Shown: piece after piece, positions 1-64,000 of the stretch | Numbering within the stretch: the first letter of the stretch is position 1 | Layout of the letters: the number at the start of each line of letters is the position of its first letter | Origin: Halorubrum sp. BOL3-1 | GTDB lineage: Archaea > Halobacteriota > Halobacteria > Halobacteriales > Haloferacaceae | Assembly (NCBI RefSeq): GCF_004114375.1 | Contig: NZ_CP034692.1 | Span: 2,542,001 to 2,606,000, forward strand | DNA: 64,000 nt | Reading direction: 5' to 3' | Program-made: the position numbers and the translations under genes | Notes under the pieces: generated by a model | What the model saw: the letters and a program-made list of their open reading frames with translations, nothing else | What the model was told of the DNA's origin: nothing | The model's database searches: none

Positions 1-412
1 CGCCGAGGACGGCGGCGGTGAACGGCCACGCCTGAAGCAGCGTCAGCGGGTTCGCCCGGATCTCCGCGAGCGGGACGTAGTACCAGCCGTAGGCGCCGAC
101 GAACAGCGTCGACAGCACGGTCGCCGCGAACATGGCGACGTTCACCCAGGGAATCCCGTCGCGCCCGCGGGCGAACGGCGTCGCGACGACGACGTGGCCG
201 CCGTCGACGGCCTCGACGTCGACCTCGTAGCCCGCCTCTCGGAAGGGCGGGGTCAGCTTCCGCAACAGCGTCCGCTCCGGGACGTACGACTCGCCGCGGT
301 ACCGCACGCGACCGTCCTCGCGGCGGACCTCGTCGATCCGAAAGAACGTCCGGAGCGGCTCCGGACGCGGCGCGCCGTCGCCGGCCGTCGCCGCGTCCTC
401 GTGTTCTGGCAT
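1..412 (-). CDS. Site-2 protease family (M50) membrane protease, N-terminal fragment
   Basis: The gene enters from the left edge; 137 codons from the ATG at 412 are visible and the protein continues outside the window. The soluble start (about residues 20-90, beginning PLRTFFRIDEVRREDG) resembles the N-terminal domain of haloarchaeal site-2 proteases. A first membrane segment follows at about residues 92-115, then the sequence ends at AWPFTAAVLG, the position just before the HExxH zinc motif in this family. The catalytic motif is therefore not in view. Family members cut membrane-anchored substrates inside the bilayer; the substrate here is unknown. The call rests on recall of the family N-terminus. 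Confidence 0.72.
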   Translation of the reverse strand, partial: MPEHEDAATAGDGAPRPEPLRTFFRIDEVRREDGRVRYRGESYVPERTLLRKLTPPFREAGYEVDVEAVDGGHVVVATPFARGRDGIPWVNVAMFAATVLSTLFVGAYGWYYVPLAEIRANPLTLLQAWPFTAAVLG

Positions 413-573
413 CGTGGCGTCGTAACCGGTCTGCGATTATAAACCCGGCGTCGGCGGGGACCGGAACCGGACGGAGCGGTCGCTCGCGAGTCGGGGCGGT
501 CGGAAAAGCGCGGGGCGGGGACCGCGGCGGGGATCGAGCCGGGGTACGGGTTCGGTCGCGGCGCGAGACCGGA

Positions 574-834
574 TCAGGCGGGCTCGACGCGCCAGGTCGT
601 CGCGCCCGTGTACGACCACTTCTCGACGGTGAGTTCCGTCGCTGAGTCGCGGAGCTTCACCATCAGGGCGCCGATCTCCTTCGGGGAGAGGTCGACGTCC
701 TCGGAGATGAACTTCCCTTTGAAGTACATCTCGCCGTCCTGGGCGCGGTCGAGCAGGTACTGCTTCAGCCGCTCTTCCTTGCTGCGGTCGTCGTTCGCGC
801 TCGCGTTCGTGGAGGGGTTCGCTGTCGCGCTCAT
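574..834 (-). CDS. DUF7123-type small haloarchaeal protein
   Basis: An 86-residue soluble protein with a low-complexity Ser/Thr/Asn-rich start (residues 1-18). A compact domain follows with YFKGKFISEDVDLSPKEIGA and ending WSYTGATTWRVEPA. The pattern, KxISE..dLSpKEIG then W.....TTW.V, matches the haloarchaeal DUF7123 family, which looks like a small winged-helix fold. No catalytic residues are evident and function is unknown. A TATA-like box lies about 30 bases before the ATG, so the mRNA is probably leaderless and monocistronic. Confidence 0.78.
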   Translation of the reverse strand: MSATANPSTNASANDDRSKEERLKQYLLDRAQDGEMYFKGKFISEDVDLSPKEIGALMVKLRDSATELTVEKWSYTGATTWRVEPA

Positions 835-1169
835 GGTACACCTCCCGCTTGCCGCCGGAGGGTGTTATAAAGGCGACACCGTTGGGTGACGTTCAGGGGG
901 TTTCAGGGCGTTTCACCGCGATCGACCGGCTAAAACGTGTCTGACGGACTTTTCAAAAACGTTTGAGAAGGCGTTAGACGTTTTACAAACTGATCTAAGC
1001 GCGCATTCTGCGAAAGTGATTCCGTGTTCGAGTTGCTCGTCGCTCTTTCGGTCGATCGGTGATTGACAGCAGATATCTCCGCATTCTCGCGCTTCGGGCC
1101 GGCGGCGCGTCCCCCACGCGGTCGGTCCGCGGCCACGACCGGCCCGCCGGAGTCGCTCTCGCGTCCCGC
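835..1169. other. Intergenic region with AAAACGT repeats
   Basis: There is no convincing gene in these 335 bases; short reading frames here have no domain and poor codon character. It holds the DUF7123 promoter and three copies of a heptamer: AAAACGT at 932-938 and 956-962, and its complement ACGTTTT at 978-984. The segment around 930-1030 is clearly more AT-rich than the flanking genes. The repeats could be regulator sites. Confidence 0.45.
865..872 (-). promoter_or_regulatory. TATA-like box of the DUF7123 gene
   Basis: TTTATAAC on the minus strand, centred about 34 bases upstream of the ATG at 834. This is near the spacing expected for a haloarchaeal promoter with a very short or absent leader. 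Confidence 0.5.
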
Positions 1170-2027
1170 TCAGTCGCGCCGATGGACCCAGAACGTCTCC
1201 GACTCCGTCGCCTCCTTTTTGAATATCGGCACCTCGTCTTTCAGCCGGTCGATCCCGTCCTCGACGGTTCGGAACGCCTCCCGCCGGTGGCCGGCGAGCA
1301 CGACGACGAACACGATGTCCTCGCCCGACTCGATCACGCCGGTGCGGTGGTGCATCCGCACGTCGAAGACGCCGTCGCGCTCCGTGAGCTCGGCGGCGAC
1401 GGCGTCCATCCGTTCCTCCGCGACCCCGTCGTACTTCTCGAACGCGAGGTGCGTCGTCCGGTCGTCGTTCTGGGCGTCGCGGGCGCGAACGCGACCGGTG
1501 AACGTGGCGATCGCTCCCGACCGCTCCGCGTCCGCCGACGCCTCGACGCGCCGCACCAGCGTCTCGCGGGTGACCCACGGCTCGGCGCCGTCGAGGTCGG
1601 CCACGAGGGAGTCGAGGTCGACCTCGTCGGGACCGCTCGCGGTCGCGAGGACGGTCCCCGGAACGCTCTCGGGGTCCGGATCGGGACCGAGCAGGACTGC
1701 GGGTACGCGCAGCCGGGATTTCCCGGCCGCCAGCAGGTAGTCGTGGTCGGGCGCGAGCCCGTCCAGCAGGTCGTCGAACCCCCCGACCGTCCCCCGTCCG
1801 CTCCAGTTTCCCCCCGCGTCGAACCCGATCGCGGTGTCGGCGTCGGAACGTCGAGTCGGGTCGACGGTCCCCCCGTCGGCGGTCGGATCGCTCGGTTCCG
1901 GACCCGGTCGGTATCCCCCGGTCGAGTCGCCGTCGCGCTCCACGACGGCGACCCGCCCGTCGAGCCGCCCCGCGAGCCGTCGCGCCAGCCCGGACGCCCC
2001 GTCACCGACGATCGATATCGGTCGCAT
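1170..2027 (-). CDS. moaE: MobB-like/MoaE fusion: molybdopterin synthase catalytic subunit
   Basis: 285 residues. The C-terminal half (about 140-285) is MoaE, the large subunit of molybdopterin synthase, which puts two sulfurs into precursor Z with MoaD. Visible MoaE features are FTGRVRARD, the HRTGVIESGED block and PIFKKEATESETFWV, which carries the conserved lysines. The N-terminal half resembles the MobB nucleotide-binding fold, but its phosphate loop reads VGDGASGLARRL instead of GxxGxGK[ST], so nucleotide binding is doubtful. Fusion of a MobB-like part to MoaE is typical of haloarchaea. No MoaD is nearby. The ATG start gives the complete N-terminal beta strand (MRPISIVGDG). Confidence 0.88.
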   Translation of the reverse strand: MRPISIVGDGASGLARRLAGRLDGRVAVVERDGDSTGGYRPGPEPSDPTADGGTVDPTRRSDADTAIGFDAGGNWSGRGTVGGFDDLLDGLAPDHDYLLAAGKSRLRVPAVLLGPDPDPESVPGTVLATASGPDEVDLDSLVADLDGAEPWVTRETLVRRVEASADAERSGAIATFTGRVRARDAQNDDRTTHLAFEKYDGVAEERMDAVAAELTERDGVFDVRMHHRTGVIESGEDIVFVVVLAGHRREAFRTVEDGIDRLKDEVPIFKKEATESETFWVHRRD

Positions 2028-2149
2028 ACCCGAGAGCGGGGCGCGACCGGCTTAGGCGTTTCCCGGTCGCCTCGTCGGCGCAAGTCGCGTCCCGAACGTC
2101 GGTTCCGTCACGCCCCGGACGCCGGCTCCGCCGCGTCCGGGCTTGACAA

Positions 2150-2158
2150 TCCTTAAGA
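2150..2158 (+). promoter_or_regulatory. TATA-like box of the pyrH-lysS operon
   Basis: TCCTTAAGA centred about 28 bases before the pyrH ATG at 2183; no Shine-Dalgarno sequence lies between, so the operon mRNA is probably leaderless. Confidence 0.5.
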
Positions 2159-2182
2159 CCGCGACAGGGGTACTCATCGGCA

Positions 2183-2902
2183 ATGAGAGTCGTCGTTTCC
2201 ATCGGCGGGAGCGTGCTCGCGCCGGACCTCGGCCCCGAGCGCGTGGCCGCGTACGCCGAGGCGATCGAGCGGGTGGTCACCGACGGGTGCGAGGTCGGCG
2301 TCGTCGTCGGCGGGGGCGGCGTCGCGCGCGAGTACATCGAGACGGCCCGCGAGATCGGGGCCAACGAGGTCGAGCTCGACCAGTTAGGGATCGGAACCAC
2401 GCGGCTCAACGCCCGCCTGCTGATCGCCGCGCTCGGCGACCGCGCGAACCTCGCGCCCGCGACCGACTACGAGGAGGCGGCCGCGGCGCTCCGCCGGAAC
2501 GAGGTGGCGGTGATGGGCGGGGTCACGCCCGGTCAGACGACCGACGCAGTCGCCGCCGCGTTCGCCGAGTCGGTCGACGCCGACTTGCTCGTGTACGCCA
2601 CGAGCGCCGACGGCGTGTACGACGCCGACCCCAACGCCGACCCCGACGCGACCCAGTTCGCGTCGCTGTCGCCGGCCGAGCTCGTCGAGGTCGTCCTCCC
2701 GATGAGCCGGAACGCGGGCGCCTCCGCGCCCGTCGACCTGCTCGCGGCGAAGCTGACCGACCGGGCGGGCGTCCGGTCGGTCGTCCTCGACGGGACCGAC
2801 CCGACCGCCGTCGTCGACGCCGTCCTCCGCGGCGACCACACCGGGACCGACGTCGTCCCCGTCGACGGCGACGAACCGAGCTACTGGACTGAAGAGCGAT
2901 GA
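2183..2902 (+). CDS. pyrH: Uridylate kinase (UMP kinase), archaeal type
   Basis: 239 residues, normal for the archaeal amino-acid-kinase-fold UMP kinase that phosphorylates UMP to UDP with ATP. Family signatures are SIGGSVLAPDL at residues 6-16, GGGGVAREYIETAREIG at about 47-63, the substrate-binding GGVTPGQTTDAV and the nucleotide-binding YATSADGVYDADPNADPDA. It is the first gene of an operon: its TGA overlaps the lysS ATG by four bases (ATGA), implying translational coupling. Confidence 0.93.
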   Translation: MRVVVSIGGSVLAPDLGPERVAAYAEAIERVVTDGCEVGVVVGGGGVAREYIETAREIGANEVELDQLGIGTTRLNARLLIAALGDRANLAPATDYEEAAAALRRNEVAVMGGVTPGQTTDAVAAAFAESVDADLLVYATSADGVYDADPNADPDATQFASLSPAELVEVVLPMSRNAGASAPVDLLAAKLTDRAGVRSVVLDGTDPTAVVDAVLRGDHTGTDVVPVDGDEPSYWTEER

Positions 2903-4629
2903 GCGCGGACGACACCCCAGACGATCCGGCCGACTCCCCGCCCGCCGACTCCCCGCACATCCTCTCCGGGCGGTCCGCGCTCGACGACGAGGAGGCGACC
3001 GACGACGGGGCGGACGAGACCTTCCGCACCTTCTGGGCCGACGTGGCCGCCGACGAGGTCGAGTCCGAAGACCCCGACGATCCGATCGTGATCAAGGGGG
3101 GCGTCTCCCCGTCGGGCGTCGCTCACCTCGGTAACTTCAACGAGATCATGCGCGGCTACTTCGTTGCGGAGGTCCTCCGCGACCGGGGCCACGAGGTCCG
3201 ACAGGTGTTCTCCTCCGACGACAGGGACCCGCTGCGGAAGGTCCCGCGCAAGCTGGCGAACGGCGACGGCGACATCGTCGGGTTGGGTGAGGTCGACGCG
3301 GGCGCGCTCGGCCGCAACCTCGGGAAGCCGTACACGTCCATTCCAGACCCGTTCGGTGAGTCGGAATCGTACGCGGCCCACTTCGCGGGCCTGCTGAAGG
3401 CCGACGCCGACCGGCTGAACGTCCCCGTCGAGATGCTCTCAAACACCGAGCTGTACGCCGACGGTGACTTCGACGACGCGGTCCGCACGGTCCTCGGTGA
3501 CGTCGAGCGCGTCCGGGAGGTGCTCTCCGAGTATCAGGACAAGGTCGACGACGAGTACGTCCCCTTCAATCCGGTCTGTGAGGCGTGCGGGAAGGTCACG
3601 GAGACGGTGACCGACATCGACCTCGACCGCGAGACCGTCGACTACGTCTGTACCGACATGGAGGCCGGCGGCAACGTCATCGAGGGGTGCGGTCACGACG
3701 GGACCGCGACGTTCCGGGAGGGGAAGCTCCCGTGGCGGCTGGAGTGGCCCGCTCAGTGGGGCGTCCTCGACGTCGACTTCGAGCCGTTCGGCAAGGACCA
3801 CGCGGAGGGGTCGTGGCCCTCCGGCGTCGACGTCGCGCGGAACGTCTTCGGCCGGGATCCGCCCGTGCCGATGGTGTACGAGTGGTTCACCCTCAACGGC
3901 GAGGCGTTCTCCTCCTCCGAGGGCAACGTCGTCACGGTCCAGGAGCTGCTGGAACTACTCGAACCCGAGGTGTTGCGCTACTTCTTCGCGCTTCACCCGA
4001 AGAGGGCCCGCGACCTGGACATCGAGCGGCTCGACCAGCTCGTCGACCGCTTCGACCGGTTCGAGCGCGCGTACTTCGGCGGGGTCGACGACCCGGATCT
4101 GGCCGCCTTCGCCGAACGCGCCTATCCGTTCGTCGTCGATCGCGTCGACGACCCGCCGGCGGAGAAACCGATCCGGCTCCCGTACACGTTCGCGGCGGTC
4201 CTCGGAATGGTCGACGACCCCGACTTCCGCGAGCGCCTCGCCCGCGACGAGGGGCACATTCCGGACGACGCGGACGCCGACGCGGTCGACGCCGCGCTCG
4301 CCCGCGTCGAGCAGGCCAGGAACTGGGCCGAGCGGACCGGAAACGAGTACGACTACCGGCTCCAGACTGCGCTTCCCGACGCCGAGTTCGACGCGGATGT
4401 CGCCGCCGCGCTCGACGACCTGGCCGACTTCGTCGCGGCCGGCAACGACGGTGAGGCGATCCAGGCGGAGATGTACGAGACCGCCCGCGACCACGATGTC
4501 GAGGTGAGCGACTTCTTCGCGGCGGGCTACCGGCTGTTCTTCGACGACACGCAGGGACCGCGGCTCGGGGAGTTCCTCGGTGAACTGGAGCGAGAGTACG
4601 TCGTCGACAGGCTCCGCCGGGAGGCGTAG
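2899..4629 (+). CDS. lysS: Lysyl-tRNA synthetase, class I
   Basis: 576 residues. Class I LysRS charges tRNA-Lys and replaces the class II enzyme in many archaea. The HIGH-like signature is in SPSGVAHLGNFNE (about residues 72-84), the KMSKS-like loop is SSSEGN (about 338-343), and a cysteine cluster (CEACGK ... CGHDG) near 230-260 is probably a zinc site. The first 40 residues are an acidic disordered extension, usual in halophiles. Translation is coupled to pyrH by the ATGA overlap, and the stop codon abuts the next ATG. Confidence 0.95.
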   Translation: MSADDTPDDPADSPPADSPHILSGRSALDDEEATDDGADETFRTFWADVAADEVESEDPDDPIVIKGGVSPSGVAHLGNFNEIMRGYFVAEVLRDRGHEVRQVFSSDDRDPLRKVPRKLANGDGDIVGLGEVDAGALGRNLGKPYTSIPDPFGESESYAAHFAGLLKADADRLNVPVEMLSNTELYADGDFDDAVRTVLGDVERVREVLSEYQDKVDDEYVPFNPVCEACGKVTETVTDIDLDRETVDYVCTDMEAGGNVIEGCGHDGTATFREGKLPWRLEWPAQWGVLDVDFEPFGKDHAEGSWPSGVDVARNVFGRDPPVPMVYEWFTLNGEAFSSSEGNVVTVQELLELLEPEVLRYFFALHPKRARDLDIERLDQLVDRFDRFERAYFGGVDDPDLAAFAERAYPFVVDRVDDPPAEKPIRLPYTFAAVLGMVDDPDFRERLARDEGHIPDDADADAVDAALARVEQARNWAERTGNEYDYRLQTALPDAEFDADVAAALDDLADFVAAGNDGEAIQAEMYETARDHDVEVSDFFAAGYRLFFDDTQGPRLGEFLGELEREYVVDRLRREA

Positions 4630-4875
4630 ATGCCGGAGGACCGCTCGCTCGACGACTTCGCTCCGGACGGCGACGCCGAGACCGAAAACGGTGACACCGA
4701 GACCGACAACCCCGGCTCGGACGCCGCCGCCGGCGACTCGGACGGGGTCGACCCCGCGACTGCCACCTCAACGTGGCACGCCGACGGCGCGGAGTGCGAC
4801 CGGTGCGGCGAGCGGGTCGAGCGCCGCTGGCGCGACGGTGACGCCCTCGTCTGTGCCGACTGCGCGTCGTGGTGA
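4630..4875 (+). CDS. Small C-terminal zinc-ribbon protein (DUF7573-type)
   Basis: 81 residues starting directly after the lysS stop codon. Residues 1-45 are acidic and low in complexity; residues 48-81 form one zinc ribbon (CDRCGERVERRWRDGDALVCADC) with four cysteines in two CxxC pairs. Such a protein beside LysRS recurs in haloarchaea. It may be an accessory to LysRS or RNA, but that is inferred only from the operon. The DUF number is from memory. Confidence 0.78.
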   Translation: MPEDRSLDDFAPDGDAETENGDTETDNPGSDAAAGDSDGVDPATATSTWHADGAECDRCGERVERRWRDGDALVCADCASW

Positions 4876-4980
4876 TCGCCCCTCGTTGCGGATGTTCCGA
4901 TGTCCAGCGGTCAAAATTTAAGTCGCCGGCCGCCGAGGCGTTCGTACGAGAAAATTCATTGGGTAACAAATTAAATATAA
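4876..4980 (+). promoter_or_regulatory. AT-rich promoter region of the histidine kinase gene
   Basis: AATTTAAG at 4915-4922 is the clearest TATA-like box; the 30 bases just before the ATG (AAATTAAATATAA) are also very AT-rich. If 4915-4922 is used the mRNA would have a leader of about 35 bases. Confidence 0.35.
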
Positions 4981-5892
4981 ATGAAATATAACTTGAAACC
5001 CATTTACGCGCGGTCGGTGACCGTTCTCACGGCGGCGTACCTCTGTCTCGGGGCGCTGGTCGCGGTCGCGGTCGACCTCGCGGTCGCGTCTGCGAGCGGC
5101 TCCGCGGTCGGGTGGACGCCGACTCGCCTCGTCGGCGACTGGCTGTTGGTCGCGGGATCCGGCGGGGTCTTCTACGGTGCGGTCACCCACCATCGCCGTC
5201 GGGTGGAGGCGGCTCGTCGGGATCTCGAAACTTCTAACCAGAAGTTACAGGTTTTGAGCCGCGTTTTTCGGCACAACGTACGCAACGACCTCAACGTGAT
5301 TCAGGGATACACGGATCTGCTCGCTGACCGGGTCGAAGACGACCGGAGCGAGCAGTACCTGGAGACGATCCGGCAGACGACCGACGACGTCGTCGAGATC
5401 AGCGAGAAGCTCCGCGCGGTCGAGGACGCGTCGCCCGAACCACCGGACTGCCGCGTCGACCTCGTCGACGCGGTCCACGAGGCGGTCGGCGTCCTCGACG
5501 CCGACTGCGCCTCGGTCACCGTCGAGGCGCCGCCGGAGGCGTGGATCTGCGCGGACGACTCCGTGGAGTTCCCGATCCGCGAGGTGTTCGAGAACGCCGT
5601 CACCCACAACGACGGCGCGACGCGGCGCGTGGAGGCGACGATCCGCGAGAACGGGACGACCACCTGTCTGGAGGTCATCGACAACGGACCCGGGATCCCC
5701 TCGGACGAGTGCGCCGTGTTGCAGGCCGAAGAGGAGACGCCGCTCTCGCACGCGAGCAGCATCGGGCTGTGGCTCGTCAAGTGGACGTGTGAGACGCAGG
5801 GCGGCACAGTCCGGTTCGACGCGAACGACGACGGCACCACGGTTCGGCTCCGGTTCGAGTCGGCGGCGTCTCCCGCTACTCCAACTCGGTGA
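4981..5892 (+). CDS. Membrane sensor histidine kinase
   Basis: 303 residues. Two membrane segments (about 12-37 and 52-70) are joined by a short external loop, so there is little room for a ligand domain. A HisKA-like dimerisation region follows with the phosphoacceptor in FRHNVRNDLNVIQGY (His98). The HATPase_c domain shows the N box ENAVTHND, G1 box DNGPGIP and G2 box GIGLWLVKW. The form HNxRNDL is typical of haloarchaeal kinases. No response regulator is adjacent, so the partner is unknown. Its last 17 bases overlap the convergent zinc-ribbon gene. Confidence 0.88.
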   Translation: MKYNLKPIYARSVTVLTAAYLCLGALVAVAVDLAVASASGSAVGWTPTRLVGDWLLVAGSGGVFYGAVTHHRRRVEAARRDLETSNQKLQVLSRVFRHNVRNDLNVIQGYTDLLADRVEDDRSEQYLETIRQTTDDVVEISEKLRAVEDASPEPPDCRVDLVDAVHEAVGVLDADCASVTVEAPPEAWICADDSVEFPIREVFENAVTHNDGATRRVEATIRENGTTTCLEVIDNGPGIPSDECAVLQAEEETPLSHASSIGLWLVKWTCETQGGTVRFDANDDGTTVRLRFESAASPATPTR

Positions 5893-6010
5893 TCGTCACG
5901 GCGTACACCGCGCCGCAGTTCCCGCACTCGACGTGGACTCCGCGACTGGTCTCACCGCGGGTGAAATCGGAGATCTCCTCCGAACACGAGCACTCGAACT
6001 GGACTTTCAT
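5876..6010 (-). CDS. 44-residue zinc-ribbon microprotein
   Basis: A short frame translated here directly from the sequence: 44 residues from the ATG at 6010 to TAG at 5876. It has two cysteine pairs, FECSCSEEI at residues 6-14 and ECGNCGAVYAV at 28-38, the classic single zinc-ribbon arrangement of haloarchaeal microproteins. A TATA-like box (TTTAAATACT on the minus strand) lies about 27 bases upstream, supporting transcription as its own leaderless unit. The 3' end overlaps the kinase gene tail-to-tail by 17 bases. Function is unknown; nucleic-acid or protein contact is the usual guess for such ribbons. Confidence 0.75.
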   Translation of the reverse strand: MKVQFECSCSEEISDFTRGETSRGVHVECGNCGAVYAVTITELE

Positions 6011-6031
6011 TGCCCTATGTCTGTCCTTCTA

Positions 6032-6043
6032 GTATTTAAAAGA
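6032..6043 (-). promoter_or_regulatory. TATA-like box of the 44-residue zinc-ribbon gene
   Basis: TTTAAATACT on the minus strand, about 27 bases before the ATG at 6010. Confidence 0.5.
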
Positions 6044-6127
6044 AACCGATACGGAATCAACGGTGAAAACCGGCGATCGCGGTGCCGTGCCGCACGGATC
6101 TCGCCCGCCGAACGGTCCCGGTCGGGG

Positions 6128-6421
6128 TCAGTCGTCGTCGACGATCACTTCGACGGGTCCGCCCTCGTCGTCGGCCGCGTCTTCGTCGGAACCGCCGGTC
6201 CCGGCGGACTGCTGTTGCTGGTAGTACAGCCCGCCGGCGACCGCGAGGACGACCCACGACCGCCAGTTGGCGAGGTTCAGCGTGTAGCCGATGCCGAACG
6301 GCTTCTCGACGAGCATCCCCTTGTCGGGCTGCCAGTACGACGAGAGCAGGCGCCCGAGGCTCGGACGCTCGAAGTTGTACGGAATGCCGAGAATCTCTCC
6401 CGACGACTGTTTGTCTGCCAT
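6128..6421 (-). CDS. DUF5808-type membrane protein
   Basis: 97 residues from the ATG at 6421; a longer in-frame extension upstream is rejected because family members start MADK..SGEI(L/F)GIPYNF. The conserved block GIPYNFERPSLGRLLSSYWQ is followed by one hydrophobic segment (about 55-72) and an acidic tail. The YNF-RPS motif is the hallmark of DUF5808, a small domain of unknown role common in haloarchaea and Gram-positive bacteria. A TATA-like box sits at 6443-6453. Confidence 0.83.
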   Translation of the reverse strand: MADKQSSGEILGIPYNFERPSLGRLLSSYWQPDKGMLVEKPFGIGYTLNLANWRSWVVLAVAGGLYYQQQQSAGTGGSDEDAADDEGGPVEVIVDDD

Positions 6422-6442
6422 ACCTCTCCCTCTATTGGCCGG

Positions 6443-6453
6443 CAATATAAATC
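6443..6453 (-). promoter_or_regulatory. TATA-like box of the DUF5808 gene
   Basis: GATTTATATTG on the minus strand, 22-32 bases before the ATG at 6421; consistent with a leaderless mRNA. Confidence 0.5.
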
Positions 6454-6515
6454 GTGGCGCAACCGCTTCCCGGTCGCGCTGCGCGGCGGCCCGACGGATC
6501 GCTCGTGCCGAGCCG

Positions 6516-8237
6516 TCAGCGATACCGACCGCGGCCAGCAACCTCTTGGAGTCGACCGATGACCTCGTCGTCACCGACCGACTCGTATCCCGCCTCGAAC
6601 GCCGCGATCAGCGGCTCGGGGTCGATCGCGGTCGCCCGGATCGACCCCTCGAACACGTGGAGGTCCATCGCGTGGTCCTCGACGTGGCCCGTGTGGTAAC
6701 CGAGTCCGAAGTCGATGAGATACGTCTCCGGCGTCGCGGTCGGCTCGTCTCCGGGTTCGCCTGACTCGGCGGCGTCGGGCGACACCCGTACGTTCCGGGT
6801 GGTCGGGTCGCCGTGGACGATCCCCGCGCCGTGAAGCCGAGCGAGGTGACGGCCCACCGCCCCGGTCCACCGCTCGTCGAGAGTGGCCGCGAGGTCGCGC
6901 TCACCGACGTACTGGAGGGTCAGCGTCGCGGTCGCGAGGTCGACGTCGTACACGAGCGGCGTCGGGACGCCCGCCCGCCGCGCCTCGCTCGTGAGCCGGG
7001 CCTCCGCGACGGTCCGGTCGCGTCTGAGCGTCCGGTCGAGTTCGGGGTGTCGGTACGACTTCTCCACGCGCCGCTTGACCGCGCGGCGGCCGCCGTCGAC
7101 CCCTTCCATCGTCACGGTCGCCTCCGCGCCGCGGCGGTCCGCGTCCGCGCCGCGTTCCGTGTCTCCCGACCCGCCGCTCGCGCGTCCGCGTGCCACCGAC
7201 TCGCCCGCCCGCCACGTCACCGGCACCTGGTCCGGGCGGAAGTTCGGGTCGACGGCGGACTCCGCGACCGGAACCGCGTCCCCGGCGGCCGCCATCTTCG
7301 CGCCCAGCACGGCGATCATCCCCGCGTTGTCTCGGAGGAAGCGCGGCTCTGGGGCGTGGAAGTCGGCGCCGCGAGCCTCACACATCGCGGTCAGCATCTC
7401 CCGCAAACGATCGTTCTGCGCGACGCCGCCGCCCAACACGAGCTCGTCGGCGCCCGTCAGCGACAGCGCGCGCTCCGACACCTCCGTGAGCATCGCGAAC
7501 ACGTGTTCCTGGAGCGAAAAGCAGATTTTCTCGACGGGGACGCCGTCGTCCGCGGCGTCGTTGGCGGCCGAGCTGATCCCGGAAAACGAGAAGTCCATCC
7601 CCTTGACGACGTAGGGGAGATCGAGGAGGTCGGCGGCCGCCCCGGACGCTCCGCTCCCGTCTCCGCCCGCGGCCGTCACGAACTCCGTCGCCGCCGCCTC
7701 CACCTTCGGCCCGCCGGGATGGCTCCACCCGACGTGACGCGTGAACTTGTCGAGCGCGTTGCCCACGCCCGCGTCCATCGTCTCACCAAGCACGCGGTAC
7801 CGCCCGTCGTGGTAGCCGAGCAGATGCGCGTTCGCCCCCGACGCGTTCAGACACACCGGGTTATCGAAGCCGGAGCGGTGCCGACCGATCTCCAGGTGCG
7901 CCACCATGTGGTTGACGCCGACCAGCGGGACATCGAGCGTCCCGGCGAGCGACCGTGCCGCGGTCCCGACGATCCGGAGACAGGGACCGAGCCCCGGCCC
8001 CCGCGAGAACGCGACCGCGTCGATCGCGTCGGGACCGTGTTCCGCCTCGGCCGCGTCCAACACCCCGTCGACGACCTCGGGGATCGCTTCCGACATGTGT
8101 TCGGCGGCCTCGCGCGGGTGAATGCCGCCGCTGTCCGGCTCGTAGGGGTCGGATTCGATGAGAACGGAGTCCGTCTCGGCGTCATACAGCGCGGCGCTCG
8201 CACACCACGCGGTGCCCTCGATGCCGAGAACGCGCAT
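6516..8237 (-). CDS. kae1: Kae1-Bud32 fusion: tRNA t6A synthesis protein with KEOPS kinase
   Basis: 573 residues. The N-terminal 330 or so are Kae1, the threonylcarbamoyl transferase that makes t6A at position 37 of ANN-decoding tRNAs: GIEGTAWCASAALYD start, metal ligands H110 and H114 in NHMVAHLEIGRH, and a late Asp in FLRDNAGMIAVLGAKMA. The C-terminal part (about 370-573) is Bud32, the small KEOPS kinase/ATPase, with VEKSYRHPELDRTLR, HGDPTTRNV and LIDFGLGYHTGHVEDHAMDL. The fusion is usual in euryarchaea. About 35 residues between them are disordered. It follows the S24e gene by 10 bases, so both are probably on one transcript. Confidence 0.95.
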   Translation of the reverse strand: MRVLGIEGTAWCASAALYDAETDSVLIESDPYEPDSGGIHPREAAEHMSEAIPEVVDGVLDAAEAEHGPDAIDAVAFSRGPGLGPCLRIVGTAARSLAGTLDVPLVGVNHMVAHLEIGRHRSGFDNPVCLNASGANAHLLGYHDGRYRVLGETMDAGVGNALDKFTRHVGWSHPGGPKVEAAATEFVTAAGGDGSGASGAAADLLDLPYVVKGMDFSFSGISSAANDAADDGVPVEKICFSLQEHVFAMLTEVSERALSLTGADELVLGGGVAQNDRLREMLTAMCEARGADFHAPEPRFLRDNAGMIAVLGAKMAAAGDAVPVAESAVDPNFRPDQVPVTWRAGESVARGRASGGSGDTERGADADRRGAEATVTMEGVDGGRRAVKRRVEKSYRHPELDRTLRRDRTVAEARLTSEARRAGVPTPLVYDVDLATATLTLQYVGERDLAATLDERWTGAVGRHLARLHGAGIVHGDPTTRNVRVSPDAAESGEPGDEPTATPETYLIDFGLGYHTGHVEDHAMDLHVFEGSIRATAIDPEPLIAAFEAGYESVGDDEVIGRLQEVAGRGRYR

Positions 8238-8247
8238 CCGGCGGGCG

Positions 8248-8553
8248 TTAGGCTTCCTCGGCGTCCGCCTCTTCGTCGCCGATCTTGTTGCGTTCGAGCA
8301 TGTGGTCCTGCTCGACGTCTAGGGCGTCGGCGGCCGAGTCGTACGCTTTCGCGTAGCCGATCGTCTTTCGCATGCCGAACTTCGTGTCCAGCTCGTGGAC
8401 GACGACCTCCTCGGAGTCCTTGTCGAGCTTGGCTGCGAGCGAGTCGCGGACCGACAGCCGCGAGGGAGTCGCCTCCTCGTGGGTCGTCTCGAATCGGATG
8501 TCCGTGCGGTGCAACATCGGGTTCTCTTCCTCGGAGATGATATCGACGTCCAT
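8248..8553 (-). CDS. rps24e: 30S ribosomal protein S24e
   Basis: 101 residues with the S24e pattern: MDVDIISEEENPMLHRTDI start, a VVVHELDTKFGMRKTIGYAKAYDS core and an acidic C-terminal tail. Typical length. A TATA-like box (ATATAAG on the minus strand, 8576-8582) lies 23-29 bases before the ATG. The gene usually found between S24e and Kae1 in archaea, S27ae, is absent: only 10 bases separate S24e from kae1-bud32. Confidence 0.95.
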   Translation of the reverse strand: MDVDIISEEENPMLHRTDIRFETTHEEATPSRLSVRDSLAAKLDKDSEEVVVHELDTKFGMRKTIGYAKAYDSAADALDVEQDHMLERNKIGDEEADAEEA

Positions 8554-8575
8554 GGTTCAGTTGGGCTTATATCCC

Positions 8576-8582
8576 CTCGAAA
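8576..8582 (-). promoter_or_regulatory. TATA-like box of the S24e / kae1-bud32 unit
   Basis: ATATAAG on the minus strand, about 26 bases from the S24e ATG, indicating a leaderless transcript. Confidence 0.5.
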
Positions 8583-8702
8583 GCTGTAAAAGGATTTCGA
8601 AGCGGGGGTGTCGCCGCCGAACTGCTTGCCGACCGTCGACCGAGCGCTCGGTTCGGCGTCAGGGTTTCAGTCCTCCGGGCCATGAGTCCTATTACCACGC
8701 GA

Positions 8703-9287
8703 ATGTCCGACGACGACGATCGATTCGACCCGACGGACCGCTCGCAGTACGACCTCGTCCGCGCGGCCAACGTCATTGTTCCGCTGTCGCCGATCCGGAA
8801 GGCACGGATCTGCGGCGTCTTGGCGATCCTCGGCGCGCTCGCGGCCCCGATCGTCGCGACACTGCCCGCGGCCGTTCGGGAGGTGGGCTTCTCCGGTCCG
8901 CCGGCGGCGACTCCGCTCGGCGTCGCGGTGGTCGTGTTGGTCGGCACCGTCGCGGCCGGTGGAGGTGGTCTCGGTCTCGTCGCGCTCCAGCGACGCCTCG
9001 CCCGCGGTCCCGAGCCGAGCGATGCCGACGTCTGGACGTTCATCGCCGCGGAGGACGCGCTCACGGGGATCGGGTTCGTCACCGGTGGTCTCGGCGTCGG
9101 CGTCGGTCTCTCGCTACTGGCGAGCGGTCACCGGGGGGTCGAAACGCTCGAAGCCCTTCACCGTAACGGGGTCGAGCCGTACCTCGCGGTGTCGACGCTT
9201 CCGGTGACGCCGCGACTGACGAGCGCGGTCGCGGTGGCGATCGGTCTCGCCGTCCTCGCGGCAACCGTCGCCGTCGACCGCGAGTGA
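8703..9287 (+). CDS. Haloarchaeal integral membrane protein, function unknown
   Basis: 194 residues from the ATG at 8703; an in-frame ATG at 8682 would add seven residues, and 8703 is preferred because MSDDDDRFDPTDRSQYD is a more typical halophile start. Four hydrophobic segments are visible at about 38-60, 72-95, 115-137 and 170-190, with an acidic cytoplasmic start. No motif is recognised. The gene lies on the opposite strand between dephospho-CoA kinase and S24e, interrupting an otherwise conserved archaeal cluster. Confidence 0.68.
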   Translation: MSDDDDRFDPTDRSQYDLVRAANVIVPLSPIRKARICGVLAILGALAAPIVATLPAAVREVGFSGPPAATPLGVAVVVLVGTVAAGGGGLGLVALQRRLARGPEPSDADVWTFIAAEDALTGIGFVTGGLGVGVGLSLLASGHRGVETLEALHRNGVEPYLAVSTLPVTPRLTSAVAVAIGLAVLAATVAVDRE

Positions 9288-9306
9288 CGCCCTCGTTCGC
9301 GGTGAC

Positions 9307-9939
9307 CTACGCTCCCTCGGCCGAGTCGTCTCCGCCGACCTCGTCCGGGTCGACGCCGAGGATCTCGTACGCGGCCGCCGCGTCGCCTGTTAGTCCTTCG
9401 AACAGCTCCCGTGCCCGCCGTCGGGTCTCGGCCGTGACCGCGACGCGGACCATCCCCTCGCCGGGCTGGCCGTAGACGACCGTCGACCCGAGCGGCGCCG
9501 CGAGCATCGCCGGCAGCGCCGCCAAGTCCTCCTCGCCGGCCACCTCGACCGTCACCGGGTCGGCGGCCGCGAGCGCATCAGCGAGCGCGTCGAGCAGCGG
9601 CGCCGACAGCGCCGCCGCCGGGTTCTCGACCGAGACTCGTCGCCCCTCAGTGGCCGCGAGCGCGGTCGCTATCTCCTCGCGGACCGCCTCGCGCTCCGTC
9701 TTCCCGTCGACGAACGCCACGTCCGGCACGCGACCGGCCTCTCGGAGGTGGTAGGTGACCACGTCGCCGACCGCGATCAGCCGTGCGCGGGCTTCCCCCG
9801 CGGAGCCGTGTCGCTCGCGGGTCTCGTCGACGGCCGCCACGAGCGCGGCGACGTCGGTCGTCACCGGTCCCAGTGGCTCCTTGAACGCGTCGCGCAGCGA
9901 TTCGGGCAGCGTGAGAAGCGGATCAGACGAGTCGGTCAT
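9307..9939 (-). CDS. GTP-dependent dephospho-CoA kinase (DUF359 family)
   Basis: 210 residues. The family performs the last step of archaeal CoA synthesis, phosphorylating dephospho-CoA with GTP. The diagnostic segment is IAVGDVVTYHLREAGRVPDVAFVDGKTER (about residues 50-78), with a Asp/Lys-bearing VDGKTER motif, followed by EGRRVSVENPAAALS and LPAMLAAPLGSTVVYGQPGEGMV. It is the last gene of the aIF2-gamma / PIN / Rpo7 / Spt4 series, starting 27 bases after spt4, a synteny widely seen in archaea. It ends 19 bases from the convergent membrane gene. Confidence 0.9.
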   Translation of the reverse strand: MTDSSDPLLTLPESLRDAFKEPLGPVTTDVAALVAAVDETRERHGSAGEARARLIAVGDVVTYHLREAGRVPDVAFVDGKTEREAVREEIATALAATEGRRVSVENPAAALSAPLLDALADALAAADPVTVEVAGEEDLAALPAMLAAPLGSTVVYGQPGEGMVRVAVTAETRRRARELFEGLTGDAAAAYEILGVDPDEVGGDDSAEGA

Positions 9940-9966
9940 CGGTCCTGTTCGGCGGCGATGAGGAGG

Positions 9967-10164
9967 TTACCGGACCTTGAGAGCGTACGCGCCCGACTCG
10001 GAGACGTTCATCTCCTCGGCGATCTGGCTGCCCTCGGGCTTGGTGACGATGACGTAGCCCGCCCAGTCCTCCGTCAGCGACGACGACCCGCAGAGCGCGC
10101 AGGTCTGGGCGTCCGGGTCGTTGACGTGGTGACACTCCCGGCACGCCAGGCGGTCCTCGGCCAT
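9967..10164 (-). CDS. spt4: Transcription elongation factor Spt4 (RpoE'')
   Basis: 65 residues with one zinc ribbon, CRECHHVNDPDAQTCALCG, followed by WAGYVIVTKPEGSQIAEEM and ending YALKVR. This matches archaeal Spt4, which pairs with Spt5 to raise RNA polymerase processivity. The start codon overlaps the rpoE1 stop by one base, indicating tight coupling. Confidence 0.95.
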   Translation of the reverse strand: MAEDRLACRECHHVNDPDAQTCALCGSSSLTEDWAGYVIVTKPEGSQIAEEMNVSESGAYALKVR

Positions 10165-10739
10165 CAGTCGGCCTCCTCACCGGTCTGTTCGCGGTGTTTC
10201 CGCTGGCCTTCGAGCCACTCGTGTTTGCCGAGACCGGGCTGTTTCGCCGTGAGTCCGATCTTCGAGTCGCGGGGGTTGCGTTCGTCGATGCTCTTCGTGA
10301 CGACGCGGACGCGCACGGCGTCGTCGACCCCGAGCGTCTTGTCCGAGTCCGACGAGGCGAGCTGCTGGTTCGCGCCGTCGAACGTGAGGTACTCGTCGGT
10401 GATCTGCGAGACGTGGAGCAGTCCGTCCACCGGGCCGATCCCGACGAAGGCGCCGAACTCCACCGTCTCGACGACGGTGCCGTCGGCGACCTCCTGCATG
10501 TCGGGGTCGTAGGTGAGCGCGTCGAACTCCGCCTCGTAGTAGACGCCCGGCCGGTTGTGTAACACCGCGCCGTCGCCGATGTCGTGAACGTCGATGACAC
10601 TCACGATGCTGCCGACGTCCTCGTCCATCCGTCCTTCCAGCTTGTCTTGGAGCAGAGCTTTCACCCGCTCGTCGGTGACGTCCGCCAGGTGCTTCGGCGG
10701 GACCTCGACCGTGTCCTTGAGTCGAACTCGTTTGTACAT
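10164..10739 (-). CDS. rpoE1: DNA-directed RNA polymerase subunit Rpo7 (E')
   Basis: 191 residues. Residues 1-78 form the RNP-like tip domain (MYKRVRLKDTVEVPPKHL); residues 80-165 form the S1/OB domain with VVETVEFGAFVGIGPVDGLLHVSQ. Rpo7 forms the polymerase stalk with Rpo4 and helps open-complex formation. It lies in the usual order PIN - rpoE1 - spt4 - dephospho-CoA kinase. Confidence 0.96.
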   Translation of the reverse strand: MYKRVRLKDTVEVPPKHLADVTDERVKALLQDKLEGRMDEDVGSIVSVIDVHDIGDGAVLHNRPGVYYEAEFDALTYDPDMQEVADGTVVETVEFGAFVGIGPVDGLLHVSQITDEYLTFDGANQQLASSDSDKTLGVDDAVRVRVVTKSIDERNPRDSKIGLTAKQPGLGKHEWLEGQRKHREQTGEEAD

Positions 10740-10760
10740 GTTGTTGGTTGTCCGCGGCCG

Positions 10761-11312
10761 CTATGGTTCCGTTATCGCCAGTGTGTTCCGACCCCTTAAA
10801 GCGATTACTGGTGCGCCCGCGTCCAGCACCCGGTTCGCGAGGGGGCCGTCGTTGGTGACGACGGCGTCGACCCGGCCGGCCGCGGCCAGGGCGACGAGCG
10901 CGTCGTCGGCGTACGATTCGTCCGTCTCGACCGTCTCCGCCCGCTCCGCGAGGTCCGCCCCGACGCTCGCGGCGGTCGCCGCCGCGCCGTTCCCGCCCCG
11001 GAGACCGTCGAGTTCCGCGCTCACCGCCGCCGGCACCACGGTCCCGTAGCCGCCGAGGAGCCGGTCCAACTCCTCGAACAGCCGGAGGTCCGCTTCGACC
11101 GGCGCCATCAAGGCGCTCGCGTCGAGCGCGACGGTCGGAACGCCGTCGCCGGACTGCGTCCGGCTGTCACCGGGCAAAGCCCGGTTTCCCGAGGGACTGT
11201 GTCTATCGCTGCCAGAGGCGCGTTGCGCCTCGCTGCCCCCTGCGAGGGCCTCAGCGCGGGCCTCGCCCGCGGCGGTCGACTCCGGGCCGTCCGCGCGGGC
11301 GTCGTCTGCCAC
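10761..11312 (-). CDS. PIN-domain RNase-like protein (archaeal Fcf1/VapC-like)
   Basis: 183 residues from a GTG one base after the aIF2-gamma stop. The PIN domain occupies about residues 60-180: first acidic site in VALDASAL, then AVSAELDGLR, ESYADDALVALA and the last acidic site in VVTNDGPLANRV. Such proteins are metal-dependent RNases; the position between aIF2-gamma and Rpo7 suggests an rRNA-processing role and not a toxin, and no antitoxin gene is present. Residues 1-58 are a disordered Ser/Gly/Ala-rich extension encoded by DNA with perfect short palindromes (11188-11265), absent from the usual family start. The start must be upstream of VALDASAL because that Asp is essential. Confidence 0.82.
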   Translation of the reverse strand: MADDARADGPESTAAGEARAEALAGGSEAQRASGSDRHSPSGNRALPGDSRTQSGDGVPTVALDASALMAPVEADLRLFEELDRLLGGYGTVVPAAVSAELDGLRGGNGAAATAASVGADLAERAETVETDESYADDALVALAAAGRVDAVVTNDGPLANRVLDAGAPVIALRGRNTLAITEP

Positions 11313-11313
11313 G

Positions 11314-12558
11314 CTACGTGAGCGTCCCGACGCCGATGAGCCGCCAGCGCGCGCCGACGCGCCGGTTGATCGCGATCTGTGCGCCCTCCTCGGCGCAGAC
11401 GGGCCGCTTGAGGCTCACCTCGCACTCGCCGTCGCGCGCGCTCGTCACGGCGCCGACGGTCGTCGCCGTACCGACCGTGAGCATCAGCGGCTCGCTGGTG
11501 GTGATCTCCTCGATGTCGCTGTCGCCGCTCTCGTCGTCCTCCTTGCCGACGACGCGGTCGAGGAGGTCGACACTCATCTCGAACTCCTCGCGGGTCGGCG
11601 GGAGCGTCCCCGGCTCGCCGGCGACCTGTCCGGCGAGGGCGTCGCCCTTCGTCAGGCTGGGATCGAGTCCGGTGCCGACGCCGAGTAACCCTCCGGGACG
11701 GGCGCTCTCGACGTCGTGGCTGCCGGCCTGAAGCGACCGGACGGTCGTTTCGAGAGGGCGCCACTCGGTCTGTCCCTCTTCGTCGACCTCGCGGCCCGGA
11801 CGGATCTCCAACCCGTCGCCGACCGATAGCTCGCCGCCGACCAGCGAGCCGCCGACGACGCCGCCCTTAAGATCATCCGCGGTCGCGCCCGGTCGGTTGA
11901 TGTCGAACGAGCGGGCCGCGTACAGCCGGGCGCTCTCGCCCGGATCACGGTCTGGGGTCGGAATTTCCGACTCGACCGCGCCGATCAGGAGGTCCATGTT
12001 GACCTCCTGTTGGGCCGAGACGGGGACGATCGGTGCGTCCTCCGCGACGGTCCCCTCGACGAACTCCTGGATCTGCCGGTAGTTGTCGACGGCGCGGTCG
12101 CGGTCGACCAGGTCCACCTTGTTCTGTGCGATGACGATGTTCTCGATACCGATGAGATCGAGCGCCATCAGGTGCTCTTCGGTCTGGGCCTGCGGGACGT
12201 CCTCGGTCGCGCTCACGACGAGGACTGCCCCGTCCATGATCGAGGCGCCCGAGAGCATCGTGGCCATCAGCGTCTCGTGGCCCGGCGCGTCGACGAACGA
12301 CACCGTCCGAATCGGCTCGCTCGTCGAGCCGTCCTCGCACTCCTCGTCGACGGTGTAACACTCGGGCTCGTCGACGCCGGGACAACGACGGAACGTCGCG
12401 TCCGCGTATCCCAGCCGGATCGAGATGCCGCGTTTCATTTCCTCGCTGTGCTGGTCGGTCCACGAGCCGGACAACGCCTGTACCAGCGTGGTCTTCCCGT
12501 GGTCGACGTGACCGACGAGACCGATGTTCACCTCCGGTTGTGTGTTTGCTTCAGTCAC
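11314..12558 (-). CDS. eif2g: Translation initiation factor aIF2 subunit gamma
   Basis: 414 residues; the GTPase subunit that carries Met-tRNAi to the small ribosomal subunit. Motifs: [17 protein letters not shown] (G1), RGISIRLGY (switch I), DAPGHETL (G3), AQNKVD (G4), and a cysteine set CPG...[11 protein letters not shown] that probably binds zinc. The frame is open far upstream, but the GTG at 12558 is chosen: [16 protein letters not shown] is the family start and GGAGGTC lies seven bases before it. First gene of the five-gene minus-strand operon. Confidence 0.95.
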
Positions 12559-12562
12559 TGTT

Positions 12563-12570
12563 GGACCTCC
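12563..12570 (-). promoter_or_regulatory. Strong Shine-Dalgarno sequence of eif2g
   Basis: GGAGGTCC on the minus strand, seven bases before the GTG at 12558. It decides the start codon and shows this mRNA has a leader, unlike most here. The matching TATA box is TTTATAAAT at 12649-12657, giving a leader of about 65 bases. Confidence 0.75.
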
Positions 12571-12648
12571 TAACGGAGTAGTCTTACCGGAAATTCGCTC
12601 CGTGCGAGTGATAAAGTTGCTGTTATCGATACAGGCGGCAACAGTTCT

Positions 12649-12657
12649 ATTTATAAA
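12649..12657 (-). promoter_or_regulatory. TATA-like box of the aIF2-gamma operon
   Basis: TTATAAATA on the minus strand; transcription would start near 12,625, leaving a leader that contains the Shine-Dalgarno sequence. Confidence 0.5.
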
Positions 12658-12694
12658 CCGTCTCGCGGTCGGTGCGTGCCGACGAGCGCCCGCA

Positions 12695-12835
12695 GGGTGC
12701 GAGTCGCACGCGCGAGGCCCCCGAACCCTCGCGGCTGGGGCTTCGGTAGTCTCCGTGTCGATCAACCATTTATAAACGAAAACAACGTCGTACAGCCGAG
12801 CGGCTGGGGCTCCAGTAGTCTCGGTCACGGCTGCC
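12695..12835 (+). repeat. Dispersed GGCTGGGGCTTC repeat, locus A (two tandem units)
   Basis: Between the divergent aIF2-gamma and DUF5810 genes. GCGGCTGGGG occurs at 12731-12740 and 12800-12809, a 69-base period; the first is preceded by CCCTC and the second by AGCCGA, the same pattern as the paired units at loci C and D. This locus lacks the long 5' half present at B and D. The remaining bases of the 12,559-12,934 gap hold promoters only. Confidence 0.7.
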
Positions 12836-12934
12836 GTCGTCCCGGGGCCGACCACACCCTTCCGATCGTTCGACACTTCTCGCACGTACGAGGCCGACGC
12901 GGCTTTACGGTTCACTGACGTACCCACGCCCGAC

Positions 12935-13462
12935 ATGGGATACGCGTGCCCCGTCTGTGACACTCCGCAGCGCGACGGCGAACACCTCGCGCACCATCTC
13001 GCGTTCACGGCGATGCTCCACGGCGGCGACCACGAGGACTGGCTCGACGACCGCGTCCCGGACTGGAGCGAGCGCGAGCCGGCGGGGCTCGCGGCCGAGG
13101 TGACGCCCCACGCCGCCGACGCCGAGTACAACGAGGTGTTCGAGGACACCGTCCCCCGCGGGCGGCCGGACGTCGGGATGGGGTCGGGTGCGAATCCGGA
13201 CGACGCCGGTCACGGTGGCGGCGGTGCGGGACACGGCCACGACCACGATCACCTCGCCGACCGGAACGAACCGCCAGAAACCGGCGTTCCGGACGCCGAC
13301 ACGGTCGACGACCCGACCGTTGCGGAGGCGATCCGAGACGCGAGAGAGTTGACCCGAGAGGCGACCGGAGACGGGAACGCGACGAACGACGACACGAACC
13401 TCGAATCGAGCGACGCGGACTCCGAGGAAGACGCCACCGTCGACCCGGACCGCGGCTCGTAG
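12935..13462 (+). CDS. DUF5810-type zinc-ribbon protein
   Basis: 175 residues. The start [30 protein letters not shown] has a CxxC pair followed by paired histidines, a likely zinc site; [13 protein letters not shown] is conserved in the family. A His/Gly-rich stretch ([14 protein letters not shown], about residues 92-105) may bind metal. The C-terminal 60 residues are acidic and disordered. It is followed 36 bases later by a DUF5809 gene; the pair recurs in haloarchaea (family names from memory). Function unknown. Confidence 0.8.
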
Positions 13463-13498
13463 CGGAACGCCCTTGCCCGCGCCCGGCCAACCCCGCGT

Positions 13499-13936
13499 AT
13501 GGAGACCAGAGGCACGTTCGCTCCCGAAACGCGGGCCGAGGCGCTCGAACGGTACGAGGGGGTCGGTCCGGTCGCGCAGGTGGTCGTCCGCGAGGCGACC
13601 AAGGCGATGTCGTTCGGCGCCGACGAGTACGACGAGCGCGTCACCCCCGAGGTGATTCGAACCGCCCGCGACGCGACGTTCGCGGAACTGCTCGCGGTCC
13701 ACGTCGGCGAGGACGGGGAGTTCGACGCGTGGCTCGACGACAGCGAGTTCGACGACGGGGACGTGGTGCGGATCGGTTCCGACAACGTCGACAACGTCGT
13801 CTGGCACCCGATTCCCTTCGCGGACACCGTGATCGCGGCGACGTATCAGGACGAACCGGACGCGGCCGCCAGCACCCTCCGCCGAAACGCCTTCGGGCGC
13901 GTGTACCGCGAGGAGTTCTACGAGTCCGGCCGGTAG
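13499..13936 (+). CDS. DUF5809-type haloarchaeal protein
   Basis: 145 residues, soluble, no membrane segment. Residues 1-15 (METRGTFAPETRAEA) start a compact alpha/beta domain with FDAWLDDSEFDDGDVVRIGSDNVDNVVWHPIPF and a conserved C-terminal RRNAFGRVYREEFY. No catalytic motif is recognised. Probably cotranscribed with DUF5810 (36-base gap). Function unknown. Confidence 0.8.
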   Translation: METRGTFAPETRAEALERYEGVGPVAQVVVREATKAMSFGADEYDERVTPEVIRTARDATFAELLAVHVGEDGEFDAWLDDSEFDDGDVVRIGSDNVDNVVWHPIPFADTVIAATYQDEPDAAASTLRRNAFGRVYREEFYESGR

Positions 13937-14076
13937 TCGACGCGTTCGGAGGAGCTTCACTTCGGTCGCTTCGCGCCTACCCGCAGTTCACGACGCGACC
14001 GCTCTTCGGAACGAACGAGACCGCAAAATCGGAGCGCGAGCGCCGTCGACCGCGACGCGTCAGACTGCCCGGTGAC

Positions 14077-14343
14077 CTACAGGCGACCGACGTTCTCGAC
14101 CGCGACGGACTCGACGTCCTCGACCTGAGAGAACGCCTCTTCGACGGCCTCCGTACCGCCCGCGCCGTCGGGAACGATGACGGTCGGGAGGAGCGCGACC
14201 AGCCCGAACGCGACGTCGTCGCGCTCGAAGCCGCGGATCTTCGCGCCCTCGGGGAGGACTTCTTCCAAACGGTTCTGGAGGTCGTCGAGGTCGATGTCGG
14301 GGCTGTCCGGCATGACTTTGACCTTGGCGGCGACGTCGCCCAT
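14077..14343 (-). CDS. ef1b: Translation elongation factor aEF-1 beta
   Basis: 88 residues, the standard archaeal length. Starts [22 protein letters not shown] and contains [16 protein letters not shown] and [15 protein letters not shown], the ferredoxin-like nucleotide-exchange fold that recharges EF-1 alpha with GTP. Its ATG lies one base after the stop of the zinc-finger gene upstream. Confidence 0.95.
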
Positions 14344-14344
14344 C

Positions 14345-14524
14345 TCAGGGCCCCCGGAAGCCGCAGTCGTGGCACTCGTAGAGGTTGCTCTGTTTCCGGC
14401 ACTTCGAGCAGCGGTAGATGGTGGCGCCGCAGTCCGGACAGGAGAACTGCGCGGCGTTCATGCCGGACACTTGGATCCCACAGGAGACGCACTGCGGAGT
14501 ACCTTGAGAGTCGCTCTGGCTCAT
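14345..14524 (-). CDS. HVO_2753-type double zinc-finger microprotein
   Basis: 59 residues from the ATG at 14524; an upstream in-frame ATG (14536) is less likely because it sits too close to the TATA-like box. Four CxxC pairs are visible: CVSCG, CPDCGA, CSKCRK and CHDCG, which can form two zinc fingers. Length, sequence and position directly before EF-1 beta match the Haloferax volcanii HVO_2753 protein, for which biofilm and swarming phenotypes have been reported (from memory). A TATA-like box is at 14546-14553. Confidence 0.88.
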
Positions 14525-14545
14525 ACACGTATTCACTACGCGCGA

Positions 14546-14553
14546 CTTTTAAC
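14546..14553 (-). promoter_or_regulatory. TATA-like box of the zinc-finger / EF-1 beta unit
   Basis: GTTAAAAG on the minus strand, 22-29 bases before the ATG at 14524. Confidence 0.45.
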
Positions 14554-14657
14554 CGTTGTTCTTTGCCCCGGAACGGTCCGTGCGGCCCGGTACCGTACCC
14601 CTCGACCGACCGAACCGCGCCGAACGGAGGCGACCCGCCGCGGCTCCGTCCGGGGTC

Positions 14658-15893
14658 TCAACCGACGATCAGCGGTCCGATCAGCACCCCCATCAGGTGG
14701 ACGCGCCGCGCGCCGACACGCGGCGGGACCAGTCCCAGCGCGCCCGCGGCGAGGAGGACGCCGACGCCGAATCCCCCGGCGAACGCGTACGAGAGGAGCG
14801 CGAGCAGCCCCAGCACGCCGAGTGACAGTCGGGTGTAGTCGGCGTTGCCGACGATCCGGAGGTACGGGTCACCGAGCAGCACGACCAGGGCGAACCCGAG
14901 GCACGCGGCGGTCGCGGCCGCGACGAGCAGTATCGGTAACGCGAACGGGACGCCGGCCCGATCGATCGCGACAGTCACGCCCGTCCGCGGTGTCCCGAGT
15001 GCGACCAGCGCGAACAGCGCGAACACGGTGTTTGCCGTGTTCGCGCCGCTCGTCGCCACGACGAACCCGCGGTCGGCCGACGCGCGCGGCACCGCCGGCA
15101 TCGCGGCCACGGCGGCGATGGCGGCCGACACGCCCGGTACGTATCCCACCACCGCGCCGGCGAGCGAGCCGGCGCCCGCGCTCGTCCCGAGGTCGCGCGC
15201 GTCCATCGCGATCCGGGGATCCGCCTGCGGCGGGACACCCTCGCCGCCGAGAGCGTCGACGAGGACCGGGACGCCGAACAGCCCGGCGAAGAGCGGCGCG
15301 AGGACGCCGCCGGTCGCGAGCGGCGCCGCGGGGTCGACGTCGAGCGTTGCCAGCCCGAGCGCGGCGCTCGCGAGGAACGCGACCAGCCCTCCGATAGCGG
15401 CCCGGCGCGACGACTCCGTGAGCACGAGCATCGCGACGACGACGCCGAGCAGGACCGGCAGGTGCGCCCGAAGCGTCGGGTACCACCGCACCATGAGCCA
15501 CGTGATCGGCACCGCCAGCGGGACCGCGAGCGCGACCGCCAGCCCGGAGCCGACCGCGGAGAGCCGGATCGCCTCTCGCCCCCGCCCGGCGATCACCAGC
15601 CGGTGACCGGGGAGCGCGGCGACCGCGGTCGCGGCGTCGGGGACGCCGAGCGCGAGCGCGGGAACGATGTCAAGAAACGAGTGAACGACGCCGGCGCCGA
15701 GCATCGCGACGCCGACGAACAGCGGGTCGGCCGGTACCGACGGGGCGAATCCGGCCAGAAGCAGCGCGAAGTTGTTGGCGTGAAGTCCGGGAACCAACCC
15801 GCTCGCGGTTCCGAGCGCGACGCCGCCGAGCAGGAACGCGAGTGCGCCCGCCGCGAACGTCGGGTCGACCACCGGCCGCACGAGCGCGTCCAT
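14658..15893 (-). CDS. Tripartite tricarboxylate transporter permease (TctA family)
   Basis: 411 residues with about ten to twelve membrane segments. The early GLVPGLHANNFALLLAGF motif and the central AVVGYVPGVSAAIAAVAAMP motif are the two inverted-repeat signatures of TctA/DUF112 permeases. Bacterial members work with TctB and a periplasmic TctC, but neither gene is near. Solitary long TctA-like permeases are common in haloarchaea; the substrate is unknown. GACTTAAATC at 15918-15927 reads as a TATA-like box on the minus strand. Confidence 0.88.
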   Translation of the reverse strand: MDALVRPVVDPTFAAGALAFLLGGVALGTASGLVPGLHANNFALLLAGFAPSVPADPLFVGVAMLGAGVVHSFLDIVPALALGVPDAATAVAALPGHRLVIAGRGREAIRLSAVGSGLAVALAVPLAVPITWLMVRWYPTLRAHLPVLLGVVVAMLVLTESSRRAAIGGLVAFLASAALGLATLDVDPAAPLATGGVLAPLFAGLFGVPVLVDALGGEGVPPQADPRIAMDARDLGTSAGAGSLAGAVVGYVPGVSAAIAAVAAMPAVPRASADRGFVVATSGANTANTVFALFALVALGTPRTGVTVAIDRAGVPFALPILLVAAATAACLGFALVVLLGDPYLRIVGNADYTRLSLGVLGLLALLSYAFAGGFGVGVLLAAGALGLVPPRVGARRVHLMGVLIGPLIVG

Positions 15894-15979
15894 CGAGCCG
15901 GAGTAGCCGCGGCTCCGGACTTAAATCGTCGCACGACAACGCCGGAGTGCGGAATCGGCGGTGATCCGAATCCGACCGA

Positions 15980-16174
15980 TCAGGCTGACTGCGCGGCCTG
16001 CGCCTTCTTCTGCGTGACGTAGCCCGCGATCCGGTTGCGAACGCCCTTCGACTCGACGGTGGTCAGGGCCGTGACGCTGTCCTTGTTCGTCTCGAAGTCT
16101 GTGTTGAACGAGTCGGGATACCGCTCTAGCAGGACTTTCCCGAGCTGTTTGATGTACTTCGGCTTGATGGCCAT
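15980..16174 (-). CDS. rps17e: 30S ribosomal protein S17e
   Basis: 64 residues: MAIKPKYIKQLGKVLLERYP ... DFETNKDSVTALTTVESKGVRNRIAGYVTQKK. Complete match to the small archaeal S17e. A TATA-like box (CCTTTTAGTT on the minus strand, 16197-16206) precedes the ATG. Confidence 0.96.
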   Translation of the reverse strand: MAIKPKYIKQLGKVLLERYPDSFNTDFETNKDSVTALTTVESKGVRNRIAGYVTQKKAQAAQSA

Positions 16175-16270
16175 ACCGAGCGGTACCGGTGGCCCGAACT
16201 AAAAGGGTTCGTTCCGCCGCGAGCGGCCGCGAGGCGCGGTCCCGACGCTCCTTCGCGACCCACGTCGCGG

Positions 16271-16966
16271 TCACGACTCCTCGGGACGCCCCTCCGCGAG
16301 TTCCCGCCAGCCGGTCGCCTCGTCGATCCGCGCGAACGCCTCGCGCTCGGCCGGTCCGCCGCAGCGGTCGACCACGTCGGCGAAGTACCGGAGCCGGTCG
16401 AGCAGTTCCTCGGTGTCGAACGTCGGTACGTTCAACCGCGAGGCGGCCACCGTGGCGTCGACGACCGCGCCGAAGCCCCGGTTCACCGTCGGCACGCGCT
16501 CGGTCGCGACCGCCGACTCGACCGGGTCCAACTCCCACGTCCGGATCGTCGTGTCACCCTCGGTCTCGGCTGCGACCGCCTCGACGCGGACCTCGACCCA
16601 CGCGTCGGCGCTCGGCAGCACCGCCTCGTCGGTTTCTCTGATCGTGAGCGCCGCGTCCACGAACGTCCGCGGATCGACGGTGAACTGCACCACGCCGCCC
16701 CCGCGCTCGGTGAAGTTCCGCCAGGTTCGGGTGCGCCCGTAGGTCCGCGCGGTGACCGTGTCCTCGGGGGTGTCCGGCGCGTGAATCCCCAGTGCCGCGG
16801 CGTTCCACCGGTCGTTCGGTCCCAGCGTCGTCACGACGGACTCGGTGACGCCACGGAGCGGTACCGGCCAGCCCTCGGGGACGACGCCGGCCGGGTCGGT
16901 CCGTTCGGTCGAGCCGTCGGTCGGGTTGGTCCGTTCGGTCGAGCCGTCGGCCGGGTCCGGCGTCAC
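16271..16966 (-). CDS. DUF447 family protein (flavin-reductase-like fold)
   Basis: 231 residues from a GTG whose sequence GTGA overlaps the stop of the gene upstream. After a 35-residue linker, PLRGVTESVVTTLGPNDRWNAAALGIH starts the DUF447 domain, then ARTYGRTRTWRNFTERGGGVVQFTVDPRTFVDAAL, features of a split-barrel FMN-binding fold. The C-terminal helical part ends RIDEATGWRELAEG. It is the last of four coupled genes starting with cofD, so a flavin or F420-related role is plausible but unproven. The linker contains a 30-base tandem duplication (16891-16950). Confidence 0.82.
   Translation of the reverse strand: MTPDPADGSTERTNPTDGSTERTDPAGVVPEGWPVPLRGVTESVVTTLGPNDRWNAAALGIHAPDTPEDTVTARTYGRTRTWRNFTERGGGVVQFTVDPRTFVDAALTIRETDEAVLPSADAWVEVRVEAVAAETEGDTTIRTWELDPVESAVATERVPTVNRGFGAVVDATVAASRLNVPTFDTEELLDRLRYFADVVDRCGGPAEREAFARIDEATGWRELAEGRPEES
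16891..16950 (-). repeat. 30-base tandem duplication in the DUF447 linker
   Basis: Two adjacent 30-base units (16891-16920, 16921-16950) differ at two positions and encode DGSTERT-type ten-residue repeats in the disordered N-terminus; a recent slippage event that keeps the frame. Confidence 0.8.
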
Positions 16967-17934
16967 GGCGCCACCTCCGCGCCGCGCCGGAGCGCGACGA
17001 ACAGCGCCGCACAGGTGAGGTCGGCGGTCGTCCCCGGGTTGATTCCCTCGGCGACGAACGCCTCCGCCAGCGACTCGGCGGCGTCGAGGTCGGCCCCGTG
17101 GACGGTGTCGCGATCGACCGCGTCGACGCTCCCGACCGCCCCCGTCGCGTCCTCCTCGTCCGGTTCGAGGACCGCCCGCGCTCGCGCGCTCGCCTCGCGA
17201 GCCGTCTCGGCCCCACGCGTCGACGCGACGAGGGTGTCCGGCTCCGCGGCGAGCAGTCCAAGGAACGCCCGCGCGGCCCGGTCTGCGAGCGGTCCCTCGT
17301 CGGCCAGGATCCACTCGGTCGCGCGGAACGTCCGCGGGAACCCCTCGACCCACTCCGCGGCGTTGCGGTCGGGGACGCGCTCCGGGTCGTCGGGGTCGGC
17401 CGACAGCGCCAGCACGTCGCGCAGCGTAGCCCCGCGCTCGCGGAGCGCAGGCTCGGCGTCACTCCCGCGCCGCACGTCGAGGTCGTCCGCGCCCGCCGGC
17501 GGGTCGTCGACCGCGACATCGACGGTCTCGAACGCCCGGTAGAAGGCGACCGCGTCGTCGACGGTCGCGGCCCGACAGACCGCGTCGACGCCGGCGGGCG
17601 AGCAGTCGCGGTCGGGGTCCGCGGTCGCGCGGACTAACGGCGTCAACAGCAGCAGACAGCCGAACTGTGTGTTCGTGCCGGCGCGCGCGGCCATCCCTTC
17701 CACGGCGCGCTCGAAGGCGTTACCGACCGCGACCGTCTCGCCCGCCGCCAGTTCGAGTCCGGGCCGAGCGCCGACGGCGCCCCCGAGGAACGACTCGAAC
17801 CGCAGGTCGTCGAGGTCGCGGCGGCGGTCGACGTTCCCCGGCTTCGGCGTCCCGGAGACCTCCAACAGGAGCGCGAGCGTCGCGTCGTCGACGGGGCCGG
17901 TAGCGCCCGTGTCCCGGCGTTCGCGACGTGTCAC
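16963..17934 (-). CDS. Triphosphoribosyl-dephospho-CoA synthase-like protein (CitG family)
   Basis: 323 residues. The LLLEVSGTPKPGNVDRRRD start contains the family's SxxPKPGNVD active-site motif, followed by GTNTQFGCLLLLTPL and the C-terminal EGINPGTTADLTCAALFV motif. Bacterial CitG makes the prosthetic group of citrate lyase, but no citrate lyase or malonate decarboxylase gene is present, so the archaeal substrate is probably a different nucleotide. It starts at GTG, overlapping the gene upstream by four bases, and overlaps DUF447 by four at its end. Confidence 0.82.
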   Translation of the reverse strand: MTRRERRDTGATGPVDDATLALLLEVSGTPKPGNVDRRRDLDDLRFESFLGGAVGARPGLELAAGETVAVGNAFERAVEGMAARAGTNTQFGCLLLLTPLVRATADPDRDCSPAGVDAVCRAATVDDAVAFYRAFETVDVAVDDPPAGADDLDVRRGSDAEPALRERGATLRDVLALSADPDDPERVPDRNAAEWVEGFPRTFRATEWILADEGPLADRAARAFLGLLAAEPDTLVASTRGAETAREASARARAVLEPDEEDATGAVGSVDAVDRDTVHGADLDAAESLAEAFVAEGINPGTTADLTCAALFVALRRGAEVAP

Positions 17935-18788
17935 GGTTGCGCCTCCGCTTCCGGCTCCGCGCCGCCGTCGCGGTCGCGTAGCGCTCCAGTCCGCCAGTCG
18001 GAGACGGCGTCCGCGACGCGCGCGAGGACGGGCGGCTCCTCCGTCGGGCGGCCGACGCTCACCGCGTCGGCGCCGCGGGCCGCGTACTCCGCGACCGTCT
18101 CCCGGCCGCGAACGCCGTTGTTGGCGACGAGTGTCAGGTCGGCGAGCTCGTCCTCCTTGTCCGCCTCGTCGATCGCTGCCGCGACCCCACCGACGACCGC
18201 CTCCGAGTCCATCGCGTCGACGTGGATCCAGTCCGCGCCGGCCCCAGCGACGGTCTCCGCGGCCGCGACGAGGTCGATGCCGGGGACCTCAGCGCGGACC
18301 TTCACGCTCGTCGTCGCGCCCGTCTCGACCGCGGCGGCGACGTACCGCGCCAGGCGGTCCGGATCGCCTAGGAGCGACTCGCCGCAGCCGACCGCGCGCA
18401 GCTCCGGCTGCCGGCAGTGGGCGTTGACCTCGCAGACCGCGTCGCGGTCGGCGCAGATCTCGGCGGCCTCGCGGACCGGTTCCGGGGTCGCGCTCCGGAC
18501 GTTGATCCCCGCTCGAACCGGCGCGTCGGCCGCCGCGACCGCGTCGAGCTGCTCGGCGACGAACGCGAGCGGATCGGCCGGGAGGAACTCCTCGCGCCCG
18601 CGGGCGACTAGGTCGCGGGCGGCGGCGCGGCTGGCCGGGTCGAGCGCGACGCCGCCGAGCAGCGCGACGCTGACGTGTTCCGCGGCGTTTCGCGCCCACT
18701 CGGCGTCCGCGGCGCCGCTGAGACTCGCGGCGACGAGGAACGGCTCATCGCCAGCTGGCGCGTCGGTTCCGTCGTCGCTCCGGCTCAC
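17931..18788 (-). CDS. tRNA-dihydrouridine synthase-like protein (archaeal MJ0144-like)
   Basis: 285 residues from the GTG at 18788 (overlap with the cofD stop); longer upstream readings are shadows of cofD. FMN-barrel features: [19 protein letters not shown] start, [12 protein letters not shown] with a Cys at the position of the Dus catalytic cysteine, TSVKVRAEV, and the C-terminal [17 protein letters not shown] and GADAVSVGR phosphate-binding parts. It is shorter than true Dus proteins and appears to lack the tRNA-binding helical domain, so the substrate may not be tRNA. Position beside cofD suggests an F420- or flavin-linked role. Confidence 0.75.
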
Positions 18789-19822
18789 TCCGCACCCTCC
18801 CGCGGCTGCGCCGCGTCCGCCGAGTCGGGACCGATGGCCTCCAACGCGCGTTCGCAGGCGTGGGCGACGCGCTCGGCGTCGTCGCCGTCGTCGATCCGCG
18901 TGTCGGTACGCTCGACGTACCGGTCGAGTCCGGTCGGGTCCGCCTCGTCGAGGACGAACGCGTCCGCGAAGGGGTACGCCGCCGCGACGCCCGCGGTCGA
19001 CGGGTCGCGGCCGACCCCCTCCATCAGCGCCGCGGCCGGTCCGGAGAACACCTCGTCGCCCACGAACGGCGAGACGGCGACGACGGGCGTTTCCCTGAGC
19101 GCGCGCTCGAAGCCGGGGAGCGCCAGCATCGGGCCGAGGCTCGTCACGGGGTTCGACGGGCCAATCACGACCGGGTCGGCGAGCGCCTCGCGCACGGCGT
19201 CGGTCGGCTCGGCATCCTCGGCCCCCCGGAACTCTACGTCGGCGACCGGCGGCTCGCCCCGGCGAGCGACCCAGTACTCTTGGAAGTGGATCGTCTCGCC
19301 CGCCTCCGTGTGGATCAGCGTCGCGACCGGGTCGTCGGACATCGGGAGGAGGTCGACGTTGAGGTCGAAGGCGTCCGCGAGGACCCGGACCGCCTCGGTG
19401 AGCGTGCGCCCCTCGTCGAGCAGGCTCGTGCGCGTGAGGTGGACCGCGCGGTCGCGGTCTCCGATCTCTATGAACTCCCCGACCGCAGAGAAGCGCCGCC
19501 AGCGCGCGATCTCGCGGCCGGCGGTCTGTGCCGCGTCGCCGAGGTACCGGGGGACCGTTTCGAGTTCGACCGCGTCCGCGAGCCGGCGCAGCTCGTTGTG
19601 GGTCGCGGTCGTGTCCCCGTCGATCCCCCACCACGTCTCCCGGTCCAACACTCCGCCCCCGGCGAACAGCACGGTGTCGACGTCCGGGCAGACGAGGTGG
19701 CCGCCGATCTCGACGTCGTCGCCCGTGTTGGCGACGACCGTTGTCTCGGTTGGGTCCCACACCCGAGCCGCGCCGTCGAGGAGCTTCGGCGTGCCCGTCC
19801 CTCCGGCGAGGAAGGTTACCAT
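18785..19822 (-). CDS. cofD: 2-phospho-L-lactate transferase (F420 biosynthesis)
   Basis: 345 residues from the ATG at 19822; upstream in-frame sequence is non-coding. The start [19 protein letters not shown] is the family's dinucleotide-binding loop, followed by [19 protein letters not shown] and [20 protein letters not shown]. CofD joins an activated phospholactate-type unit to Fo, giving dehydro-F420-0 or F420-0. It begins a run of four genes joined by 4-bp stop/start overlaps, so all four are probably translated in a fixed ratio. Confidence 0.95.
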
Positions 19823-19969
19823 ACCGACGCAAGGCGACGCCCGAATTTGTATCCTCGCCTCTGTGGGCAACCCAGCGAGCCGGAGTCCGAGACCGGAGCG
19901 CACACAGCCCACCTATAAGCGAACGACGACGCCAGCCCGACCTTCACCGTCGGCGCGTGCCTGCGAGCG

Positions 19970-20235
19970 GCCGACAGGCCGCGAGCCAGCACGCGCGAGG
20001 GAGTCGCTGGCCCCGGAGCGAAGCGGAGGGTGCCAGCGACGAGGCTGGGGAGGCGTGAGGCTGCGGTTACTGCGCGGTGCGGGGCGGGAATCGAAGGGGC
20101 AGTCGGGAGGCGGACGCAGGCGAAGTAAGCACTGGAAGGAGCGAGCGCAGCGAGCGACTGAAGCGCGCAACGAGCGTGCGTCCGCCTCCCGGCTGGGGCT
20201 TCGGAGGAGTCCGTGTCGATCGGTGATTTGCGAAC
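19970..20235 (+). repeat. Dispersed structured repeat, locus B (long form)
   Basis: Between the divergent cofD and MazG genes. Two stems are visible. Stem 1: GTCGCTGGC at 20003-20011 pairs with GCCAGCGAC at 20032-20040 around the loop core GGAGCGAAGCGGAG. A conserved segment GAGGCTGGGGAGGCGTGAGG follows. Stem 2: 20100-20118 pairs over 19 bases (one G-U) with 20177-20195, flanked by CGAAGGGG and GGGGCTTCG, which extend the stem around a purine internal loop. The 3' arm is the GGCTGGGGCTTC motif seen at all four loci. No protein gene is credible in 19,823-20,349. Confidence 0.72.
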
Positions 20236-20349
20236 AGACGGCCCCGTTGAAATTCGATTTTTAGACCCCGTCTCGCCTGAAACAGCCGAGAGATGAGGGG
20301 AAAACCCGTCAATAGCTACTTCTATAAATTGGCCTTCGAACATCGAAAT

Positions 20350-20664
20350 ATGACCGAGGAGTTCGACAAGCTGGTTCGAGACGAGGTCCCGAGGATCATC
20401 GAACAAAACGGAGAAACACCGATCACACACTCCGCTGAGGGTGACAAATACTCCGAACGACTGGACGAGAAATTAGCTGAGGAAGTAACGGAATACCTGG
20501 AGAATGGTGAGGTTGAGGAATTGGCGGATGTCCTGGAGGTGCTCCACGCCATACGAGAAGAGCGAGGCGTTTCCCTCGAATCCCTACGGGATAAGCGGAG
20601 ACAGAAAGCCGAACGAAGGGGCCGTTTTGACGAGGGAATCGTTCTCGAACGGGTCGAACGGTGA
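20350..20664 (+). CDS. MazG-like / phosphoribosyl-ATP pyrophosphohydrolase-fold protein
   Basis: 104 residues from the ATG at 20350. MTEEFDKLVRDEVPRIIEQNG is the signature start of small all-alpha NTP pyrophosphohydrolases, followed by KLAEEVTEYLENGEVEELADVLEVLHAI with the ExxE...ExxD metal-binding pattern. Such proteins hydrolyse nucleoside triphosphates, often non-canonical ones. The gene is visibly less GC-rich than its neighbours and sits alone beside a dispersed repeat, suggesting lateral acquisition. A 57-base in-frame extension upstream is rejected on family length. Confidence 0.85.
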   Translation: MTEEFDKLVRDEVPRIIEQNGETPITHSAEGDKYSERLDEKLAEEVTEYLENGEVEELADVLEVLHAIREERGVSLESLRDKRRQKAERRGRFDEGIVLERVER

Positions 20665-20787
20665 GTATCCTACACTGAGCTCGGGGTTGTGAAACTACCA
20701 ACTGTTGAGGATTTCAACAGAGCCGAACAGAGACGATATCGTCAGACCGAGCCACCCGAATCCCGGAGGACGCCCCCACGCAGTTAT

Positions 20788-21684
20788 TTACCTATCAGCG
20801 ATGCTCGTCTGCATCCCCTCTGTATTAAACGCGCTCCCGGCCTCGTCGTCCCCGAGAACGATAACGCCAGCACCCGACCCGGTGATCGACGCGAACTCCT
20901 CGATCGCTCGGTCTGCCGCCGCCTGCGCCCCGATCCCGTCGTCCAGATACCCGACCGCCCGCCGCGAGAGCGTCACGCGCGCGATGTCCTCGCCGGCGCC
21001 CGTCGCGCTCGCGCCGCCGACCTCGGTACAGAAGAATCCGGACCCGACCTGCGGCACGTCGCCGACGCGCCCGGCGAGCGCGAACGAGCGACCGCCGGTG
21101 GAGGTCACCGCCGCGAACGTCTCGCCGTCGGTCGCCACCGCGCCGACCGTGTCGTGGTCGGGCGCGGCGTCCTTGTCGCCTGTTTCCCCCGCCTGATCGT
21201 CTCCCGAACCGAACCGCGAGGCGAGCCAGTCGAGGTGGTCGCGGGGACCGCCCCGGGGCGGGTCCTCCGCCTCGTAGCGCTCCCGCTTCTCGTCGGTGAG
21301 CAGGTCGACGCCCGTGTCGACCCCGAAGTCGGCCGCCAGATCGGCCGCGTGTTCGCCGGAGACGAAGACGTGCGGCGTCTCCGAGCGGACGACGCGGGCG
21401 ACGCTCGCCGCGTGTTCGACACCCGGCATCGAGCAGGCCGCGCCGATCTCGCGGTCCGAGGTCATCACGCCCGCGTCGGTGCGGACGACGCCGTCCGACT
21501 GGACCGCGCCGCCGACGCCCGCGTTGAACCGCTGGTCCGATTCGAGGACGCCGACCGCGGACTCCACCGCGTCGAGCGGCGTCGCGCTCTCGGCACCGGT
21601 CGCGGCCGCCTCGTCGAGGACCGCCTGTCTGGGCTCCGGGTCGTCCGGGGCGCCGCCGGCGCCGCCGTGAACGATGACTCGCAT
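20788..21684 (-). CDS. Isoaspartyl peptidase / L-asparaginase (Ntn-hydrolase type)
   Basis: 298 residues from the ATG at 21684. The start MRVIVHGGAGGAP, RFNAGVGGAVQSDGVVRTDAGVM and HDTVGAVATDG identify the plant-type asparaginase family. The precursor cleaves itself before the Thr of DTVGAVA, which becomes the nucleophile (about residue 180); TSTGG and GDVPQVGSGFF line the site. The likely role is degrading isoaspartyl dipeptides or asparagine. A loop of about 30 residues before the cleavage site (DDQAGETGDKDAAPDHD) is acidic and disordered. Confidence 0.92.
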   Translation of the reverse strand: MRVIVHGGAGGAPDDPEPRQAVLDEAAATGAESATPLDAVESAVGVLESDQRFNAGVGGAVQSDGVVRTDAGVMTSDREIGAACSMPGVEHAASVARVVRSETPHVFVSGEHAADLAADFGVDTGVDLLTDEKRERYEAEDPPRGGPRDHLDWLASRFGSGDDQAGETGDKDAAPDHDTVGAVATDGETFAAVTSTGGRSFALAGRVGDVPQVGSGFFCTEVGGASATGAGEDIARVTLSRRAVGYLDDGIGAQAAADRAIEEFASITGSGAGVIVLGDDEAGSAFNTEGMQTSIADR

Positions 21685-21811
21685 ACCGGTGGCTCCCGCG
21701 GCGGCCACATAAGCGTCCGGAAGCCGGCGACGAGCGCGGTGTCGGCCTCTCTCGCCACCTCGCCTCGACGCCGCAAGACCTATTCCCGACGCTGGGCGAC
21801 TCGGGAGCACC

Positions 21812-23389
21812 GTGACGACAGCCGATCCCGCGGGCGGCTCCGGCCGCTCGGGCCTCGTCTCCCGATTTCCCGCCTCCCGCTTCCGCGCCGCGCTCCGCCG
21901 CCGGATCGGAATCGACGCCCGCGCGCTCGCGGCGTTCCGGGTCGCGCTCGGCGTCGTCCTCCTCGTCGACCTCGCGCTCCGCGCGCGGAACCTGACGGCC
22001 TTCTACGCTGACGCCGGCGTCCTCCCGCGCGCGACGCTCGCAGGGGCGTACCCGCTCGGCGCCCGGCTCTCGCTTCACGCCCTCTCCGGCGAGCCGCGGG
22101 CCGTCGCGTTGCTGTTCCTCGTCGCCGCCCTCGCCGCCCTCGCGCTCGCGGTCGGCCATCGGACCCGGGTCGCGACCGCGGTCTCGCTGGTCCTGCTCGC
22201 GTCGCTTCAGGCGCGGAACCCCTTCGTCCTCAACGCCGGCGACACCCTCCTCCTCCAGCTGCTCGGCGCCGGACTGTTGTGCCCGCTCGGCGCGCGCTGG
22301 TCGCTCGACGCGGTCCGACGCCGCGGCGACGCGGCACCGTCGGAACCGACGGGCGAAGACGGACTCGACGGCGTCGCGGCCGACCGGGTCACCGCCGCGG
22401 CCGACCGCGTCGCCGGTCCGGCCTCGGCGCTCCTCCTGACGCTCGTGGTCGTGGTGTACGTCTCCAACGCGGTCGAGAAGCTCCGCGGGACGGCGTGGCC
22501 CGCGGGGGAGGCCGTCGAGCGCGTCTTCCGACTCACCTACCTCCACGGCCCGCTCGGCGGACTCGCCCCCGAGTGGTCCGCGCTGCTCTCCGCCGCAACT
22601 TACGGGTGGCTCGCGCTGCTCGTCGCCGCTCCGCTGCTGATCGCGGCCGCCGGTCGGGTCCGGGCGGCGCTCGCGGGGACGCTCCTCGCGGCGCACCTCT
22701 CGATGGCCTTCACGCTTCAGATCGGCGTCTTCTCCGCGATCTCCGCGGCCGCGCTGCTGCCCTTCCTCCCCCCGTTCGTCTGGGACCGGGTTGAGGGCAC
22801 GGTCGCTCCGGCGGCCGGTCGGCTCCGCTCCGTCGCGGCCCGTCGGTCTTCCGTCGCGATCCCACCGACGGGGAGCGGATCAAGCCGGGCCCTCCGCGAC
22901 CGCGCCGCCGCCGCGGTCCCGGCCGTCGCCGCGGTCCTCCTCGTCGCGCTCGTCGCGTGGAACGGGATGGCACTCGGGGTCGTCGAGGCGCCCGACCCGG
23001 TCGCGTCGGTGTCGGACCCGACCGAGGGGGGCTGGGACATGTTCGCGCCGGACCCACCCTCGACCGACGCGCTCGTGTTGGCGACCGCGACGACCGCCGG
23101 CGGCGACCGGATAGACGCCCTGTACGGCGACCGCGTCGCGCGCGACCGGCCCCCCTCCGACGCCCGCGCGTATCCCACCGCTCGCTGGCGAAAGTTCCTC
23201 ACGCTGCTCGCGGACGACCCCGACCCGGCCCGCGTCGACCCGGTCCTCGCGCGCTTCTGTGACCGCGCGGGAACGCTCGCGGGCGACGAACCGATCGAGT
23301 CGGCGTCGCTCTCGGCGGTCGCGGTCGACGTCGAGACCGGCGAGACGCGGGTCGACGAACTCGGAACGCGCGAGTGCCATCCGACCTGA
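21812..23389 (+). CDS. HTTM-domain membrane protein (gamma-carboxylase-like)
   Basis: 525 residues from a GTG. The domain starts RIGIDARALAAFRVALGVVLLVDLALRARNL and continues through about eight membrane helices, with ERVFRLTYLHGPLGGLAPEWSALLSAA resembling the HTTM domain of vitamin-K-dependent gamma-carboxylase-like proteins. A further helix near 365-385 is followed by a soluble domain of about 120 residues (GGWDMFAPDPPSTDALVL) that probably lies outside. No enzymatic activity is established for archaeal members. Confidence 0.85.
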   Translation: MTTADPAGGSGRSGLVSRFPASRFRAALRRRIGIDARALAAFRVALGVVLLVDLALRARNLTAFYADAGVLPRATLAGAYPLGARLSLHALSGEPRAVALLFLVAALAALALAVGHRTRVATAVSLVLLASLQARNPFVLNAGDTLLLQLLGAGLLCPLGARWSLDAVRRRGDAAPSEPTGEDGLDGVAADRVTAAADRVAGPASALLLTLVVVVYVSNAVEKLRGTAWPAGEAVERVFRLTYLHGPLGGLAPEWSALLSAATYGWLALLVAAPLLIAAAGRVRAALAGTLLAAHLSMAFTLQIGVFSAISAAALLPFLPPFVWDRVEGTVAPAAGRLRSVAARRSSVAIPPTGSGSSRALRDRAAAAVPAVAAVLLVALVAWNGMALGVVEAPDPVASVSDPTEGGWDMFAPDPPSTDALVLATATTAGGDRIDALYGDRVARDRPPSDARAYPTARWRKFLTLLADDPDPARVDPVLARFCDRAGTLAGDEPIESASLSAVAVDVETGETRVDELGTRECHPT

Positions 23390-23390
23390 A

Positions 23391-23436
23391 TCGGCGTGAC
23401 GCTCGCCGGTCTCTCGGCGTGACGCTCGCCGGTCTC
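23391..23436 (+). repeat. Perfect 23-base tandem duplication
   Basis: Two identical adjacent units, 23391-23413 and 23414-23436, starting TCGGCGTGACGCTCGCCGG, directly after the HTTM stop codon. Confidence 0.9.
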
Positions 23437-23460
23437 GCCGCGGATCGGCGACGGTCGGCC

Positions 23461-23467
23461 GTTTATT
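23461..23467 (+). promoter_or_regulatory. TATA-like box of the glycosyltransferase gene
   Basis: GTTTATT 25-31 bases before the GTG at 23492; it supports GTG as the start of a leaderless mRNA. Confidence 0.5.
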
Positions 23468-23491
23468 TCCCCGGAGCGCGAACCCTCCGTC

Positions 23492-24520
23492 GTGATTCGT
23501 TCCGACTCGGAGACCGGGGCGCTCCCGACACCCGTGTCCGTGTTGCTCCCCACGGTCCGCTGGACGGACGCCTGCGACGAGGTGGCGGCCCAGCTGCGCG
23601 ACCCCGAGGCGTTCGGCCGCGGGGAGTCCGCCGCCGGCGCCGAACGCGGTGACCGCGCCAACCGCGCCGATGCTCCGCCCACAGACGAACTGCTCGTGAT
23701 CTGCGACTCCCCGGACGACCCCGTCGCGGACCGCCGCGGCGACCTCCCGCCCCGGGTCCGGGTCGTGATCGCCGGCGAGCCGGAGGGATGTTCGGGGAAG
23801 GCGAACGCGATAGCGGTCGGAATGGAGGCGGCGGAACACGACCGAGTCCTCTGGACCGACGACGATTTCCACCACCCGTCGGACTGGGTCGCGACGCTGG
23901 ACGCCGACTACGAGCGTCGGGGGCCGACCACGGAGGTCCCGGTGTTCCTCGGGCTCGACCCCCTCTCCCGGCTGTTCGAGCCGGCGTACGTGATCGGCGG
24001 GACGCTCGCGGTCTCCGCCGGGGGAATCGCGTGGGGCGGCGCGGTGATCTTCGAGCGCGACGACCTCCGTGACGGGGAGGCCGCGTTCCTGCGCGACCTC
24101 CGACGGACCGTCAGCGACGACGGGACGCTCACCGAACACCTCGACGTGACCGCCGTCGACCGGACGCGACGCGTCGCCGCCGGCGGGTCGCTTCGCGGGT
24201 CGCTGGAGCGGTTCGTCCGCTTCCTGGCGATCACGCGCTACCACGCGCCGGTGGCGACCGCGTTTAACGTTGCCTTCGGCGTCGCGATGGCAGCGCTCTG
24301 TCTGCTCGCGCCGGTCGCGGGCGTGGCGCTCGTCACCGCGGCCGCGGGCGCCGCCTACGCCCGGTTCGGGATCCGGCGCGCGACGTTCCTGCTCGCGGCG
24401 CCCGGCGCGCTGCTCGCCCCGCCGCTCATGGCGTACGCCCTCGCCCGCCGAACCTTCGTCTGGGGCGGCCGACGCTACCGCTGGCGGTCGATGTTCGACG
24501 TCTCCGTCGAGCCGGTCTGA
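23492..24520 (+). CDS. Family 2-like membrane glycosyltransferase
   Basis: 342 residues. A GT-A fold at about 10-235 has VSVLLPTVRW at the start, GCSGKANAIAVGMEAAEHDRVLWTDDDFHHPSDWV with a DDD metal site, and GGAVIFERDDL. Three C-terminal hydrophobic segments (about 255-320) anchor the enzyme. The layout resembles ceramide-glucosyltransferase-type (GT21) enzymes, suggesting transfer of a sugar to a lipid carrier at the inner membrane face. The donor and acceptor are unknown, and no other glycan gene is adjacent. Confidence 0.83.
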   Translation: MIRSDSETGALPTPVSVLLPTVRWTDACDEVAAQLRDPEAFGRGESAAGAERGDRANRADAPPTDELLVICDSPDDPVADRRGDLPPRVRVVIAGEPEGCSGKANAIAVGMEAAEHDRVLWTDDDFHHPSDWVATLDADYERRGPTTEVPVFLGLDPLSRLFEPAYVIGGTLAVSAGGIAWGGAVIFERDDLRDGEAAFLRDLRRTVSDDGTLTEHLDVTAVDRTRRVAAGGSLRGSLERFVRFLAITRYHAPVATAFNVAFGVAMAALCLLAPVAGVALVTAAAGAAYARFGIRRATFLLAAPGALLAPPLMAYALARRTFVWGGRRYRWRSMFDVSVEPV

Positions 24521-24618
24521 GGGGCGAGAGCCGAGAGAAAGCCGATAAACGGCGCGAGCGAGCGGCTCTCACGGAAAACGGCAGGCACTTTAGGGGGCCA
24601 CAAGAATCCACGTCCGTT

Positions 24619-25881
24619 ATGAGCTACGACAAAGTCGACATCCCCGACGACGGCGAGGCCATCACCCTCGCCGACGAGGAGACAGGCGAACTGAACGTCC
24701 CCGAGAACCCGATCATCCCGATCATTCACGGCGACGGGATCGGTACCGACGTCGGACCGGCCGCACAGCAGGTGCTCGACGCCGCCGCCGAGGCGACGGG
24801 CCGCTCCATCGCGTGGATGCGCGTCTACGCCGGCGGCAGCGCCCGAGACAAGTACGACGAGAACCTCCCCGAGGAGACCGTCGAGGCGATCCGCGACCAC
24901 CGCGTCGCGATCAAGGGGCCGCTGACGACCCCCGTCGGCGCCGGCTTCCGCTCGCTGAACGTCGCGCTGCGTAAGACGCTCGACCTGTACGCGAACGTCC
25001 GCCCGACCTACTACCTCGACGGCGTGCCGTCGCCCGTCAAGAACCCCGAGGCGATGGACATGGTCACCTTCCGCGAGAACACGGAGGACGTCTACGCCGG
25101 CATCGAGTGGGAGGCCGGAACGGACGGGGTCGAGGAAGTCCGTGACTTCCTCGAAGACGACATGGGGATCGACGACGTGATCTACGACGGCCCGGTCGGG
25201 ATCGGCGTCAAGCCCATCTCCGAGTTCGGCTCGAAGCGCCTCATCCGCGAGGCGATCGACTACGCGCTCGCGAACGACCGCGACTCGGTCACCCTCGTCC
25301 ACAAGGGGAACATCATGAAGTTCACCGAGGGCGCGTTCCGCGACTGGGGCTACGAGGTCGCGGAGGAGGAGTACGGGGACGACGTGCTCACCGAAGACGA
25401 GTTGTGGGACGAACACGACGGCGAGCAGCCCGGGGGCACCCTCGTCGTCAACGACCGGATCGCGGACAACATGCTCCAGCAGCTGTTGACCCGTACCGAC
25501 CAGTACGACGTAATCGCGACGATGAACCTCAACGGCGACTACCTCTCCGACGCCGCCGGCGCACAGATCGGCGGGCTGGGAATCGCACCGGGCATCAACC
25601 GCGGTCACGGCCGCTGTCTCGCCGAGCCGGTCCACGGCTCCGCGCCCAAGTACGCCGGCGAGGACAAGGTGAACCCCACCGCTATGATCCTCTCCGGCCG
25701 CGAGATGCTCGACTACCTCGGCTGGTCCGACGCCGCGGACCTCGTCCGCGACGCCGTCGAGGAGACGATCGCCTCCGGGACGGTCACCTACGACCTCCAC
25801 CGCCAGATCGAGGGCGGCGAGAAGCTCGCCACCAGCGAGTTCGCGGACGCCGTCGTCGAGAAGATCGACGAGCTGGCGTAA
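24619..25881 (+). CDS. icd: Isocitrate dehydrogenase (NADP+)
   Basis: 420 residues, full length. Oxidises isocitrate to 2-oxoglutarate in the TCA cycle. Visible motifs: NPIIPIIHGDGIGTDV near the start, FRSLNVALRKTLDLYANVRP with substrate-binding Ser/Arg residues, FRENTEDVYAGIEW, NLNGDYLSDAAGAQIGGLG (metal aspartates) and EPVHGSAPKYAG (cofactor loop). CTTTAG at 24588-24593 is a probable TATA box; a strong hairpin follows the stop codon. Confidence 0.95.
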   Translation: MSYDKVDIPDDGEAITLADEETGELNVPENPIIPIIHGDGIGTDVGPAAQQVLDAAAEATGRSIAWMRVYAGGSARDKYDENLPEETVEAIRDHRVAIKGPLTTPVGAGFRSLNVALRKTLDLYANVRPTYYLDGVPSPVKNPEAMDMVTFRENTEDVYAGIEWEAGTDGVEEVRDFLEDDMGIDDVIYDGPVGIGVKPISEFGSKRLIREAIDYALANDRDSVTLVHKGNIMKFTEGAFRDWGYEVAEEEYGDDVLTEDELWDEHDGEQPGGTLVVNDRIADNMLQQLLTRTDQYDVIATMNLNGDYLSDAAGAQIGGLGIAPGINRGHGRCLAEPVHGSAPKYAGEDKVNPTAMILSGREMLDYLGWSDAADLVRDAVEETIASGTVTYDLHRQIEGGEKLATSEFADAVVEKIDELA

Positions 25882-25882
25882 G

Positions 25883-25901
25883 CGGGCGTTTCGAACGCCC
25901 G
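25883..25901 (+). terminator. Hairpin after icd
   Basis: CGGGCGTT and AACGCCCG (25883-25890, 25894-25901) form a perfect 8-bp stem with a TCG loop, starting two bases after the stop codon. No T-run follows, so it may be an RNA 3'-end stabiliser rather than a terminator. Confidence 0.45.
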
Positions 25902-26145
25902 GACGGAACATCTCCGGGAACGTCGATGCGCTGGCGTGACGGGGTGCGACGAGCGGCTTCGGCCGAGCTTGAAGCGCTCGCCCACCGACTTATCAAACGA
26001 ACGAAACTTTCTGACAGTCCCCGTTCCGATCGGTCGAAACTCCGTTGCCCGTCGAGTTGAGTCTACTCGAACGGCGGATGAAGGCCGCTCTGTCTCATTA
26101 TCGGACGGTCCTGAGAAATAGGACGGTGGCACACCACATGCTTAG

Positions 26146-26154
26146 TTATATATA
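26146..26154 (+). promoter_or_regulatory. TATA-like box of the TAXI-TRAP operon
   Basis: TTATATATA 23-31 bases before the ATG at 26177; it selects this ATG over the in-frame codon at 26045. The rest of the 25,902-26,145 gap shows no gene. Confidence 0.6.
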
Positions 26155-26176
26155 CCCGTGTTTCCATCCTCATCGT

Positions 26177-27166
26177 ATGTCTTCATACCGTACACGACGC
26201 AGATTCGTCAAAGCGACGGGTGTCGCCGGCGTGGCCGCACTCGCTGGCTGTAGTGGAAACGGCGGCGACGGAAGCGACGGAAGCGACGGCGACGGAAGCG
26301 ACGGCGGCGACAGCAGCCGTCTGACCTGGCACGCCGGAGGAACCGGCGGGACGTACTTCCCGCTCTCGAACGAGATCAAGACAGTCGCTGAGGCCAACAC
26401 CGACTTCGCGCTGAACGTCCAGTCGACCGGCGCCAGCGTCGAGAACGTCGGCAGCCTCAACGACGGGTCGGCCGACTTCGCGCTGATCCAGAACGACATC
26501 GCCTCGTTCGCCAAGAACGGAACGGGCATCGACGCGTTCCAGGACAACGCGATAGAGAACCTCCGCGGCGTCGCGACGCTGTACCCCGAGACGATCACCC
26601 TCGTCACGCTCGCGGGCAACGATATCTCCTCGGTCGCCGACCTGAGTGGCGCGACGATCAACACCGGTGACCTCGGGTCGGGCACGCAGGTCAACGCCCA
26701 GCAGATTCTGGAGTCGCTCGGGATCTCCGACTACAACGAGCAGAACGCCGGCTTCTCGCAGGCGTCCGAACAGCTCGCGAACGGCGACATCGACGCCGCC
26801 TTTGTCGTCGGCGGCTGGCCGGTCGGCGCGATCGAGGACCTCGCGAACACGAACGACCTCGAGATCGTCTCGATCGCGGGCGACAACCGCGAGGCCGTCA
26901 AGGAGGATGCCTCCTGGTTCGCCGACGACACCATCCCCAGCGGCACGTACACCGGCGTCGACGAGGCCGTCGAGACCGTCGCCGTACAGGCGATGATCGC
27001 CACGAACGCCGAGGTGCCGGCGGACACCGTTCAGACGGTCACCGCAGCCATCTTCGACAACCTCGGCGAACTCACGATCAAGACCGACTTCATCACCGCC
27101 GACAGCGCACAGGACGGGATGTCGATCGAACTCCATGAGGGCGCGGCGGCGTACTTCGACGCCTGA
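26177..27166 (+). CDS. TAXI-family TRAP transporter substrate-binding lipoprotein
   Basis: 329 residues. The N-terminus has a Tat motif (RRRFVK), a short hydrophobic stretch and a lipobox LAGC with Cys25, so it is exported folded and lipid-anchored. An acidic Gly/Ser/Asp linker follows. The mature domain starts LTWHAGGTGGTYFPLSNEI, the TAXI-type signature, with GATINTGDLGSGTQVNAQQIL further on. It captures a small carboxylate or amino acid outside the cell and passes it to the membrane protein encoded two genes later. Confidence 0.93.
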   Translation: MSSYRTRRRFVKATGVAGVAALAGCSGNGGDGSDGSDGDGSDGGDSSRLTWHAGGTGGTYFPLSNEIKTVAEANTDFALNVQSTGASVENVGSLNDGSADFALIQNDIASFAKNGTGIDAFQDNAIENLRGVATLYPETITLVTLAGNDISSVADLSGATINTGDLGSGTQVNAQQILESLGISDYNEQNAGFSQASEQLANGDIDAAFVVGGWPVGAIEDLANTNDLEIVSIAGDNREAVKEDASWFADDTIPSGTYTGVDEAVETVAVQAMIATNAEVPADTVQTVTAAIFDNLGELTIKTDFITADSAQDGMSIELHEGAAAYFDA

Positions 27167-27263
27167 CCGCCCAGCCGCGTTCCGTCTCGGTCGGACCGCC
27201 CGACCAGTCCGCGTCTCACTTCCCAACTATTTCACACCTGATCCCACGATAACCACCCGAAAG

Positions 27264-27755
27264 ATGGGCAACCCTTCTCGCTTGGCGGCGGGCGCCGCGA
27301 TCCTCGTAACCGTGGCCCTAGTCGGCGTCGCGGCGACGGCGCCGGTCGGGGCCGTCCTCGTCGTTGAGGACATCGAGACGGGGGAACACTACCTCACGGA
27401 GCCGGTCGATTCCGGAAGCACGGTGGCACTCGAGTACATGCACAGCGTCGAGAAGTCCCGTGTGTACGACGAGTACCGCGTCGACGGGCGGACGCTGGTG
27501 AACACTCGGATGGAGTTCGAGTCGTACGGCTGGGGGCTCCCCGCGCGAGTCAACGTCACGAACGTGAACGGGACCCTCGTGTACGACCCGCCGGAACCGA
27601 TCACGGAACTCGAACGCCTCTCGGTCTCGCCGGGGCGAATCGCGGGTCACACCCTGATCGTCGACGGCCGAGAGCACGACCTCGTCGCGGTAACCGACGC
27701 GAACGACGTCACGCTTCACATCGAACGACGGTCGCTTCTCCAGATGATCCTATGA
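27264..27755 (+). CDS. DUF1850 protein of the TAXI-TRAP operon
   Basis: 163 residues from the ATG at 27264. A signal-like hydrophobic stretch (about 8-30) is followed by the DUF1850 core VALEYMHSVEKSRVYDEYRVDGRTLV. This family regularly sits between TAXI binding proteins and fused TRAP permeases and may be a periplasm-side accessory subunit. Its stop overlaps the permease ATG by four bases. Confidence 0.88.
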   Translation: MGNPSRLAAGAAILVTVALVGVAATAPVGAVLVVEDIETGEHYLTEPVDSGSTVALEYMHSVEKSRVYDEYRVDGRTLVNTRMEFESYGWGLPARVNVTNVNGTLVYDPPEPITELERLSVSPGRIAGHTLIVDGREHDLVAVTDANDVTLHIERRSLLQMIL

Positions 27756-30607
27756 CTACCACTCACCGAACCGACGGCGGCACCGACGATCCGAACGACG
27801 GCGGCCCGGGAGACCCCGACCCCGGCGGTGGCCCAGACGCCCCCGGCCCGGACACGCCGCCGGACGACGGGACAGACGACGAGATCTCTCGCGAGGAGGC
27901 GGACGAGCTGATACAGGAGATCGAGCGCCGGCGCTCGTTACGCGGCGTTGCGGTGGTCGCGGTCGCGGCGATCGGCATCCTGTTCTCGGCGTTCCAGACG
28001 TTCCTCGCGGCCCGCAGTTTCACCTTCTCCGTGTGGCTCCCCACCGTCGAGTTCGCCGGGATCTCAGTTTCCCCCTTCCAGGTGTCGCTCCAGTTGCTCC
28101 AAGCGAACGCGATCCACGTCGTCTTCGCGCTCGTACTCACCTTCCTGATGTTCCCGGGGAGCACGGGCGACGGTATCGTCGCCGGGAACCTCGGCCGCGT
28201 CGTGCCGGCGCTCTCTCGGCAGTTCGGTGCGGACAACCCGCTTACCCGACTCGCCGCCGGCGTCCGGTCGGCGTTCCGGTGGGCGTTCCTCGATCCGGAC
28301 CGCGAGCGAGTGACGCCGTTCGACCTCGTGTGTATCGCGGCGGCAGGCCTGGCGGCGCTGTACTTCCTGACCGAGTTCTCCGAGATCCAGAACATGCGCG
28401 TCTTCGGCATCGACTCGGGGCGGCCGATCACGGAGGTGTACGGGTTCTTGGACCTCTTCCTCGGCAGCGTTCCGTTCGTGAGCGAGTACTCCTACGCGAT
28501 GGCGCTGGGCGCGATCGGCGTCCTGCTCGTGTTGGAGGCCACGCGCCGAACGCTCGGTCTCCCGCTGATGATCATCGTCGCTACCTTCATCGTCTACGCG
28601 CGGTGGGGATACCTCATCAGCGGGAGCACGCCCTTCATCGGGCTGCTTGCGATCCCGGAGCTCACCTGGCCGGAAATCGTCCAGAACCTCTGGTACAACA
28701 CCGAAAACGGCGTCTTCGGCATACCGGTGACCGTCTCGGTGAGCTTCATCTACATCTTCATCCTGTTCGGCTCGTTCCTCGAGATGAGCGGCGCCGGTCA
28801 GTGGTTCATCGACCTCGCGTACGCGCTCACCGGCGGCCGGAAGGGCGGTCCGGCCAAGGCGAGTATCCTCGCCAGCGGATTCATGGGAACGATCTCCGGC
28901 TCGTCGATCGCCAACACGGTCACGACCGGCGCGTTCACCATTCCGCTGATGAAGCGATCGGGCTACTCGCCCGAGTTCTCCGGCGCCGTCGAGTCGTCCG
29001 CCTCCTCCGGGGGACAGATCCTCCCGCCGGTGATGGGCGCGGCCGCCTTCCTGATGGTGCAGTACACCGCGACGCCGTTCGCGGACATCATCATCCTCGC
29101 GACCATCCCGGCCATCGTCTTCTTCTTCGGCGTCTGGGTGATGGTTCACCTCAAGGCGGTCGAGGAGGGGATCGGCGGCGTCGAGGGCGAAGACACCGTG
29201 GGTCTCTGGAGCCATCTCAAACGCGGCTGGTTTTACCTAGTGCCGATCGGACTGCTGCTGTACTACCTCATCATCGAGCGGCTCTCCGTTTCCCGCTCCG
29301 CGTGGTTCACGCTGGTCGCGCTGGTCGCCCTGATCGCCTTCATCGCGGCCTACAGCGAGGAGACGCGGCTCCGACTCGCCGGGATCCTCGCGGCCATCGT
29401 GGGCGTCGAGGCGGCGAGCCACGTCGTCGCCGGCGTCCCACTCACCGGTCTCGTGACCGGCGCGGGCGGGGCGGGGCTGCCGATCGCGGACGCGGTCAGC
29501 GCCGTCAGCGCCGGAATCGAGTGGTACATGATGCTCGCCGGCGTGTTGACGCTGCTGTCGCGGCCGGACCTCGACGCGTCGCTCTTGGAACTCAACCCCG
29601 CCGTTCGGGACACGGCAGAGGACGTCGGCGAGCGTACCGGCCGGGACCTCGGCGACAGCCAGCCGTTCAAACTCGGGACGTTCGTCGTCAAATCCATGGA
29701 TGAGGGGGCTCGGACCGCGGTCCCGGTCGTGATCGCGGTCGCGGCCGCGGGGATCATCCCCGGCGTCATCAGCGTCTCCGGGCTCGGACCGAACCTCACG
29801 TCGCTGCTGTTGGCGCTCTCGGGCGGCTCGAAGGTGATCATGCTGCTCGTGACCGCCTTCGCGAGCATCATCCTCGGGATGGGGATGCCGACGACGGTCA
29901 CGTACATCATCCTCATCTCGATGCTGTCGACGCCGCTCGTGGAGTTCGGCATTCCCCTGTTGGCTGCGCACCTGTACATCCTCTACTTCGGCGTGATCGC
30001 CGACATCACGCCGCCGGTCGCCGTGGCGGCGTACGCCGCGAGCGGGGTCGCGAAGTCCGACCCGTTCCAGACCGGGGTGAAGGCGTTCTCGCTGTCGCTG
30101 AACAAGGCGATCGTTCCCTTCGCGTTCGTGTTCGTACCGGGGATCGTCCTGCTCAGAGAGAAGGCGAACGCGGCGGACCTCCCCATCCGCGAGCGGTACC
30201 GCGTGGTCGGCTTCTCCGACCTCGCCGAGCTATCCTACTCGATCCCCGAGATACTCATTCCCGTCGTCGGGGTCTTCCTCGGGGTGATCGCGCTCGGTGC
30301 CACCGTCATCGGGACGCTGTACACCCGGGTCGGCCGACCTGCCCGGGCGGCGTTCGCGGTCAGTGCCCTGCTGTTGATGGCGCCGGGGATGCTCTCGGAC
30401 TCCGTCTTCGACCTGCTCGGGCTTGTCGACGTGACTCTTTCCGTCGACGCGCTCCTGCTTGACCTGACGTTGCGCGGGATCGGGTTCGCGCTGTTCGCGC
30501 TGTTCGCCCTCCGGAACCGGCGGGCGTTCGACCGCGAGGACGGGCGATCGACGGGGACCGACGCCACCCGATCGGCCGAACCCGCTACCGACTCCGAGTC
30601 GGCGTAG
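27752..30607 (+). CDS. Fused TRAP transporter permease (DctQ-DctM type)
   Basis: 951 residues with about 18-20 membrane segments. After an acidic, proline-rich 45-residue start, the first part (about 60-220) corresponds to the small DctQ subunit; the rest is the large DctM unit with GSSIANTVTTGAFTIPLMKRSGY, SSGGQILPPVMGAAAFLM and GMGMPTTVTYIIL motifs, typical of TRAP-TAXI fused permeases. It uses a Na+ or H+ gradient to move the bound solute inward. Translation is coupled to DUF1850 (ATGA). Confidence 0.94.
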   Translation: MTTTHRTDGGTDDPNDGGPGDPDPGGGPDAPGPDTPPDDGTDDEISREEADELIQEIERRRSLRGVAVVAVAAIGILFSAFQTFLAARSFTFSVWLPTVEFAGISVSPFQVSLQLLQANAIHVVFALVLTFLMFPGSTGDGIVAGNLGRVVPALSRQFGADNPLTRLAAGVRSAFRWAFLDPDRERVTPFDLVCIAAAGLAALYFLTEFSEIQNMRVFGIDSGRPITEVYGFLDLFLGSVPFVSEYSYAMALGAIGVLLVLEATRRTLGLPLMIIVATFIVYARWGYLISGSTPFIGLLAIPELTWPEIVQNLWYNTENGVFGIPVTVSVSFIYIFILFGSFLEMSGAGQWFIDLAYALTGGRKGGPAKASILASGFMGTISGSSIANTVTTGAFTIPLMKRSGYSPEFSGAVESSASSGGQILPPVMGAAAFLMVQYTATPFADIIILATIPAIVFFFGVWVMVHLKAVEEGIGGVEGEDTVGLWSHLKRGWFYLVPIGLLLYYLIIERLSVSRSAWFTLVALVALIAFIAAYSEETRLRLAGILAAIVGVEAASHVVAGVPLTGLVTGAGGAGLPIADAVSAVSAGIEWYMMLAGVLTLLSRPDLDASLLELNPAVRDTAEDVGERTGRDLGDSQPFKLGTFVVKSMDEGARTAVPVVIAVAAAGIIPGVISVSGLGPNLTSLLLALSGGSKVIMLLVTAFASIILGMGMPTTVTYIILISMLSTPLVEFGIPLLAAHLYILYFGVIADITPPVAVAAYAASGVAKSDPFQTGVKAFSLSLNKAIVPFAFVFVPGIVLLREKANAADLPIRERYRVVGFSDLAELSYSIPEILIPVVGVFLGVIALGATVIGTLYTRVGRPARAAFAVSALLLMAPGMLSDSVFDLLGLVDVTLSVDALLLDLTLRGIGFALFALFALRNRRAFDREDGRSTGTDATRSAEPATDSESA

Positions 30608-30673
30608 GCGGCCCTCTCGGACGGAGTCAGATCTCGACGGCCTCGTCCGGTGCGGTCTTCTCGATCGCCCCGG

Positions 30674-31087
30674 TCAGCCCAGTCGCTCGTCGAGGATGAG
30701 CCGCGTCTTCGTCGACTTGACCTCGTCCATCTCGCGGGCCTGCGAGATGAGCTCGTTGACGGCGCGCGTGTCGACCGCGTCGACGACGAGCACGACGTCG
30801 TCCTCGCCGGAGACCTGCCAGACGAAGTCGACCTCCTCCCACTCGACCATCCGCTCACCGACCGCGGCGGTGTCGACGTTCATCTCCACCGAGATCTCGA
30901 TCATCGCCTTCACGTTGCCGGTGCGGGTCGTGACGGTGAACCGCTCGATCACGCCCTCGTCGGTCATCCGGTCGACGCGGTTGCGCACGGTCCCCTCGGA
31001 GGTCCCGACTCGGTCCGCGATCTCCGTGTACGGCGTCCGCGCGTCCCGTCGCAGGATCGAGAGGATCCGTCGGTCGAGGTCGTCCAT
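30674..31087 (-). CDS. Lrp/AsnC family transcriptional regulator
   Basis: 137 residues. An N-terminal winged helix-turn-helix (MDDLDRRILSILRRDARTPYTEIADRVGTSEGTVRNRVDRM) is joined to a RAM/ligand-binding domain (VDFVWQVSGEDDVVLVVDAVD...INELISQ-like region). It is divergent from carA with 96 bases between, and that gap contains a perfect 8-bp-arm palindrome. It probably controls itself and carA in response to an amino acid such as glutamine, but the ligand is unknown. Confidence 0.93.
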   Translation of the reverse strand: MDDLDRRILSILRRDARTPYTEIADRVGTSEGTVRNRVDRMTDEGVIERFTVTTRTGNVKAMIEISVEMNVDTAAVGERMVEWEEVDFVWQVSGEDDVVLVVDAVDTRAVNELISQAREMDEVKSTKTRLILDERLG

Positions 31088-31116
31088 ACCGGGCCGTCTC
31101 GGGCCATTGCCTTACT

Positions 31117-31135
31117 CGTTACGAATATCGTAACG
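31117..31135. promoter_or_regulatory. Lrp-type operator palindrome
   Basis: CGTTACGA, ATA, TCGTAACG: perfect 8-bp arms with a 3-bp spacer, placed between the divergent lrp and carA start sites and just upstream of both core promoters. Position and symmetry fit binding by an Lrp dimer. Confidence 0.65.
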
Positions 31136-31151
31136 AATCTTCGAACGACGC

Positions 31152-31159
31152 ATTTATTA
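31152..31159 (+). promoter_or_regulatory. TATA-like box of carA
   Basis: ATTTATTA 25-32 bases before the ATG at 31184; it supports that start over the long upstream open frame. Confidence 0.55.
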
Positions 31160-31183
31160 GCGTATACACGTACGTATCTCGTA

Positions 31184-32245
31184 ATGTCGGACGCCTATAT
31201 CGCGCTGGCCGACGGTCGCGTGCTCGAAGCGCGCGCTCGTGCGCCGGGGCGCACCCGCGGCGAACTGGTGTTCACGACCGCGTACACCGGCTACGAGGAG
31301 TCGCTCACCGACCCCTCCTACGCCGAACAGATCCTCACCTTCTCGTACCCGCTTATCGGGAACTACGGCGTCCGAACCGAGCGATTCGAGTCCGAGTCGG
31401 TCCAGCCCAGCGCGGCGATCGCCCGCGAGTTCACCGACGACGTCGCGGACTGGCTCACCGAGGAGGGCGTGCCCGCCGTCGACCACGTCGACACCCGCGA
31501 GGTCGTCACCACCGTCCGCGAGGAGGGCGCGATGGCCTGCGGGATCGCCGCCGGCCCGGACGCGACCCCCGAGGACGCGGTCGCGGAGATGGAGGCGTGT
31601 GAGCCGATGAGCGACCACATCGACATCGGCGCACAGGTCTCCGTCACGGAGCCGGCCGTCCACGAGGGCGGCGGCGACGTCGACGTGGCCCTGCTCGACT
31701 GCGGCGCGAAGGGCTCTATCATCTCCTCGCTCACCGACCGCGGCGCGGACGTCCACGTTCTCCCGTACGACGCGACCCCCGAGGACGTGGCGAGCGTCGA
31801 ACCCGACGTGCTCTTCGTCTCGAACGGCCCGGGCGACCCGGAGAACTTCGTCGCGGCCCAGGCGGTCGTCGACGAGTTCGCGGGCGAGGTGCCGCTGGCC
31901 GGCATCTGTCTCGGCCAGCAGGTGATAACCAGCGCGCTCGGCGGTTCGACCGAGAAGATGGCGTTCGGCCACCGCGGCGTCAACCAGCCCGTCAAGGACC
32001 TCCGCACCGATAAGGTCGTGATGACCACCCAGAACCACGGCTACACGGTCGACGACACCGGCCCGCTGGAGGTGACTCAGGTGAACGTCAACGACGACAC
32101 CGTCGAGGGGCTCGACAGCGACGAACTCGACGTCATCACCCGGCAGTACCACCCCGAGGCGAACCCCGGCCCGCACGACTCGCTCGGCTTCTTCGACGAG
32201 GTGCTGGGCCTGGCGACGTCGGACCGTCGAATCGCCGCCGACTGA
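31184..32245 (+). CDS. carA: Carbamoyl-phosphate synthase small (glutaminase) chain
   Basis: 353 residues from the ATG at 31184. N-terminal CPSase small-chain domain (ALADGRVLEARARAPGRTRGELVFTTAYTGYEESLTDPSY); C-terminal class I amidotransferase with nucleophile Cys in GICLGQQ and His/Glu in QYHPEANPGPHDS. It releases ammonia from glutamine for carbamoyl phosphate, feeding pyrimidine and arginine synthesis. carB is not adjacent in this window. Confidence 0.95.
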   Translation: MSDAYIALADGRVLEARARAPGRTRGELVFTTAYTGYEESLTDPSYAEQILTFSYPLIGNYGVRTERFESESVQPSAAIAREFTDDVADWLTEEGVPAVDHVDTREVVTTVREEGAMACGIAAGPDATPEDAVAEMEACEPMSDHIDIGAQVSVTEPAVHEGGGDVDVALLDCGAKGSIISSLTDRGADVHVLPYDATPEDVASVEPDVLFVSNGPGDPENFVAAQAVVDEFAGEVPLAGICLGQQVITSALGGSTEKMAFGHRGVNQPVKDLRTDKVVMTTQNHGYTVDDTGPLEVTQVNVNDDTVEGLDSDELDVITRQYHPEANPGPHDSLGFFDEVLGLATSDRRIAAD

Positions 32246-32425
32246 CCGGCGACCCGCACGTCGTCTCTTTCCCTCCTCCCCGCCCGCGACGCCCTCCGAC
32301 TGACCATCGGAGTACCACTCGGCCGACGCCCGCTGTTCCCGTCTCCGCCTGCCCGTTTTTGTTCCGCTCGCCCGTTTCCGTTCCAGACCGGCGACGTTTT
32401 CTCTCGTCCCCTCGCACGGTGTCGT

Positions 32426-33310
32426 ATGCCAACCGAGATCCTCGTCACCAACGACGACGGGATCGACGCCGTCGGGATCCGGGCGCTCGCAGACGCGCTT
32501 TCGCGCGAGTACGACGTGACGGTCGTCGCGCCCGAGAGCAACCAGTCCGGCGTCGGGGGCGCGCGCTCGTGGTGGGAGACCACGGTCGAGTACGCCGAGA
32601 CCGACCGCGGCTACGCGGTCAAGGGGACCCCCGCCGACTGCGTCGCGGTCGCGGACGTCGCGCTCGGACTCGACCCGGACGTCGTCGTCTCCGGCTGTAA
32701 CCACGGGCCGAACATCGGCGCGCACATCCTCGGGCAGTCCGGGACCGTCGGCGCCGCGATGGAGGCCTCCTTCCTCGGCACGCCCGCGATCGCGGTGTCG
32801 CTGTACGACCGCGGGAACCTCCCCGTGCCGCCGACGCTCGACGCCGACGACTTCGCGGTCGCCGGCGAGGTCGTCACCGACCTCCTCGACCGAACCGACG
32901 AGGGGCGGCTCCCGTTCGGCGCCGACGTGCTAAACGTCAACGTGCCGGCCGCTGACGACGAGGCCGCGGCGGATCCCACCTACCGACTGACCGAGCCGGC
33001 GCGGGGCTTCGACGTGATCGAGTTCCGGCCGGGCGAGGAGGGTCCGGGCGAGGAGGAGCCGGACGACGAGAACGTCCCCGAGGGCTGGGAGTTCAGCGAG
33101 CGTCGCGGCGAGATGGGGATGGAGCTCCGCGACCGCTTCTGGCGAGAGTTTCTCCGCGGTGATGTCGCGGACGACCCCGGCTCGGACCGCCGCGCCGCGG
33201 TCGACGGCGAGGTGAGCATCTCGCCGCTGTCGAGTTCTCGGGCGATCGCGGGCGAGCGGGCCGGCGACCTCGTCGAAACGGGTCGCCGCACCGAGACGCG
33301 TCCGGACTGA
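32426..33310 (+). CDS. surE: 5'/3'-nucleotidase SurE
   Basis: 294 residues. The ILVTNDDGIDAVGIRAL start carries the metal-binding Asp-Asp pair; PESNQSGVGG and SGCNHGPNIG complete the SurE active site. It dephosphorylates nucleoside monophosphates. Compared with bacterial SurE the C-terminus carries an acidic loop (EEGPGEEEPDDENVPEG) and a tail of about 20 residues. Confidence 0.94.
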   Translation: MPTEILVTNDDGIDAVGIRALADALSREYDVTVVAPESNQSGVGGARSWWETTVEYAETDRGYAVKGTPADCVAVADVALGLDPDVVVSGCNHGPNIGAHILGQSGTVGAAMEASFLGTPAIAVSLYDRGNLPVPPTLDADDFAVAGEVVTDLLDRTDEGRLPFGADVLNVNVPAADDEAAADPTYRLTEPARGFDVIEFRPGEEGPGEEEPDDENVPEGWEFSERRGEMGMELRDRFWREFLRGDVADDPGSDRRAAVDGEVSISPLSSSRAIAGERAGDLVETGRRTETRPD

Positions 33311-33345
33311 GACCCCGGCGTCGCCGGAGAAGGGTGACCGATCGT

Positions 33346-33585
33346 TCAGCGCCGCCGCCGCGGTCGTCGCTGCCCACCGGTGAACTCCGCGGCGAGCCGC
33401 CCGAGGTACCACACTACCGCTGCCCCGAGCAGGAGGCCACCGCCGAGCGCGGCGAGTAGCTCGACCGGCGACGGGCCGAACTGGAGGGCGAGGAGGGCCG
33501 GTGAGACCGTGACGATGGCGAGCAGCGCGAGCTTGATCTTCCGGTTTCCGGAATCACGCTCTGCCTCGGAGATAGGTCCTACCAC
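33346..33585 (-). CDS. Small two-helix membrane protein
   Basis: 79 residues from a GTG. Two hydrophobic segments (about 18-34 and 41-63) end in a strongly basic tail (GGQRRPRRRR), which should stay in the cytoplasm. No family recognised. Convergent with surE, 35 bases apart. Confidence 0.6.
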   Translation of the reverse strand: MVGPISEAERDSGNRKIKLALLAIVTVSPALLALQFGPSPVELLAALGGGLLLGAAVVWYLGRLAAEFTGGQRRPRRRR

Positions 33586-33945
33586 AACGATCCCCCCGCC
33601 CTCGTTCCGATGACCGCCGGCGTGACGCTCATGCGTCCACCACGCTCCCGGCAGGTATCAAGGCCACGAACCGGTTCGCCCGGCGTCGGGAAATAAAAGC
33701 GTCTCGACCGTTCACGCCGGTAGCGAGTCGTTGCGGCCGTGAACGGTCTCGGTGGTTTAACCCTGTTCGACGGCTCGTGTCGAACGCCCCTACCCGCTCC
33801 CGAATCGGCGCGACGCGTCGGCGCGGCCTCGCTCGTCGCCGCCTGCCGGCGTTCGCCGGCGCCCGCGCTCGTCTACGCAGTGCCGGGACCCGCCCCTCTC
33901 CGCCGTTTCGCGGCGTTTTTGACCCAACCCCGACAAGCGAGCAGT
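33586..33945. other. Intergenic region upstream of gltX with an 11-bp inverted repeat
   Basis: 360 bases without a gene. GACCGTTCACG (33705-33715) and CGTGAACGGTC (33737-33747) form a perfect 11-bp inverted repeat with a 21-base spacer, just after an AAATAAAAG box at about 33,690-33,698. A CGTTTTTG element at 33914-33921 lies about 28 bases before the gltX ATG and is its likely TATA box. The open frame upstream of gltX is judged non-coding. Confidence 0.5.
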
Positions 33946-36146
<2,201 letters not shown>

Positions 36147-36229
36147 ATAGTCGGACGTGGTGGCGCGGCGTCGATACTCGGCGTCTCGGCCGCTCGGCAC
36201 GACGCAGTCCCTTTTGACGCGACCGAGAC

Positions 36230-36300
36230 CATCGAAGCCCCAGCCGCTCGCTACGCGACGACGAACTCGGTGACTAAGATCATGAAGCCCCAGCCGCGAG
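36230..36300 (-). repeat. Dispersed GGCTGGGGCTTC repeat, locus C (two tandem units)
   Basis: Between the convergent ferredoxin and tmcA genes. GAAGCCCCAGCCGC begins at 36233 and again at 36284, a 51-base period identical to locus D. On the minus strand the order is CCTCGCGGCTGGGGCTTC then GCGAGCGGCTGGGGCTTCG, as at A and D. The long 5' half is missing. Confidence 0.7.
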
Positions 36301-36359
36301 GCGGCCTCGGAGGTGCGCGCCACCGCGTCGTTCGCTTGTACGATATCGCGTCGCTCCCG

Positions 36360-38675
36360 TCAGTCATCCGTAAACCGCTCGCGCTCCCTGAGCGCGAACT
36401 CGGTCCCGTACCGCTCGACCAGCGGGACGTACGCGTCTCCGAGCGCGCGCATACATGTGCCCGTCGAGACGAACCCGAGGTCGGCGGCGACCTCCTGTGC
36501 CGGTTGAGCCTGAAGCACCTTCCGAACGAGCAGGCGCTCCTCGCGGTCGCCGAGGGGGGCGCCGGCGTCCTCCACGCCGGTCTCCTCGGTCCCCTCGATC
36601 AGCGCCGCGAGCGCGAGGTCCCGGAACGCGCCGGGCGCGGTGTCGTACATCCCCAGGCCGACCGCAGCGCCGACCACCGACCGCCACTCCGTCTCGGTGA
36701 GATCGACCGCAACGGGGGCGGAACACGCCCGGAGCGCCCCCCGGACCACGTCGGAGTCGACGTCGCGGTGCGCGTCCGAGAGCCCGTCGCGCTCGCGGTC
36801 CCGGAAGGCGACGGCGTGCCGGTCGAGCAGGTCGCGGCCGGTCTCCGTCACCGGGCGGAGCATGACCGCGGAGTGTTCCCCCGAGGCGTCGTTCCGGCTC
36901 GTCGAGAGGTGGACCGTCCGGTAGCCCGCCCGCCGCCAGAAGCGGAGCAGCCGCGGCGTCGCGCCGTAGCTGACCGAGAAGTAATCGACCACCCCCCCGA
37001 ACTCCGCGTGGACCTCGTCGAGCAGCCGCGAGCCGAACCCGGCGTCCCGGAGCGCGTGGTGGGTCGCGATCCGGACCGTCCGCAGGCCGCGCGGCCCGGC
37101 CGCGTCCTCGTCGCGCAGCTGGCTCGTGAGCAGGTCCGGCACCATGTTCCCGCGGACGCGCTCGCCCTCGTACATCCGCTCCCGGGTCCCGGCGTCGAGT
37201 CCGCCCTCGCGCGCGAGCAGCGCGACCGCGACGACCCGGCCGCCCGCGACGAGCGCCCGAGCGGTGAGGTTCGGCGCGTCGAGCAGCCGGGCGAGGTCGT
37301 TCGGCTCGGTCCGGTAGTGCGCGGCAACGAGCAGCCCGAACGCCTCCGAGAGCAGCGTCTCGTCCGCGAGCAGGTCCTCCGGCGCGAGCGCGCGGTACGT
37401 CGCCTCGCCGGCCGACGCGTCCGCGACCGCCTCGTCGACCGCGGGCCGAGCGTCGAGGAGGAGCGCGTGCGACGCCCCCGCCTCTACCGGATCGTTCCGC
37501 GCGTACCGGATCGGCTCGTCAAGCCGGACGTCCCGCACCGCGAACCGCGAGTCGAGCAGGCGCTCCCGGAACCGCACCGCGAACCCGCGGCCGGCGCCCT
37601 CGTAGCCGTGGACCGTCGTACAGAACGCGACCGCGGGCGCATCGAGGAACTCCTCCAGCAGCCGCACCGGGAGCGCCGCGGCCTCGTCGACCATCGCGGC
37701 GTCCGCCTCGCCGGCGACCGCCGCGGCCGCCGCGGGCGGCAGGAACCGGACGCGACCGCCCGCCGGAGTCCGGAGTTCGCGGTCGTCGCCGTCACCGCTC
37801 AGGTCTACCTCGCCGCCGTTCCCGTCGGTTTCGCTTCCGATCAGTTCCCGCGCTCGCGCAAACACCTCCGCGGCGTTCCGGAACGCGGGCGCGGTGACGA
37901 GCACGTCGGCGCCCCCGAGCGCGAGCGCGCCCGCCGCCAGGCCCGCCGCGCTCGACTTCCCGCGCCCCCGGTCCGACTCGACGACGACCGCGGAGTCGGG
38001 CTCCGCGAGCGCCTCGAACGCCCGCAGCGCCCGTGACTGACCGCTCGTGCGGCAGGCGCCGTACGCGACCGCGGAGAACATCGTGTCCGGCGGTGCGTCC
38101 GGCGATGCGTTCGGTCGGTCGACGGACTCGTCGCGCGCTTCGGTCCCGCTCCGCGTGAGTCCGTCGCGTTCGAGGACGTCGCCCTCCGCGTCGTCACCGA
38201 GCGCGACGACCGCAATACCGGGATGCGTCCGGAGCGTCGAAACGAGGCGCCTGCGGAACCGCCCAGTCACGTCGTCGACGCCGTAGGGGGGCACCGCGAG
38301 CGAGTCGTCGAAGCGGTCGCGGATCTCCGGCCAGTCGTCGAGTGCGGGCGTCAGGAGGACCAGCAGTCCGCCGCCGTCGACCGCGCCGACAGCCCGGCCG
38401 AGGGCGTTCGGCACGAACTGCTCGTGGCAGTCCAGAACGACCGCCTCGCGCGTGTGACCGAGGAGCTCGTCGGCGTTTCGGGGGCGGTGTTCCTCGAACC
38501 GGAACCCCTCTCGCGTCGAGACGAACGAGACGTCCCCACCGGCGATCTCGGCCGACTCGATCGCGTCGTACGCGGCGTCGACCGCGCGGTCGCGGTCCCC
38601 CGCGAGCGTGAGGACGCGCCGCTCGTTCGCTTGCTCGGCCTCGGCTTGAAGCCGCCGCGTGACCTCCGCGATCAT
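36360..38675 (-). CDS. tmcA: tRNA(Met) cytidine acetyltransferase
   Basis: 771 residues from the ATG at 38675 (upstream in-frame sequence is shadow). N-terminal DUF1726, a helicase-like ATPase module with Walker A in ESDRGRGKSSAAG (about residue 235) and MVDEAAALP, then a GNAT acetyltransferase module with RIATHHALRDAGFGSRLL (about 535-552) and the C-terminal tRNA-binding domain. It puts an acetyl group on cytidine 34 of elongator tRNA-Met, or on other RNAs as in related archaea. Two acidic inserts (about 175-195, 280-295) are halophilic. Confidence 0.93.
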   Translation of the reverse strand: MIAEVTRRLQAEAEQANERRVLTLAGDRDRAVDAAYDAIESAEIAGGDVSFVSTREGFRFEEHRPRNADELLGHTREAVVLDCHEQFVPNALGRAVGAVDGGGLLVLLTPALDDWPEIRDRFDDSLAVPPYGVDDVTGRFRRRLVSTLRTHPGIAVVALGDDAEGDVLERDGLTRSGTEARDESVDRPNASPDAPPDTMFSAVAYGACRTSGQSRALRAFEALAEPDSAVVVESDRGRGKSSAAGLAAGALALGGADVLVTAPAFRNAAEVFARARELIGSETDGNGGEVDLSGDGDDRELRTPAGGRVRFLPPAAAAAVAGEADAAMVDEAAALPVRLLEEFLDAPAVAFCTTVHGYEGAGRGFAVRFRERLLDSRFAVRDVRLDEPIRYARNDPVEAGASHALLLDARPAVDEAVADASAGEATYRALAPEDLLADETLLSEAFGLLVAAHYRTEPNDLARLLDAPNLTARALVAGGRVVAVALLAREGGLDAGTRERMYEGERVRGNMVPDLLTSQLRDEDAAGPRGLRTVRIATHHALRDAGFGSRLLDEVHAEFGGVVDYFSVSYGATPRLLRFWRRAGYRTVHLSTSRNDASGEHSAVMLRPVTETGRDLLDRHAVAFRDRERDGLSDAHRDVDSDVVRGALRACSAPVAVDLTETEWRSVVGAAVGLGMYDTAPGAFRDLALAALIEGTEETGVEDAGAPLGDREERLLVRKVLQAQPAQEVAADLGFVSTGTCMRALGDAYVPLVERYGTEFALRERERFTDD

Positions 38676-38804
38676 CTCCGCTCGTCGTTGCCGAGGTGCG
38701 GTGATGTGTCTTGCCCTCCGCGTTGCCGGGGTCGCGTCGCCGGGCGAACCGGTGACGCCCGCGAAGGCGGGAGGCTTACGGACTCTCGGCGCGTCGCCCC
38801 GGAC

Positions 38805-39251
38805 ATGACCACGGTCACGCTCATCGGGACACGGCTCGCGGACGTCGGCCGCGAGTTCGTCTACGAGGGAGAATCGACCGACTGCGAGGGGTGTCCCTAC
38901 CGCAGTCAGTGTCTCAACCTGTCGGAAGGAACGCGCTACCGGGTGACCGGAATTCGCGAGAACGCGCAGACGCTCGACTGCGCGGTCCACGATGCGGGCG
39001 TTCGAGCGGTCGAGGTCGAACCCGCGTCGGTTCCGGCGAACGTTCCGGCGGAACACGCGTACGCTGGAAGCAGGGTGTCCCTCGCCGGTCCCTGCCCGCA
39101 CACCGAGTGCCCGAGCCACGGGTACTGCGTCCCCGACGGCGCCGATTTCGACGACGAACGCGTCATCGACCAGGTACTGGGCGAGCCGCCCCACGAGACG
39201 TGTGCGCTCGACCGAGACCTGACGCTCGTGGAGTTCCGCGCGGAGGAGTGA
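38805..39251 (+). CDS. UPF0179 family cysteine-rich protein
   Basis: 148 residues from the ATG at 38805. Conserved start VTLIGTRLADVGREFVYEG, then CEGCPYRSQCLNL and CPHTECPSHGYC. About eight cysteines could hold zinc or an iron-sulfur centre. The family is nearly confined to archaea; function unknown. Divergent from tmcA. Confidence 0.92.
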   Translation: MTTVTLIGTRLADVGREFVYEGESTDCEGCPYRSQCLNLSEGTRYRVTGIRENAQTLDCAVHDAGVRAVEVEPASVPANVPAEHAYAGSRVSLAGPCPHTECPSHGYCVPDGADFDDERVIDQVLGEPPHETCALDRDLTLVEFRAEE

Positions 39252-39285
39252 GGCCGCGAGACCGACCGGCCCGCCGAATCGACGC

Positions 39286-40011
39286 CTACAGCTCGGTGAT
39301 CGCGTTCAGCGTGATCCGAATCGCGCGTTCGACGTTGTCCTTCGCCTTCTCCGGCAGCTCGTCGTCGGAGTCCGCGCCCTTCTGTGACCCCGCGACGAGG
39401 TTGCCGTCGACGGTACAGATGGCGCCCGCGGCCAGCCCCTTGCGGCGCGCGAGGGAGAAGACGGTCGCGGCCTCCATCTCGATCGCGAGCAGGTTCGCGT
39501 CGTTCCAGTCGTCGACGTACTCGTCGCTCTCGTTGTAGAACGCGTCATCGGAGACGATCGGACCGACGTGGATCTCCTCGTCGTTGTCCTCGGCGGCGTC
39601 GACGAGCCCAGTGAGGACGTCGTAGTCCGGGACCGCGGGATACACTTCGTCCTCGTAGCGCTTGCTCGTTCCCTCCTCCTTCGCGGCGCCCGTCGCGACG
39701 ACCATGTCGCCAACCTCCATGTCCGCCTGGAGCGCGCCGCAGGTGCCACAGCGGACGAACGTCTCGACGCCGACCCGCGAGAGCTCCTCGACCGCGATCG
39801 CTGCCGACGGACAGCCGATCCCCGTCGAGCAGATCGTGAGGTCGGTCCCCTCGTAGCTCGCGTTGACGAGCTTGTACTCGCGGTTCTGCTCGACGACCTC
39901 GCTGTCGTCGCACAGGTCCGCGATCCGGTCGACGCGCCCCGGGTCGCCGGGGATGACCGCGATCTCGTGGACGTCGCCTTCCTCGACCAGCAGGTGCGGC
40001 TGTTTCGCCAT
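39286..40011 (-). CDS. Nucleoside phosphorylase (uridine phosphorylase-like)
   Basis: 241 residues from the ATG at 40011. MAKQPHLLVEEGDVHEIAVIPGDPGRVDRIADL contains the GDPxRV phosphate loop; CSTGIGCPSAAIAVEEL and LLAIEMEAATVFSLA (MEAA ribose/base contacts) define the family. It cleaves a nucleoside with phosphate, giving base plus ribose-1-phosphate, probably uridine. CGTTTTTGC on the minus strand (about 40,034-40,042) is its likely TATA box; a second AT-rich block is at 40,075-40,110. Confidence 0.9.
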   Translation of the reverse strand: MAKQPHLLVEEGDVHEIAVIPGDPGRVDRIADLCDDSEVVEQNREYKLVNASYEGTDLTICSTGIGCPSAAIAVEELSRVGVETFVRCGTCGALQADMEVGDMVVATGAAKEEGTSKRYEDEVYPAVPDYDVLTGLVDAAEDNDEEIHVGPIVSDDAFYNESDEYVDDWNDANLLAIEMEAATVFSLARRKGLAAGAICTVDGNLVAGSQKGADSDDELPEKAKDNVERAIRITLNAITEL

Positions 40012-40197
40012 GTCGGCGGAGACAGCCGCCGCGCGCAAAAACGGACCGGTCGGCAGGTGGGAAAAGCGACACAAACAAAATTTGATATCGCGAAATATAA
40101 TTTATAACTTCTTTCGAACCACAGCGGTCGGCGTTTCGATCGGGCCGGGATCCGCGACGATCGGCCGTTTTATCGCCCGACAGCGTCAGGATCGGGT

Positions 40198-40395
40198 ATG
40201 ACAGACGCGGACGCCTCGGCCGACCTCGGCTCGACGACCGGCGCGCTCGTTGTCACGTTCCTCCTCGTCACGCCGGTCGCGGGGACACTGCTTGACTTCA
40301 ACTGGACGCAGGCGGTGTTGCTCGGCGGGTTCGCCGGCGTCACGGCTGTCATATCGGCGTGGCTGACGGCGCGGCGGGGGGCCGGAACCGAGTGA
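40198..40395 (+). CDS. Small two-helix membrane protein
   Basis: 65 residues: acidic start, hydrophobic segments at about 15-33 and 37-55, short basic end. TTTTATC at 40168-40174 lies about 27 bases before the ATG, as expected for a leaderless gene. No family recognised. Confidence 0.65.
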   Translation: MTDADASADLGSTTGALVVTFLLVTPVAGTLLDFNWTQAVLLGGFAGVTAVISAWLTARRGAGTE

Positions 40396-40459
40396 GCGCA
40401 CATCTGCGCTGCCACCGCGTGAGAACTCGCGCTCGGAGTTATGTCGGCTCAGACCGAAA

Positions 40460-40471
40460 TTTCACGTGAAA
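40460..40471. promoter_or_regulatory. 12-base palindrome before the amphi-Trp gene
   Basis: TTTCACGTGAAA, perfectly symmetrical, three bases before the preferred ATG at 40474. It may be an operator; if the alternative ATG at 40441 is used it is coding. Confidence 0.4.
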
Positions 40472-40473
40472 CC

Positions 40474-40716
40474 ATGCCCGAGGAACAACTGTTCAAGACG
40501 GAGGAATCGACGGCGAGAGCCGAGATCGCCGACGCGCTCGTCGCGGCGGCCGAGGAGGTCGAGGCCGGGTCCGTGCGCCTGACCGACGCGAGCGACGAAG
40601 TGACCGTTGAGGTCCCGGAGAACCCGCAGTTCGAGGTCGAACTCGAACGGCTCACGGACTCGGAGACGGGCGAGGAGCGGTACGAGCTGGAGTACGAGAT
40701 CCGCTGGACGAGGTGA
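40474..40716 (+). CDS. amphi-Trp domain protein
   Basis: 80 residues from the ATG at 40474 (MPEEQLFKTEES, the usual family start); an ATG at 40441 would add 11 residues. The core is a beta-rich domain ending LERLTDSETGEERYELEYEIRWTR with the terminal Trp that names the domain. Short amphi-Trp proteins are common in haloarchaea; role unknown. Confidence 0.82.
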   Translation: MPEEQLFKTEESTARAEIADALVAAAEEVEAGSVRLTDASDEVTVEVPENPQFEVELERLTDSETGEERYELEYEIRWTR

Positions 40717-40822
40717 CGACCTCGGCTCGGCGCCGCCGTTTTTGAGAGTATTTCGGCGTCGAATCCCCTCGCGCGTCGCAGTCGACGGAGTGGTTATCGC
40801 GACTGAGAGCCCGGACGGAGGA

Positions 40823-40829
40823 TTTTATA
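40823..40829 (+). promoter_or_regulatory. TATA-like box of the 568-residue surface protein gene
   Basis: TTTTATA 25-31 bases before the ATG at 40854. Confidence 0.55.
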
Positions 40830-40853
40830 CCCGCTCGGCGTCGACACCCTCTA

Positions 40854-42560
40854 ATGCGTTTCAGTCGCGACCGTCGGGGCCAGTCGGTCGTGGTTGGGAC
40901 GGTGATCCTGTTCGGGTTCCTGATCGTCGCGCTCGGGGTCTACCAGGTTCAGGTCGTGCCGACGGAGAACGCGGATGTCGAGTTCGAGCACAGCCAGGCG
41001 GTCGAAGACGACTTCGGTGACCTCCGAAACGACGTCCTCCGGGCGGGTTCGACGGGGTCGACCGGGTCGACGCAGGTGCGACTCGGCACGCGGTACCCGT
41101 CCCGAACGTTCTTCGTGAATCCGCCGCCCGTGTCGGGGTCGCTCTCGACGGAGGAGACCGGCGCGATACGGATCCGGAACGCGACGGTCGGCGGCGGCGC
41201 CCGCGAGAACGCCCGTCGGTTCTGGAACGCCACCGACCCGACGTTCGAGACGCGATCGATCCGGTACGACGCGCGCTACAACGAGTTCCGCGGCGCACCC
41301 GAACTCGTCTACGAACACTCCGTCATCGCGGCCGAGTTCGACGACGCGGTCCTGCTGCGGACCGGGCAGACGGTCGTCTCGGACGGCCGAATCTCGCTGA
41401 CCGCGCTGAGCGGATCGGTGTCGGAAAGCGGCATCGAGCGCCGCAGCGTCGATCCGCGGGCCGTCTCCGCGAGCGGCACCACCGTCCCGCTCACTCCGGT
41501 GAGCGGGTCGATCACCCTGGAACTCCCGACCGCAGTCGAGAACGCGTCCGCGCTCGCGACGCGGTGGAACGGCAGTCTGCCGGCCGGCGCGACCGCGGCG
41601 ATGAACGCGACCGGTGACGCGGTGCGAATCACCCTTCCGAACGGCTCCGACCCCTACCGACTGGCGCTCTCGGAGGTTTCGCTCGACAACACCGGCAACA
41701 CCGAGCCCGCGTACGTCGTTCCGGTCGGCTCGCAGACCGCGAGCGTCGGCGAGCCGGTCACCGTCGAGGTGCGCGACCGCTACAACAACCCCGCGCCCGA
41801 CGCGACAGTCGGGTTCGACGGGACGAACGAGACGACCGGCGACGACGGGCGCGCGTTCTTCGAGCCGACCGCGAGCGGCCCGCTCACGGCGGCAATCAAT
41901 GGGACCGTGGGACCGAGCTACGAGTCCGTGACGTTCGACGTGTCCGAGGGTGGTGGGGTAGAGAATCGGACGTTCGACGTGGAGTGGGACGAGAGCGATC
42001 CCGTTTCGATCGAGGAGGGAACGAGCGAGTCGCTTGATATTCTGGTGGCCGACGCCGCGTCTGACCAGCGGGTCGACGGCGCCGCGGTCGATGTCTCCTT
42101 CGCGCCCCTCGGAAACGTGAGTGGACTCCCCAGCGTTCCGGAACCGCCGAAGACGGGCTCGGACGGTCGGACGACCGTCGACATGTTCAACACGGACGAA
42201 TCGTCGGCCGGCGACTCGTTCACGCTCTACGCCGCGAGTGGCGACGACGTGGACCGACTCGTCGTGGACGTCGTCGAGTCGACGGGTACGTACGAGATCC
42301 TGAGCGTCGACCCCGAGCCCGCGGGCGGAAACGACATAGATGTCAACTTCGAGATTGACACCGACGACGCCGGCGCTCAGGTGAACGTCCAGTCGCTCGA
42401 CGACGGCGGGGCCGTGCGCGACGAGACCGGACTTGTCCCCGTCGGTCCACAGCCACAGACGGAGACGATCAAGGGGGCGAACCAAGCCGCCGAAGTCCGT
42501 GTAATCCTCTACGACAGTGACGGCGATGAGCGGGACCGGCAGACAGTGTCGTACCCCTGA
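40854..42560 (+). CDS. Large pilin-like surface protein with Ig-like domains
   Basis: 568 residues. The start RFSRDRRGQSVVVGTVILFGFLIVALGVYQVQ has the charged-then-hydrophobic form of archaeal type IV pilin signals, with a likely PibD cut after RG. The rest is extracellular and acidic: a beta-rich part (about 35-280), a bacterial Ig-like segment (VGEPVTVEVRDRYNNPAPDATVGFDGTNETTGDDGRAFF), and a second around 385-470. Many NxT/S sites are available for N-glycosylation. The next gene is similar in plan, 96 bases downstream. Likely a filament-tip or cell-surface adhesin; role inferred. Confidence 0.75.
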   Translation: MRFSRDRRGQSVVVGTVILFGFLIVALGVYQVQVVPTENADVEFEHSQAVEDDFGDLRNDVLRAGSTGSTGSTQVRLGTRYPSRTFFVNPPPVSGSLSTEETGAIRIRNATVGGGARENARRFWNATDPTFETRSIRYDARYNEFRGAPELVYEHSVIAAEFDDAVLLRTGQTVVSDGRISLTALSGSVSESGIERRSVDPRAVSASGTTVPLTPVSGSITLELPTAVENASALATRWNGSLPAGATAAMNATGDAVRITLPNGSDPYRLALSEVSLDNTGNTEPAYVVPVGSQTASVGEPVTVEVRDRYNNPAPDATVGFDGTNETTGDDGRAFFEPTASGPLTAAINGTVGPSYESVTFDVSEGGGVENRTFDVEWDESDPVSIEEGTSESLDILVADAASDQRVDGAAVDVSFAPLGNVSGLPSVPEPPKTGSDGRTTVDMFNTDESSAGDSFTLYAASGDDVDRLVVDVVESTGTYEILSVDPEPAGGNDIDVNFEIDTDDAGAQVNVQSLDDGGAVRDETGLVPVGPQPQTETIKGANQAAEVRVILYDSDGDERDRQTVSYP

Positions 42561-42656
42561 CCGGCGGAGTGCTTCGGTCTGATCGACGTTATCGCCCGCG
42601 ATAGCTGCGACGAGTTATTGAAATAACGTGTCGTCGTGTTCCGATCCAAGTCTCGC

Positions 42657-44213
42657 ATGCTTTCCTCCCCCACCGCCCGCGCCCAGTCCGAGACGGTCGG
42701 GGTGATCCTGCTGCTCGGCGTCTTCGTCATCACGGCCGGCGCGGTCGGCGTGGCCGTCGTCGGCGACGTCACCAGTGATACCGACGAGGTCGTTCTCTCG
42801 GCGGATCTGACGGCCGACGGTGCGGATTTCCGCGTGAGCCACCTCGGTGGCGACACCGTCCCCAACGAGGACCTCGCGGTCGTCGTCAGGACCGAGGGCA
42901 ACACCACGCGGTACCCGTTCGACCCGCCGGACGGTCGGTTCGGACCCGGCAATGAGCGGATCTTCTCGAACGCGCTCGCCCTGAACGCGTCGAACGAGGT
43001 TCGACTCTACCACGAACCGTCGGGAACGCGGGTCGAACGAGAGACGTTCGTCCCGGGGCCGGAACCGGCCGCCGAGATGGGCGCGATCGAGGGGACGGTC
43101 ACCGGGCCGGGCGCGGCCTCGATGCGGGTCGCGTCGGGCGCTTCGTTCTCGGTCCGGCAGGCGGCCGACCCGCTCCCCGGCGCCACCGTCGCCGTCGACG
43201 GGGCCGGTCGCGTCGCAGAGGTGACGACCGGTGTCGGCGGAACCTACCGGATCGACGGACTCGAACCGGGCGAGTACGAGGTGTCAGCTCGCGCACCCGG
43301 ACTCGCCGTCTCGGCGGCTACGGCCACTGTCGAGGCGAACGCGACGACGACGGTTGACTTCCGGCTCGACCCGCTCCGGCCGGCCGAGTTCGCGGTCGAC
43401 ATCGAGGGCGTCGACGCGACGGTCGACGCCGGCGACCCCGTCACGGTCGACGCGACCGTCGAGAACGTCGGCGACGAGACCGGGACGAAGACCGTCGCAC
43501 TGCGCGTCGGCGACAAGACGGTCGGTTCGAGCGACCTCGAACTCGATCCGGGCGAACGCCGCACCGTCTCGCTGCGCTGGCAGACGCTCCCGACCGATGT
43601 CGGCGAGCGGACGCTCACCGTCGACGTCGAGGACGACGAGGCGACGACGACCGTCGAAGTCCTCGACACGGCGACGGACGCGGTCGCGTACACCGACCGC
43701 GACCGCGACGGCGACCCGGACAAGCGGTACACCGCGGTCGAACTCGCCTTCCTCGGTTCGGTCGAGGGCGACCTCGTCGTGTACGACGACGTCGCGGTCC
43801 GCGTGCCTGTCGGCGCGGCGGCGGAAGGAAACGTCACGGTCCGTGACGGCGTCACGGTGCGTGCGACTGGGATCGATCTCGAAGCCGGCGGCGACGTCCG
43901 GATCGGCGACGGGTCTCGGCTCGACACCGATCCGGAAGGCTTCTTGGTGGCGGACACGGGCGACGTCACGCTCCGGGCCGGCGGCGATCTCAATACTCGC
44001 GGCGCGACGATCGTCACCTCCGCGAGCGCTTGGCTCAGGGCCAGCGCCGGCGACATCGAACTGCGCGCCGGCCGCGACGCCGACCTCCGCGACGGAACGT
44101 TCGAGGCAGTTGGACGGTCGTGGGTCGGGGGGAGCGACGGTCGGATTGCGGTCACGGCAGACGGCGCGGTCCGCACCGACGGCGCGTCGTTCGACCCGGA
44201 GCGTGAGGAGTGA
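42657..44213 (+). CDS. Pilin-signal adhesin with carboxypeptidase-regulatory, CARDB and beta-helix-like domains
   Basis: 518 residues from the ATG at 42657 (a GTG at 42636 would add seven). ARAQSETVGVILLLGVFVITAGAVGVAVVGDV is a typical haloarchaeal type IV pilin N-terminus. Then come a CarboxypepD_reg-like domain (PLPGATVAVDGAGRVAEVTTGVGGTYRIDGLEPGEYEVSARAPG, about 170-215), a CARDB-like domain (DPVTVDATVENVGDETGTKTVALRVGDKTVG) and a C-terminal repeat region with GDVTLRAGGDL and GDIELRAGRDADL, suggesting a small beta-helix. Probably surface-exposed, with the gene before it. Confidence 0.78.
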   Translation: MLSSPTARAQSETVGVILLLGVFVITAGAVGVAVVGDVTSDTDEVVLSADLTADGADFRVSHLGGDTVPNEDLAVVVRTEGNTTRYPFDPPDGRFGPGNERIFSNALALNASNEVRLYHEPSGTRVERETFVPGPEPAAEMGAIEGTVTGPGAASMRVASGASFSVRQAADPLPGATVAVDGAGRVAEVTTGVGGTYRIDGLEPGEYEVSARAPGLAVSAATATVEANATTTVDFRLDPLRPAEFAVDIEGVDATVDAGDPVTVDATVENVGDETGTKTVALRVGDKTVGSSDLELDPGERRTVSLRWQTLPTDVGERTLTVDVEDDEATTTVEVLDTATDAVAYTDRDRDGDPDKRYTAVELAFLGSVEGDLVVYDDVAVRVPVGAAAEGNVTVRDGVTVRATGIDLEAGGDVRIGDGSRLDTDPEGFLVADTGDVTLRAGGDLNTRGATIVTSASAWLRASAGDIELRAGRDADLRDGTFEAVGRSWVGGSDGRIAVTADGAVRTDGASFDPEREE

Positions 44214-44290
44214 CCCGCCGGACGTGAGGTTCCACGATCGACGTAACCCCCATCGACAAAGCCATATGCCCTCCTTATGAACAACCGCCT

Positions 44291-45634
44291 ATGACCGAAG
44301 TCGGCATCGACGCCGTCGAGATCTGGACCGGGAAGCTCAAACTCGACCTGCCGGGGACGTTCGCGCCGGAGAAGGGCGACGATCCGGAGAAGTACACGAA
44401 GGGACTCGGGCTCACCAACTCCTCGTTCCCGGACGTGTACGAGGACATCGTCACGATGGGTGCCAACGCCGCGAAGCAACTGATGGACCGGAAGGGGCTC
44501 GAACCGGCGGACATCGGCCGGATCGACGTCGCCACCGAGTCGGCGTTCGACCACTCGAAGCCGGTGTCGACATACATCTCGGGCTGTCTCGAACAGGTGT
44601 ACGACGGCGACTTCACCCACGCCAACAAGGGCGAGCGTAAGTTCGCCTGCTTGGCGGGGACGCAGGCGATAGACGACGCGTACAACTGGATCCAAGCCGG
44701 CCGGAACCGCGACCGCCCCGCGATCGTGATCACGACCGACACGGCGCTGTACGCCCGCGGCGACCCCGGCGAGGCGACGCAGGGCGCCGGCGCCGTCGCG
44801 ATGCTGATCGACGAGGACCCGTCCGTCGTCGAGCTGTCGACCGATCAGGGATACGGGTCAAAAGACGAGACGGACTTCCTCAAGCCGAACCAGCAGTTCC
44901 CCAGCGTCGACGGGAAACGCTCCGTACAGGTGTACCTCTCTCGGATGCGCGAGGCCCTGGAAGACTACGAGTCGGTCACCGACGACATCGAACTGGAGGA
45001 TTTCACGTACGCCCCGTTCCACACGCCGTTCCCCGGCATGGTCCGGAAAGCGGCGCTGCTCGCGTACCGCCACGTCATCCGCGACACCGCCCACGAGGAC
45101 GCCCTGGCCGACGAGATCGGTCGCCAGCCCCGAGAAGCGGAGTACGACGACCGCGAGGCCTACGAGGAGGCGATCCGCGGGTACATGGACGAGCTGAAAA
45201 CCACGGAGCAGTATCAGACGTGGTACGACACGGCCGTCGAGCCGACCTTAGAACTCTCTCGCGAGGTCGGCAACTGGTACACCAGTTCCGTCCACATCGC
45301 CCGCGTGAGCGCGCTGCGAGACGCCCTGACCCGGGACCGCGAGTTCGTCGGGAACACCCTGCTCGTCGCCTCCTACGGCTCCGGCGCGCAGGCCGAGATC
45401 CACGCCGAGACGATCCGCGAGGGGTGGCGCGCGGAGATCGAGGGGCTCGACATCGACGCCCAGCTCGACGCCCGCTACGACCTCACTTGGGACGAGTACG
45501 AGGACGTTCACGACGTCCATGAGTACGACATGGACGTCGAACGCGAGATCGAGGAGTTCACCCAGCCCGACGGGGAGTTCGTCTTCACCGGCTGGGGCCG
45601 GATGAACGAGCGGAAGTACGACTACGTCGCCTGA
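44291..45634 (+). CDS. hmgB: Hydroxymethylglutaryl-CoA synthase
   Basis: 447 residues. Condenses acetoacetyl-CoA with acetyl-CoA to make HMG-CoA, the entry to the mevalonate route to archaeal lipids and carotenoids. The catalytic Cys120 lies in ERKFACLAGTQA; other blocks are GLGLTNSSFPDVYEDIVTMGANAAKQL, ATESAFDHSKP, ATQGAGAVAMLI and YAPFHTPFPGMVRKA. It is the eukaryotic/bacterial-like type typical of haloarchaea, longer than the DUF35-dependent archaeal form. Confidence 0.94.
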   Translation: MTEVGIDAVEIWTGKLKLDLPGTFAPEKGDDPEKYTKGLGLTNSSFPDVYEDIVTMGANAAKQLMDRKGLEPADIGRIDVATESAFDHSKPVSTYISGCLEQVYDGDFTHANKGERKFACLAGTQAIDDAYNWIQAGRNRDRPAIVITTDTALYARGDPGEATQGAGAVAMLIDEDPSVVELSTDQGYGSKDETDFLKPNQQFPSVDGKRSVQVYLSRMREALEDYESVTDDIELEDFTYAPFHTPFPGMVRKAALLAYRHVIRDTAHEDALADEIGRQPREAEYDDREAYEEAIRGYMDELKTTEQYQTWYDTAVEPTLELSREVGNWYTSSVHIARVSALRDALTRDREFVGNTLLVASYGSGAQAEIHAETIREGWRAEIEGLDIDAQLDARYDLTWDEYEDVHDVHEYDMDVEREIEEFTQPDGEFVFTGWGRMNERKYDYVA

Positions 45635-45747
45635 TCGGTCCGAGCCGAGAGTCACCCGTTCGGTCCGGACACCGACCCTCCTAACGCGCTCCCGTGACGC
45701 CGCTCTCCCGTGAAAACCGGTCACACGACGTCTCACGAATACGATGG

Positions 45748-45755
45748 GTTTAAAC
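45748..45755 (+). promoter_or_regulatory. TATA-like box of rps19e
   Basis: GGTTTAAA 25-32 bases before the ATG at 45780; supports that start. Confidence 0.55.
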
Positions 45756-45779
45756 GACGTTAGGCTGAAATTCACCTCA

Positions 45780-46235
45780 ATGGTAACCATCTACGACGTG
45801 CCGGCCGACGACCTCATCGAGGCCGTCGCCGCGCGACTCGAAGACCGGATCGACGAGCCCGACTGGGTCGAGTTCACGAAGAGCGGCGCCGGCAAAGAGC
45901 TGCCCCCCGAGCAGGACGACTTCTGGTACGTCCGCTCTGCGAGTCTCCTCCGTAAGGTCGCCCAGAACGAGCCGATCGGCATCGAGCGGCTCGCGACCGA
46001 GTACGGGTCCAAGAAGCGCGGTTCGAACCGGTACTCGGTCCGTCCCGGCGAGCACGAGGGCGGCTCGCGTAACCTCATCCGCACGGCGCTTCAGGCGCTC
46101 GAAGACGAGGGACTCGTCATCACCGCCGCCGGCGAGGGTCGCCGCGTCTCCGACGAGGGCGAGGCGTTCCTCTCGGAGGTCGCGACCGAGGTCTTTGAGG
46201 ACCTCGACCGCCCGGAACTCGAACGCTACGCGTAA
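45780..46235 (+). CDS. rps19e: 30S ribosomal protein S19e
   Basis: 151 residues from the ATG at 45780. MVTIYDVPADDLIEAVAARL, WYVRSASLLRKVAQNEPIGIERLATEYG and RRVSDEGEAFL match archaeal S19e, which is needed for small-subunit maturation. Standing alone here, with its own TATA box. Confidence 0.95.
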   Translation: MVTIYDVPADDLIEAVAARLEDRIDEPDWVEFTKSGAGKELPPEQDDFWYVRSASLLRKVAQNEPIGIERLATEYGSKKRGSNRYSVRPGEHEGGSRNLIRTALQALEDEGLVITAAGEGRRVSDEGEAFLSEVATEVFEDLDRPELERYA

Positions 46236-46548
46236 CGCGGTTTTCTGTCTGTTTTCGCCGCAACCATACGCAGCTCTCGTTGAACGCCGCGAGACGCCCG
46301 AAATCGATCACTTTACAGTCTGTCCTCGGTAGCAACGGTTTCGCCTGGTGACCCAAAATAAACTTTATTCCGCTATATCAAAATTAGCTCACGCCGGCGA
46401 GTCCCGCTCGGCAGAGCGTCGCACTCGCCGGCCCGGTGACTCGTCGAGGAGAGACGGGGCTACGGGTTCTGACGCTCGGTAGAATCGAAAAGACGAATGG
46501 GTCGCGGGCGATCTCTCACCGGTTCGGCCGACTCGGCTCCGGGTTTCG
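46236..46548 (+). other. Intergenic region with a long hairpin after an AT-rich promoter-like block
   Basis: 313 bases without a gene. An AT-rich stretch (about 46,353-46,390, AAAATAAACTTTATTCC and CTATATC) is followed by a two-part hairpin: outer arms 46394-46403 GCCGGCGAGT and 46424-46433 ACTCGCCGGC, inner arms CGCTC and GAGCG around a GGCA loop. It could be a small RNA or a bidirectional 3'-end signal for the convergent rps19e and ppc genes. Confidence 0.45.
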
Positions 46549-49251
46549 CTATCCCGTGTTCTTCATCCCGGCGGCGATGCCGTTGACGGTCAGCCGGAGG
46601 GTGCGCTCCTCCTCCTCGGTGCGGTGAGTGCGTCCGAGGAGGTCCACTTGGAGTAGGTTCAGCGGGTCGACGTAGGGGTTCCGGCGACCGAGGCTCTCTT
46701 CGAGCCACTCGCGGCGGAGGAGCTGATCGCGACCGCTGATGTCCAAGACGAGTTCGCAGCCGCGCTCGTACTCGGAGACGAGCTCCGGGAAGAAGCGCTC
46801 GCGGAGGTCTTCGTCGGCCAGGTCGGCGTACTCGGTGGCGATCTCGGGTTCGGTGCGCGCGAGCGCGAGCGAGGCGTTGTCGAGCGTCGTCCGGAAGAAC
46901 GGCCACTCGTCGAACATCTCGCGGAGCGTCTCCATTCCATCCTCCTCCCCGACCTCGTCGAGGTAGGCGTCGATCCCGGAGGCGATCGCGTACCAGCCGG
47001 GGAGGATGAGCCGGGTCTGGGTCCACGAGAACACCCACGGGATCGCCCGCAGGTCCTCGACGCTGCGCTCGCCGGAACGGGAGGCGGGCCGGGAGCCGAG
47101 GTTGAGGTCCTCGACGACGCTGATCGGCGTCGCCTGCTCGAAGTAGGAGACGAACCCGTCCGTGTTCAACAGGTCACGGTACGTCTCGCGGGCGGCGGGC
47201 GCCATGGTCTCCATCGCCTCCGCCCACCGGTCGGGCACGTCCTCGACCGGCTCCTCGTTGGCCTCCTTCCGAGCGCGGATCTGCGCGTCGAGCATCTGTT
47301 CGAGCTCGCGCTCGGCGATCCGCGGGTCGGCGTACTTCTCCGCGATCGCCTCGCCCTGCTCGGTGAACTTCACCTGGCCGGTGACGGTCTCGTTGGGGAG
47401 CGCGAGCAGCGCCTCGTTCATCGGGCCGCCGCCCCGCGAGATGGAGCCGCCGCGGCCGTGGAACAGCCGGAGCGTGACCTCCTCCTCGCGGCAGAATCGG
47501 GCGATCCGGCGCTGGTTCTCGTAGAGGTCCCAGTTCGCCGCTAGGAAGCCGTTCTCCTTGTTGGAGTCGGAGTAGCCGAGCATCACTTCCTGGACCTCGC
47601 CGCGGGCTTCGAGCGCGGCCGCGTACGCGTCGTTCTCGAAGAGCGTTCCGAGGATGCGATCGGCGCCGTTGAGCGCCGACTCGGTTTCGAGCAGGGGAAC
47701 GACGTCGACCGCGCAGTGGTCGGGCAGGGAGACGACGCTGACCTGGTCGGCCAAGAAGAGCACTTCCAGGACGTGACTCGGCTCCTCGGTCATCGAGATA
47801 CAGTAGGTGTCTATCGCCTGCTGGCCGTACTCGTCCTGCCAGTCCGCGAACGACGCGAACCGCCGGAGGACGCGCTCGGTCGTCTCCGAGACGTCGCCCG
47901 GTTCGTCGAGGTCGACGACCGGGTCCTCTTGGAGGATCGCCTCGGTGAGGAACTCCTGCCGCTCGGACTCGTCCATCCCGCGGTAGTCGACGCCCTCGAC
48001 GGCGACGGCCTCGGCGACGGCCTCGGTGTGGTTCTCTCGGTGGTCCCGCAGGTCGAGCGACGCCAGCGTGAGACCGAACGTGTCGACCTGGCGGCGGAAC
48101 GGCTCGATGAACGATTCGAGGACCGACTCCTGCCCGTCGGCGCGCAGCGAATCGGCGATGATGTCGAGGTCCGCGAGGAAGGCGTCGCCGTCCGGGTACT
48201 CGCCGGGCCGAACGTCGTTCACGCGGTCGAGCCGCTCGCGCATCAGCCGGAGCTTCTGGCGGTACGGCTCGTCGGGGTAGCGCTCGCGGGCCTCCTCGAC
48301 GACGGTCGGGAACCGCTCGGCGTCGGCCGCGAGCGACTCGGCCAACTCGTCGCTGTCGGCGTATCGGTCGCCGCCTTGGCTCAGTACGGCCGAGAGCTGC
48401 TTACAGCGGTCGCGGTACTTCTCGACGGCGACCGCCCGCTGGCGTTCGAGCGTCTCGTCGGTCACTTCAGGGGTGACGAACGGGTTCCCGTCGCGGTCGG
48501 AGCCGGCCCACGATCGGAACTCGAAGAGCTTCGGGCAGTCGACGTCGTCGTACTCTTTCGAAATGGTCTCCTCGAACTCCTCATAGGCGTCGCCGACGAC
48601 GTCGAACAGCGTGTTTTCGAGGTACCACTGGACGTTTCGCGCCTCGTCTTCCGGCTCGGGCGCCCGCTGGCGGACCTGTCGAGTGCCCCACAGGCTGGTC
48701 ACCTCGGCGGTGACGTCGCGCCAGACGGCGCGCCGCTCGCGCTCGGTGAGGTTGCGCTCGTCGAGCTCCTCTAAGTGGTTCGCGATAGAGCGGAGCTTGG
48801 ATTTCACCGTGGATCGCCGGGCCTCCGTGGGGTGAGCGGTGAACGTCGGCTCGATGAGCACGTCCGCGAGCAGCTCCTCCAGCTCCGCCGCGTCGACGCC
48901 CGCCTCGGCGAACTCGGCGATCGTCGCGTCGAAGGAGTCGTGAAGGGCAGTTTCGTCGTCGGCGTTCCGGACCGCGCGGACCCGCTCGCGCTCCTCGGCG
49001 AGGTTGATCAGTTCGAAGTACGTCGTGAACGCGCGGGCGACGACCTCCTCGCGGGTCGTCGAGAGACCGTCGACCGCCTCGTGGAGGGCGTCGCGGTCAG
49101 GGGCGTCTCCCCGCCGGTACGCGATCGCCGTGTTCCGAAGCGCCTCGACCGTTTCGTACGCCTCGGTCGAGGCCTGCGCGGCGAGGACGTCTCCCACTAG
49201 CGCCCCGAGTTCCCGAACGTCCGTCCGCACGTCCCGATTGTGCAGCTCCAT
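46549..49251 (-). CDS. ppc: Phosphoenolpyruvate carboxylase
   Basis: 900 residues from the ATG at 49251; the longer upstream frame is non-coding. Bacterial-type PEPC that adds bicarbonate to PEP to replenish oxaloacetate. Active-site blocks: VEPTFTAHPTEARRST (His), GSDRDGNPFVTPEVT, LFHGRGGSISRGGGP and the C-terminal MKNTG essential for catalysis. Full length. No regulatory gene adjoins. Confidence 0.96.
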   Translation of the reverse strand: MELHNRDVRTDVRELGALVGDVLAAQASTEAYETVEALRNTAIAYRRGDAPDRDALHEAVDGLSTTREEVVARAFTTYFELINLAEERERVRAVRNADDETALHDSFDATIAEFAEAGVDAAELEELLADVLIEPTFTAHPTEARRSTVKSKLRSIANHLEELDERNLTERERRAVWRDVTAEVTSLWGTRQVRQRAPEPEDEARNVQWYLENTLFDVVGDAYEEFEETISKEYDDVDCPKLFEFRSWAGSDRDGNPFVTPEVTDETLERQRAVAVEKYRDRCKQLSAVLSQGGDRYADSDELAESLAADAERFPTVVEEARERYPDEPYRQKLRLMRERLDRVNDVRPGEYPDGDAFLADLDIIADSLRADGQESVLESFIEPFRRQVDTFGLTLASLDLRDHRENHTEAVAEAVAVEGVDYRGMDESERQEFLTEAILQEDPVVDLDEPGDVSETTERVLRRFASFADWQDEYGQQAIDTYCISMTEEPSHVLEVLFLADQVSVVSLPDHCAVDVVPLLETESALNGADRILGTLFENDAYAAALEARGEVQEVMLGYSDSNKENGFLAANWDLYENQRRIARFCREEEVTLRLFHGRGGSISRGGGPMNEALLALPNETVTGQVKFTEQGEAIAEKYADPRIAERELEQMLDAQIRARKEANEEPVEDVPDRWAEAMETMAPAARETYRDLLNTDGFVSYFEQATPISVVEDLNLGSRPASRSGERSVEDLRAIPWVFSWTQTRLILPGWYAIASGIDAYLDEVGEEDGMETLREMFDEWPFFRTTLDNASLALARTEPEIATEYADLADEDLRERFFPELVSEYERGCELVLDISGRDQLLRREWLEESLGRRNPYVDPLNLLQVDLLGRTHRTEEEERTLRLTVNGIAAGMKNTG

Positions 49252-49439
49252 ACCACACGAACTGCGGTCGCGGTCGGTTAAAAACCCTGGTCCGGACGAA
49301 TGTTTGCCTCGGCTCTGAGTAAACTCATTCACGATCATCTCTGTGTGACCGTCGGCTGACGGGCGGAGCATCCGGCCGGATCTCCGTCGTTTCGCGTCGT
49401 GGCACGCCGATTCTCGGCGCGATGGAGTGTTCGTCACTC

Positions 49440-49446
49440 TTTTTAT
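49440..49446 (+). promoter_or_regulatory. TATA-like box of the Rieske gene
   Basis: TTTTTAT about 26 bases before the ATG at 49469; selects it over the in-frame GTG at 49427. Confidence 0.5.
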
Positions 49447-49468
49447 CGATCCAGCCTCAGAACAGGGT

Positions 49469-50314
49469 ATGAGTGCGTCCGACAAGTATCCGTCAGAGTC
49501 CGGGCGGCGACGCTTCGTGAAGGGCGTCGTCGGCGGCGCGGCCCTCGCGGGGGTCGGCGCGATGGGGTCGGCGACCGTGAACACCCTGACGACCGCCGGC
49601 GGCGTCGGCGGCGGGTCGACGGTCGCGAAGACGATCGCACACACCGGCGGTCCCGCGCCCCGCGGGCTTCCGCAGATCCCGGTCCGCGTCACCGACGACG
49701 GATACATCGAGGGAATCTGGCCCGACACGACGACCGTCACCCAAGAGGGACAGGAGATCGAGGTCGCCCAACAGGAACTCGGTGACAGTGGCGTCACCTA
49801 CTCCGGCGCGTGGTTCCAGTACTGCGGCGTCGAGTCCCAGGAGAACGTCCAGCCGAACTTCGAGTCGGACAACCTGTTCCGGGCCGCGAGCGGCCCGCCG
49901 TACGACTGGCAGTCGGATACGTACTCGGGCGGTGACCGGATCCACATCGACGACTTCGACGACTATACCGAGTGGGGCAACGGGATCGGCAGCGACGGGG
50001 TCGGCAAGCCGGCGTCGACCACGTGGCGCTCCGAGGACGCCGAGACAAACCTCAACGCGATCGTCATCCGCTCGCCACAGATCGAGGAGGCGGCCCAGAA
50101 CGACGCGTGGCTTCAGGCCTCGACCGATCAGGGGTTCATGGCGTATCTCAACGTCTGTACTCACTTCTGTTGTATCCCGGGCTACAAGGTGTTAGACGAG
50201 TCCGCCCGCTACGACGCCTCGGACGGAACGTACTGCGTCTGCCACCAGTCGGTGTACGACCCGTTCGTCATCGAGGAGGCGCTGTTCATCGCCCGGCCCC
50301 GGCCGGACGAGTAG
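49469..50314 (+). CDS. Rieske iron-sulfur protein, cytochrome bc-type
   Basis: 281 residues. A twin-arginine motif (RRRFVK) and a hydrophobic stretch (about 18-40) form a Tat signal anchor. The Rieske cluster-binding loops are CTHFCCIPG (about 230) and CVCHQSVYDP (about 254), each with a Cys and His ligand plus the disulfide cysteines. The 100 residues before them are an acidic insert typical of haloarchaea. It would pass electrons from quinol to halocyanin or cytochrome in the membrane; no cytochrome b gene is nearby. Confidence 0.9.
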   Translation: MSASDKYPSESGRRRFVKGVVGGAALAGVGAMGSATVNTLTTAGGVGGGSTVAKTIAHTGGPAPRGLPQIPVRVTDDGYIEGIWPDTTTVTQEGQEIEVAQQELGDSGVTYSGAWFQYCGVESQENVQPNFESDNLFRAASGPPYDWQSDTYSGGDRIHIDDFDDYTEWGNGIGSDGVGKPASTTWRSEDAETNLNAIVIRSPQIEEAAQNDAWLQASTDQGFMAYLNVCTHFCCIPGYKVLDESARYDASDGTYCVCHQSVYDPFVIEEALFIARPRPDE

Positions 50315-50397
50315 CGCCGTTTCGGTCTCGCCGTTCGCCCCTCGCTCCGCTCCCCGACCGCCGCCGCGCTTTTCACGCCGCTCGCCCGAGAGAACGT

Positions 50398-50733
50398 ATG
50401 AGTGACGACACCCCCGCAGGCGCCGACGCGTCCGCGGGCGACGAGTTCGAGACGGAGCTCGCTGGCGCCCGCGACCTCCTCGACGGCGACGACATCGACG
50501 CGGTCCACGTCGGCGTCGTCCGCGACGGCGAGGTCGACACCACGTTCGCCCAGCGCACCGACGACGACCCCGACGGCGCCGGGCTCCGAGCGCTCGCGCT
50601 GCTCGCCGCGCACGTCAGGCTGGTCGCGGCCGAGGCCGGCGTCGAGCCGTCGACGGTCGCCGGCGACGCCGCGACGCTCGCGGGACAGGTCGAACAGATT
50701 CCGACGGAGACCGACCAGATCCCCGACGAGTAG
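50398..50733 (+). CDS. Small acidic haloarchaeal protein
   Basis: 111 residues, soluble: disordered acidic start (1-22), then LAGARDLLDGDDIDAVHVGVVRDGEVDTTFAQ and a helical AGLRALALLAAHVRLVAAEAGVE. No motif recognised. Separated from the Rieske gene by 84 bases, so it may be independent. Convergent with the next gene. Confidence 0.7.
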   Translation: MSDDTPAGADASAGDEFETELAGARDLLDGDDIDAVHVGVVRDGEVDTTFAQRTDDDPDGAGLRALALLAAHVRLVAAEAGVEPSTVAGDAATLAGQVEQIPTETDQIPDE

Positions 50734-50746
50734 CCCCACGGTCCAG

Positions 50747-51166
50747 TTACTCGGTCGACTCGCTGTGGTCGTCCGCCCGTATCCGGCGGAGCTGATGGGT
50801 CACGCCCGCGAGTGCGACGAACAGGACCGCGAGGTTGAAGACCGCGAGCGCGACGGGCTGATAGGCTGGGTCGAACCAGGTGCGGATCGCGTTCCCAGAC
50901 TGGCTGTAAAAGCCCCAGCCGGCGACGACCGCGAGCAGCGACAGCGCGGCCAACCCGACGCGGTCGAGCAGTCCGCGGAGGTCATCGGTCGAGAGGCGGT
51001 CGGTTCCCGAGTCGTCCGGATCGGTCTCGTCGTCCGCGTCAGTGCGATCGGAATCGGGCGTCGTGCGGTCGGTGTCGTCGGTGTCGTCGGTCATGGGCTG
51101 TGGGTCGTGAGTCGGGTCAGTCGCGGGGTCGTCGGTCGCGCCGCGGCCGCGCTCCTCGTCGGTCAT
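50747..51166 (-). CDS. Two-helix membrane protein with acidic N-terminal tail
   Basis: 139 residues from the ATG at 51166, which overlaps the stop of the PGF-CTERM gene by four bases. Residues 1-62 are Asp/Thr-rich and disordered; two membrane segments follow (about 70-88 and 104-124) and a short basic end. It is translationally coupled to the surface protein gene upstream, so the two probably act together, perhaps in surface-protein handling. No family certain. Confidence 0.7.
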   Translation of the reverse strand: MTDEERGRGATDDPATDPTHDPQPMTDDTDDTDRTTPDSDRTDADDETDPDDSGTDRLSTDDLRGLLDRVGLAALSLLAVVAGWGFYSQSGNAIRTWFDPAYQPVALAVFNLAVLFVALAGVTHQLRRIRADDHSESTE

Positions 51167-52176
51167 CGTCGCCTCCACGCGGTCAGCGCCGCGACAACGA
51201 GCGCGACGAGCGCGACGAGGGGACCGAAGCCGGGCGTCGAGTCGTCGCTGGCGTCTCGGTCTGGCGCGCGGTCGGCGGCGTCGTCGCCCGCGGCACCGTC
51301 CTCTCCGCGCTGGAAGTCCTCGACGGAGAACGCCACGTCGCGGACCGTCTCGTTCGCGGTGATGGTCTCTCGGGGATTCAGGTTCGCGACGCCCTGCGTC
51401 TCGTCGACGAGCACGTCGTCGTCGAACAGCGCGGCGTCGACGTAGTAGTTGTACCCGTCGGGGACCTCGACGGTCGCCGTCACCGTATCGGTGCGGCCGG
51501 GACGGACGGTGCCGACCGTCTCCGTCGCCTCCGCGGCGATCACGTTCGACTCCGCCTGCCGGAGGTACAGCCGGAGGTCGATGTCCTCGGAGGCCTCGTC
51601 GCCGTGGTTCGTCACCGAGAGCGACGCCGACAGCGTCGCCGTCTCGTTGTCGGCGTCGACGACGCTCACCGCGACGGTCGGCCAGACGGCGCCCTCGGTG
51701 AACCCGACCCGCGTGTCCGCGTAGTCGGGCGTGAGCGCCGCGACGCCGGCGACGCGGGTGGTCCGACTCGTCCGACGTTCCCCGTTCGCGAAGATCACCG
51801 TCTCGATGCGGTACCCGCCCTCGCGCTCGACGGTGACGGTGCCGTTGACGGTGTGTTCGCCCTCGAAGTCGACGTCACCGACATTGACCGTCGTCTCGTC
51901 GACGAGGAGCCCGGACTCGCTGCCGACCGCGCGGTGCCGGACGGTGACGTTCTCGACCGCCGAGCCGCGGTGACGGAGGTCTGTGCCGAGGCGGAGTTCC
52001 GCGGTCTCGCCGCGCACCTCGCCGGGTGCGACGGTCGCGCCGGCGACGTCGATCCGTCCCGGCGGCTCGTCGGTCTCGCGAGGGTCGGTGAGGGCGTCGG
52101 GCGCGGCGACGGCGCCGACCGCGCTCGCGACGAGGAGCGCGACCGCGGCCGCCAAGAGGGCCGTGCGGGTGTCCAT
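51163..52176 (-). CDS. Secreted surface protein with PGF-CTERM anchor
   Basis: 337 residues. A Sec-type signal peptide (about 1-25), an extracellular beta-rich part with two repeats of about 110 residues (VAGATVAPGEVRGETAELRLGT and LSVTNHGDEASEDIDLRLYLRQ), an acidic linker (about 285-312), and TPGFGPLVALVALVVAALTAWRRR, a PGF-CTERM signal recognised by archaeosortase A, which cuts and lipid-anchors the protein. The domain resembles DUF7490-type haloarchaeal proteins (from memory). TATA-like box near 52,196-52,204. Confidence 0.83.
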   Translation of the reverse strand: MDTRTALLAAAVALLVASAVGAVAAPDALTDPRETDEPPGRIDVAGATVAPGEVRGETAELRLGTDLRHRGSAVENVTVRHRAVGSESGLLVDETTVNVGDVDFEGEHTVNGTVTVEREGGYRIETVIFANGERRTSRTTRVAGVAALTPDYADTRVGFTEGAVWPTVAVSVVDADNETATLSASLSVTNHGDEASEDIDLRLYLRQAESNVIAAEATETVGTVRPGRTDTVTATVEVPDGYNYYVDAALFDDDVLVDETQGVANLNPRETITANETVRDVAFSVEDFQRGEDGAAGDDAADRAPDRDASDDSTPGFGPLVALVALVVAALTAWRRR

Positions 52177-52195
52177 ATCCGACCCCTCGCGAGCG

Positions 52196-52204
52196 TCATA
52201 TAAG
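52196..52204 (-). promoter_or_regulatory. TATA-like box of the PGF-CTERM gene
   Basis: ACTTATATG on the minus strand, 20-28 bases before the ATG at 52176. Confidence 0.5.
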
Positions 52205-52244
52205 TGCTTTGTCCGGGTTCAGTTTGAGATGTCCGAAAAAGCCT

Positions 52245-52781
52245 TCAGAGGACGCGATACCGCCCGTTCGACTCGGTTACTTTCCCCCGGCGCGCGAGGC
52301 GAGTCAGGATTTCGCGGGCCGCCTCCGCGGGCACGCCGTCGGCCGCGGCGCGCTCCGCCACCGCCGCCTCGGTGGGGTCGTCGACGGTCTCGACGGCGTC
52401 GCGGACGACCTCGGTGCGGCTCCGGGATTCGCCGCCGCTGCCGCCGCTTTCGGCGCGCGAACCGGCCTTGTCGACCGCGTCGGCGTCGATTCCGGCCGAT
52501 TCGAGGTACTCCCGGTCGTCTATTCCGGCCTCCTCGACGGCGGCCTCGAGCTCCGAGACGTGGTCGACCTCCGCGAACGCGGCGCTGTCGCCGCGCTTCT
52601 TCGCCAGGAGCGCCGACCGGGCCTCTCGGGCCGCCGCCCGGTCCTCGGACTCGAAGAAGCGCTTCAGCTTGGCGGTCTTGTGGGTCTTCCCGCACCGCGA
52701 GCACTTCGCCGTCTCGCTCGTCCTCGGGTCGCGAACCAGCCACATGTTGGCGCACTCGTTGCAGCCGACGACCGCGTACAT
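52245..52781 (-). CDS. DUF5817-type zinc-ribbon / winged-helix protein
   Basis: 178 residues from the ATG at 52781. MYAVVGCNECANMWLVRDPRTSETAKCSRCGKTHKTAKLKRFFESED holds a zinc ribbon with two CxxC pairs. A long helical middle follows, and the end (EAAREILTRLARRGKVTESNGRYRVL) has winged-helix character. Homologues were once annotated as replication protein H (from memory). DNA binding is a reasonable inference; the target is unknown. Confidence 0.82.
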   Translation of the reverse strand: MYAVVGCNECANMWLVRDPRTSETAKCSRCGKTHKTAKLKRFFESEDRAAAREARSALLAKKRGDSAAFAEVDHVSELEAAVEEAGIDDREYLESAGIDADAVDKAGSRAESGGSGGESRSRTEVVRDAVETVDDPTEAAVAERAAADGVPAEAAREILTRLARRGKVTESNGRYRVL

Positions 52782-52864
52782 ACGCCTTGATTCGTCGGCC
52801 CCGAATTTGAACCCTGGGCACGCGGGGCCGCAGTCGTCATGCCCCGACCGTTTCGGTGACGTGC

Positions 52865-53165
52865 GCCTCTGAGCGGCGCCTCGCGCCGCGAGGAGCGCCG
52901 CGCGAGGGAGTCGACCGGTCAGAGCGAAGCGGAGACCGGTCGACGAGGTTGGGGAGGTGTGAGGCTGCGGTGCTGTCGCTGTCGGGGTGGATTCGAAGGG
53001 GCAGCCGCAAGGACGAAGCACGGCGACGCAAGTACCGGAGCGAGGGAGCCAGCGACCGAGCGAGGAACGCAGCGAGCCGCGCGAGTCCTCGCGGCTGGGG
53101 CTTCGACAGTCGTGTACCCGATAGCAGCGGCGTCGTACCGAGCGGCTGGGGCTTCGGCGGTGTTC
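52865..53165 (+). repeat. Dispersed structured repeat, locus D (long form plus one tandem unit)
   Basis: Between DUF5817 and the inositol monophosphatase gene. Stem 1: GTCGACCGGTC (52910-52920) pairs with GACCGGTCGAC (52934-52944) around GAGCGAAGCGGA. Then GAGGTTGGGGAGGTGTGAGG, almost as at locus B. Stem 2: CAGCCGC-AA-GGAC (53002-53014) pairs with GTCC-TC-GCGGCTG (53085-53097), flanked by TTCGAAGGGG and GGGGCTTCGA. A second GCGGCTGGGGCTTCG follows at 53142, 51 bases on. Sequence differs from B in the stems while pairing is kept. No protein gene is credible in 52,782-53,221. Confidence 0.72.
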
Positions 53166-53221
53166 GTCGATGCGTCGGTCGCGACGAAACAGACGCCGTA
53201 CTGCTTAGAGCCCGAAACGTA

Positions 53222-54097
53222 CTACTCGGCGCCGATGTCGTTCGCGGCCGCGAGCACCGCGTCGTGGAGGGCGCCGTTCGAGGCCACCACCCCGGTCGAG
53301 TCGTGGCGCCACCGGTTCCCGTCGAGGTCCGTCACGCGCCCGCCCGCCTGCCGGATCACGAACACGCCCGCGACGGTGTCCCACGGGTTCGCACGCAGGT
53401 TCGTGATCGTCCCCTCCAAGCCGCCCGCGGCGACGGTCGGAAGGACGACCTGCGCGGCGCCGAGCCGGCGCATGTCCGAGAAGCGAGAGACGATCGCCTC
53501 GCACGCGCGGGCGTACTCGTCCCGGGCATCCTGGTCCCACCAGATCGTCGGGTCGACGACGGCCCGTCGCGGCTCCGCCACGTCACTGACCGAGATCGGG
53601 TCGCCGTTCCGGAACGCGCCCTCGGGCGTCGCCGTGTAGATGTCGCCGAGCGCGGGCGCGACGATCGCGGCCGCGACCGGTTCGCCGTCGACGACGGCCG
53701 CGACCGCGGTGGCCCACACGGGGATGTCCCGGACGTAATTGTGCGTCCCGTCGATGGGGTCGATCACCCACACCGCGCCCTCGTCGGGGACGGTCTTGCG
53801 CTCCTCCTCCTCCTCGCCCACGACCGCGTCGTCTGGGAACGACTTGCGGATCGCCTCGATGACCCGGCGCTGGGCCGCGCGGTCCGCCTCGGTGACCACG
53901 TCGTCGTCGTCGCCTTTCGTCTCCACGTCGATGTCGCTCCGGAAGTGCTCGTTCGCGAGGGCGGCGCCGGCCCGCGCTGCCTCCTCCGCGACGGCGGCGC
54001 GCTCGTCGATGTCGTCGGCGCGGTCGGCGGGCGCGGGGACCTCGGCGGCGGCGACGCCTTCGTTGAGGCGGTCGCCGTGTCGGTCTGTGTCGGTCAT
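53222..54097 (-). CDS. Inositol monophosphatase / fructose-bisphosphatase family protein
   Basis: 291 residues. Metal-site motifs: VGEEEEE (about 100), WVIDPIDGTHNYVRDIP (about 113-129) and NPWDTVAGVFVIRQAGG (about 240-256). The family removes phosphate from inositol-1-phosphate or fructose-1,6-bisphosphate; in archaea both activities are often combined. A 35-residue acidic start is halophile-typical. A TATA-like box lies at 54122-54128. Confidence 0.92.
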   Translation of the reverse strand: MTDTDRHGDRLNEGVAAAEVPAPADRADDIDERAAVAEEAARAGAALANEHFRSDIDVETKGDDDDVVTEADRAAQRRVIEAIRKSFPDDAVVGEEEEERKTVPDEGAVWVIDPIDGTHNYVRDIPVWATAVAAVVDGEPVAAAIVAPALGDIYTATPEGAFRNGDPISVSDVAEPRRAVVDPTIWWDQDARDEYARACEAIVSRFSDMRRLGAAQVVLPTVAAGGLEGTITNLRANPWDTVAGVFVIRQAGGRVTDLDGNRWRHDSTGVVASNGALHDAVLAAANDIGAE

Positions 54098-54121
54098 GGC
54101 CCTGATCGGCCCCCCGGATGC

Positions 54122-54128
54122 GTATAAA
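54122..54128 (-). promoter_or_regulatory. TATA-like box of the inositol monophosphatase gene
   Basis: GTTTATA on the minus strand, 25-31 bases before the ATG at 54097. Confidence 0.5.
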
Positions 54129-54171
54129 CGTCGATCCGCTCGGTCGAAATTAACTCAGTTCCGAATCGGAG

Positions 54172-54179
54172 TATAATTA
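54172..54179 (+). promoter_or_regulatory. TATA-like box of the 85-residue gene
   Basis: TATAATTA 27-34 bases before the ATG at 54206. Confidence 0.5.
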
Positions 54180-54205
54180 AGTACGTCGCGGTCGGACAGC
54201 CGTGT

Positions 54206-54463
54206 ATGGAACCCGAGGAAGCGGTCCGTCAGCTGGAGGACGCCATCGACGCCTCGCTCGACGACATCGGACAGCGCGCCGCCGCGAGCTACCGGCCCAC
54301 CTTCGAGCGCGTGGCCGAGCGCGCGGACGGCGGCGCCGTGTACGAGCTCGCCCGTCAGCTCTCCGCGACCGTCGCCGACGGCGAACGGCCGAGCCCCGCG
54401 GCCGCGAACCGGCGGGCCGAGCGCGTGTTGGACGACTGGGCGTACACCGACGGTGGAGAGTAA
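54206..54463 (+). CDS. Small helical haloarchaeal protein
   Basis: 85 residues, all-alpha in appearance: MEPEEAVRQLEDAIDASLDDIGQRAAASYRPTFERVAER, then a helix ending VLDDWAYTDGGE. No motif recognised. It has its own promoter and is the last GC-rich gene before the AT-richer island. Confidence 0.7.
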   Translation: MEPEEAVRQLEDAIDASLDDIGQRAAASYRPTFERVAERADGGAVYELARQLSATVADGERPSPAAANRRAERVLDDWAYTDGGE

Positions 54464-54954
54464 TAATTGATAGTAATACGGCTTCTCTACACGGCCTGAC
54501 CATCTGATATTCGCCGAGTGGCTTACTATCGCTCACCAATCGAACCACGATGGGAGTCTGCGCTTCTTGTGCTCTAGCTGATAGCACTCGCTGAGAGGCA
54601 CAGCCGCGGTTTCTAAAATCCGTACGCGGGGCGTTACTGGAGCGATTAGCGGGTTTTTATTCTCGATCCAGCGGTTTCCGAGACAGTTCACGACCTACTT
54701 GTGGTTTTGCCTCCGGCCGGAATTTCACGTGACCGCCTCACAATAAAAGTCAAAAACCCGTTACGACTCAGGAATATATCCAGTGCGGTCCGGGTTCCAC
54801 GTGTCCACCACTAAGTTAGTGTGAGTCAGCCACCTCCCTAGGATACCAATCGAGAAGCCGTCGTAACAGTCATCGGAGTCCATCGATCGACGTCGACCTG
54901 TCGTAGTGGTTGCCGACGTATTCAACCTACATACCGGACCAGACCCACAGTCGA
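54464..54954. other. Long gene-poor stretch at the start of the accessory region
   Basis: 491 bases with frequent stops in all frames and clearly lower GC than the DNA to the left. I see no gene. Features: a 13-base palindrome CACTAAGTTAGTG (54809-54821), and AATTTCACGTG near 54,721, which recalls the palindrome before the amphi-Trp gene. It may be decayed coding or integration-derived sequence. Confidence 0.5.
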
Positions 54955-55326
54955 CTAGTCTTCGTCAGTCCCCTCTGCCCGCTCGGATTTCAACTGCCTG
55001 ACTTCGCGTTCAACGTCGAGATCCTCAAGTTCGTCAAGACTCATTGTCACCGTTTGTGGTGTCTCTTCGCCGTTATCGCGGTTCGACTCTTGATTGCCCC
55101 CCGTTCGGCCCGTTCGACGACCGGTCGAGTCCGATGGCCCGGTGAGCAGTACCTCAACCTTCCGAACTAACACGTACGCCGTGACCGCTGTCCCCGCTGA
55201 CACGGAAGCGTACACAGCCAATAACGCCTCTACGCCAAACCGAGATTCCAGTACCGGCCCGGCAAGCCACGCGAACACGCAAATCCCTATCAAGAGACCG
55301 GTTGAGAATGGGACGGCCCTGTTCAT
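54955..55326 (-). CDS. Two-helix membrane protein with charged cytoplasmic tail
   Basis: 123 residues from the ATG at 55326. Membrane segments at about 8-27 and 34-55, then a disordered Gly/Arg/Asn-rich linker and an acidic C-terminal helix (SLDELEDLDVEREVRQLKSER). No family recognised. Weakly GC-rich compared with the left two-thirds. Confidence 0.65.
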   Translation of the reverse strand: MNRAVPFSTGLLIGICVFAWLAGPVLESRFGVEALLAVYASVSAGTAVTAYVLVRKVEVLLTGPSDSTGRRTGRTGGNQESNRDNGEETPQTVTMSLDELEDLDVEREVRQLKSERAEGTDED

Positions 55327-55483
55327 ATTCCGGCTTGGATACCGATAAATAAACGCTTTTGCCCAACCTTGCTCTCCACCAGCCGGCGATCACTGGTGAG
55401 TCCGGAACAGCTCCGTCGCAACAGATATTGCCCCGCAGCAGACGCCCTCGTTTCTACGGCGTGTTGTCGAGTGAGAGACCGCA

Positions 55484-56332
55484 TCAGGTGGCCCGAGCGA
55501 CGTCGCCGGGGTGGTCCGTTTCGAATATCCGCGCTCCACACTCCTGACACGAGACAGCGACGATGTCGATTGACCGGCAGCAAGACTCGACGGTATCTTC
55601 CTCGATCGCGACGGCCCCGGTACACGTCGGACACTCCTCAAGGAACAGCCGCAGAGCGTACAGGAGCTGGCTTTGTTGCCGGAGACCGAGTGTTTCCCAC
55701 CCGTCGAGCCGTGCCTCCAATTCCGTCGCAGCCGCCACGTCCGCGAGGAACGCTCCCCGAGACTCCCACTGCCCGACCCGCGTCTCGTCGACGTAAGCCA
55801 CGAACGCCTCGCCGAACTCCTCGAAAGAGAGACTATCGGCTTCGATACCGAGAATTTCCGCCAGTTCTGCTCGCGAAGCTTCTTCCGATCGGACGAAGTC
55901 TAGTCGGTCGTTCCAGGCTGTTCGAAACTCCTCGGTCAGACAGAGATCATCTGCGTTCTCACAGGGCTTCACCGCTTCCGCGCGCATCAGGACCGTCTCA
56001 ACGTCGAGGTCTTCATCGGGCGACACCTCGGCTCTGGTCTGCGGACCCTTGTCGAACCGCCGCAGTAGCCAGTCGGGGAAGTACCTCTTCGTGAGTGTCG
56101 GCGTGCCAGGGACGAGATATCCTCGGAGAGCGATACTCGCGGCCGACAGTCCGAACACGATAGCACCGACACCCGTTCCGACTACCACTCCGGCACTCGT
56201 CCCGACCGCACCCCCAATGACTGCGGCGGCGACGACGCCGATAGCGCTGTTCACGACCGTACACGGGACACACCGCTGTCCGCCAGTATACTCCGGCTGT
56301 CGGAACCGACTCACTACGTCGCCGATACTCAT
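55484..56332 (-). CDS. Unknown protein with N-terminal CxxC, two membrane helices and C-terminal zinc-ribbon-like motif
   Basis: 282 residues. Residues 16-30 contain CVPCTV; two hydrophobic glycine/alanine segments lie at about 29-47 and 51-72. A soluble acidic domain follows (about 95-230, with LDFVRSEEASRAELAEILGIEADSLSF), and the end has CPTCTGAVAIEEDTVESCC and CQECGARIF, four or more cysteines likely to bind zinc. I do not recognise the family. The TATA-like box CATTTAATC (about 56,356-56,364, minus strand) precedes the ATG, so it is probably leaderless. Confidence 0.7.
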   Translation of the reverse strand: MSIGDVVSRFRQPEYTGGQRCVPCTVVNSAIGVVAAAVIGGAVGTSAGVVVGTGVGAIVFGLSAASIALRGYLVPGTPTLTKRYFPDWLLRRFDKGPQTRAEVSPDEDLDVETVLMRAEAVKPCENADDLCLTEEFRTAWNDRLDFVRSEEASRAELAEILGIEADSLSFEEFGEAFVAYVDETRVGQWESRGAFLADVAAATELEARLDGWETLGLRQQSQLLYALRLFLEECPTCTGAVAIEEDTVESCCRSIDIVAVSCQECGARIFETDHPGDVARAT

Positions 56333-57210
56333 ATCTGTAATAGATAGTGTCTACAGATTAAATGTTTATGCCGGATTACACGATTACGACGTACACAGTT
56401 CGCGATTCGATACTGCTCGAACCATCTCACGAAACGAAGTGACCTGGGATACCCCGCGTTTCGTCGCACCCGCTGAGACGGTTCGCTGTCGTCGTTCACA
56501 CGACGCCAACTAGCGCGGCACAGCGCAATCCTCTCAACGAGGAATCTCAGGGCTTCAACAGGGAGCCCGACGCGCCCCTCGGGTGCCGCGTTGACGATAC
56601 CGACTGCCGAACATGTTACGGCCCGAGTGTCCGCGCTCGCCGTCAGCTACTGTCGCCTAGGGACCGGAGTCGTGTGACCGCGAGAGGCCCCGGCCTATGA
56701 TCAACGAACTTCCGAACGGTCGGGATATATCGAGAACAGGGACGAACTAATTCGATACCCTCTCACATCGCTCATCGCGAGCCCACTCCTTCTCCCCGGT
56801 TTGGGTGGCCCGAACGAGCACGAGGCGACGGTGTCGACACCTTCGAGACACCGGTCGGGTGAGTCACATCTCGAAACGGAACAGCGACCCCACGCGTTTG
56901 CCCGCGCCGCCTTCCACCGCGGCGCGCGCGACGCCAACCGGCAGGTCCCGACTCCGCGTGGAATTCCGAACTCGTCGTGACCTCTTTCCAGTAATTTTAA
57001 TTCGCTCGTTACGCTACTAACTCCAGTGTTCGGAGCGGTTCGCCCGTCTTTGTCTCGTAAGCCGCCCCCCGTCGGCCGACGACTTTGATCTCGCTCGTCG
57101 TTCCCCGTAATTATCAGCGGTAGAAATTTGCACGGAACGATTTTACCTTTGACCGGTAAATCCGGTTGTAAGCCACCAACGAACTTGCTACCGAGCAAAC
57201 CAGCACACAT
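56333..57210. other. Gene-poor stretch of the accessory region
   Basis: 878 bases without a supported intact gene. A 170-codon minus-strand frame (56701-57210) has no domain and poor codon character and is rejected. The segment at about 56,400-56,640 may be a decayed transposase tail (separate entry). Bases 57,110-57,210 are AT-rich and form the promoter region of the next gene, with GACCGGTAAATCCGG near 57,155. Confidence 0.5.
56430..56640 (+). pseudogene. Possible remnant of an IS1341/IS200-type tnpB 3' end
   Basis: In one plus-strand frame from about 56,530 the translation NPLNEESQGFNRE resembles the C-terminal tails of haloarchaeal TnpB proteins, followed by a GC-rich stretch that in such elements overlaps the guide-RNA region. 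Upstream codons (ETVRCRRSHDAN) are broken by stops. Only the last fraction of a gene would remain. Recognition is by recall of tail sequences and is weak. Confidence 0.3.
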
Positions 57211-57879
57211 ATGACTGTTAATTCAACGTCGGAGTCACGAACCACGTTACAGGAAATCAAACAGCAGGGACCTCAGGAAGCAGCGAAGCATCTGGGTCTG
57301 GGGTTCATGCATCACGACCAGCGGGAACGAGAGCTGGCGATAGAGGCGTTTGCGGTCACCGATCGATTCCAATTCAAACACCTCGACGAAGACGCCGTGC
57401 GCGAGGCGAGCGAAGCGTACGTCGACGCCCTGTGGGAGAAGGATCGTATCGAGACGGCGTGTACCGTCGACGGGGCGCTCGACGCGTCCGCCCTCAACGA
57501 CGCCGACTGGTCACCCGTGCGGGAGGCGTTCGGGCGGCGAGCCTCGGTCGTCGGGATGGATCCGGAGTACGCCAAGTTATCCACGGTCGCGTGGCGGCGC
57601 CACAAGGTCGGCGGTGATTACTGGACGCCGATGAAGCAGGCGCAGGTACACGAAATCCGGGCGGCGCTCCAAGACCCGGAGTACCCTCACAAGCCGCGGG
57701 GCGGCCAGTCCGGCCACGGACCGGAGGCGGCGCAGTACGCGCTCGGCGTCGAGCTACACGACACGCGACGGTTCGAAGAGATGACCAACGTGATGGTACC
57801 GTACTTCGAACGGATCGACCGGCGACACCAGCGGCACAACGACGAAGAGTGGGACGTTTCGGAGTCGCTCGGCCAATAG
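57211..57879 (+). CDS. Haloarchaeal protein of unknown function
   Basis: 222 residues, soluble, no membrane segment. Notable parts: AAKHLGLGFMHHDQRERELAIEAFAV, YVDALWEKDRIETACTVDGALDA and a C-terminal half rich in His and Arg (WRRHKVGGDYWTPMKQAQVHEIRAAL, KPRGGQSGHGPEAAQYALGVEL). I do not recognise a family. It stands alone, with AT-rich DNA upstream. GC is higher than in the flanking gaps, so it looks like an intact cargo gene. Confidence 0.68.
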   Translation: MTVNSTSESRTTLQEIKQQGPQEAAKHLGLGFMHHDQRERELAIEAFAVTDRFQFKHLDEDAVREASEAYVDALWEKDRIETACTVDGALDASALNDADWSPVREAFGRRASVVGMDPEYAKLSTVAWRRHKVGGDYWTPMKQAQVHEIRAALQDPEYPHKPRGGQSGHGPEAAQYALGVELHDTRRFEEMTNVMVPYFERIDRRHQRHNDEEWDVSESLGQ

Positions 57880-58008
57880 GCGAATCGCACACTCTGCGGC
57901 TTCGACCGCTCCGAGGCCCACCCAGGCGATATCGGACGACGCAGTCGGCCGACGGAGACCGAATCGGAGACGCCGCATGGCGTAGCGGTCGGCAGCGGAA
58001 CGGTCACC

Positions 58009-58551
58009 TTAGCTCTCGGACACTACCTTTTGGAGGTAGAACCACCGGAGCGTCCACAGCTGGTAGGATATCGAGATAACGAAGGCGAACAGGAACGCCG
58101 TCGCAAACGGCAGCGATTCGACCCCGGCGAAGAACGCGATGTCCGTGTCGGCCGCCACGACCGCGATGAGTCCGAGCACACCGAGGCTCCGGTAATACGT
58201 TCCCCATGTAATACCCAGGGGCGTGACGATGTTCATGTACACGTCGACCTCCCGGGCGGTCTCGCGGAGGGTGACGGTCTTCTCGTCCCTGTCGAAGTCG
58301 ACGAATCCGAGGTCTTCGAGCTTCGGCAGGTGGGTTTGACTCAGGGTGTTGTAGACGCTCTGCCGGCAGTCCTGGGGCGGCGGTGACTCGCCCACTTCGC
58401 GCTCGGCGATGTGGTCGGACAGCTCGCCGACCTCGACCGGCCTGAGTCGCTCCTTGAGATACTCGAGCGCCAGCCGTCGGCGGTCGTTTCGGAGGACGTC
58501 GTAAATCTCCCTCCTGTCGATGCGGTCTCGGCGTAGTGCTTGTGTGAGCAT
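58009..58551 (-). CDS. DUF7344-type winged-helix protein with two membrane helices
   Basis: 180 residues from the ATG at 58551 (an earlier in-frame codon is rejected: the family start is RREIYDVLRNDRRRLALEYLKE). Residues 12-105 form a haloarchaeal winged-helix: VYNTLSQTHLPKLEDLGFVDFDRDEKTVTL. Two hydrophobic segments follow (about 122-140 and 147-165). Membrane-anchored DNA-binding proteins like this are common beside haloarchaeal mobile and surface-protein genes. It is divergent from the SipW-type array and could regulate it, an inference from position. Confidence 0.8.
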   Translation of the reverse strand: MLTQALRRDRIDRREIYDVLRNDRRRLALEYLKERLRPVEVGELSDHIAEREVGESPPPQDCRQSVYNTLSQTHLPKLEDLGFVDFDRDEKTVTLRETAREVDVYMNIVTPLGITWGTYYRSLGVLGLIAVVAADTDIAFFAGVESLPFATAFLFAFVISISYQLWTLRWFYLQKVVSES

Positions 58552-58961
58552 GTGTGGTAGTCCAACCGCGCACGACCCGTAGCTTATTCTGTGTGATACA
58601 AGCAGCGTGGGCACCGTTCATATAGCTTTTCAAAAATCAGATTTCTTACTGGAATTTGCGGAAAACCCTCGACGCCAGCCGGCCGATCAGCTACCGGATC
58701 GTCGAGTCAGACTCCGAAACGACACTCTCAATCGGTCCTTACTGGACTTCAAGCTCTGCCTGACGGATCGCAGGACCCGATTGACGGATTACAGCGTAGC
58801 GTTGAGCCAAAAAACATCAGAATACGTTAATTTTAATAACGGGCTGAAACCGCTGAACACCACGTTCAATCGAACTGAGGTGTTCATAACTTTAAATTAG
58901 GGTGTTAACGAGTTGCGTACGTTCGGACCGCCCGTGAGCGGGTGGACCCGGACACCAAACC
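58552..58961 (+). other. Upstream region and leader of the SipW-type array
   Basis: 410 bases without a gene. Two AT-rich blocks occur: around 58,620-58,650 and 58,829-58,847. The best promoter is TTTAAATTA at 58891-58899, which would start transcription near 58,920 and leave a leader of about 40 bases. That leader forms a 7-bp hairpin, 58928-58934 with 58939-58945 (CCGCCCG, TGAG, CGGGTGG with one G-U), then GTGGAC or similar before the ATG. Confidence 0.55.
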
Positions 58962-60374
58962 ATGTCAAACGACAGCAAATACAGCCTATCCCGGCGGAAG
59001 GCGCTGCTCGGACTCGGCACAGTCGGTGTCGCCGGCGCCGGCGCCGGGGTCGGAACGAGCGCACTGTTCAGCGACGAAGAATCGTTCGAAGACAACCAGC
59101 TCACTGCGGGCGAGCTGAACTTGGTCGTCGACTACGAGACGAGCGTCGATTCCTCGAACGTGTCCGCAGCGATCGATGTGGGGCAGGCAAACAACGGAGA
59201 GAACGACGGCGATGTCTCCGCGGAGTACGTCCTCGGAGACGTCAAGCCCGGCGACGGCGGGTTCCTAGCGTTCTGTCCGAAAGTGGTCGACAACCCCGCG
59301 TGGCTGTGGGCGGGCAGTAACGGATTGACCGACTCCGAGAACGGCCTGACCGAACCGGAGGGCGAGGTTGACTTCACCGGCGGCGACCCGGGCGAAGGAA
59401 GCGGCGACCTCTCGGAGAGCATCCAGGTAACCGTCGAGTACTGTGAGTATACTGGAGCTTCCGATGGTGATCGTGACGATCCGGCTAACTACTCGACGCT
59501 CGATACTCTCGACAACCCGGCCGACTACACGCTCGCGGACCTGATCAAGGATCTTCGGAGCGGGTTCCTGCTGGACGGCGATACTACCACGAGCGGCACG
59601 CAGGCGTATCCCTCCAGCGCAGACAGCGATACCCAAACAGGTCCGTGTCTCTGCATCAACTGGGAGATTCCGAGCGATGTCGGTAACGAGATCCAGTCCG
59701 ACTCCGTCGAGTTCGATATCGCCTTCTCGGCCGAGCAGCGTCGGAACAACTCGGATCCGGAGAACCCATTCGTGGACGCCACGGTCGGATCCGGTAGCGG
59801 ATTCGATTACAGCACAATCGAAGGCGCAGTTAATGCCGCCGGGGCAGGTGATGTGATCACCGTTGCGGATGGAACGTACAGCACCGGCAGTACTAGCGGT
59901 GTCCTTGATGTTGAAGGCCTGCTTCTTGAAGGCCCGAACGCTGGGATCGCCGGTAGTAACAGTGGCGATCGCGGTGCTGAAGCGGTGATTGAAGGGCCGC
60001 TGTTCATAGGAGCAGCCAACATCTGCGTCGATGGGTTTGAAATCAGAGACACCAACGCTGGTTCCGGCGGTTCGATCCCCGGTCCTGGTGCAGTCCAACT
60101 GAGTGTGGGTGGTGGTTATGGTACGGCTGGTTCTGCTGACGGTACTACGCTCAGTAACAACGTTATCGTTGCTGGCACCAACAACAATGCCTCGAATTAT
60201 GGATTTGTCCTAGAAGGTACTATCGACGTGCTGGTAACGCGGAACCTCTTCACTGAAGGAAGTAATTCCGCGGGACCGGGAGCTACATTCGGTTCAGGAT
60301 TTGAATATGAGTTCATCGACAACACTCAGCAGACCACCGATTACACATGGAATGAAGGAACATTCTCCGGATAG
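58962..60374 (+). CDS. SipW/TasA-type surface protein 1, with beta-helix-like C-terminus
   Basis: 470 residues. The N-terminus has a Tat motif (SRRKALLGLG), a Gly/Ala stretch and GTSALFSDEESFEDNQLTAGELNL, the SipW-dependent signal class seen in TasA/camelysin-like proteins. The head module runs to about 270 (DVKPGDGGFLAFCPKVVDNPAW, ADYTLADLIKDLRSGFLLDG, DVGNEIQSDSVEFDIAF, NNSDPENPFVD). The C-terminus (about 275-470) starts GSGFDYSTIEGAVNAAGAGDVITVADGTY and repeats short Asn/Gly turns like a right-handed beta-helix. Exported and probably part of the surface or biofilm matrix; first of three paralogues. Confidence 0.82.
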   Translation: MSNDSKYSLSRRKALLGLGTVGVAGAGAGVGTSALFSDEESFEDNQLTAGELNLVVDYETSVDSSNVSAAIDVGQANNGENDGDVSAEYVLGDVKPGDGGFLAFCPKVVDNPAWLWAGSNGLTDSENGLTEPEGEVDFTGGDPGEGSGDLSESIQVTVEYCEYTGASDGDRDDPANYSTLDTLDNPADYTLADLIKDLRSGFLLDGDTTTSGTQAYPSSADSDTQTGPCLCINWEIPSDVGNEIQSDSVEFDIAFSAEQRRNNSDPENPFVDATVGSGSGFDYSTIEGAVNAAGAGDVITVADGTYSTGSTSGVLDVEGLLLEGPNAGIAGSNSGDRGAEAVIEGPLFIGAANICVDGFEIRDTNAGSGGSIPGPGAVQLSVGGGYGTAGSADGTTLSNNVIVAGTNNNASNYGFVLEGTIDVLVTRNLFTEGSNSAGPGATFGSGFEYEFIDNTQQTTDYTWNEGTFSG

Positions 60375-60420
60375 TAGACAGGCCCGGAATCAACATAATA
60401 CGGCGACCTGATGTGTAGCA

Positions 60421-60482
60421 AATAAAATTTGGCCCACTCGGAGTACGGCGGTTCGACTCCGCCGGTGGGTTTCCCCAGGAGG
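60421..60482 (+). repeat. tRNA-like element R2 with downstream hairpin
   Basis: GCCCACT (60432-60438) can pair over 7 bp with GGTGGGT (60464-60470), and between them GGCGG-TTCGACT-CCGCC (60447-60463) is a perfect 5-bp T-arm with a 7-base loop. A linker of eight bases replaces D-arm and anticodon arm, so it is an acceptor-T-arm minihelix. CCCC...GGGG follows (60473-60484) just before the ATG at 60492. The AT-rich box AATAAAATTT precedes it. It matches R3 before the next paralogue. Confidence 0.7.
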
Positions 60483-60491
60483 GGACGAACA

Positions 60492-62618
60492 ATGTCAAGC
60501 GACAACAACATGGACCTCTCGCGGCGCAAGATCCTCGCCGGCATGGGCGCGGTCGGCGCAGCCGGCGCGGGCGCTGGTCTCGGAACGAGTGCGCTGTTCA
60601 ACGACACGGAGCGCTTCGAAAACAACCAGCTCACGGCGGGGCAGCTGGACCTCAAGATGGACTGGGAGGAGCACTACTCCTTCCCGCAGATCTACGACGA
60701 CTTCGACGACCCGACCGTTGAGGGAGGGAACGACCTTGATGTCATCAGGGAGGATCCCGCAGACGTCTCGGGTATCAACGAAGACAATTACACCGGCTTG
60801 CCGGTCCCGGAGACGGACGCGGAGGGCCGAGATCCGGTCGTCTGGGCGCGGAACAACGACGATCCGACAGGCACTGACGAATCCAGCCTCGAACTGTACT
60901 TCGCGAACACGGTCATCGAGGCGTTCCCGGACGACAACGCCACGGATCCGAAGGGGACGTTCACGACCGTCGACGACGACGGGATCCGCGTCCAGACCCC
61001 GTGTAACACGCTCTCGAGCGTTCCGGAACCGGGGTTGTTGACCTACAACGAGGACGGAGTCGCCAACGCGAACTTCCAGAACCCCGGACGAACGTTCAAC
61101 ACCGACACGTACGACAGCGATGCCGAGGCGTACAATCCGCTCCTCAATCTCACCGACGTCAAGCCGGGCGACTTCGGGGAGTTCACGTTCAGTACACACC
61201 TCTGCGACAATCCCGGGTACCTCTGGCTACAGATGCCCGGCGGACTCACGGAGGCCGAAAACGGCGTGACGGAGGCCGAAGCGGAGTCACCGAACGAGGA
61301 CGGGACGGTGAGCGACCCGGGCAGTGATCCCGAACTCGCCGAAAACGTCGAAACGACGGTGTGGTACGACAACAACTGTAACAACCGGATTGACGGCGCG
61401 GCGGAGCCACTCGTCGTGCTGGCGGTTCTGGATACTTCCGAATCACAAAAAAATGTCCTCACAGAGATCTCAAACGCCGGAGGTCGCTACGTTGAGCGGT
61501 TGGCTGCCGATGCGGACGCTGACGTTTACGCCGGTGTGATCACACTCGATGATACGGGTGATGACCGCGACGCAGCGTTACAGAGCTTGTCAAATCCCGA
61601 CAGATTTCCGATCACCGACGTTGAAAATTACGTTGACTCGGACGGAAATTCAAAACTCACTCCTGGCGGGGATATCGTGCCCGGCTCTGGCGAGGTTGGT
61701 GGGAACTCCCCGCTCCCACATGCGCTGGACGTTGCTCGTGAGTACCTCAACGATCAGGTCGCTAACGATCCCAACGGCGTCGGGATCCCGAGCAACGCGA
61801 ACAAGGAGATTATTCTGCTGTCCGACGGGTCACCGGGCTATGGAACAGGTGGTGGAAACTCCGTCGCTGGCAGGGGTAAAGGCGCACTGATCGACGCCGA
61901 TAGCGAGAATCAGGTTACCGGCAGCGACGGAAACATCGTTTCCGACTTTTTCGACGGCCTCGCAAACAACAGTACCATCGGGTATCCCAATCCGGGCAAT
62001 CCGCCGAACGATACGCAGCGGGCCGAGACGGCGCTCGTTGCGAGAGATATAGACGGGGAGGTCTTCGCGCCGGGGACAGCAGAGGAACAGAGTCAGGCAG
62101 CGAAAGTTGACAACCCTAACAAAAGCGGTGATCCCGATGTCGACATCTCTGGAGGTGATGGCATCACTGTCAGATCGATCGTGAGCTATGACCCCGGCGG
62201 GAATGTCAATCAGAGCCTGGCGGAAAACACGATGCAGGCAATCTCGACGGGGCAGGGTTCCGGGAACTTCTACAATCTTGGCGATCCCGAGAACAACCCG
62301 GAGGACGTCGGCGACGACGTCTTCGGGGACACCAACGTCCAGACCGGCGGCGAAGAGATCATCTTCCGCGGGACGCTCGACGAGCTGGCAGTCGAACTGG
62401 ATCCGGATCAAAACGGTCCCGTCGCGCTCGACTTCGACCGAGTGACCGACGCGCAGGACCCGTACCCGCCGACCAGTACCCATTGCTTCGGCTTGGCGTG
62501 GTGGGTGCCAGAGGAGGTCGGCAACCAGATTCAGAGCGACTCGGTGGGCTTCGATCTCGGGTTCGTCACCGAGCAGGCGCAGAACAACGACGATCCCGGT
62601 CAAACGTTCGGGTTCTGA
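60492..62618 (+). CDS. SipW/TasA-type surface protein 2, with inserted von Willebrand A domain
   Basis: 708 residues from the ATG at 60492. The signal (LSRRKILAGMG, then GTSALFNDTERFENNQLTAGQLDL) and head (DVKPGDFGEFTFSTHLCDNPGYLW) match protein 1. At about residue 305 a von Willebrand A domain starts: VVLAVLDTSES is the MIDAS DxSxS motif, GGNSPLPHALDVA the Thr/Ser loop and IILLSDGSPG the Asp strand. After it the head resumes (RGTLDELAVELD, EVGNQIQSDSVGFDLGF) and ends NNDDPGQTFGF; there is no beta-helix tail. The insertion suggests metal-dependent binding to another surface protein or matrix polymer. Confidence 0.85.
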   Translation: MSSDNNMDLSRRKILAGMGAVGAAGAGAGLGTSALFNDTERFENNQLTAGQLDLKMDWEEHYSFPQIYDDFDDPTVEGGNDLDVIREDPADVSGINEDNYTGLPVPETDAEGRDPVVWARNNDDPTGTDESSLELYFANTVIEAFPDDNATDPKGTFTTVDDDGIRVQTPCNTLSSVPEPGLLTYNEDGVANANFQNPGRTFNTDTYDSDAEAYNPLLNLTDVKPGDFGEFTFSTHLCDNPGYLWLQMPGGLTEAENGVTEAEAESPNEDGTVSDPGSDPELAENVETTVWYDNNCNNRIDGAAEPLVVLAVLDTSESQKNVLTEISNAGGRYVERLAADADADVYAGVITLDDTGDDRDAALQSLSNPDRFPITDVENYVDSDGNSKLTPGGDIVPGSGEVGGNSPLPHALDVAREYLNDQVANDPNGVGIPSNANKEIILLSDGSPGYGTGGGNSVAGRGKGALIDADSENQVTGSDGNIVSDFFDGLANNSTIGYPNPGNPPNDTQRAETALVARDIDGEVFAPGTAEEQSQAAKVDNPNKSGDPDVDISGGDGITVRSIVSYDPGGNVNQSLAENTMQAISTGQGSGNFYNLGDPENNPEDVGDDVFGDTNVQTGGEEIIFRGTLDELAVELDPDQNGPVALDFDRVTDAQDPYPPTSTHCFGLAWWVPEEVGNQIQSDSVGFDLGFVTEQAQNNDDPGQTFGF

Positions 62619-62667
62619 AACAGCTAAGAGCCGATTACGCGATAATCGTCTCCTCCCGACGCAGTTC

Positions 62668-62765
62668 GCCCATTCGGAGCACGGTGCCGTCATCATTGAC
62701 GGCCCGTGACGCGGCCTCGCCACGGAACGCCGGTTCGACTCCGGCGGTGGGTTTCCCCTACTAGG
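62668..62765 (+). repeat. tRNA-like element R3 with downstream hairpin
   Basis: GCCCATT (62668-62674) pairs over 7 bp (two G-U and one terminal G-U) with GGTGGGT (62746-62752). GCCGG-TTCGACT-CCGGC (62729-62745) is a perfect T-arm. Between them a 7-bp hairpin GCCGTCA-TCAT-TGACGGC (62686-62703) stands where an anticodon arm would be and CCGTG...CACGG (62705-62725) where a long variable arm would be. Total 85 bases, the size of a class II tRNA, but no D-arm and a 4-base loop, so a functional tRNA is doubtful. CCCCTACTAGGGG follows before the ATG at 62786. Confidence 0.7.
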
Positions 62766-62785
62766 GGTGGACGCAGACAACCACA

Positions 62786-64000
62786 ATGTCAGACGATAAC
62801 ATCAATCTATCGCGGCGGAAGATTCTAGGCGCCACGGCAGCCGTCGGTGTCGCCGGTGCCGGGGCAGGCGTCGGGACGAGTGCACTGTTCAGCGACGAGG
62901 AGTCGTTCGAAGACAATTCGATTACGGCCGGGGAGCTGGACCTGTACGTCGAGTACCAGACATCGGTCACGCAAGACGGCGTCAGCACGGCAAGCGTCAC
63001 CGCCGACGGTACGATTCAGGGTGGCGAATCGGGTCAATACCAGATTGCGGATGTCAAGCCGGGCGACAGCGGTGAGCTTCAGTTCGACCCGAAGATCGTC
63101 GACAACAGCGGCTGGGTCTTCGTCGGGAGTGCCAACGGGGTCACCGATTACGAAAACGGGCAGACCGAACCCGAGGAGGATGTCGACGGCTCCGGCGGCG
63201 GGAGTCTCGGAAGTTCGGAAACCGGCCAGGGCGCAGGTGAGCTCTCGGAGGCGATCCAGGTCACAGTCAAATACAACGATCCGAACGGCGGGGAGCGTGA
63301 GCTCAACAACCCCTCGGATTATACGCTCGCGGATCTGTTCAAGGAACTCGAAAGCGGGTTCCTCCTTGACGGGGAGCCGTTCTCCGGCGATCCGTCCGGG
63401 CCGCAGCCGTACCCGGGTTCACCAACCCAGAGTGCGCAGAACGGACCCGGTGTCGTCATCGAGTGGGAGCTACCTGTCAGCGTCGGCAACGAGATCCAGT
63501 CCGACGCGGTCGGGTTCGACGTCACCTTCGCCGCGCTTCAGTCTCGGAACAACGGAGATCCGGAGAATCCGTTCGTTGACCTCACCGTCGGGACCGGCAG
63601 CGGATTCGACTATGGCACGATCGAGGAAGCCGTCGACAACGCTGCTGAGGGCGATGTCATCAGCGTCGCGGGCAAGAGTTTCAAAGAGTCAGTGACGGTC
63701 GATACGGCTGGTCTGACGATCGCCGGCGCCGGCGAGGGTCAAACAACGATTGATGCGACCAACTTCGAACGCGGAATTGCCATCGAAGCGGATGGCGTCA
63801 CCGTGTGTGATCTGACAGTTGACGCTGCAGGTTCCGGTGTGTCTTCAGGAGAGGTTGAAGGCATCTTCGTCGGTGACGCTAATGGCTTCACCGACGAGAA
63901 CGGAATAATCACCATCAGAGACGTAACCGTCAGTAATGTTGATGCTGGTGATTTGACCGCCGAAGGCATCCACATCAAGAGTTACGGCAACCAGATCGAT
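62786..64000 (+). CDS. SipW/TasA-type surface protein 3, partial, with beta-helix-like C-terminus
   Basis: 405 codons are visible and remain open at the right edge. The signal LSRRKILGATAAVGVAGAGAG and GTSALFSDEESFEDNSITAGELDL are nearly those of protein 1, as are DVKPGDSGELQFDPKIVDN, SDYTLADLFKELESGFLLDG, VGNEIQSDAVGFDVTFAALQSRNNGDPENPFVD and GSGFDYGTIEEAVDNAAEGDVISV. Beta-helix-type repeats follow (VDTAGLTIAGAGEGQTTIDATNF, GVTVCDLTVDAAGSG). It is closer to protein 1 than to protein 2. The signal peptidase SipW, if linked, would be downstream of the window. Confidence 0.85.
   Translation, partial: MSDDNINLSRRKILGATAAVGVAGAGAGVGTSALFSDEESFEDNSITAGELDLYVEYQTSVTQDGVSTASVTADGTIQGGESGQYQIADVKPGDSGELQFDPKIVDNSGWVFVGSANGVTDYENGQTEPEEDVDGSGGGSLGSSETGQGAGELSEAIQVTVKYNDPNGGERELNNPSDYTLADLFKELESGFLLDGEPFSGDPSGPQPYPGSPTQSAQNGPGVVIEWELPVSVGNEIQSDAVGFDVTFAALQSRNNGDPENPFVDLTVGTGSGFDYGTIEEAVDNAAEGDVISVAGKSFKESVTVDTAGLTIAGAGEGQTTIDATNFERGIAIEADGVTVCDLTVDAAGSGVSSGEVEGIFVGDANGFTDENGIITIRDVTVSNVDAGDLTAEGIHIKSYGNQID

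Follow-up and report, generated by a model that had tools for sequence, protein, structure and literature searches.

CitG transfers a triphosphoribosyl group from ATP onto dephospho-CoA with the loss of adenine. MptG, the β-RFAP synthase, catalyzes the committed step of tetrahydromethanopterin (H4MPT) synthesis. To our knowledge, the late steps of H4MPT synthesis, namely ribitol formation and ribosylation, have no assigned genes. In the methylotroph H4MPT island, the available part of one account (PMC3615186) places orf7 directly before fae. Relatives of the DUF447 family, similar in both sequence and fold, are found in the PDB as entries 2iml, 2ptf, 2nr4 and 3b5m, the titles of which name neither a substrate nor a partner.

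The window, a 64,000-nucleotide stretch of DNA from Halorubrum sp. BOL3-1, contains four genes on the minus strand: cofD (18785..19822), encoding the 2-phospho-L-lactate transferase of F420 biosynthesis, followed by genes for a Dus-like FMN TIM barrel of the MJ0144 family (17931..18788), an all-helical CitG-like protein of the archaeal/methylotroph type (16963..17934) and a DUF447 protein (16271..16966). The series of four genes with three 4-bp overlaps described in the first-pass annotation was confirmed, every junction on this strand being GTGA (cofD/dus, 18785..18788; dus/citG, 17931..17934; citG/duf447, 16963..16966), and from the sequence the overlapping genes would be strictly co-translated. 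Among 11 haloarchaeal loci, 10 of which have dus, 9/11 offer a start codon at −4 for citG/duf447 and 6/10 for dus/citG, and the nearest start for cofD/dus lies at −4 in 4/10 and at −1 in 4/10, counts that are permissive because the script picks the start nearest to −4. Overlaps across these loci are more frequent than expected by chance. A putative TATA-like A+T-rich stretch, GGATACAAATT (19844..19854, minus strand), is situated ~22-32 bases 5′ of the cofD ATG, a position that would fit a leaderless operon transcript. The next gene in the 3′ direction, also on the minus strand, encodes ribosomal protein S17e (15980..16174; PF00833) and has its own TATA-like AACCCTTTTAG in front; given this element and the 96-base gap to DUF447, it probably lies outside the operon.

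CofD passes the TIGR01819 equivalog model (372.6 bits against a cut-off of 257.45) and matches PF01933. The Dus-like protein scores above the gathering threshold of PF01207 (35.8 versus 20.4 bits) and below the cut-off of TIGR00736 (123.5 versus 218.7 bits); it possesses the catalytic-cysteine motif VNAHC(125)RQ and retains K163 and H189, with C125 conserved in 94% of 50 aligned rows. The CitG-like protein has the PF01874 domain of CitG/MdcB (193.1 bits) and misses the equivalogs NF002315, TIGR03132 and TIGR03125 (20.3, 19.7 and 17.2 bits versus 280, 282 and 272); a CitG/MdcB-like mode of action is possible, with no claim to membership of that family. By analogy, it is a candidate for ATP-dependent ribosyl transfer. 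The motifs KPGN-V and PG-AD recur throughout the aligned archaeal and methylotroph sequences, and the only close relative in the PDB is 3h9p from Archaeoglobus. In a tree of 12 sequences, the haloarchaeal CitG proteins form a single clade with a support of 1.0, as expected from inheritance. Both domains of DUF447 were matched in the fourth protein (PF04289, 82.6 bits; PF20766, 64.6 bits), and its predicted model resembles FMN-bound 2iml with a fold-match E value of 2.2e-14, in addition to the FMN-bound 2nr4 and 2ptf. It is thus predicted to be an FMN-binding split barrel, putatively catalyzing an FMN-dependent reduction. These domain matches and the predicted fold agree with the initial labels of a Dus-like barrel, a ribosyl-transferase-like protein and a split-barrel flavoprotein. 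DUF447 has also been connected with cannulae in the accessible portion of one paper (PMC13140500), a role that gains no support from the present data.

Gene order was compared among 120 genomes of the phylum. The citG and duf447 genes are adjacent in 97 of the 110 genomes having both, across 21 of 24 families, including 16/16 haloarchaea and 81/94 non-haloarchaeal genomes. Co-occurrence therefore extends beyond the clade, one of the points on which the first-pass annotation had staked its proposal. Its notion of a cofactor-type operon also holds: the operon is conserved and includes a ribosyl-transferase-like protein as well as an FMN split barrel, the model of which matches 2iml, 2nr4 and 2ptf. 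All four genes are consecutive in 20/120 genomes (14 haloarchaea and 6 others). In methylotrophic alphaproteobacteria, each of 80 fae loci has CitG immediately 5′ of fae; MptG is present in 74 of them and DUF447 in 33 (~0.24 expected by chance). One bacterial island read as a whole comprises MptG, Mch, CitG, Fae, DUF447, a pteroate-synthase-like TIGR00284 gene, MfnB and an MfnF-like gene.

Co-loss was surveyed in 214 haloarchaeal genomes, of which 176 form a good subset (≥90% complete, ≤5% contaminated). A homologue of MptG was matched in 205 genomes (TIGR00144, over the cut-off in 196/214), CitG in 202 and DUF447 in 206. CitG is missing in 3/176 good genomes (G027, G077 and G136), all three of which also lack MptG and DUF447; MptG alone and DUF447 alone are each missing in one (G197 and G277, respectively). 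The co-absence of MptG and CitG gives a Fisher value of 4.5e-6 with genomes treated as independent (n=176), and the argument is carried by only two or three loss events. At least two losses of the trio are independent, one in genus g12 and one in G136, which belongs to g13, where the other sampled members retain CitG and MptG. As MptG lies 363 kb away from CitG in the window genome, the co-loss does not result from linkage. Small MAGs of family f2, which have MptG and mostly DUF447 but no CitG, count against the coherence of the trio. Among 14 control genomes, DUF447 and MptG occur in the same four (M. jannaschii, Haloferax, Sulfolobus acidocaldarius and M. acetivorans), and CitG in these four and E. 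coli.

A complete H4MPT pathway in its simple form is rejected for haloarchaea, since the H4MPT-type pteroate synthase TIGR00284 is over the cut-off in 0/214 genomes and the distribution of Mch differs from that of the trio. All four genomes without the trio (G027, G077, G136 and G296) have Mch, which is absent from family f9 (G019, G148, G158 and G167), where the trio is kept; the predicted loss of Mch together with CitG, DUF447 and MptG thus failed in the haloarchaea examined. Among the matches listed, a folate-type DHPS is found in 212/214 haloarchaea and in all 176 good genomes. A second copy of FolP as the partner of the trio is not supported by the copy counts, which among the matches listed are one in g12 (G027, G077 and G296), two in trio-less G136, and one each in trio-bearing G019, G148, G158, G138 and G188. 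Haloarchaea are held to lack methanopterin-specific enzymes, according to the part of a previous report available to us (PMC8305020). The missing TIGR00284, the universal folate type and the persistence of Mch upon trio loss indicate that haloarchaea have kept a partial H4MPT module.

On the balance of probabilities, we propose that the operon carries two functional units on one transcript, in which CitG and DUF447 form, together with MptG, a module taken over from H4MPT biosynthesis. The first unit would consist of cofD, for F420, and the Dus-like flavoprotein; the second would comprise the CitG-like protein, DUF447 and the unlinked MptG homologue. Given their co-loss with MptG and their place in methylotroph fae loci, the most likely place for CitG and DUF447 is a pathway to an H4MPT-type ribosyl arm, rather than F420 or CoA synthesis. 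With the families, gene order, co-loss, FMN-bound relatives and position in bacterial H4MPT islands as observed, we infer the substrates of all steps and their sequence as follows. The MptG homologue would convert PRPP and a p-aminobenzoate-like aromatic acid to a C-riboside, DUF447 as an FMN enzyme would reduce the riboside ring towards an open ribitol chain, and CitG would transfer a 5-(tri)phosphoribosyl group from ATP to a ribitol hydroxyl with release of adenine. For methanogens and methylotrophs, this route would end in H4MPT. As the H4MPT-type pteroate synthase is missing, the haloarchaeal product must differ, and would be either an H4MPT-like pterin, with a FolP-type synthase taking part in its formation, or a ribosylated arylamine lacking the pterin. 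CitG and DUF447 look like a remnant of methanogen methanopterin synthesis, kept by nearly all relatives of the source archaeon despite their use of folate, and the retained pair may point to an undescribed cofactor. More tentatively, it is conceivable, at somewhat less than even chances, that nearly all haloarchaea make, beside folate, a methaniline-like compound or pterin that has yet to be described (an aryl-ribitol-ribosyl phosphate) via the MptG-like, DUF447 and CitG-like proteins, with coupling, if any, by a folate-type pteroate synthase; it would be either an as yet unseen second C1 carrier or else an unrelated ribosyl-aryl cofactor. If so, the two orphan enzymes, the CitG-like and DUF447 proteins, would account for ribitol reduction and ribosylation, the steps still missing from H4MPT synthesis. 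Our literature search, which covered few subscription journals, found no link of haloarchaeal CitG/DUF447 with methanopterin, though there may be earlier studies of orf7 in methylotrophs; nothing useful was found on sulfohalopterin and related names.

The haloarchaeal trio might instead have been recruited to something unrelated, such as another ribosyl compound, with the H4MPT link confined to methanogens and methylotrophs, which we regard as rather unlikely. The lack of an H4MPT-type DHPS, the universal folate DHPS and the uncoupled Mch speak for such recruitment, as does residue D19 of MptG, which is replaced by N in 20/20 aligned haloarchaeal rows (two row pairs being the same gene). In favor of the H4MPT-type module, the glycine loop and R26 of haloarchaeal MptG are kept, and the D19N variant of a methanogen MptG retains part of its activity, as given in the available text of PMC6787355. 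Counting against that module, one haloarchaeal MptG (L171) misses the RFAP synthase equivalog NF040726 (170 versus 328 bits), though so does a methylotroph MptG (135 bits). In the portion of their report available, Pfeiffer and Dyall-Smith consider HVO_2628 of Haloferax volcanii likely not an RFAP producer (PMC8305020), which also counts against it. Neighbours of haloarchaeal MptG encode a KaiC-like ATPase and a TFIIS-like zinc ribbon, with no H4MPT gene among those examined. Against recruitment, the three proteins remain together through at least two losses, which is most easily explained if the enzymes still act on each other's products.

The earlier proposal that all four genes serve F420, with CitG and DUF447 modifying or using the deazaflavin, appears improbable. 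It is favored by the position of cofD, which comes first in the haloarchaeal operon, lies close to CitG also in families f11, f16, f19, f24 and f25, and is matched in 114/120 genomes of the phylum. However, cofD and Dus stay in G027, G077 and G136 when CitG and DUF447 are lost; moreover, cofD adjoins dus in 18/18 haloarchaea having both but in only 7/56 such non-haloarchaeal genomes. Sulfolobus acidocaldarius matches CitG, DUF447 and MptG, but not CofD, and neither cofD nor Dus occurs in any of the 80 alphaproteobacterial fae loci. A single pathway centred on CofD/F420 or on a CoA-like nucleotide, as originally suggested, is therefore rejected: CitG and DUF447 travel with MptG and sit in cofD-less bacterial H4MPT/methylofuran islands, and the models of CoA-prosthetic-group synthases are missed (17-20 versus 272-282 bits).

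A role of CitG and DUF447 in methanofuran/methylofuran synthesis, instead of H4MPT synthesis, is suggested by the genes for MfnB, an MfnF-like protein and amino-acid kinases close to DUF447 in the bacterial island read whole, but we consider it very improbable. The co-loss partner is MptG, and we know of no methanofuran production in haloarchaea or Sulfolobus. In addition, the accessible part of a methylofuran study (PMC8141765) names orf5, orfY, orf17, orf9, orf21 and orf22, with orf7 not among them. Finally, a merely historical neighbourhood, with a common promoter and no common function, equals our own reading for cofD-Dus versus CitG-DUF447, but as an account of the whole it is scarcely credible and for the CitG-DUF447 pair already refuted by conservation, since adjacency in 97/110 genomes and 21/24 families, with DUF447 near CitG in 33/80 bacterial loci, goes far beyond drift.

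The two-unit reading takes CitG and DUF447 away from F420 and CoA synthesis and makes them concrete candidates for the late H4MPT steps, testable in a genetically tractable methylotroph. The retained and co-lost trio suggests that part of the H4MPT pathway still does something in haloarchaea. Compared to CitG/MdcB, the ATP:dephospho-CoA triphosphoribosyl transferase, the CitG-like protein has the PF01874 domain in common but falls ~250 bits short of the equivalog models. The DUF447 protein shares family and fold with FMN-bound 2iml, 2nr4 and 2ptf, and with flavin reductases. The Dus-like protein has the same barrel and the same Cys, Lys and His positions as the tRNA-dihydrouridine synthases, but misses the DusB equivalog (16.6 versus 293 bits). 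The methanogen-side cluster of the marker-9 Dus protein, CitG and DUF447 has the same order on one strand, with related CitG and DUF447 proteins and the same barrel. However, its tested Dus-like proteins (L137, L138, L134 and L162) carry the C-terminal domain of methanogenesis marker 9 (TIGR03277), which was not found in the window protein, L131 or L161, and its cofD is mostly at another place. In methylotroph H4MPT islands (mch-orf5-orf7-fae-orf17; orf9), as far as the available sources describe them, a CitG-like gene occupies the orf7 position, with DUF447 inside the island and MptG near; by contrast, haloarchaeal genomes have no TIGR00284 over the cut-off, and the haloarchaeal operon possesses cofD and Dus in place of mch and fae, with MptG unlinked.

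Its gene content and its relatives mark the window as probably haloarchaeal. The four genes lie on the minus strand in the order cofD (18785-19822), Dus-like (17931-18788), CitG-like (16963-17934) and DUF447 (16271-16966), and every junction is a GTGA overlap. The families of CofD, CitG and DUF447 are firmly assigned, and that of the Dus-like protein with moderate confidence. The operon probably ends at DUF447, because the next gene downstream, encoding ribosomal protein S17e, bears its own TATA-like stretch; a TctA-family tricarboxylate transporter gene is also found on the minus strand (14658-15893).

One set of 120 genomes of the phylum was searched for all four families, with Haloferax as a positive control and the Dus-like family model TIGR00736 counted at E ≤ 0.001; hits on one strand and one contig, at most 2,500 bases apart, were taken as neighbors. 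CofD and CitG were each found in 114 genomes, DUF447 in 112, and TIGR00736 in 74 (11 above the curated cut-off). Among genomes possessing both partners, CitG and DUF447 are adjacent in 16/16 haloarchaea compared to at least 81/94 non-haloarchaea, Dus and CitG in 14/15 compared to at least 42/56, and cofD and Dus in 18/18 compared to at least 7/56, the non-haloarchaeal counts being lower bounds owing to contig breaks. The CitG-DUF447 adjacency is present in 21 of 24 families, and all four genes are consecutive in 20 of the 120 genomes (14 haloarchaea, five of family f11 and one of f25). The operon proposed in the first-pass annotation is thus real and conserved, and the adjacency counts over the phylum demonstrate that the CitG-DUF447 pair is a widespread core, to which cofD was added in some lineages. 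At locus L159 of family f24, a DUF763 gene and a calcineurin-like phosphoesterase gene (3905-5026 and 4978-5691) lie between cofD and CitG-DUF447.

The first-pass annotation had further linked CitG and DUF447 to F420 or a CoA-like cofactor, a reading that is not supported. In haloarchaeal genomes G027 and G077 (genus g12) and G136 (genus g13), cofD still adjoins the Dus-like gene, but CitG, DUF447 and the homologue of MptG, the committed enzyme of H4MPT synthesis, are all absent. Across 214 genomes of the order, MptG is absent from nine (G013, G027, G077, G136, G141, G197, G233, G251 and G296), CitG from 12 (G012, G027, G077, G136, G139, G141, G144, G150, G152, G154, G162 and G296) and DUF447 from eight (G027, G077, G136, G141, G152, G162, G277 and G296). 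Among the 176 genomes at least 90% complete and at most 5% contaminated, the absences number four, three and four, respectively; G027, G077 and G136 are common to all, and the remaining ones, G197 (MptG) and G277 (DUF447), are each in a fragmented genome. In the window's genome, 363 kb separate MptG from CitG, so the joint loss was not a single deletion; the co-loss counts as at least two loss events, not 176 independent trials. Four MAGs of family f2 (G012, G144, G154 and G162; ~1 Mb, 58-78% complete) have MptG and mostly DUF447, and lack CitG and Mch.

Bacterial fae loci, searched using profiles derived from the archaeal genes, also argue against a tie to cofD and F420. In the best 80 fae loci (of 512 relatives found), mostly from Methylobacterium and Methylorubrum, the rest being titled as other Alphaproteobacteria, CitG is directly upstream of fae in 80/80 loci, MptG is present in 74 and DUF447 in 33, whereas cofD and Dus were found in 0/80. 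The Methyloligella halotolerans island (L109) comprises MptG, an ATP-grasp gene, Mch, an MptN/RimK-like gene, CitG, Fae, an MfnF-like gene, DUF447, a TIGR00284 gene (H4MPT-type pteroate-synthase-like), an amino-acid kinase and MfnB. Altogether, CitG and DUF447 are best explained as a retained piece of H4MPT biosynthesis.

A plain H4MPT pathway in haloarchaea is countered by three observations. First, TIGR00284 scored above cut-off in 0/214 haloarchaea in the profile search, compared to 3/14 control genomes; weak matches occur in 53/214, almost always within frames ~790 to 1150 residues long, and that of the window's genome falls within a folate-type DHPS match. Second, folate-type DHPS is present in 212/214 genomes; among the matches listed, most haloarchaea have two and genus g12 one. 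Third, Mch does not track the trio of CitG, DUF447 and MptG. Its loss alongside the trio had been predicted beforehand, but the opposite was found in the 214 genomes: Mch is present in 203, including all four trio-less genomes, and was not detected in G019, G148, G158 and G167 of family f9, though these keep MptG, CitG and DUF447. This distribution agrees with statements that haloarchaeal Mch acts on folate (PMC8305020) and that mch and mer are retained in haloarchaea with unclear roles (PMC7599335).

The predicted DUF447 model (mean pLDDT 82.6) matches 2iml, 2nr4 and 2ptf, whose titles name bound FMN or riboflavin phosphate, and then flavin reductases. The CitG model (pLDDT 82.6) has an E < 0.001 match only to 3h9p, an Archaeoglobus CitG-like protein, and its motifs KPGN-V, N-T-x-x-G-like and PG-x-x-AD are conserved from haloarchaea through methylotrophs. 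After RFAP, H4MPT synthesis requires that the C-riboside be reduced to ribitol and that an α-ribosyl phosphate be attached, and true CitG makes an α-ribosyl bond from ATP; for these reasons, we propose that DUF447 might act at the former step and CitG at the latter. Haloarchaeal MptG retains R26 and the glycine loop, and has N in place of D19, a substitution reported for a methanogen MptG to raise the KM for pABA threefold with some activity left (PMC6787355).

In the Dus-like protein, the catalytic-Cys motif is intact, as are the Dus-barrel Lys and His, and tRNA uridine is its candidate substrate by default. Its relatives at loci L137, L138 and L134 carry a methanogenesis marker 9 domain (TIGR03277) downstream of the barrel, which is absent from the tested haloarchaeal forms (window and L131) and the f25 form (L161). 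In the f26 protein L162:4400-5377, the N-terminal part preceding this domain has lost its match to the Dus barrel families, and the Cys motif is absent; the gene is still directly upstream of CitG-DUF447.

The H4MPT neighborhood of the bacterial genes is already known, since a published list names the gene before fae orf7 and gives it as H4MPT-linked with no function assigned there (PMC3615186). What the present analysis adds is the extension of this neighborhood to the haloarchaeal operon and the co-lost trio.
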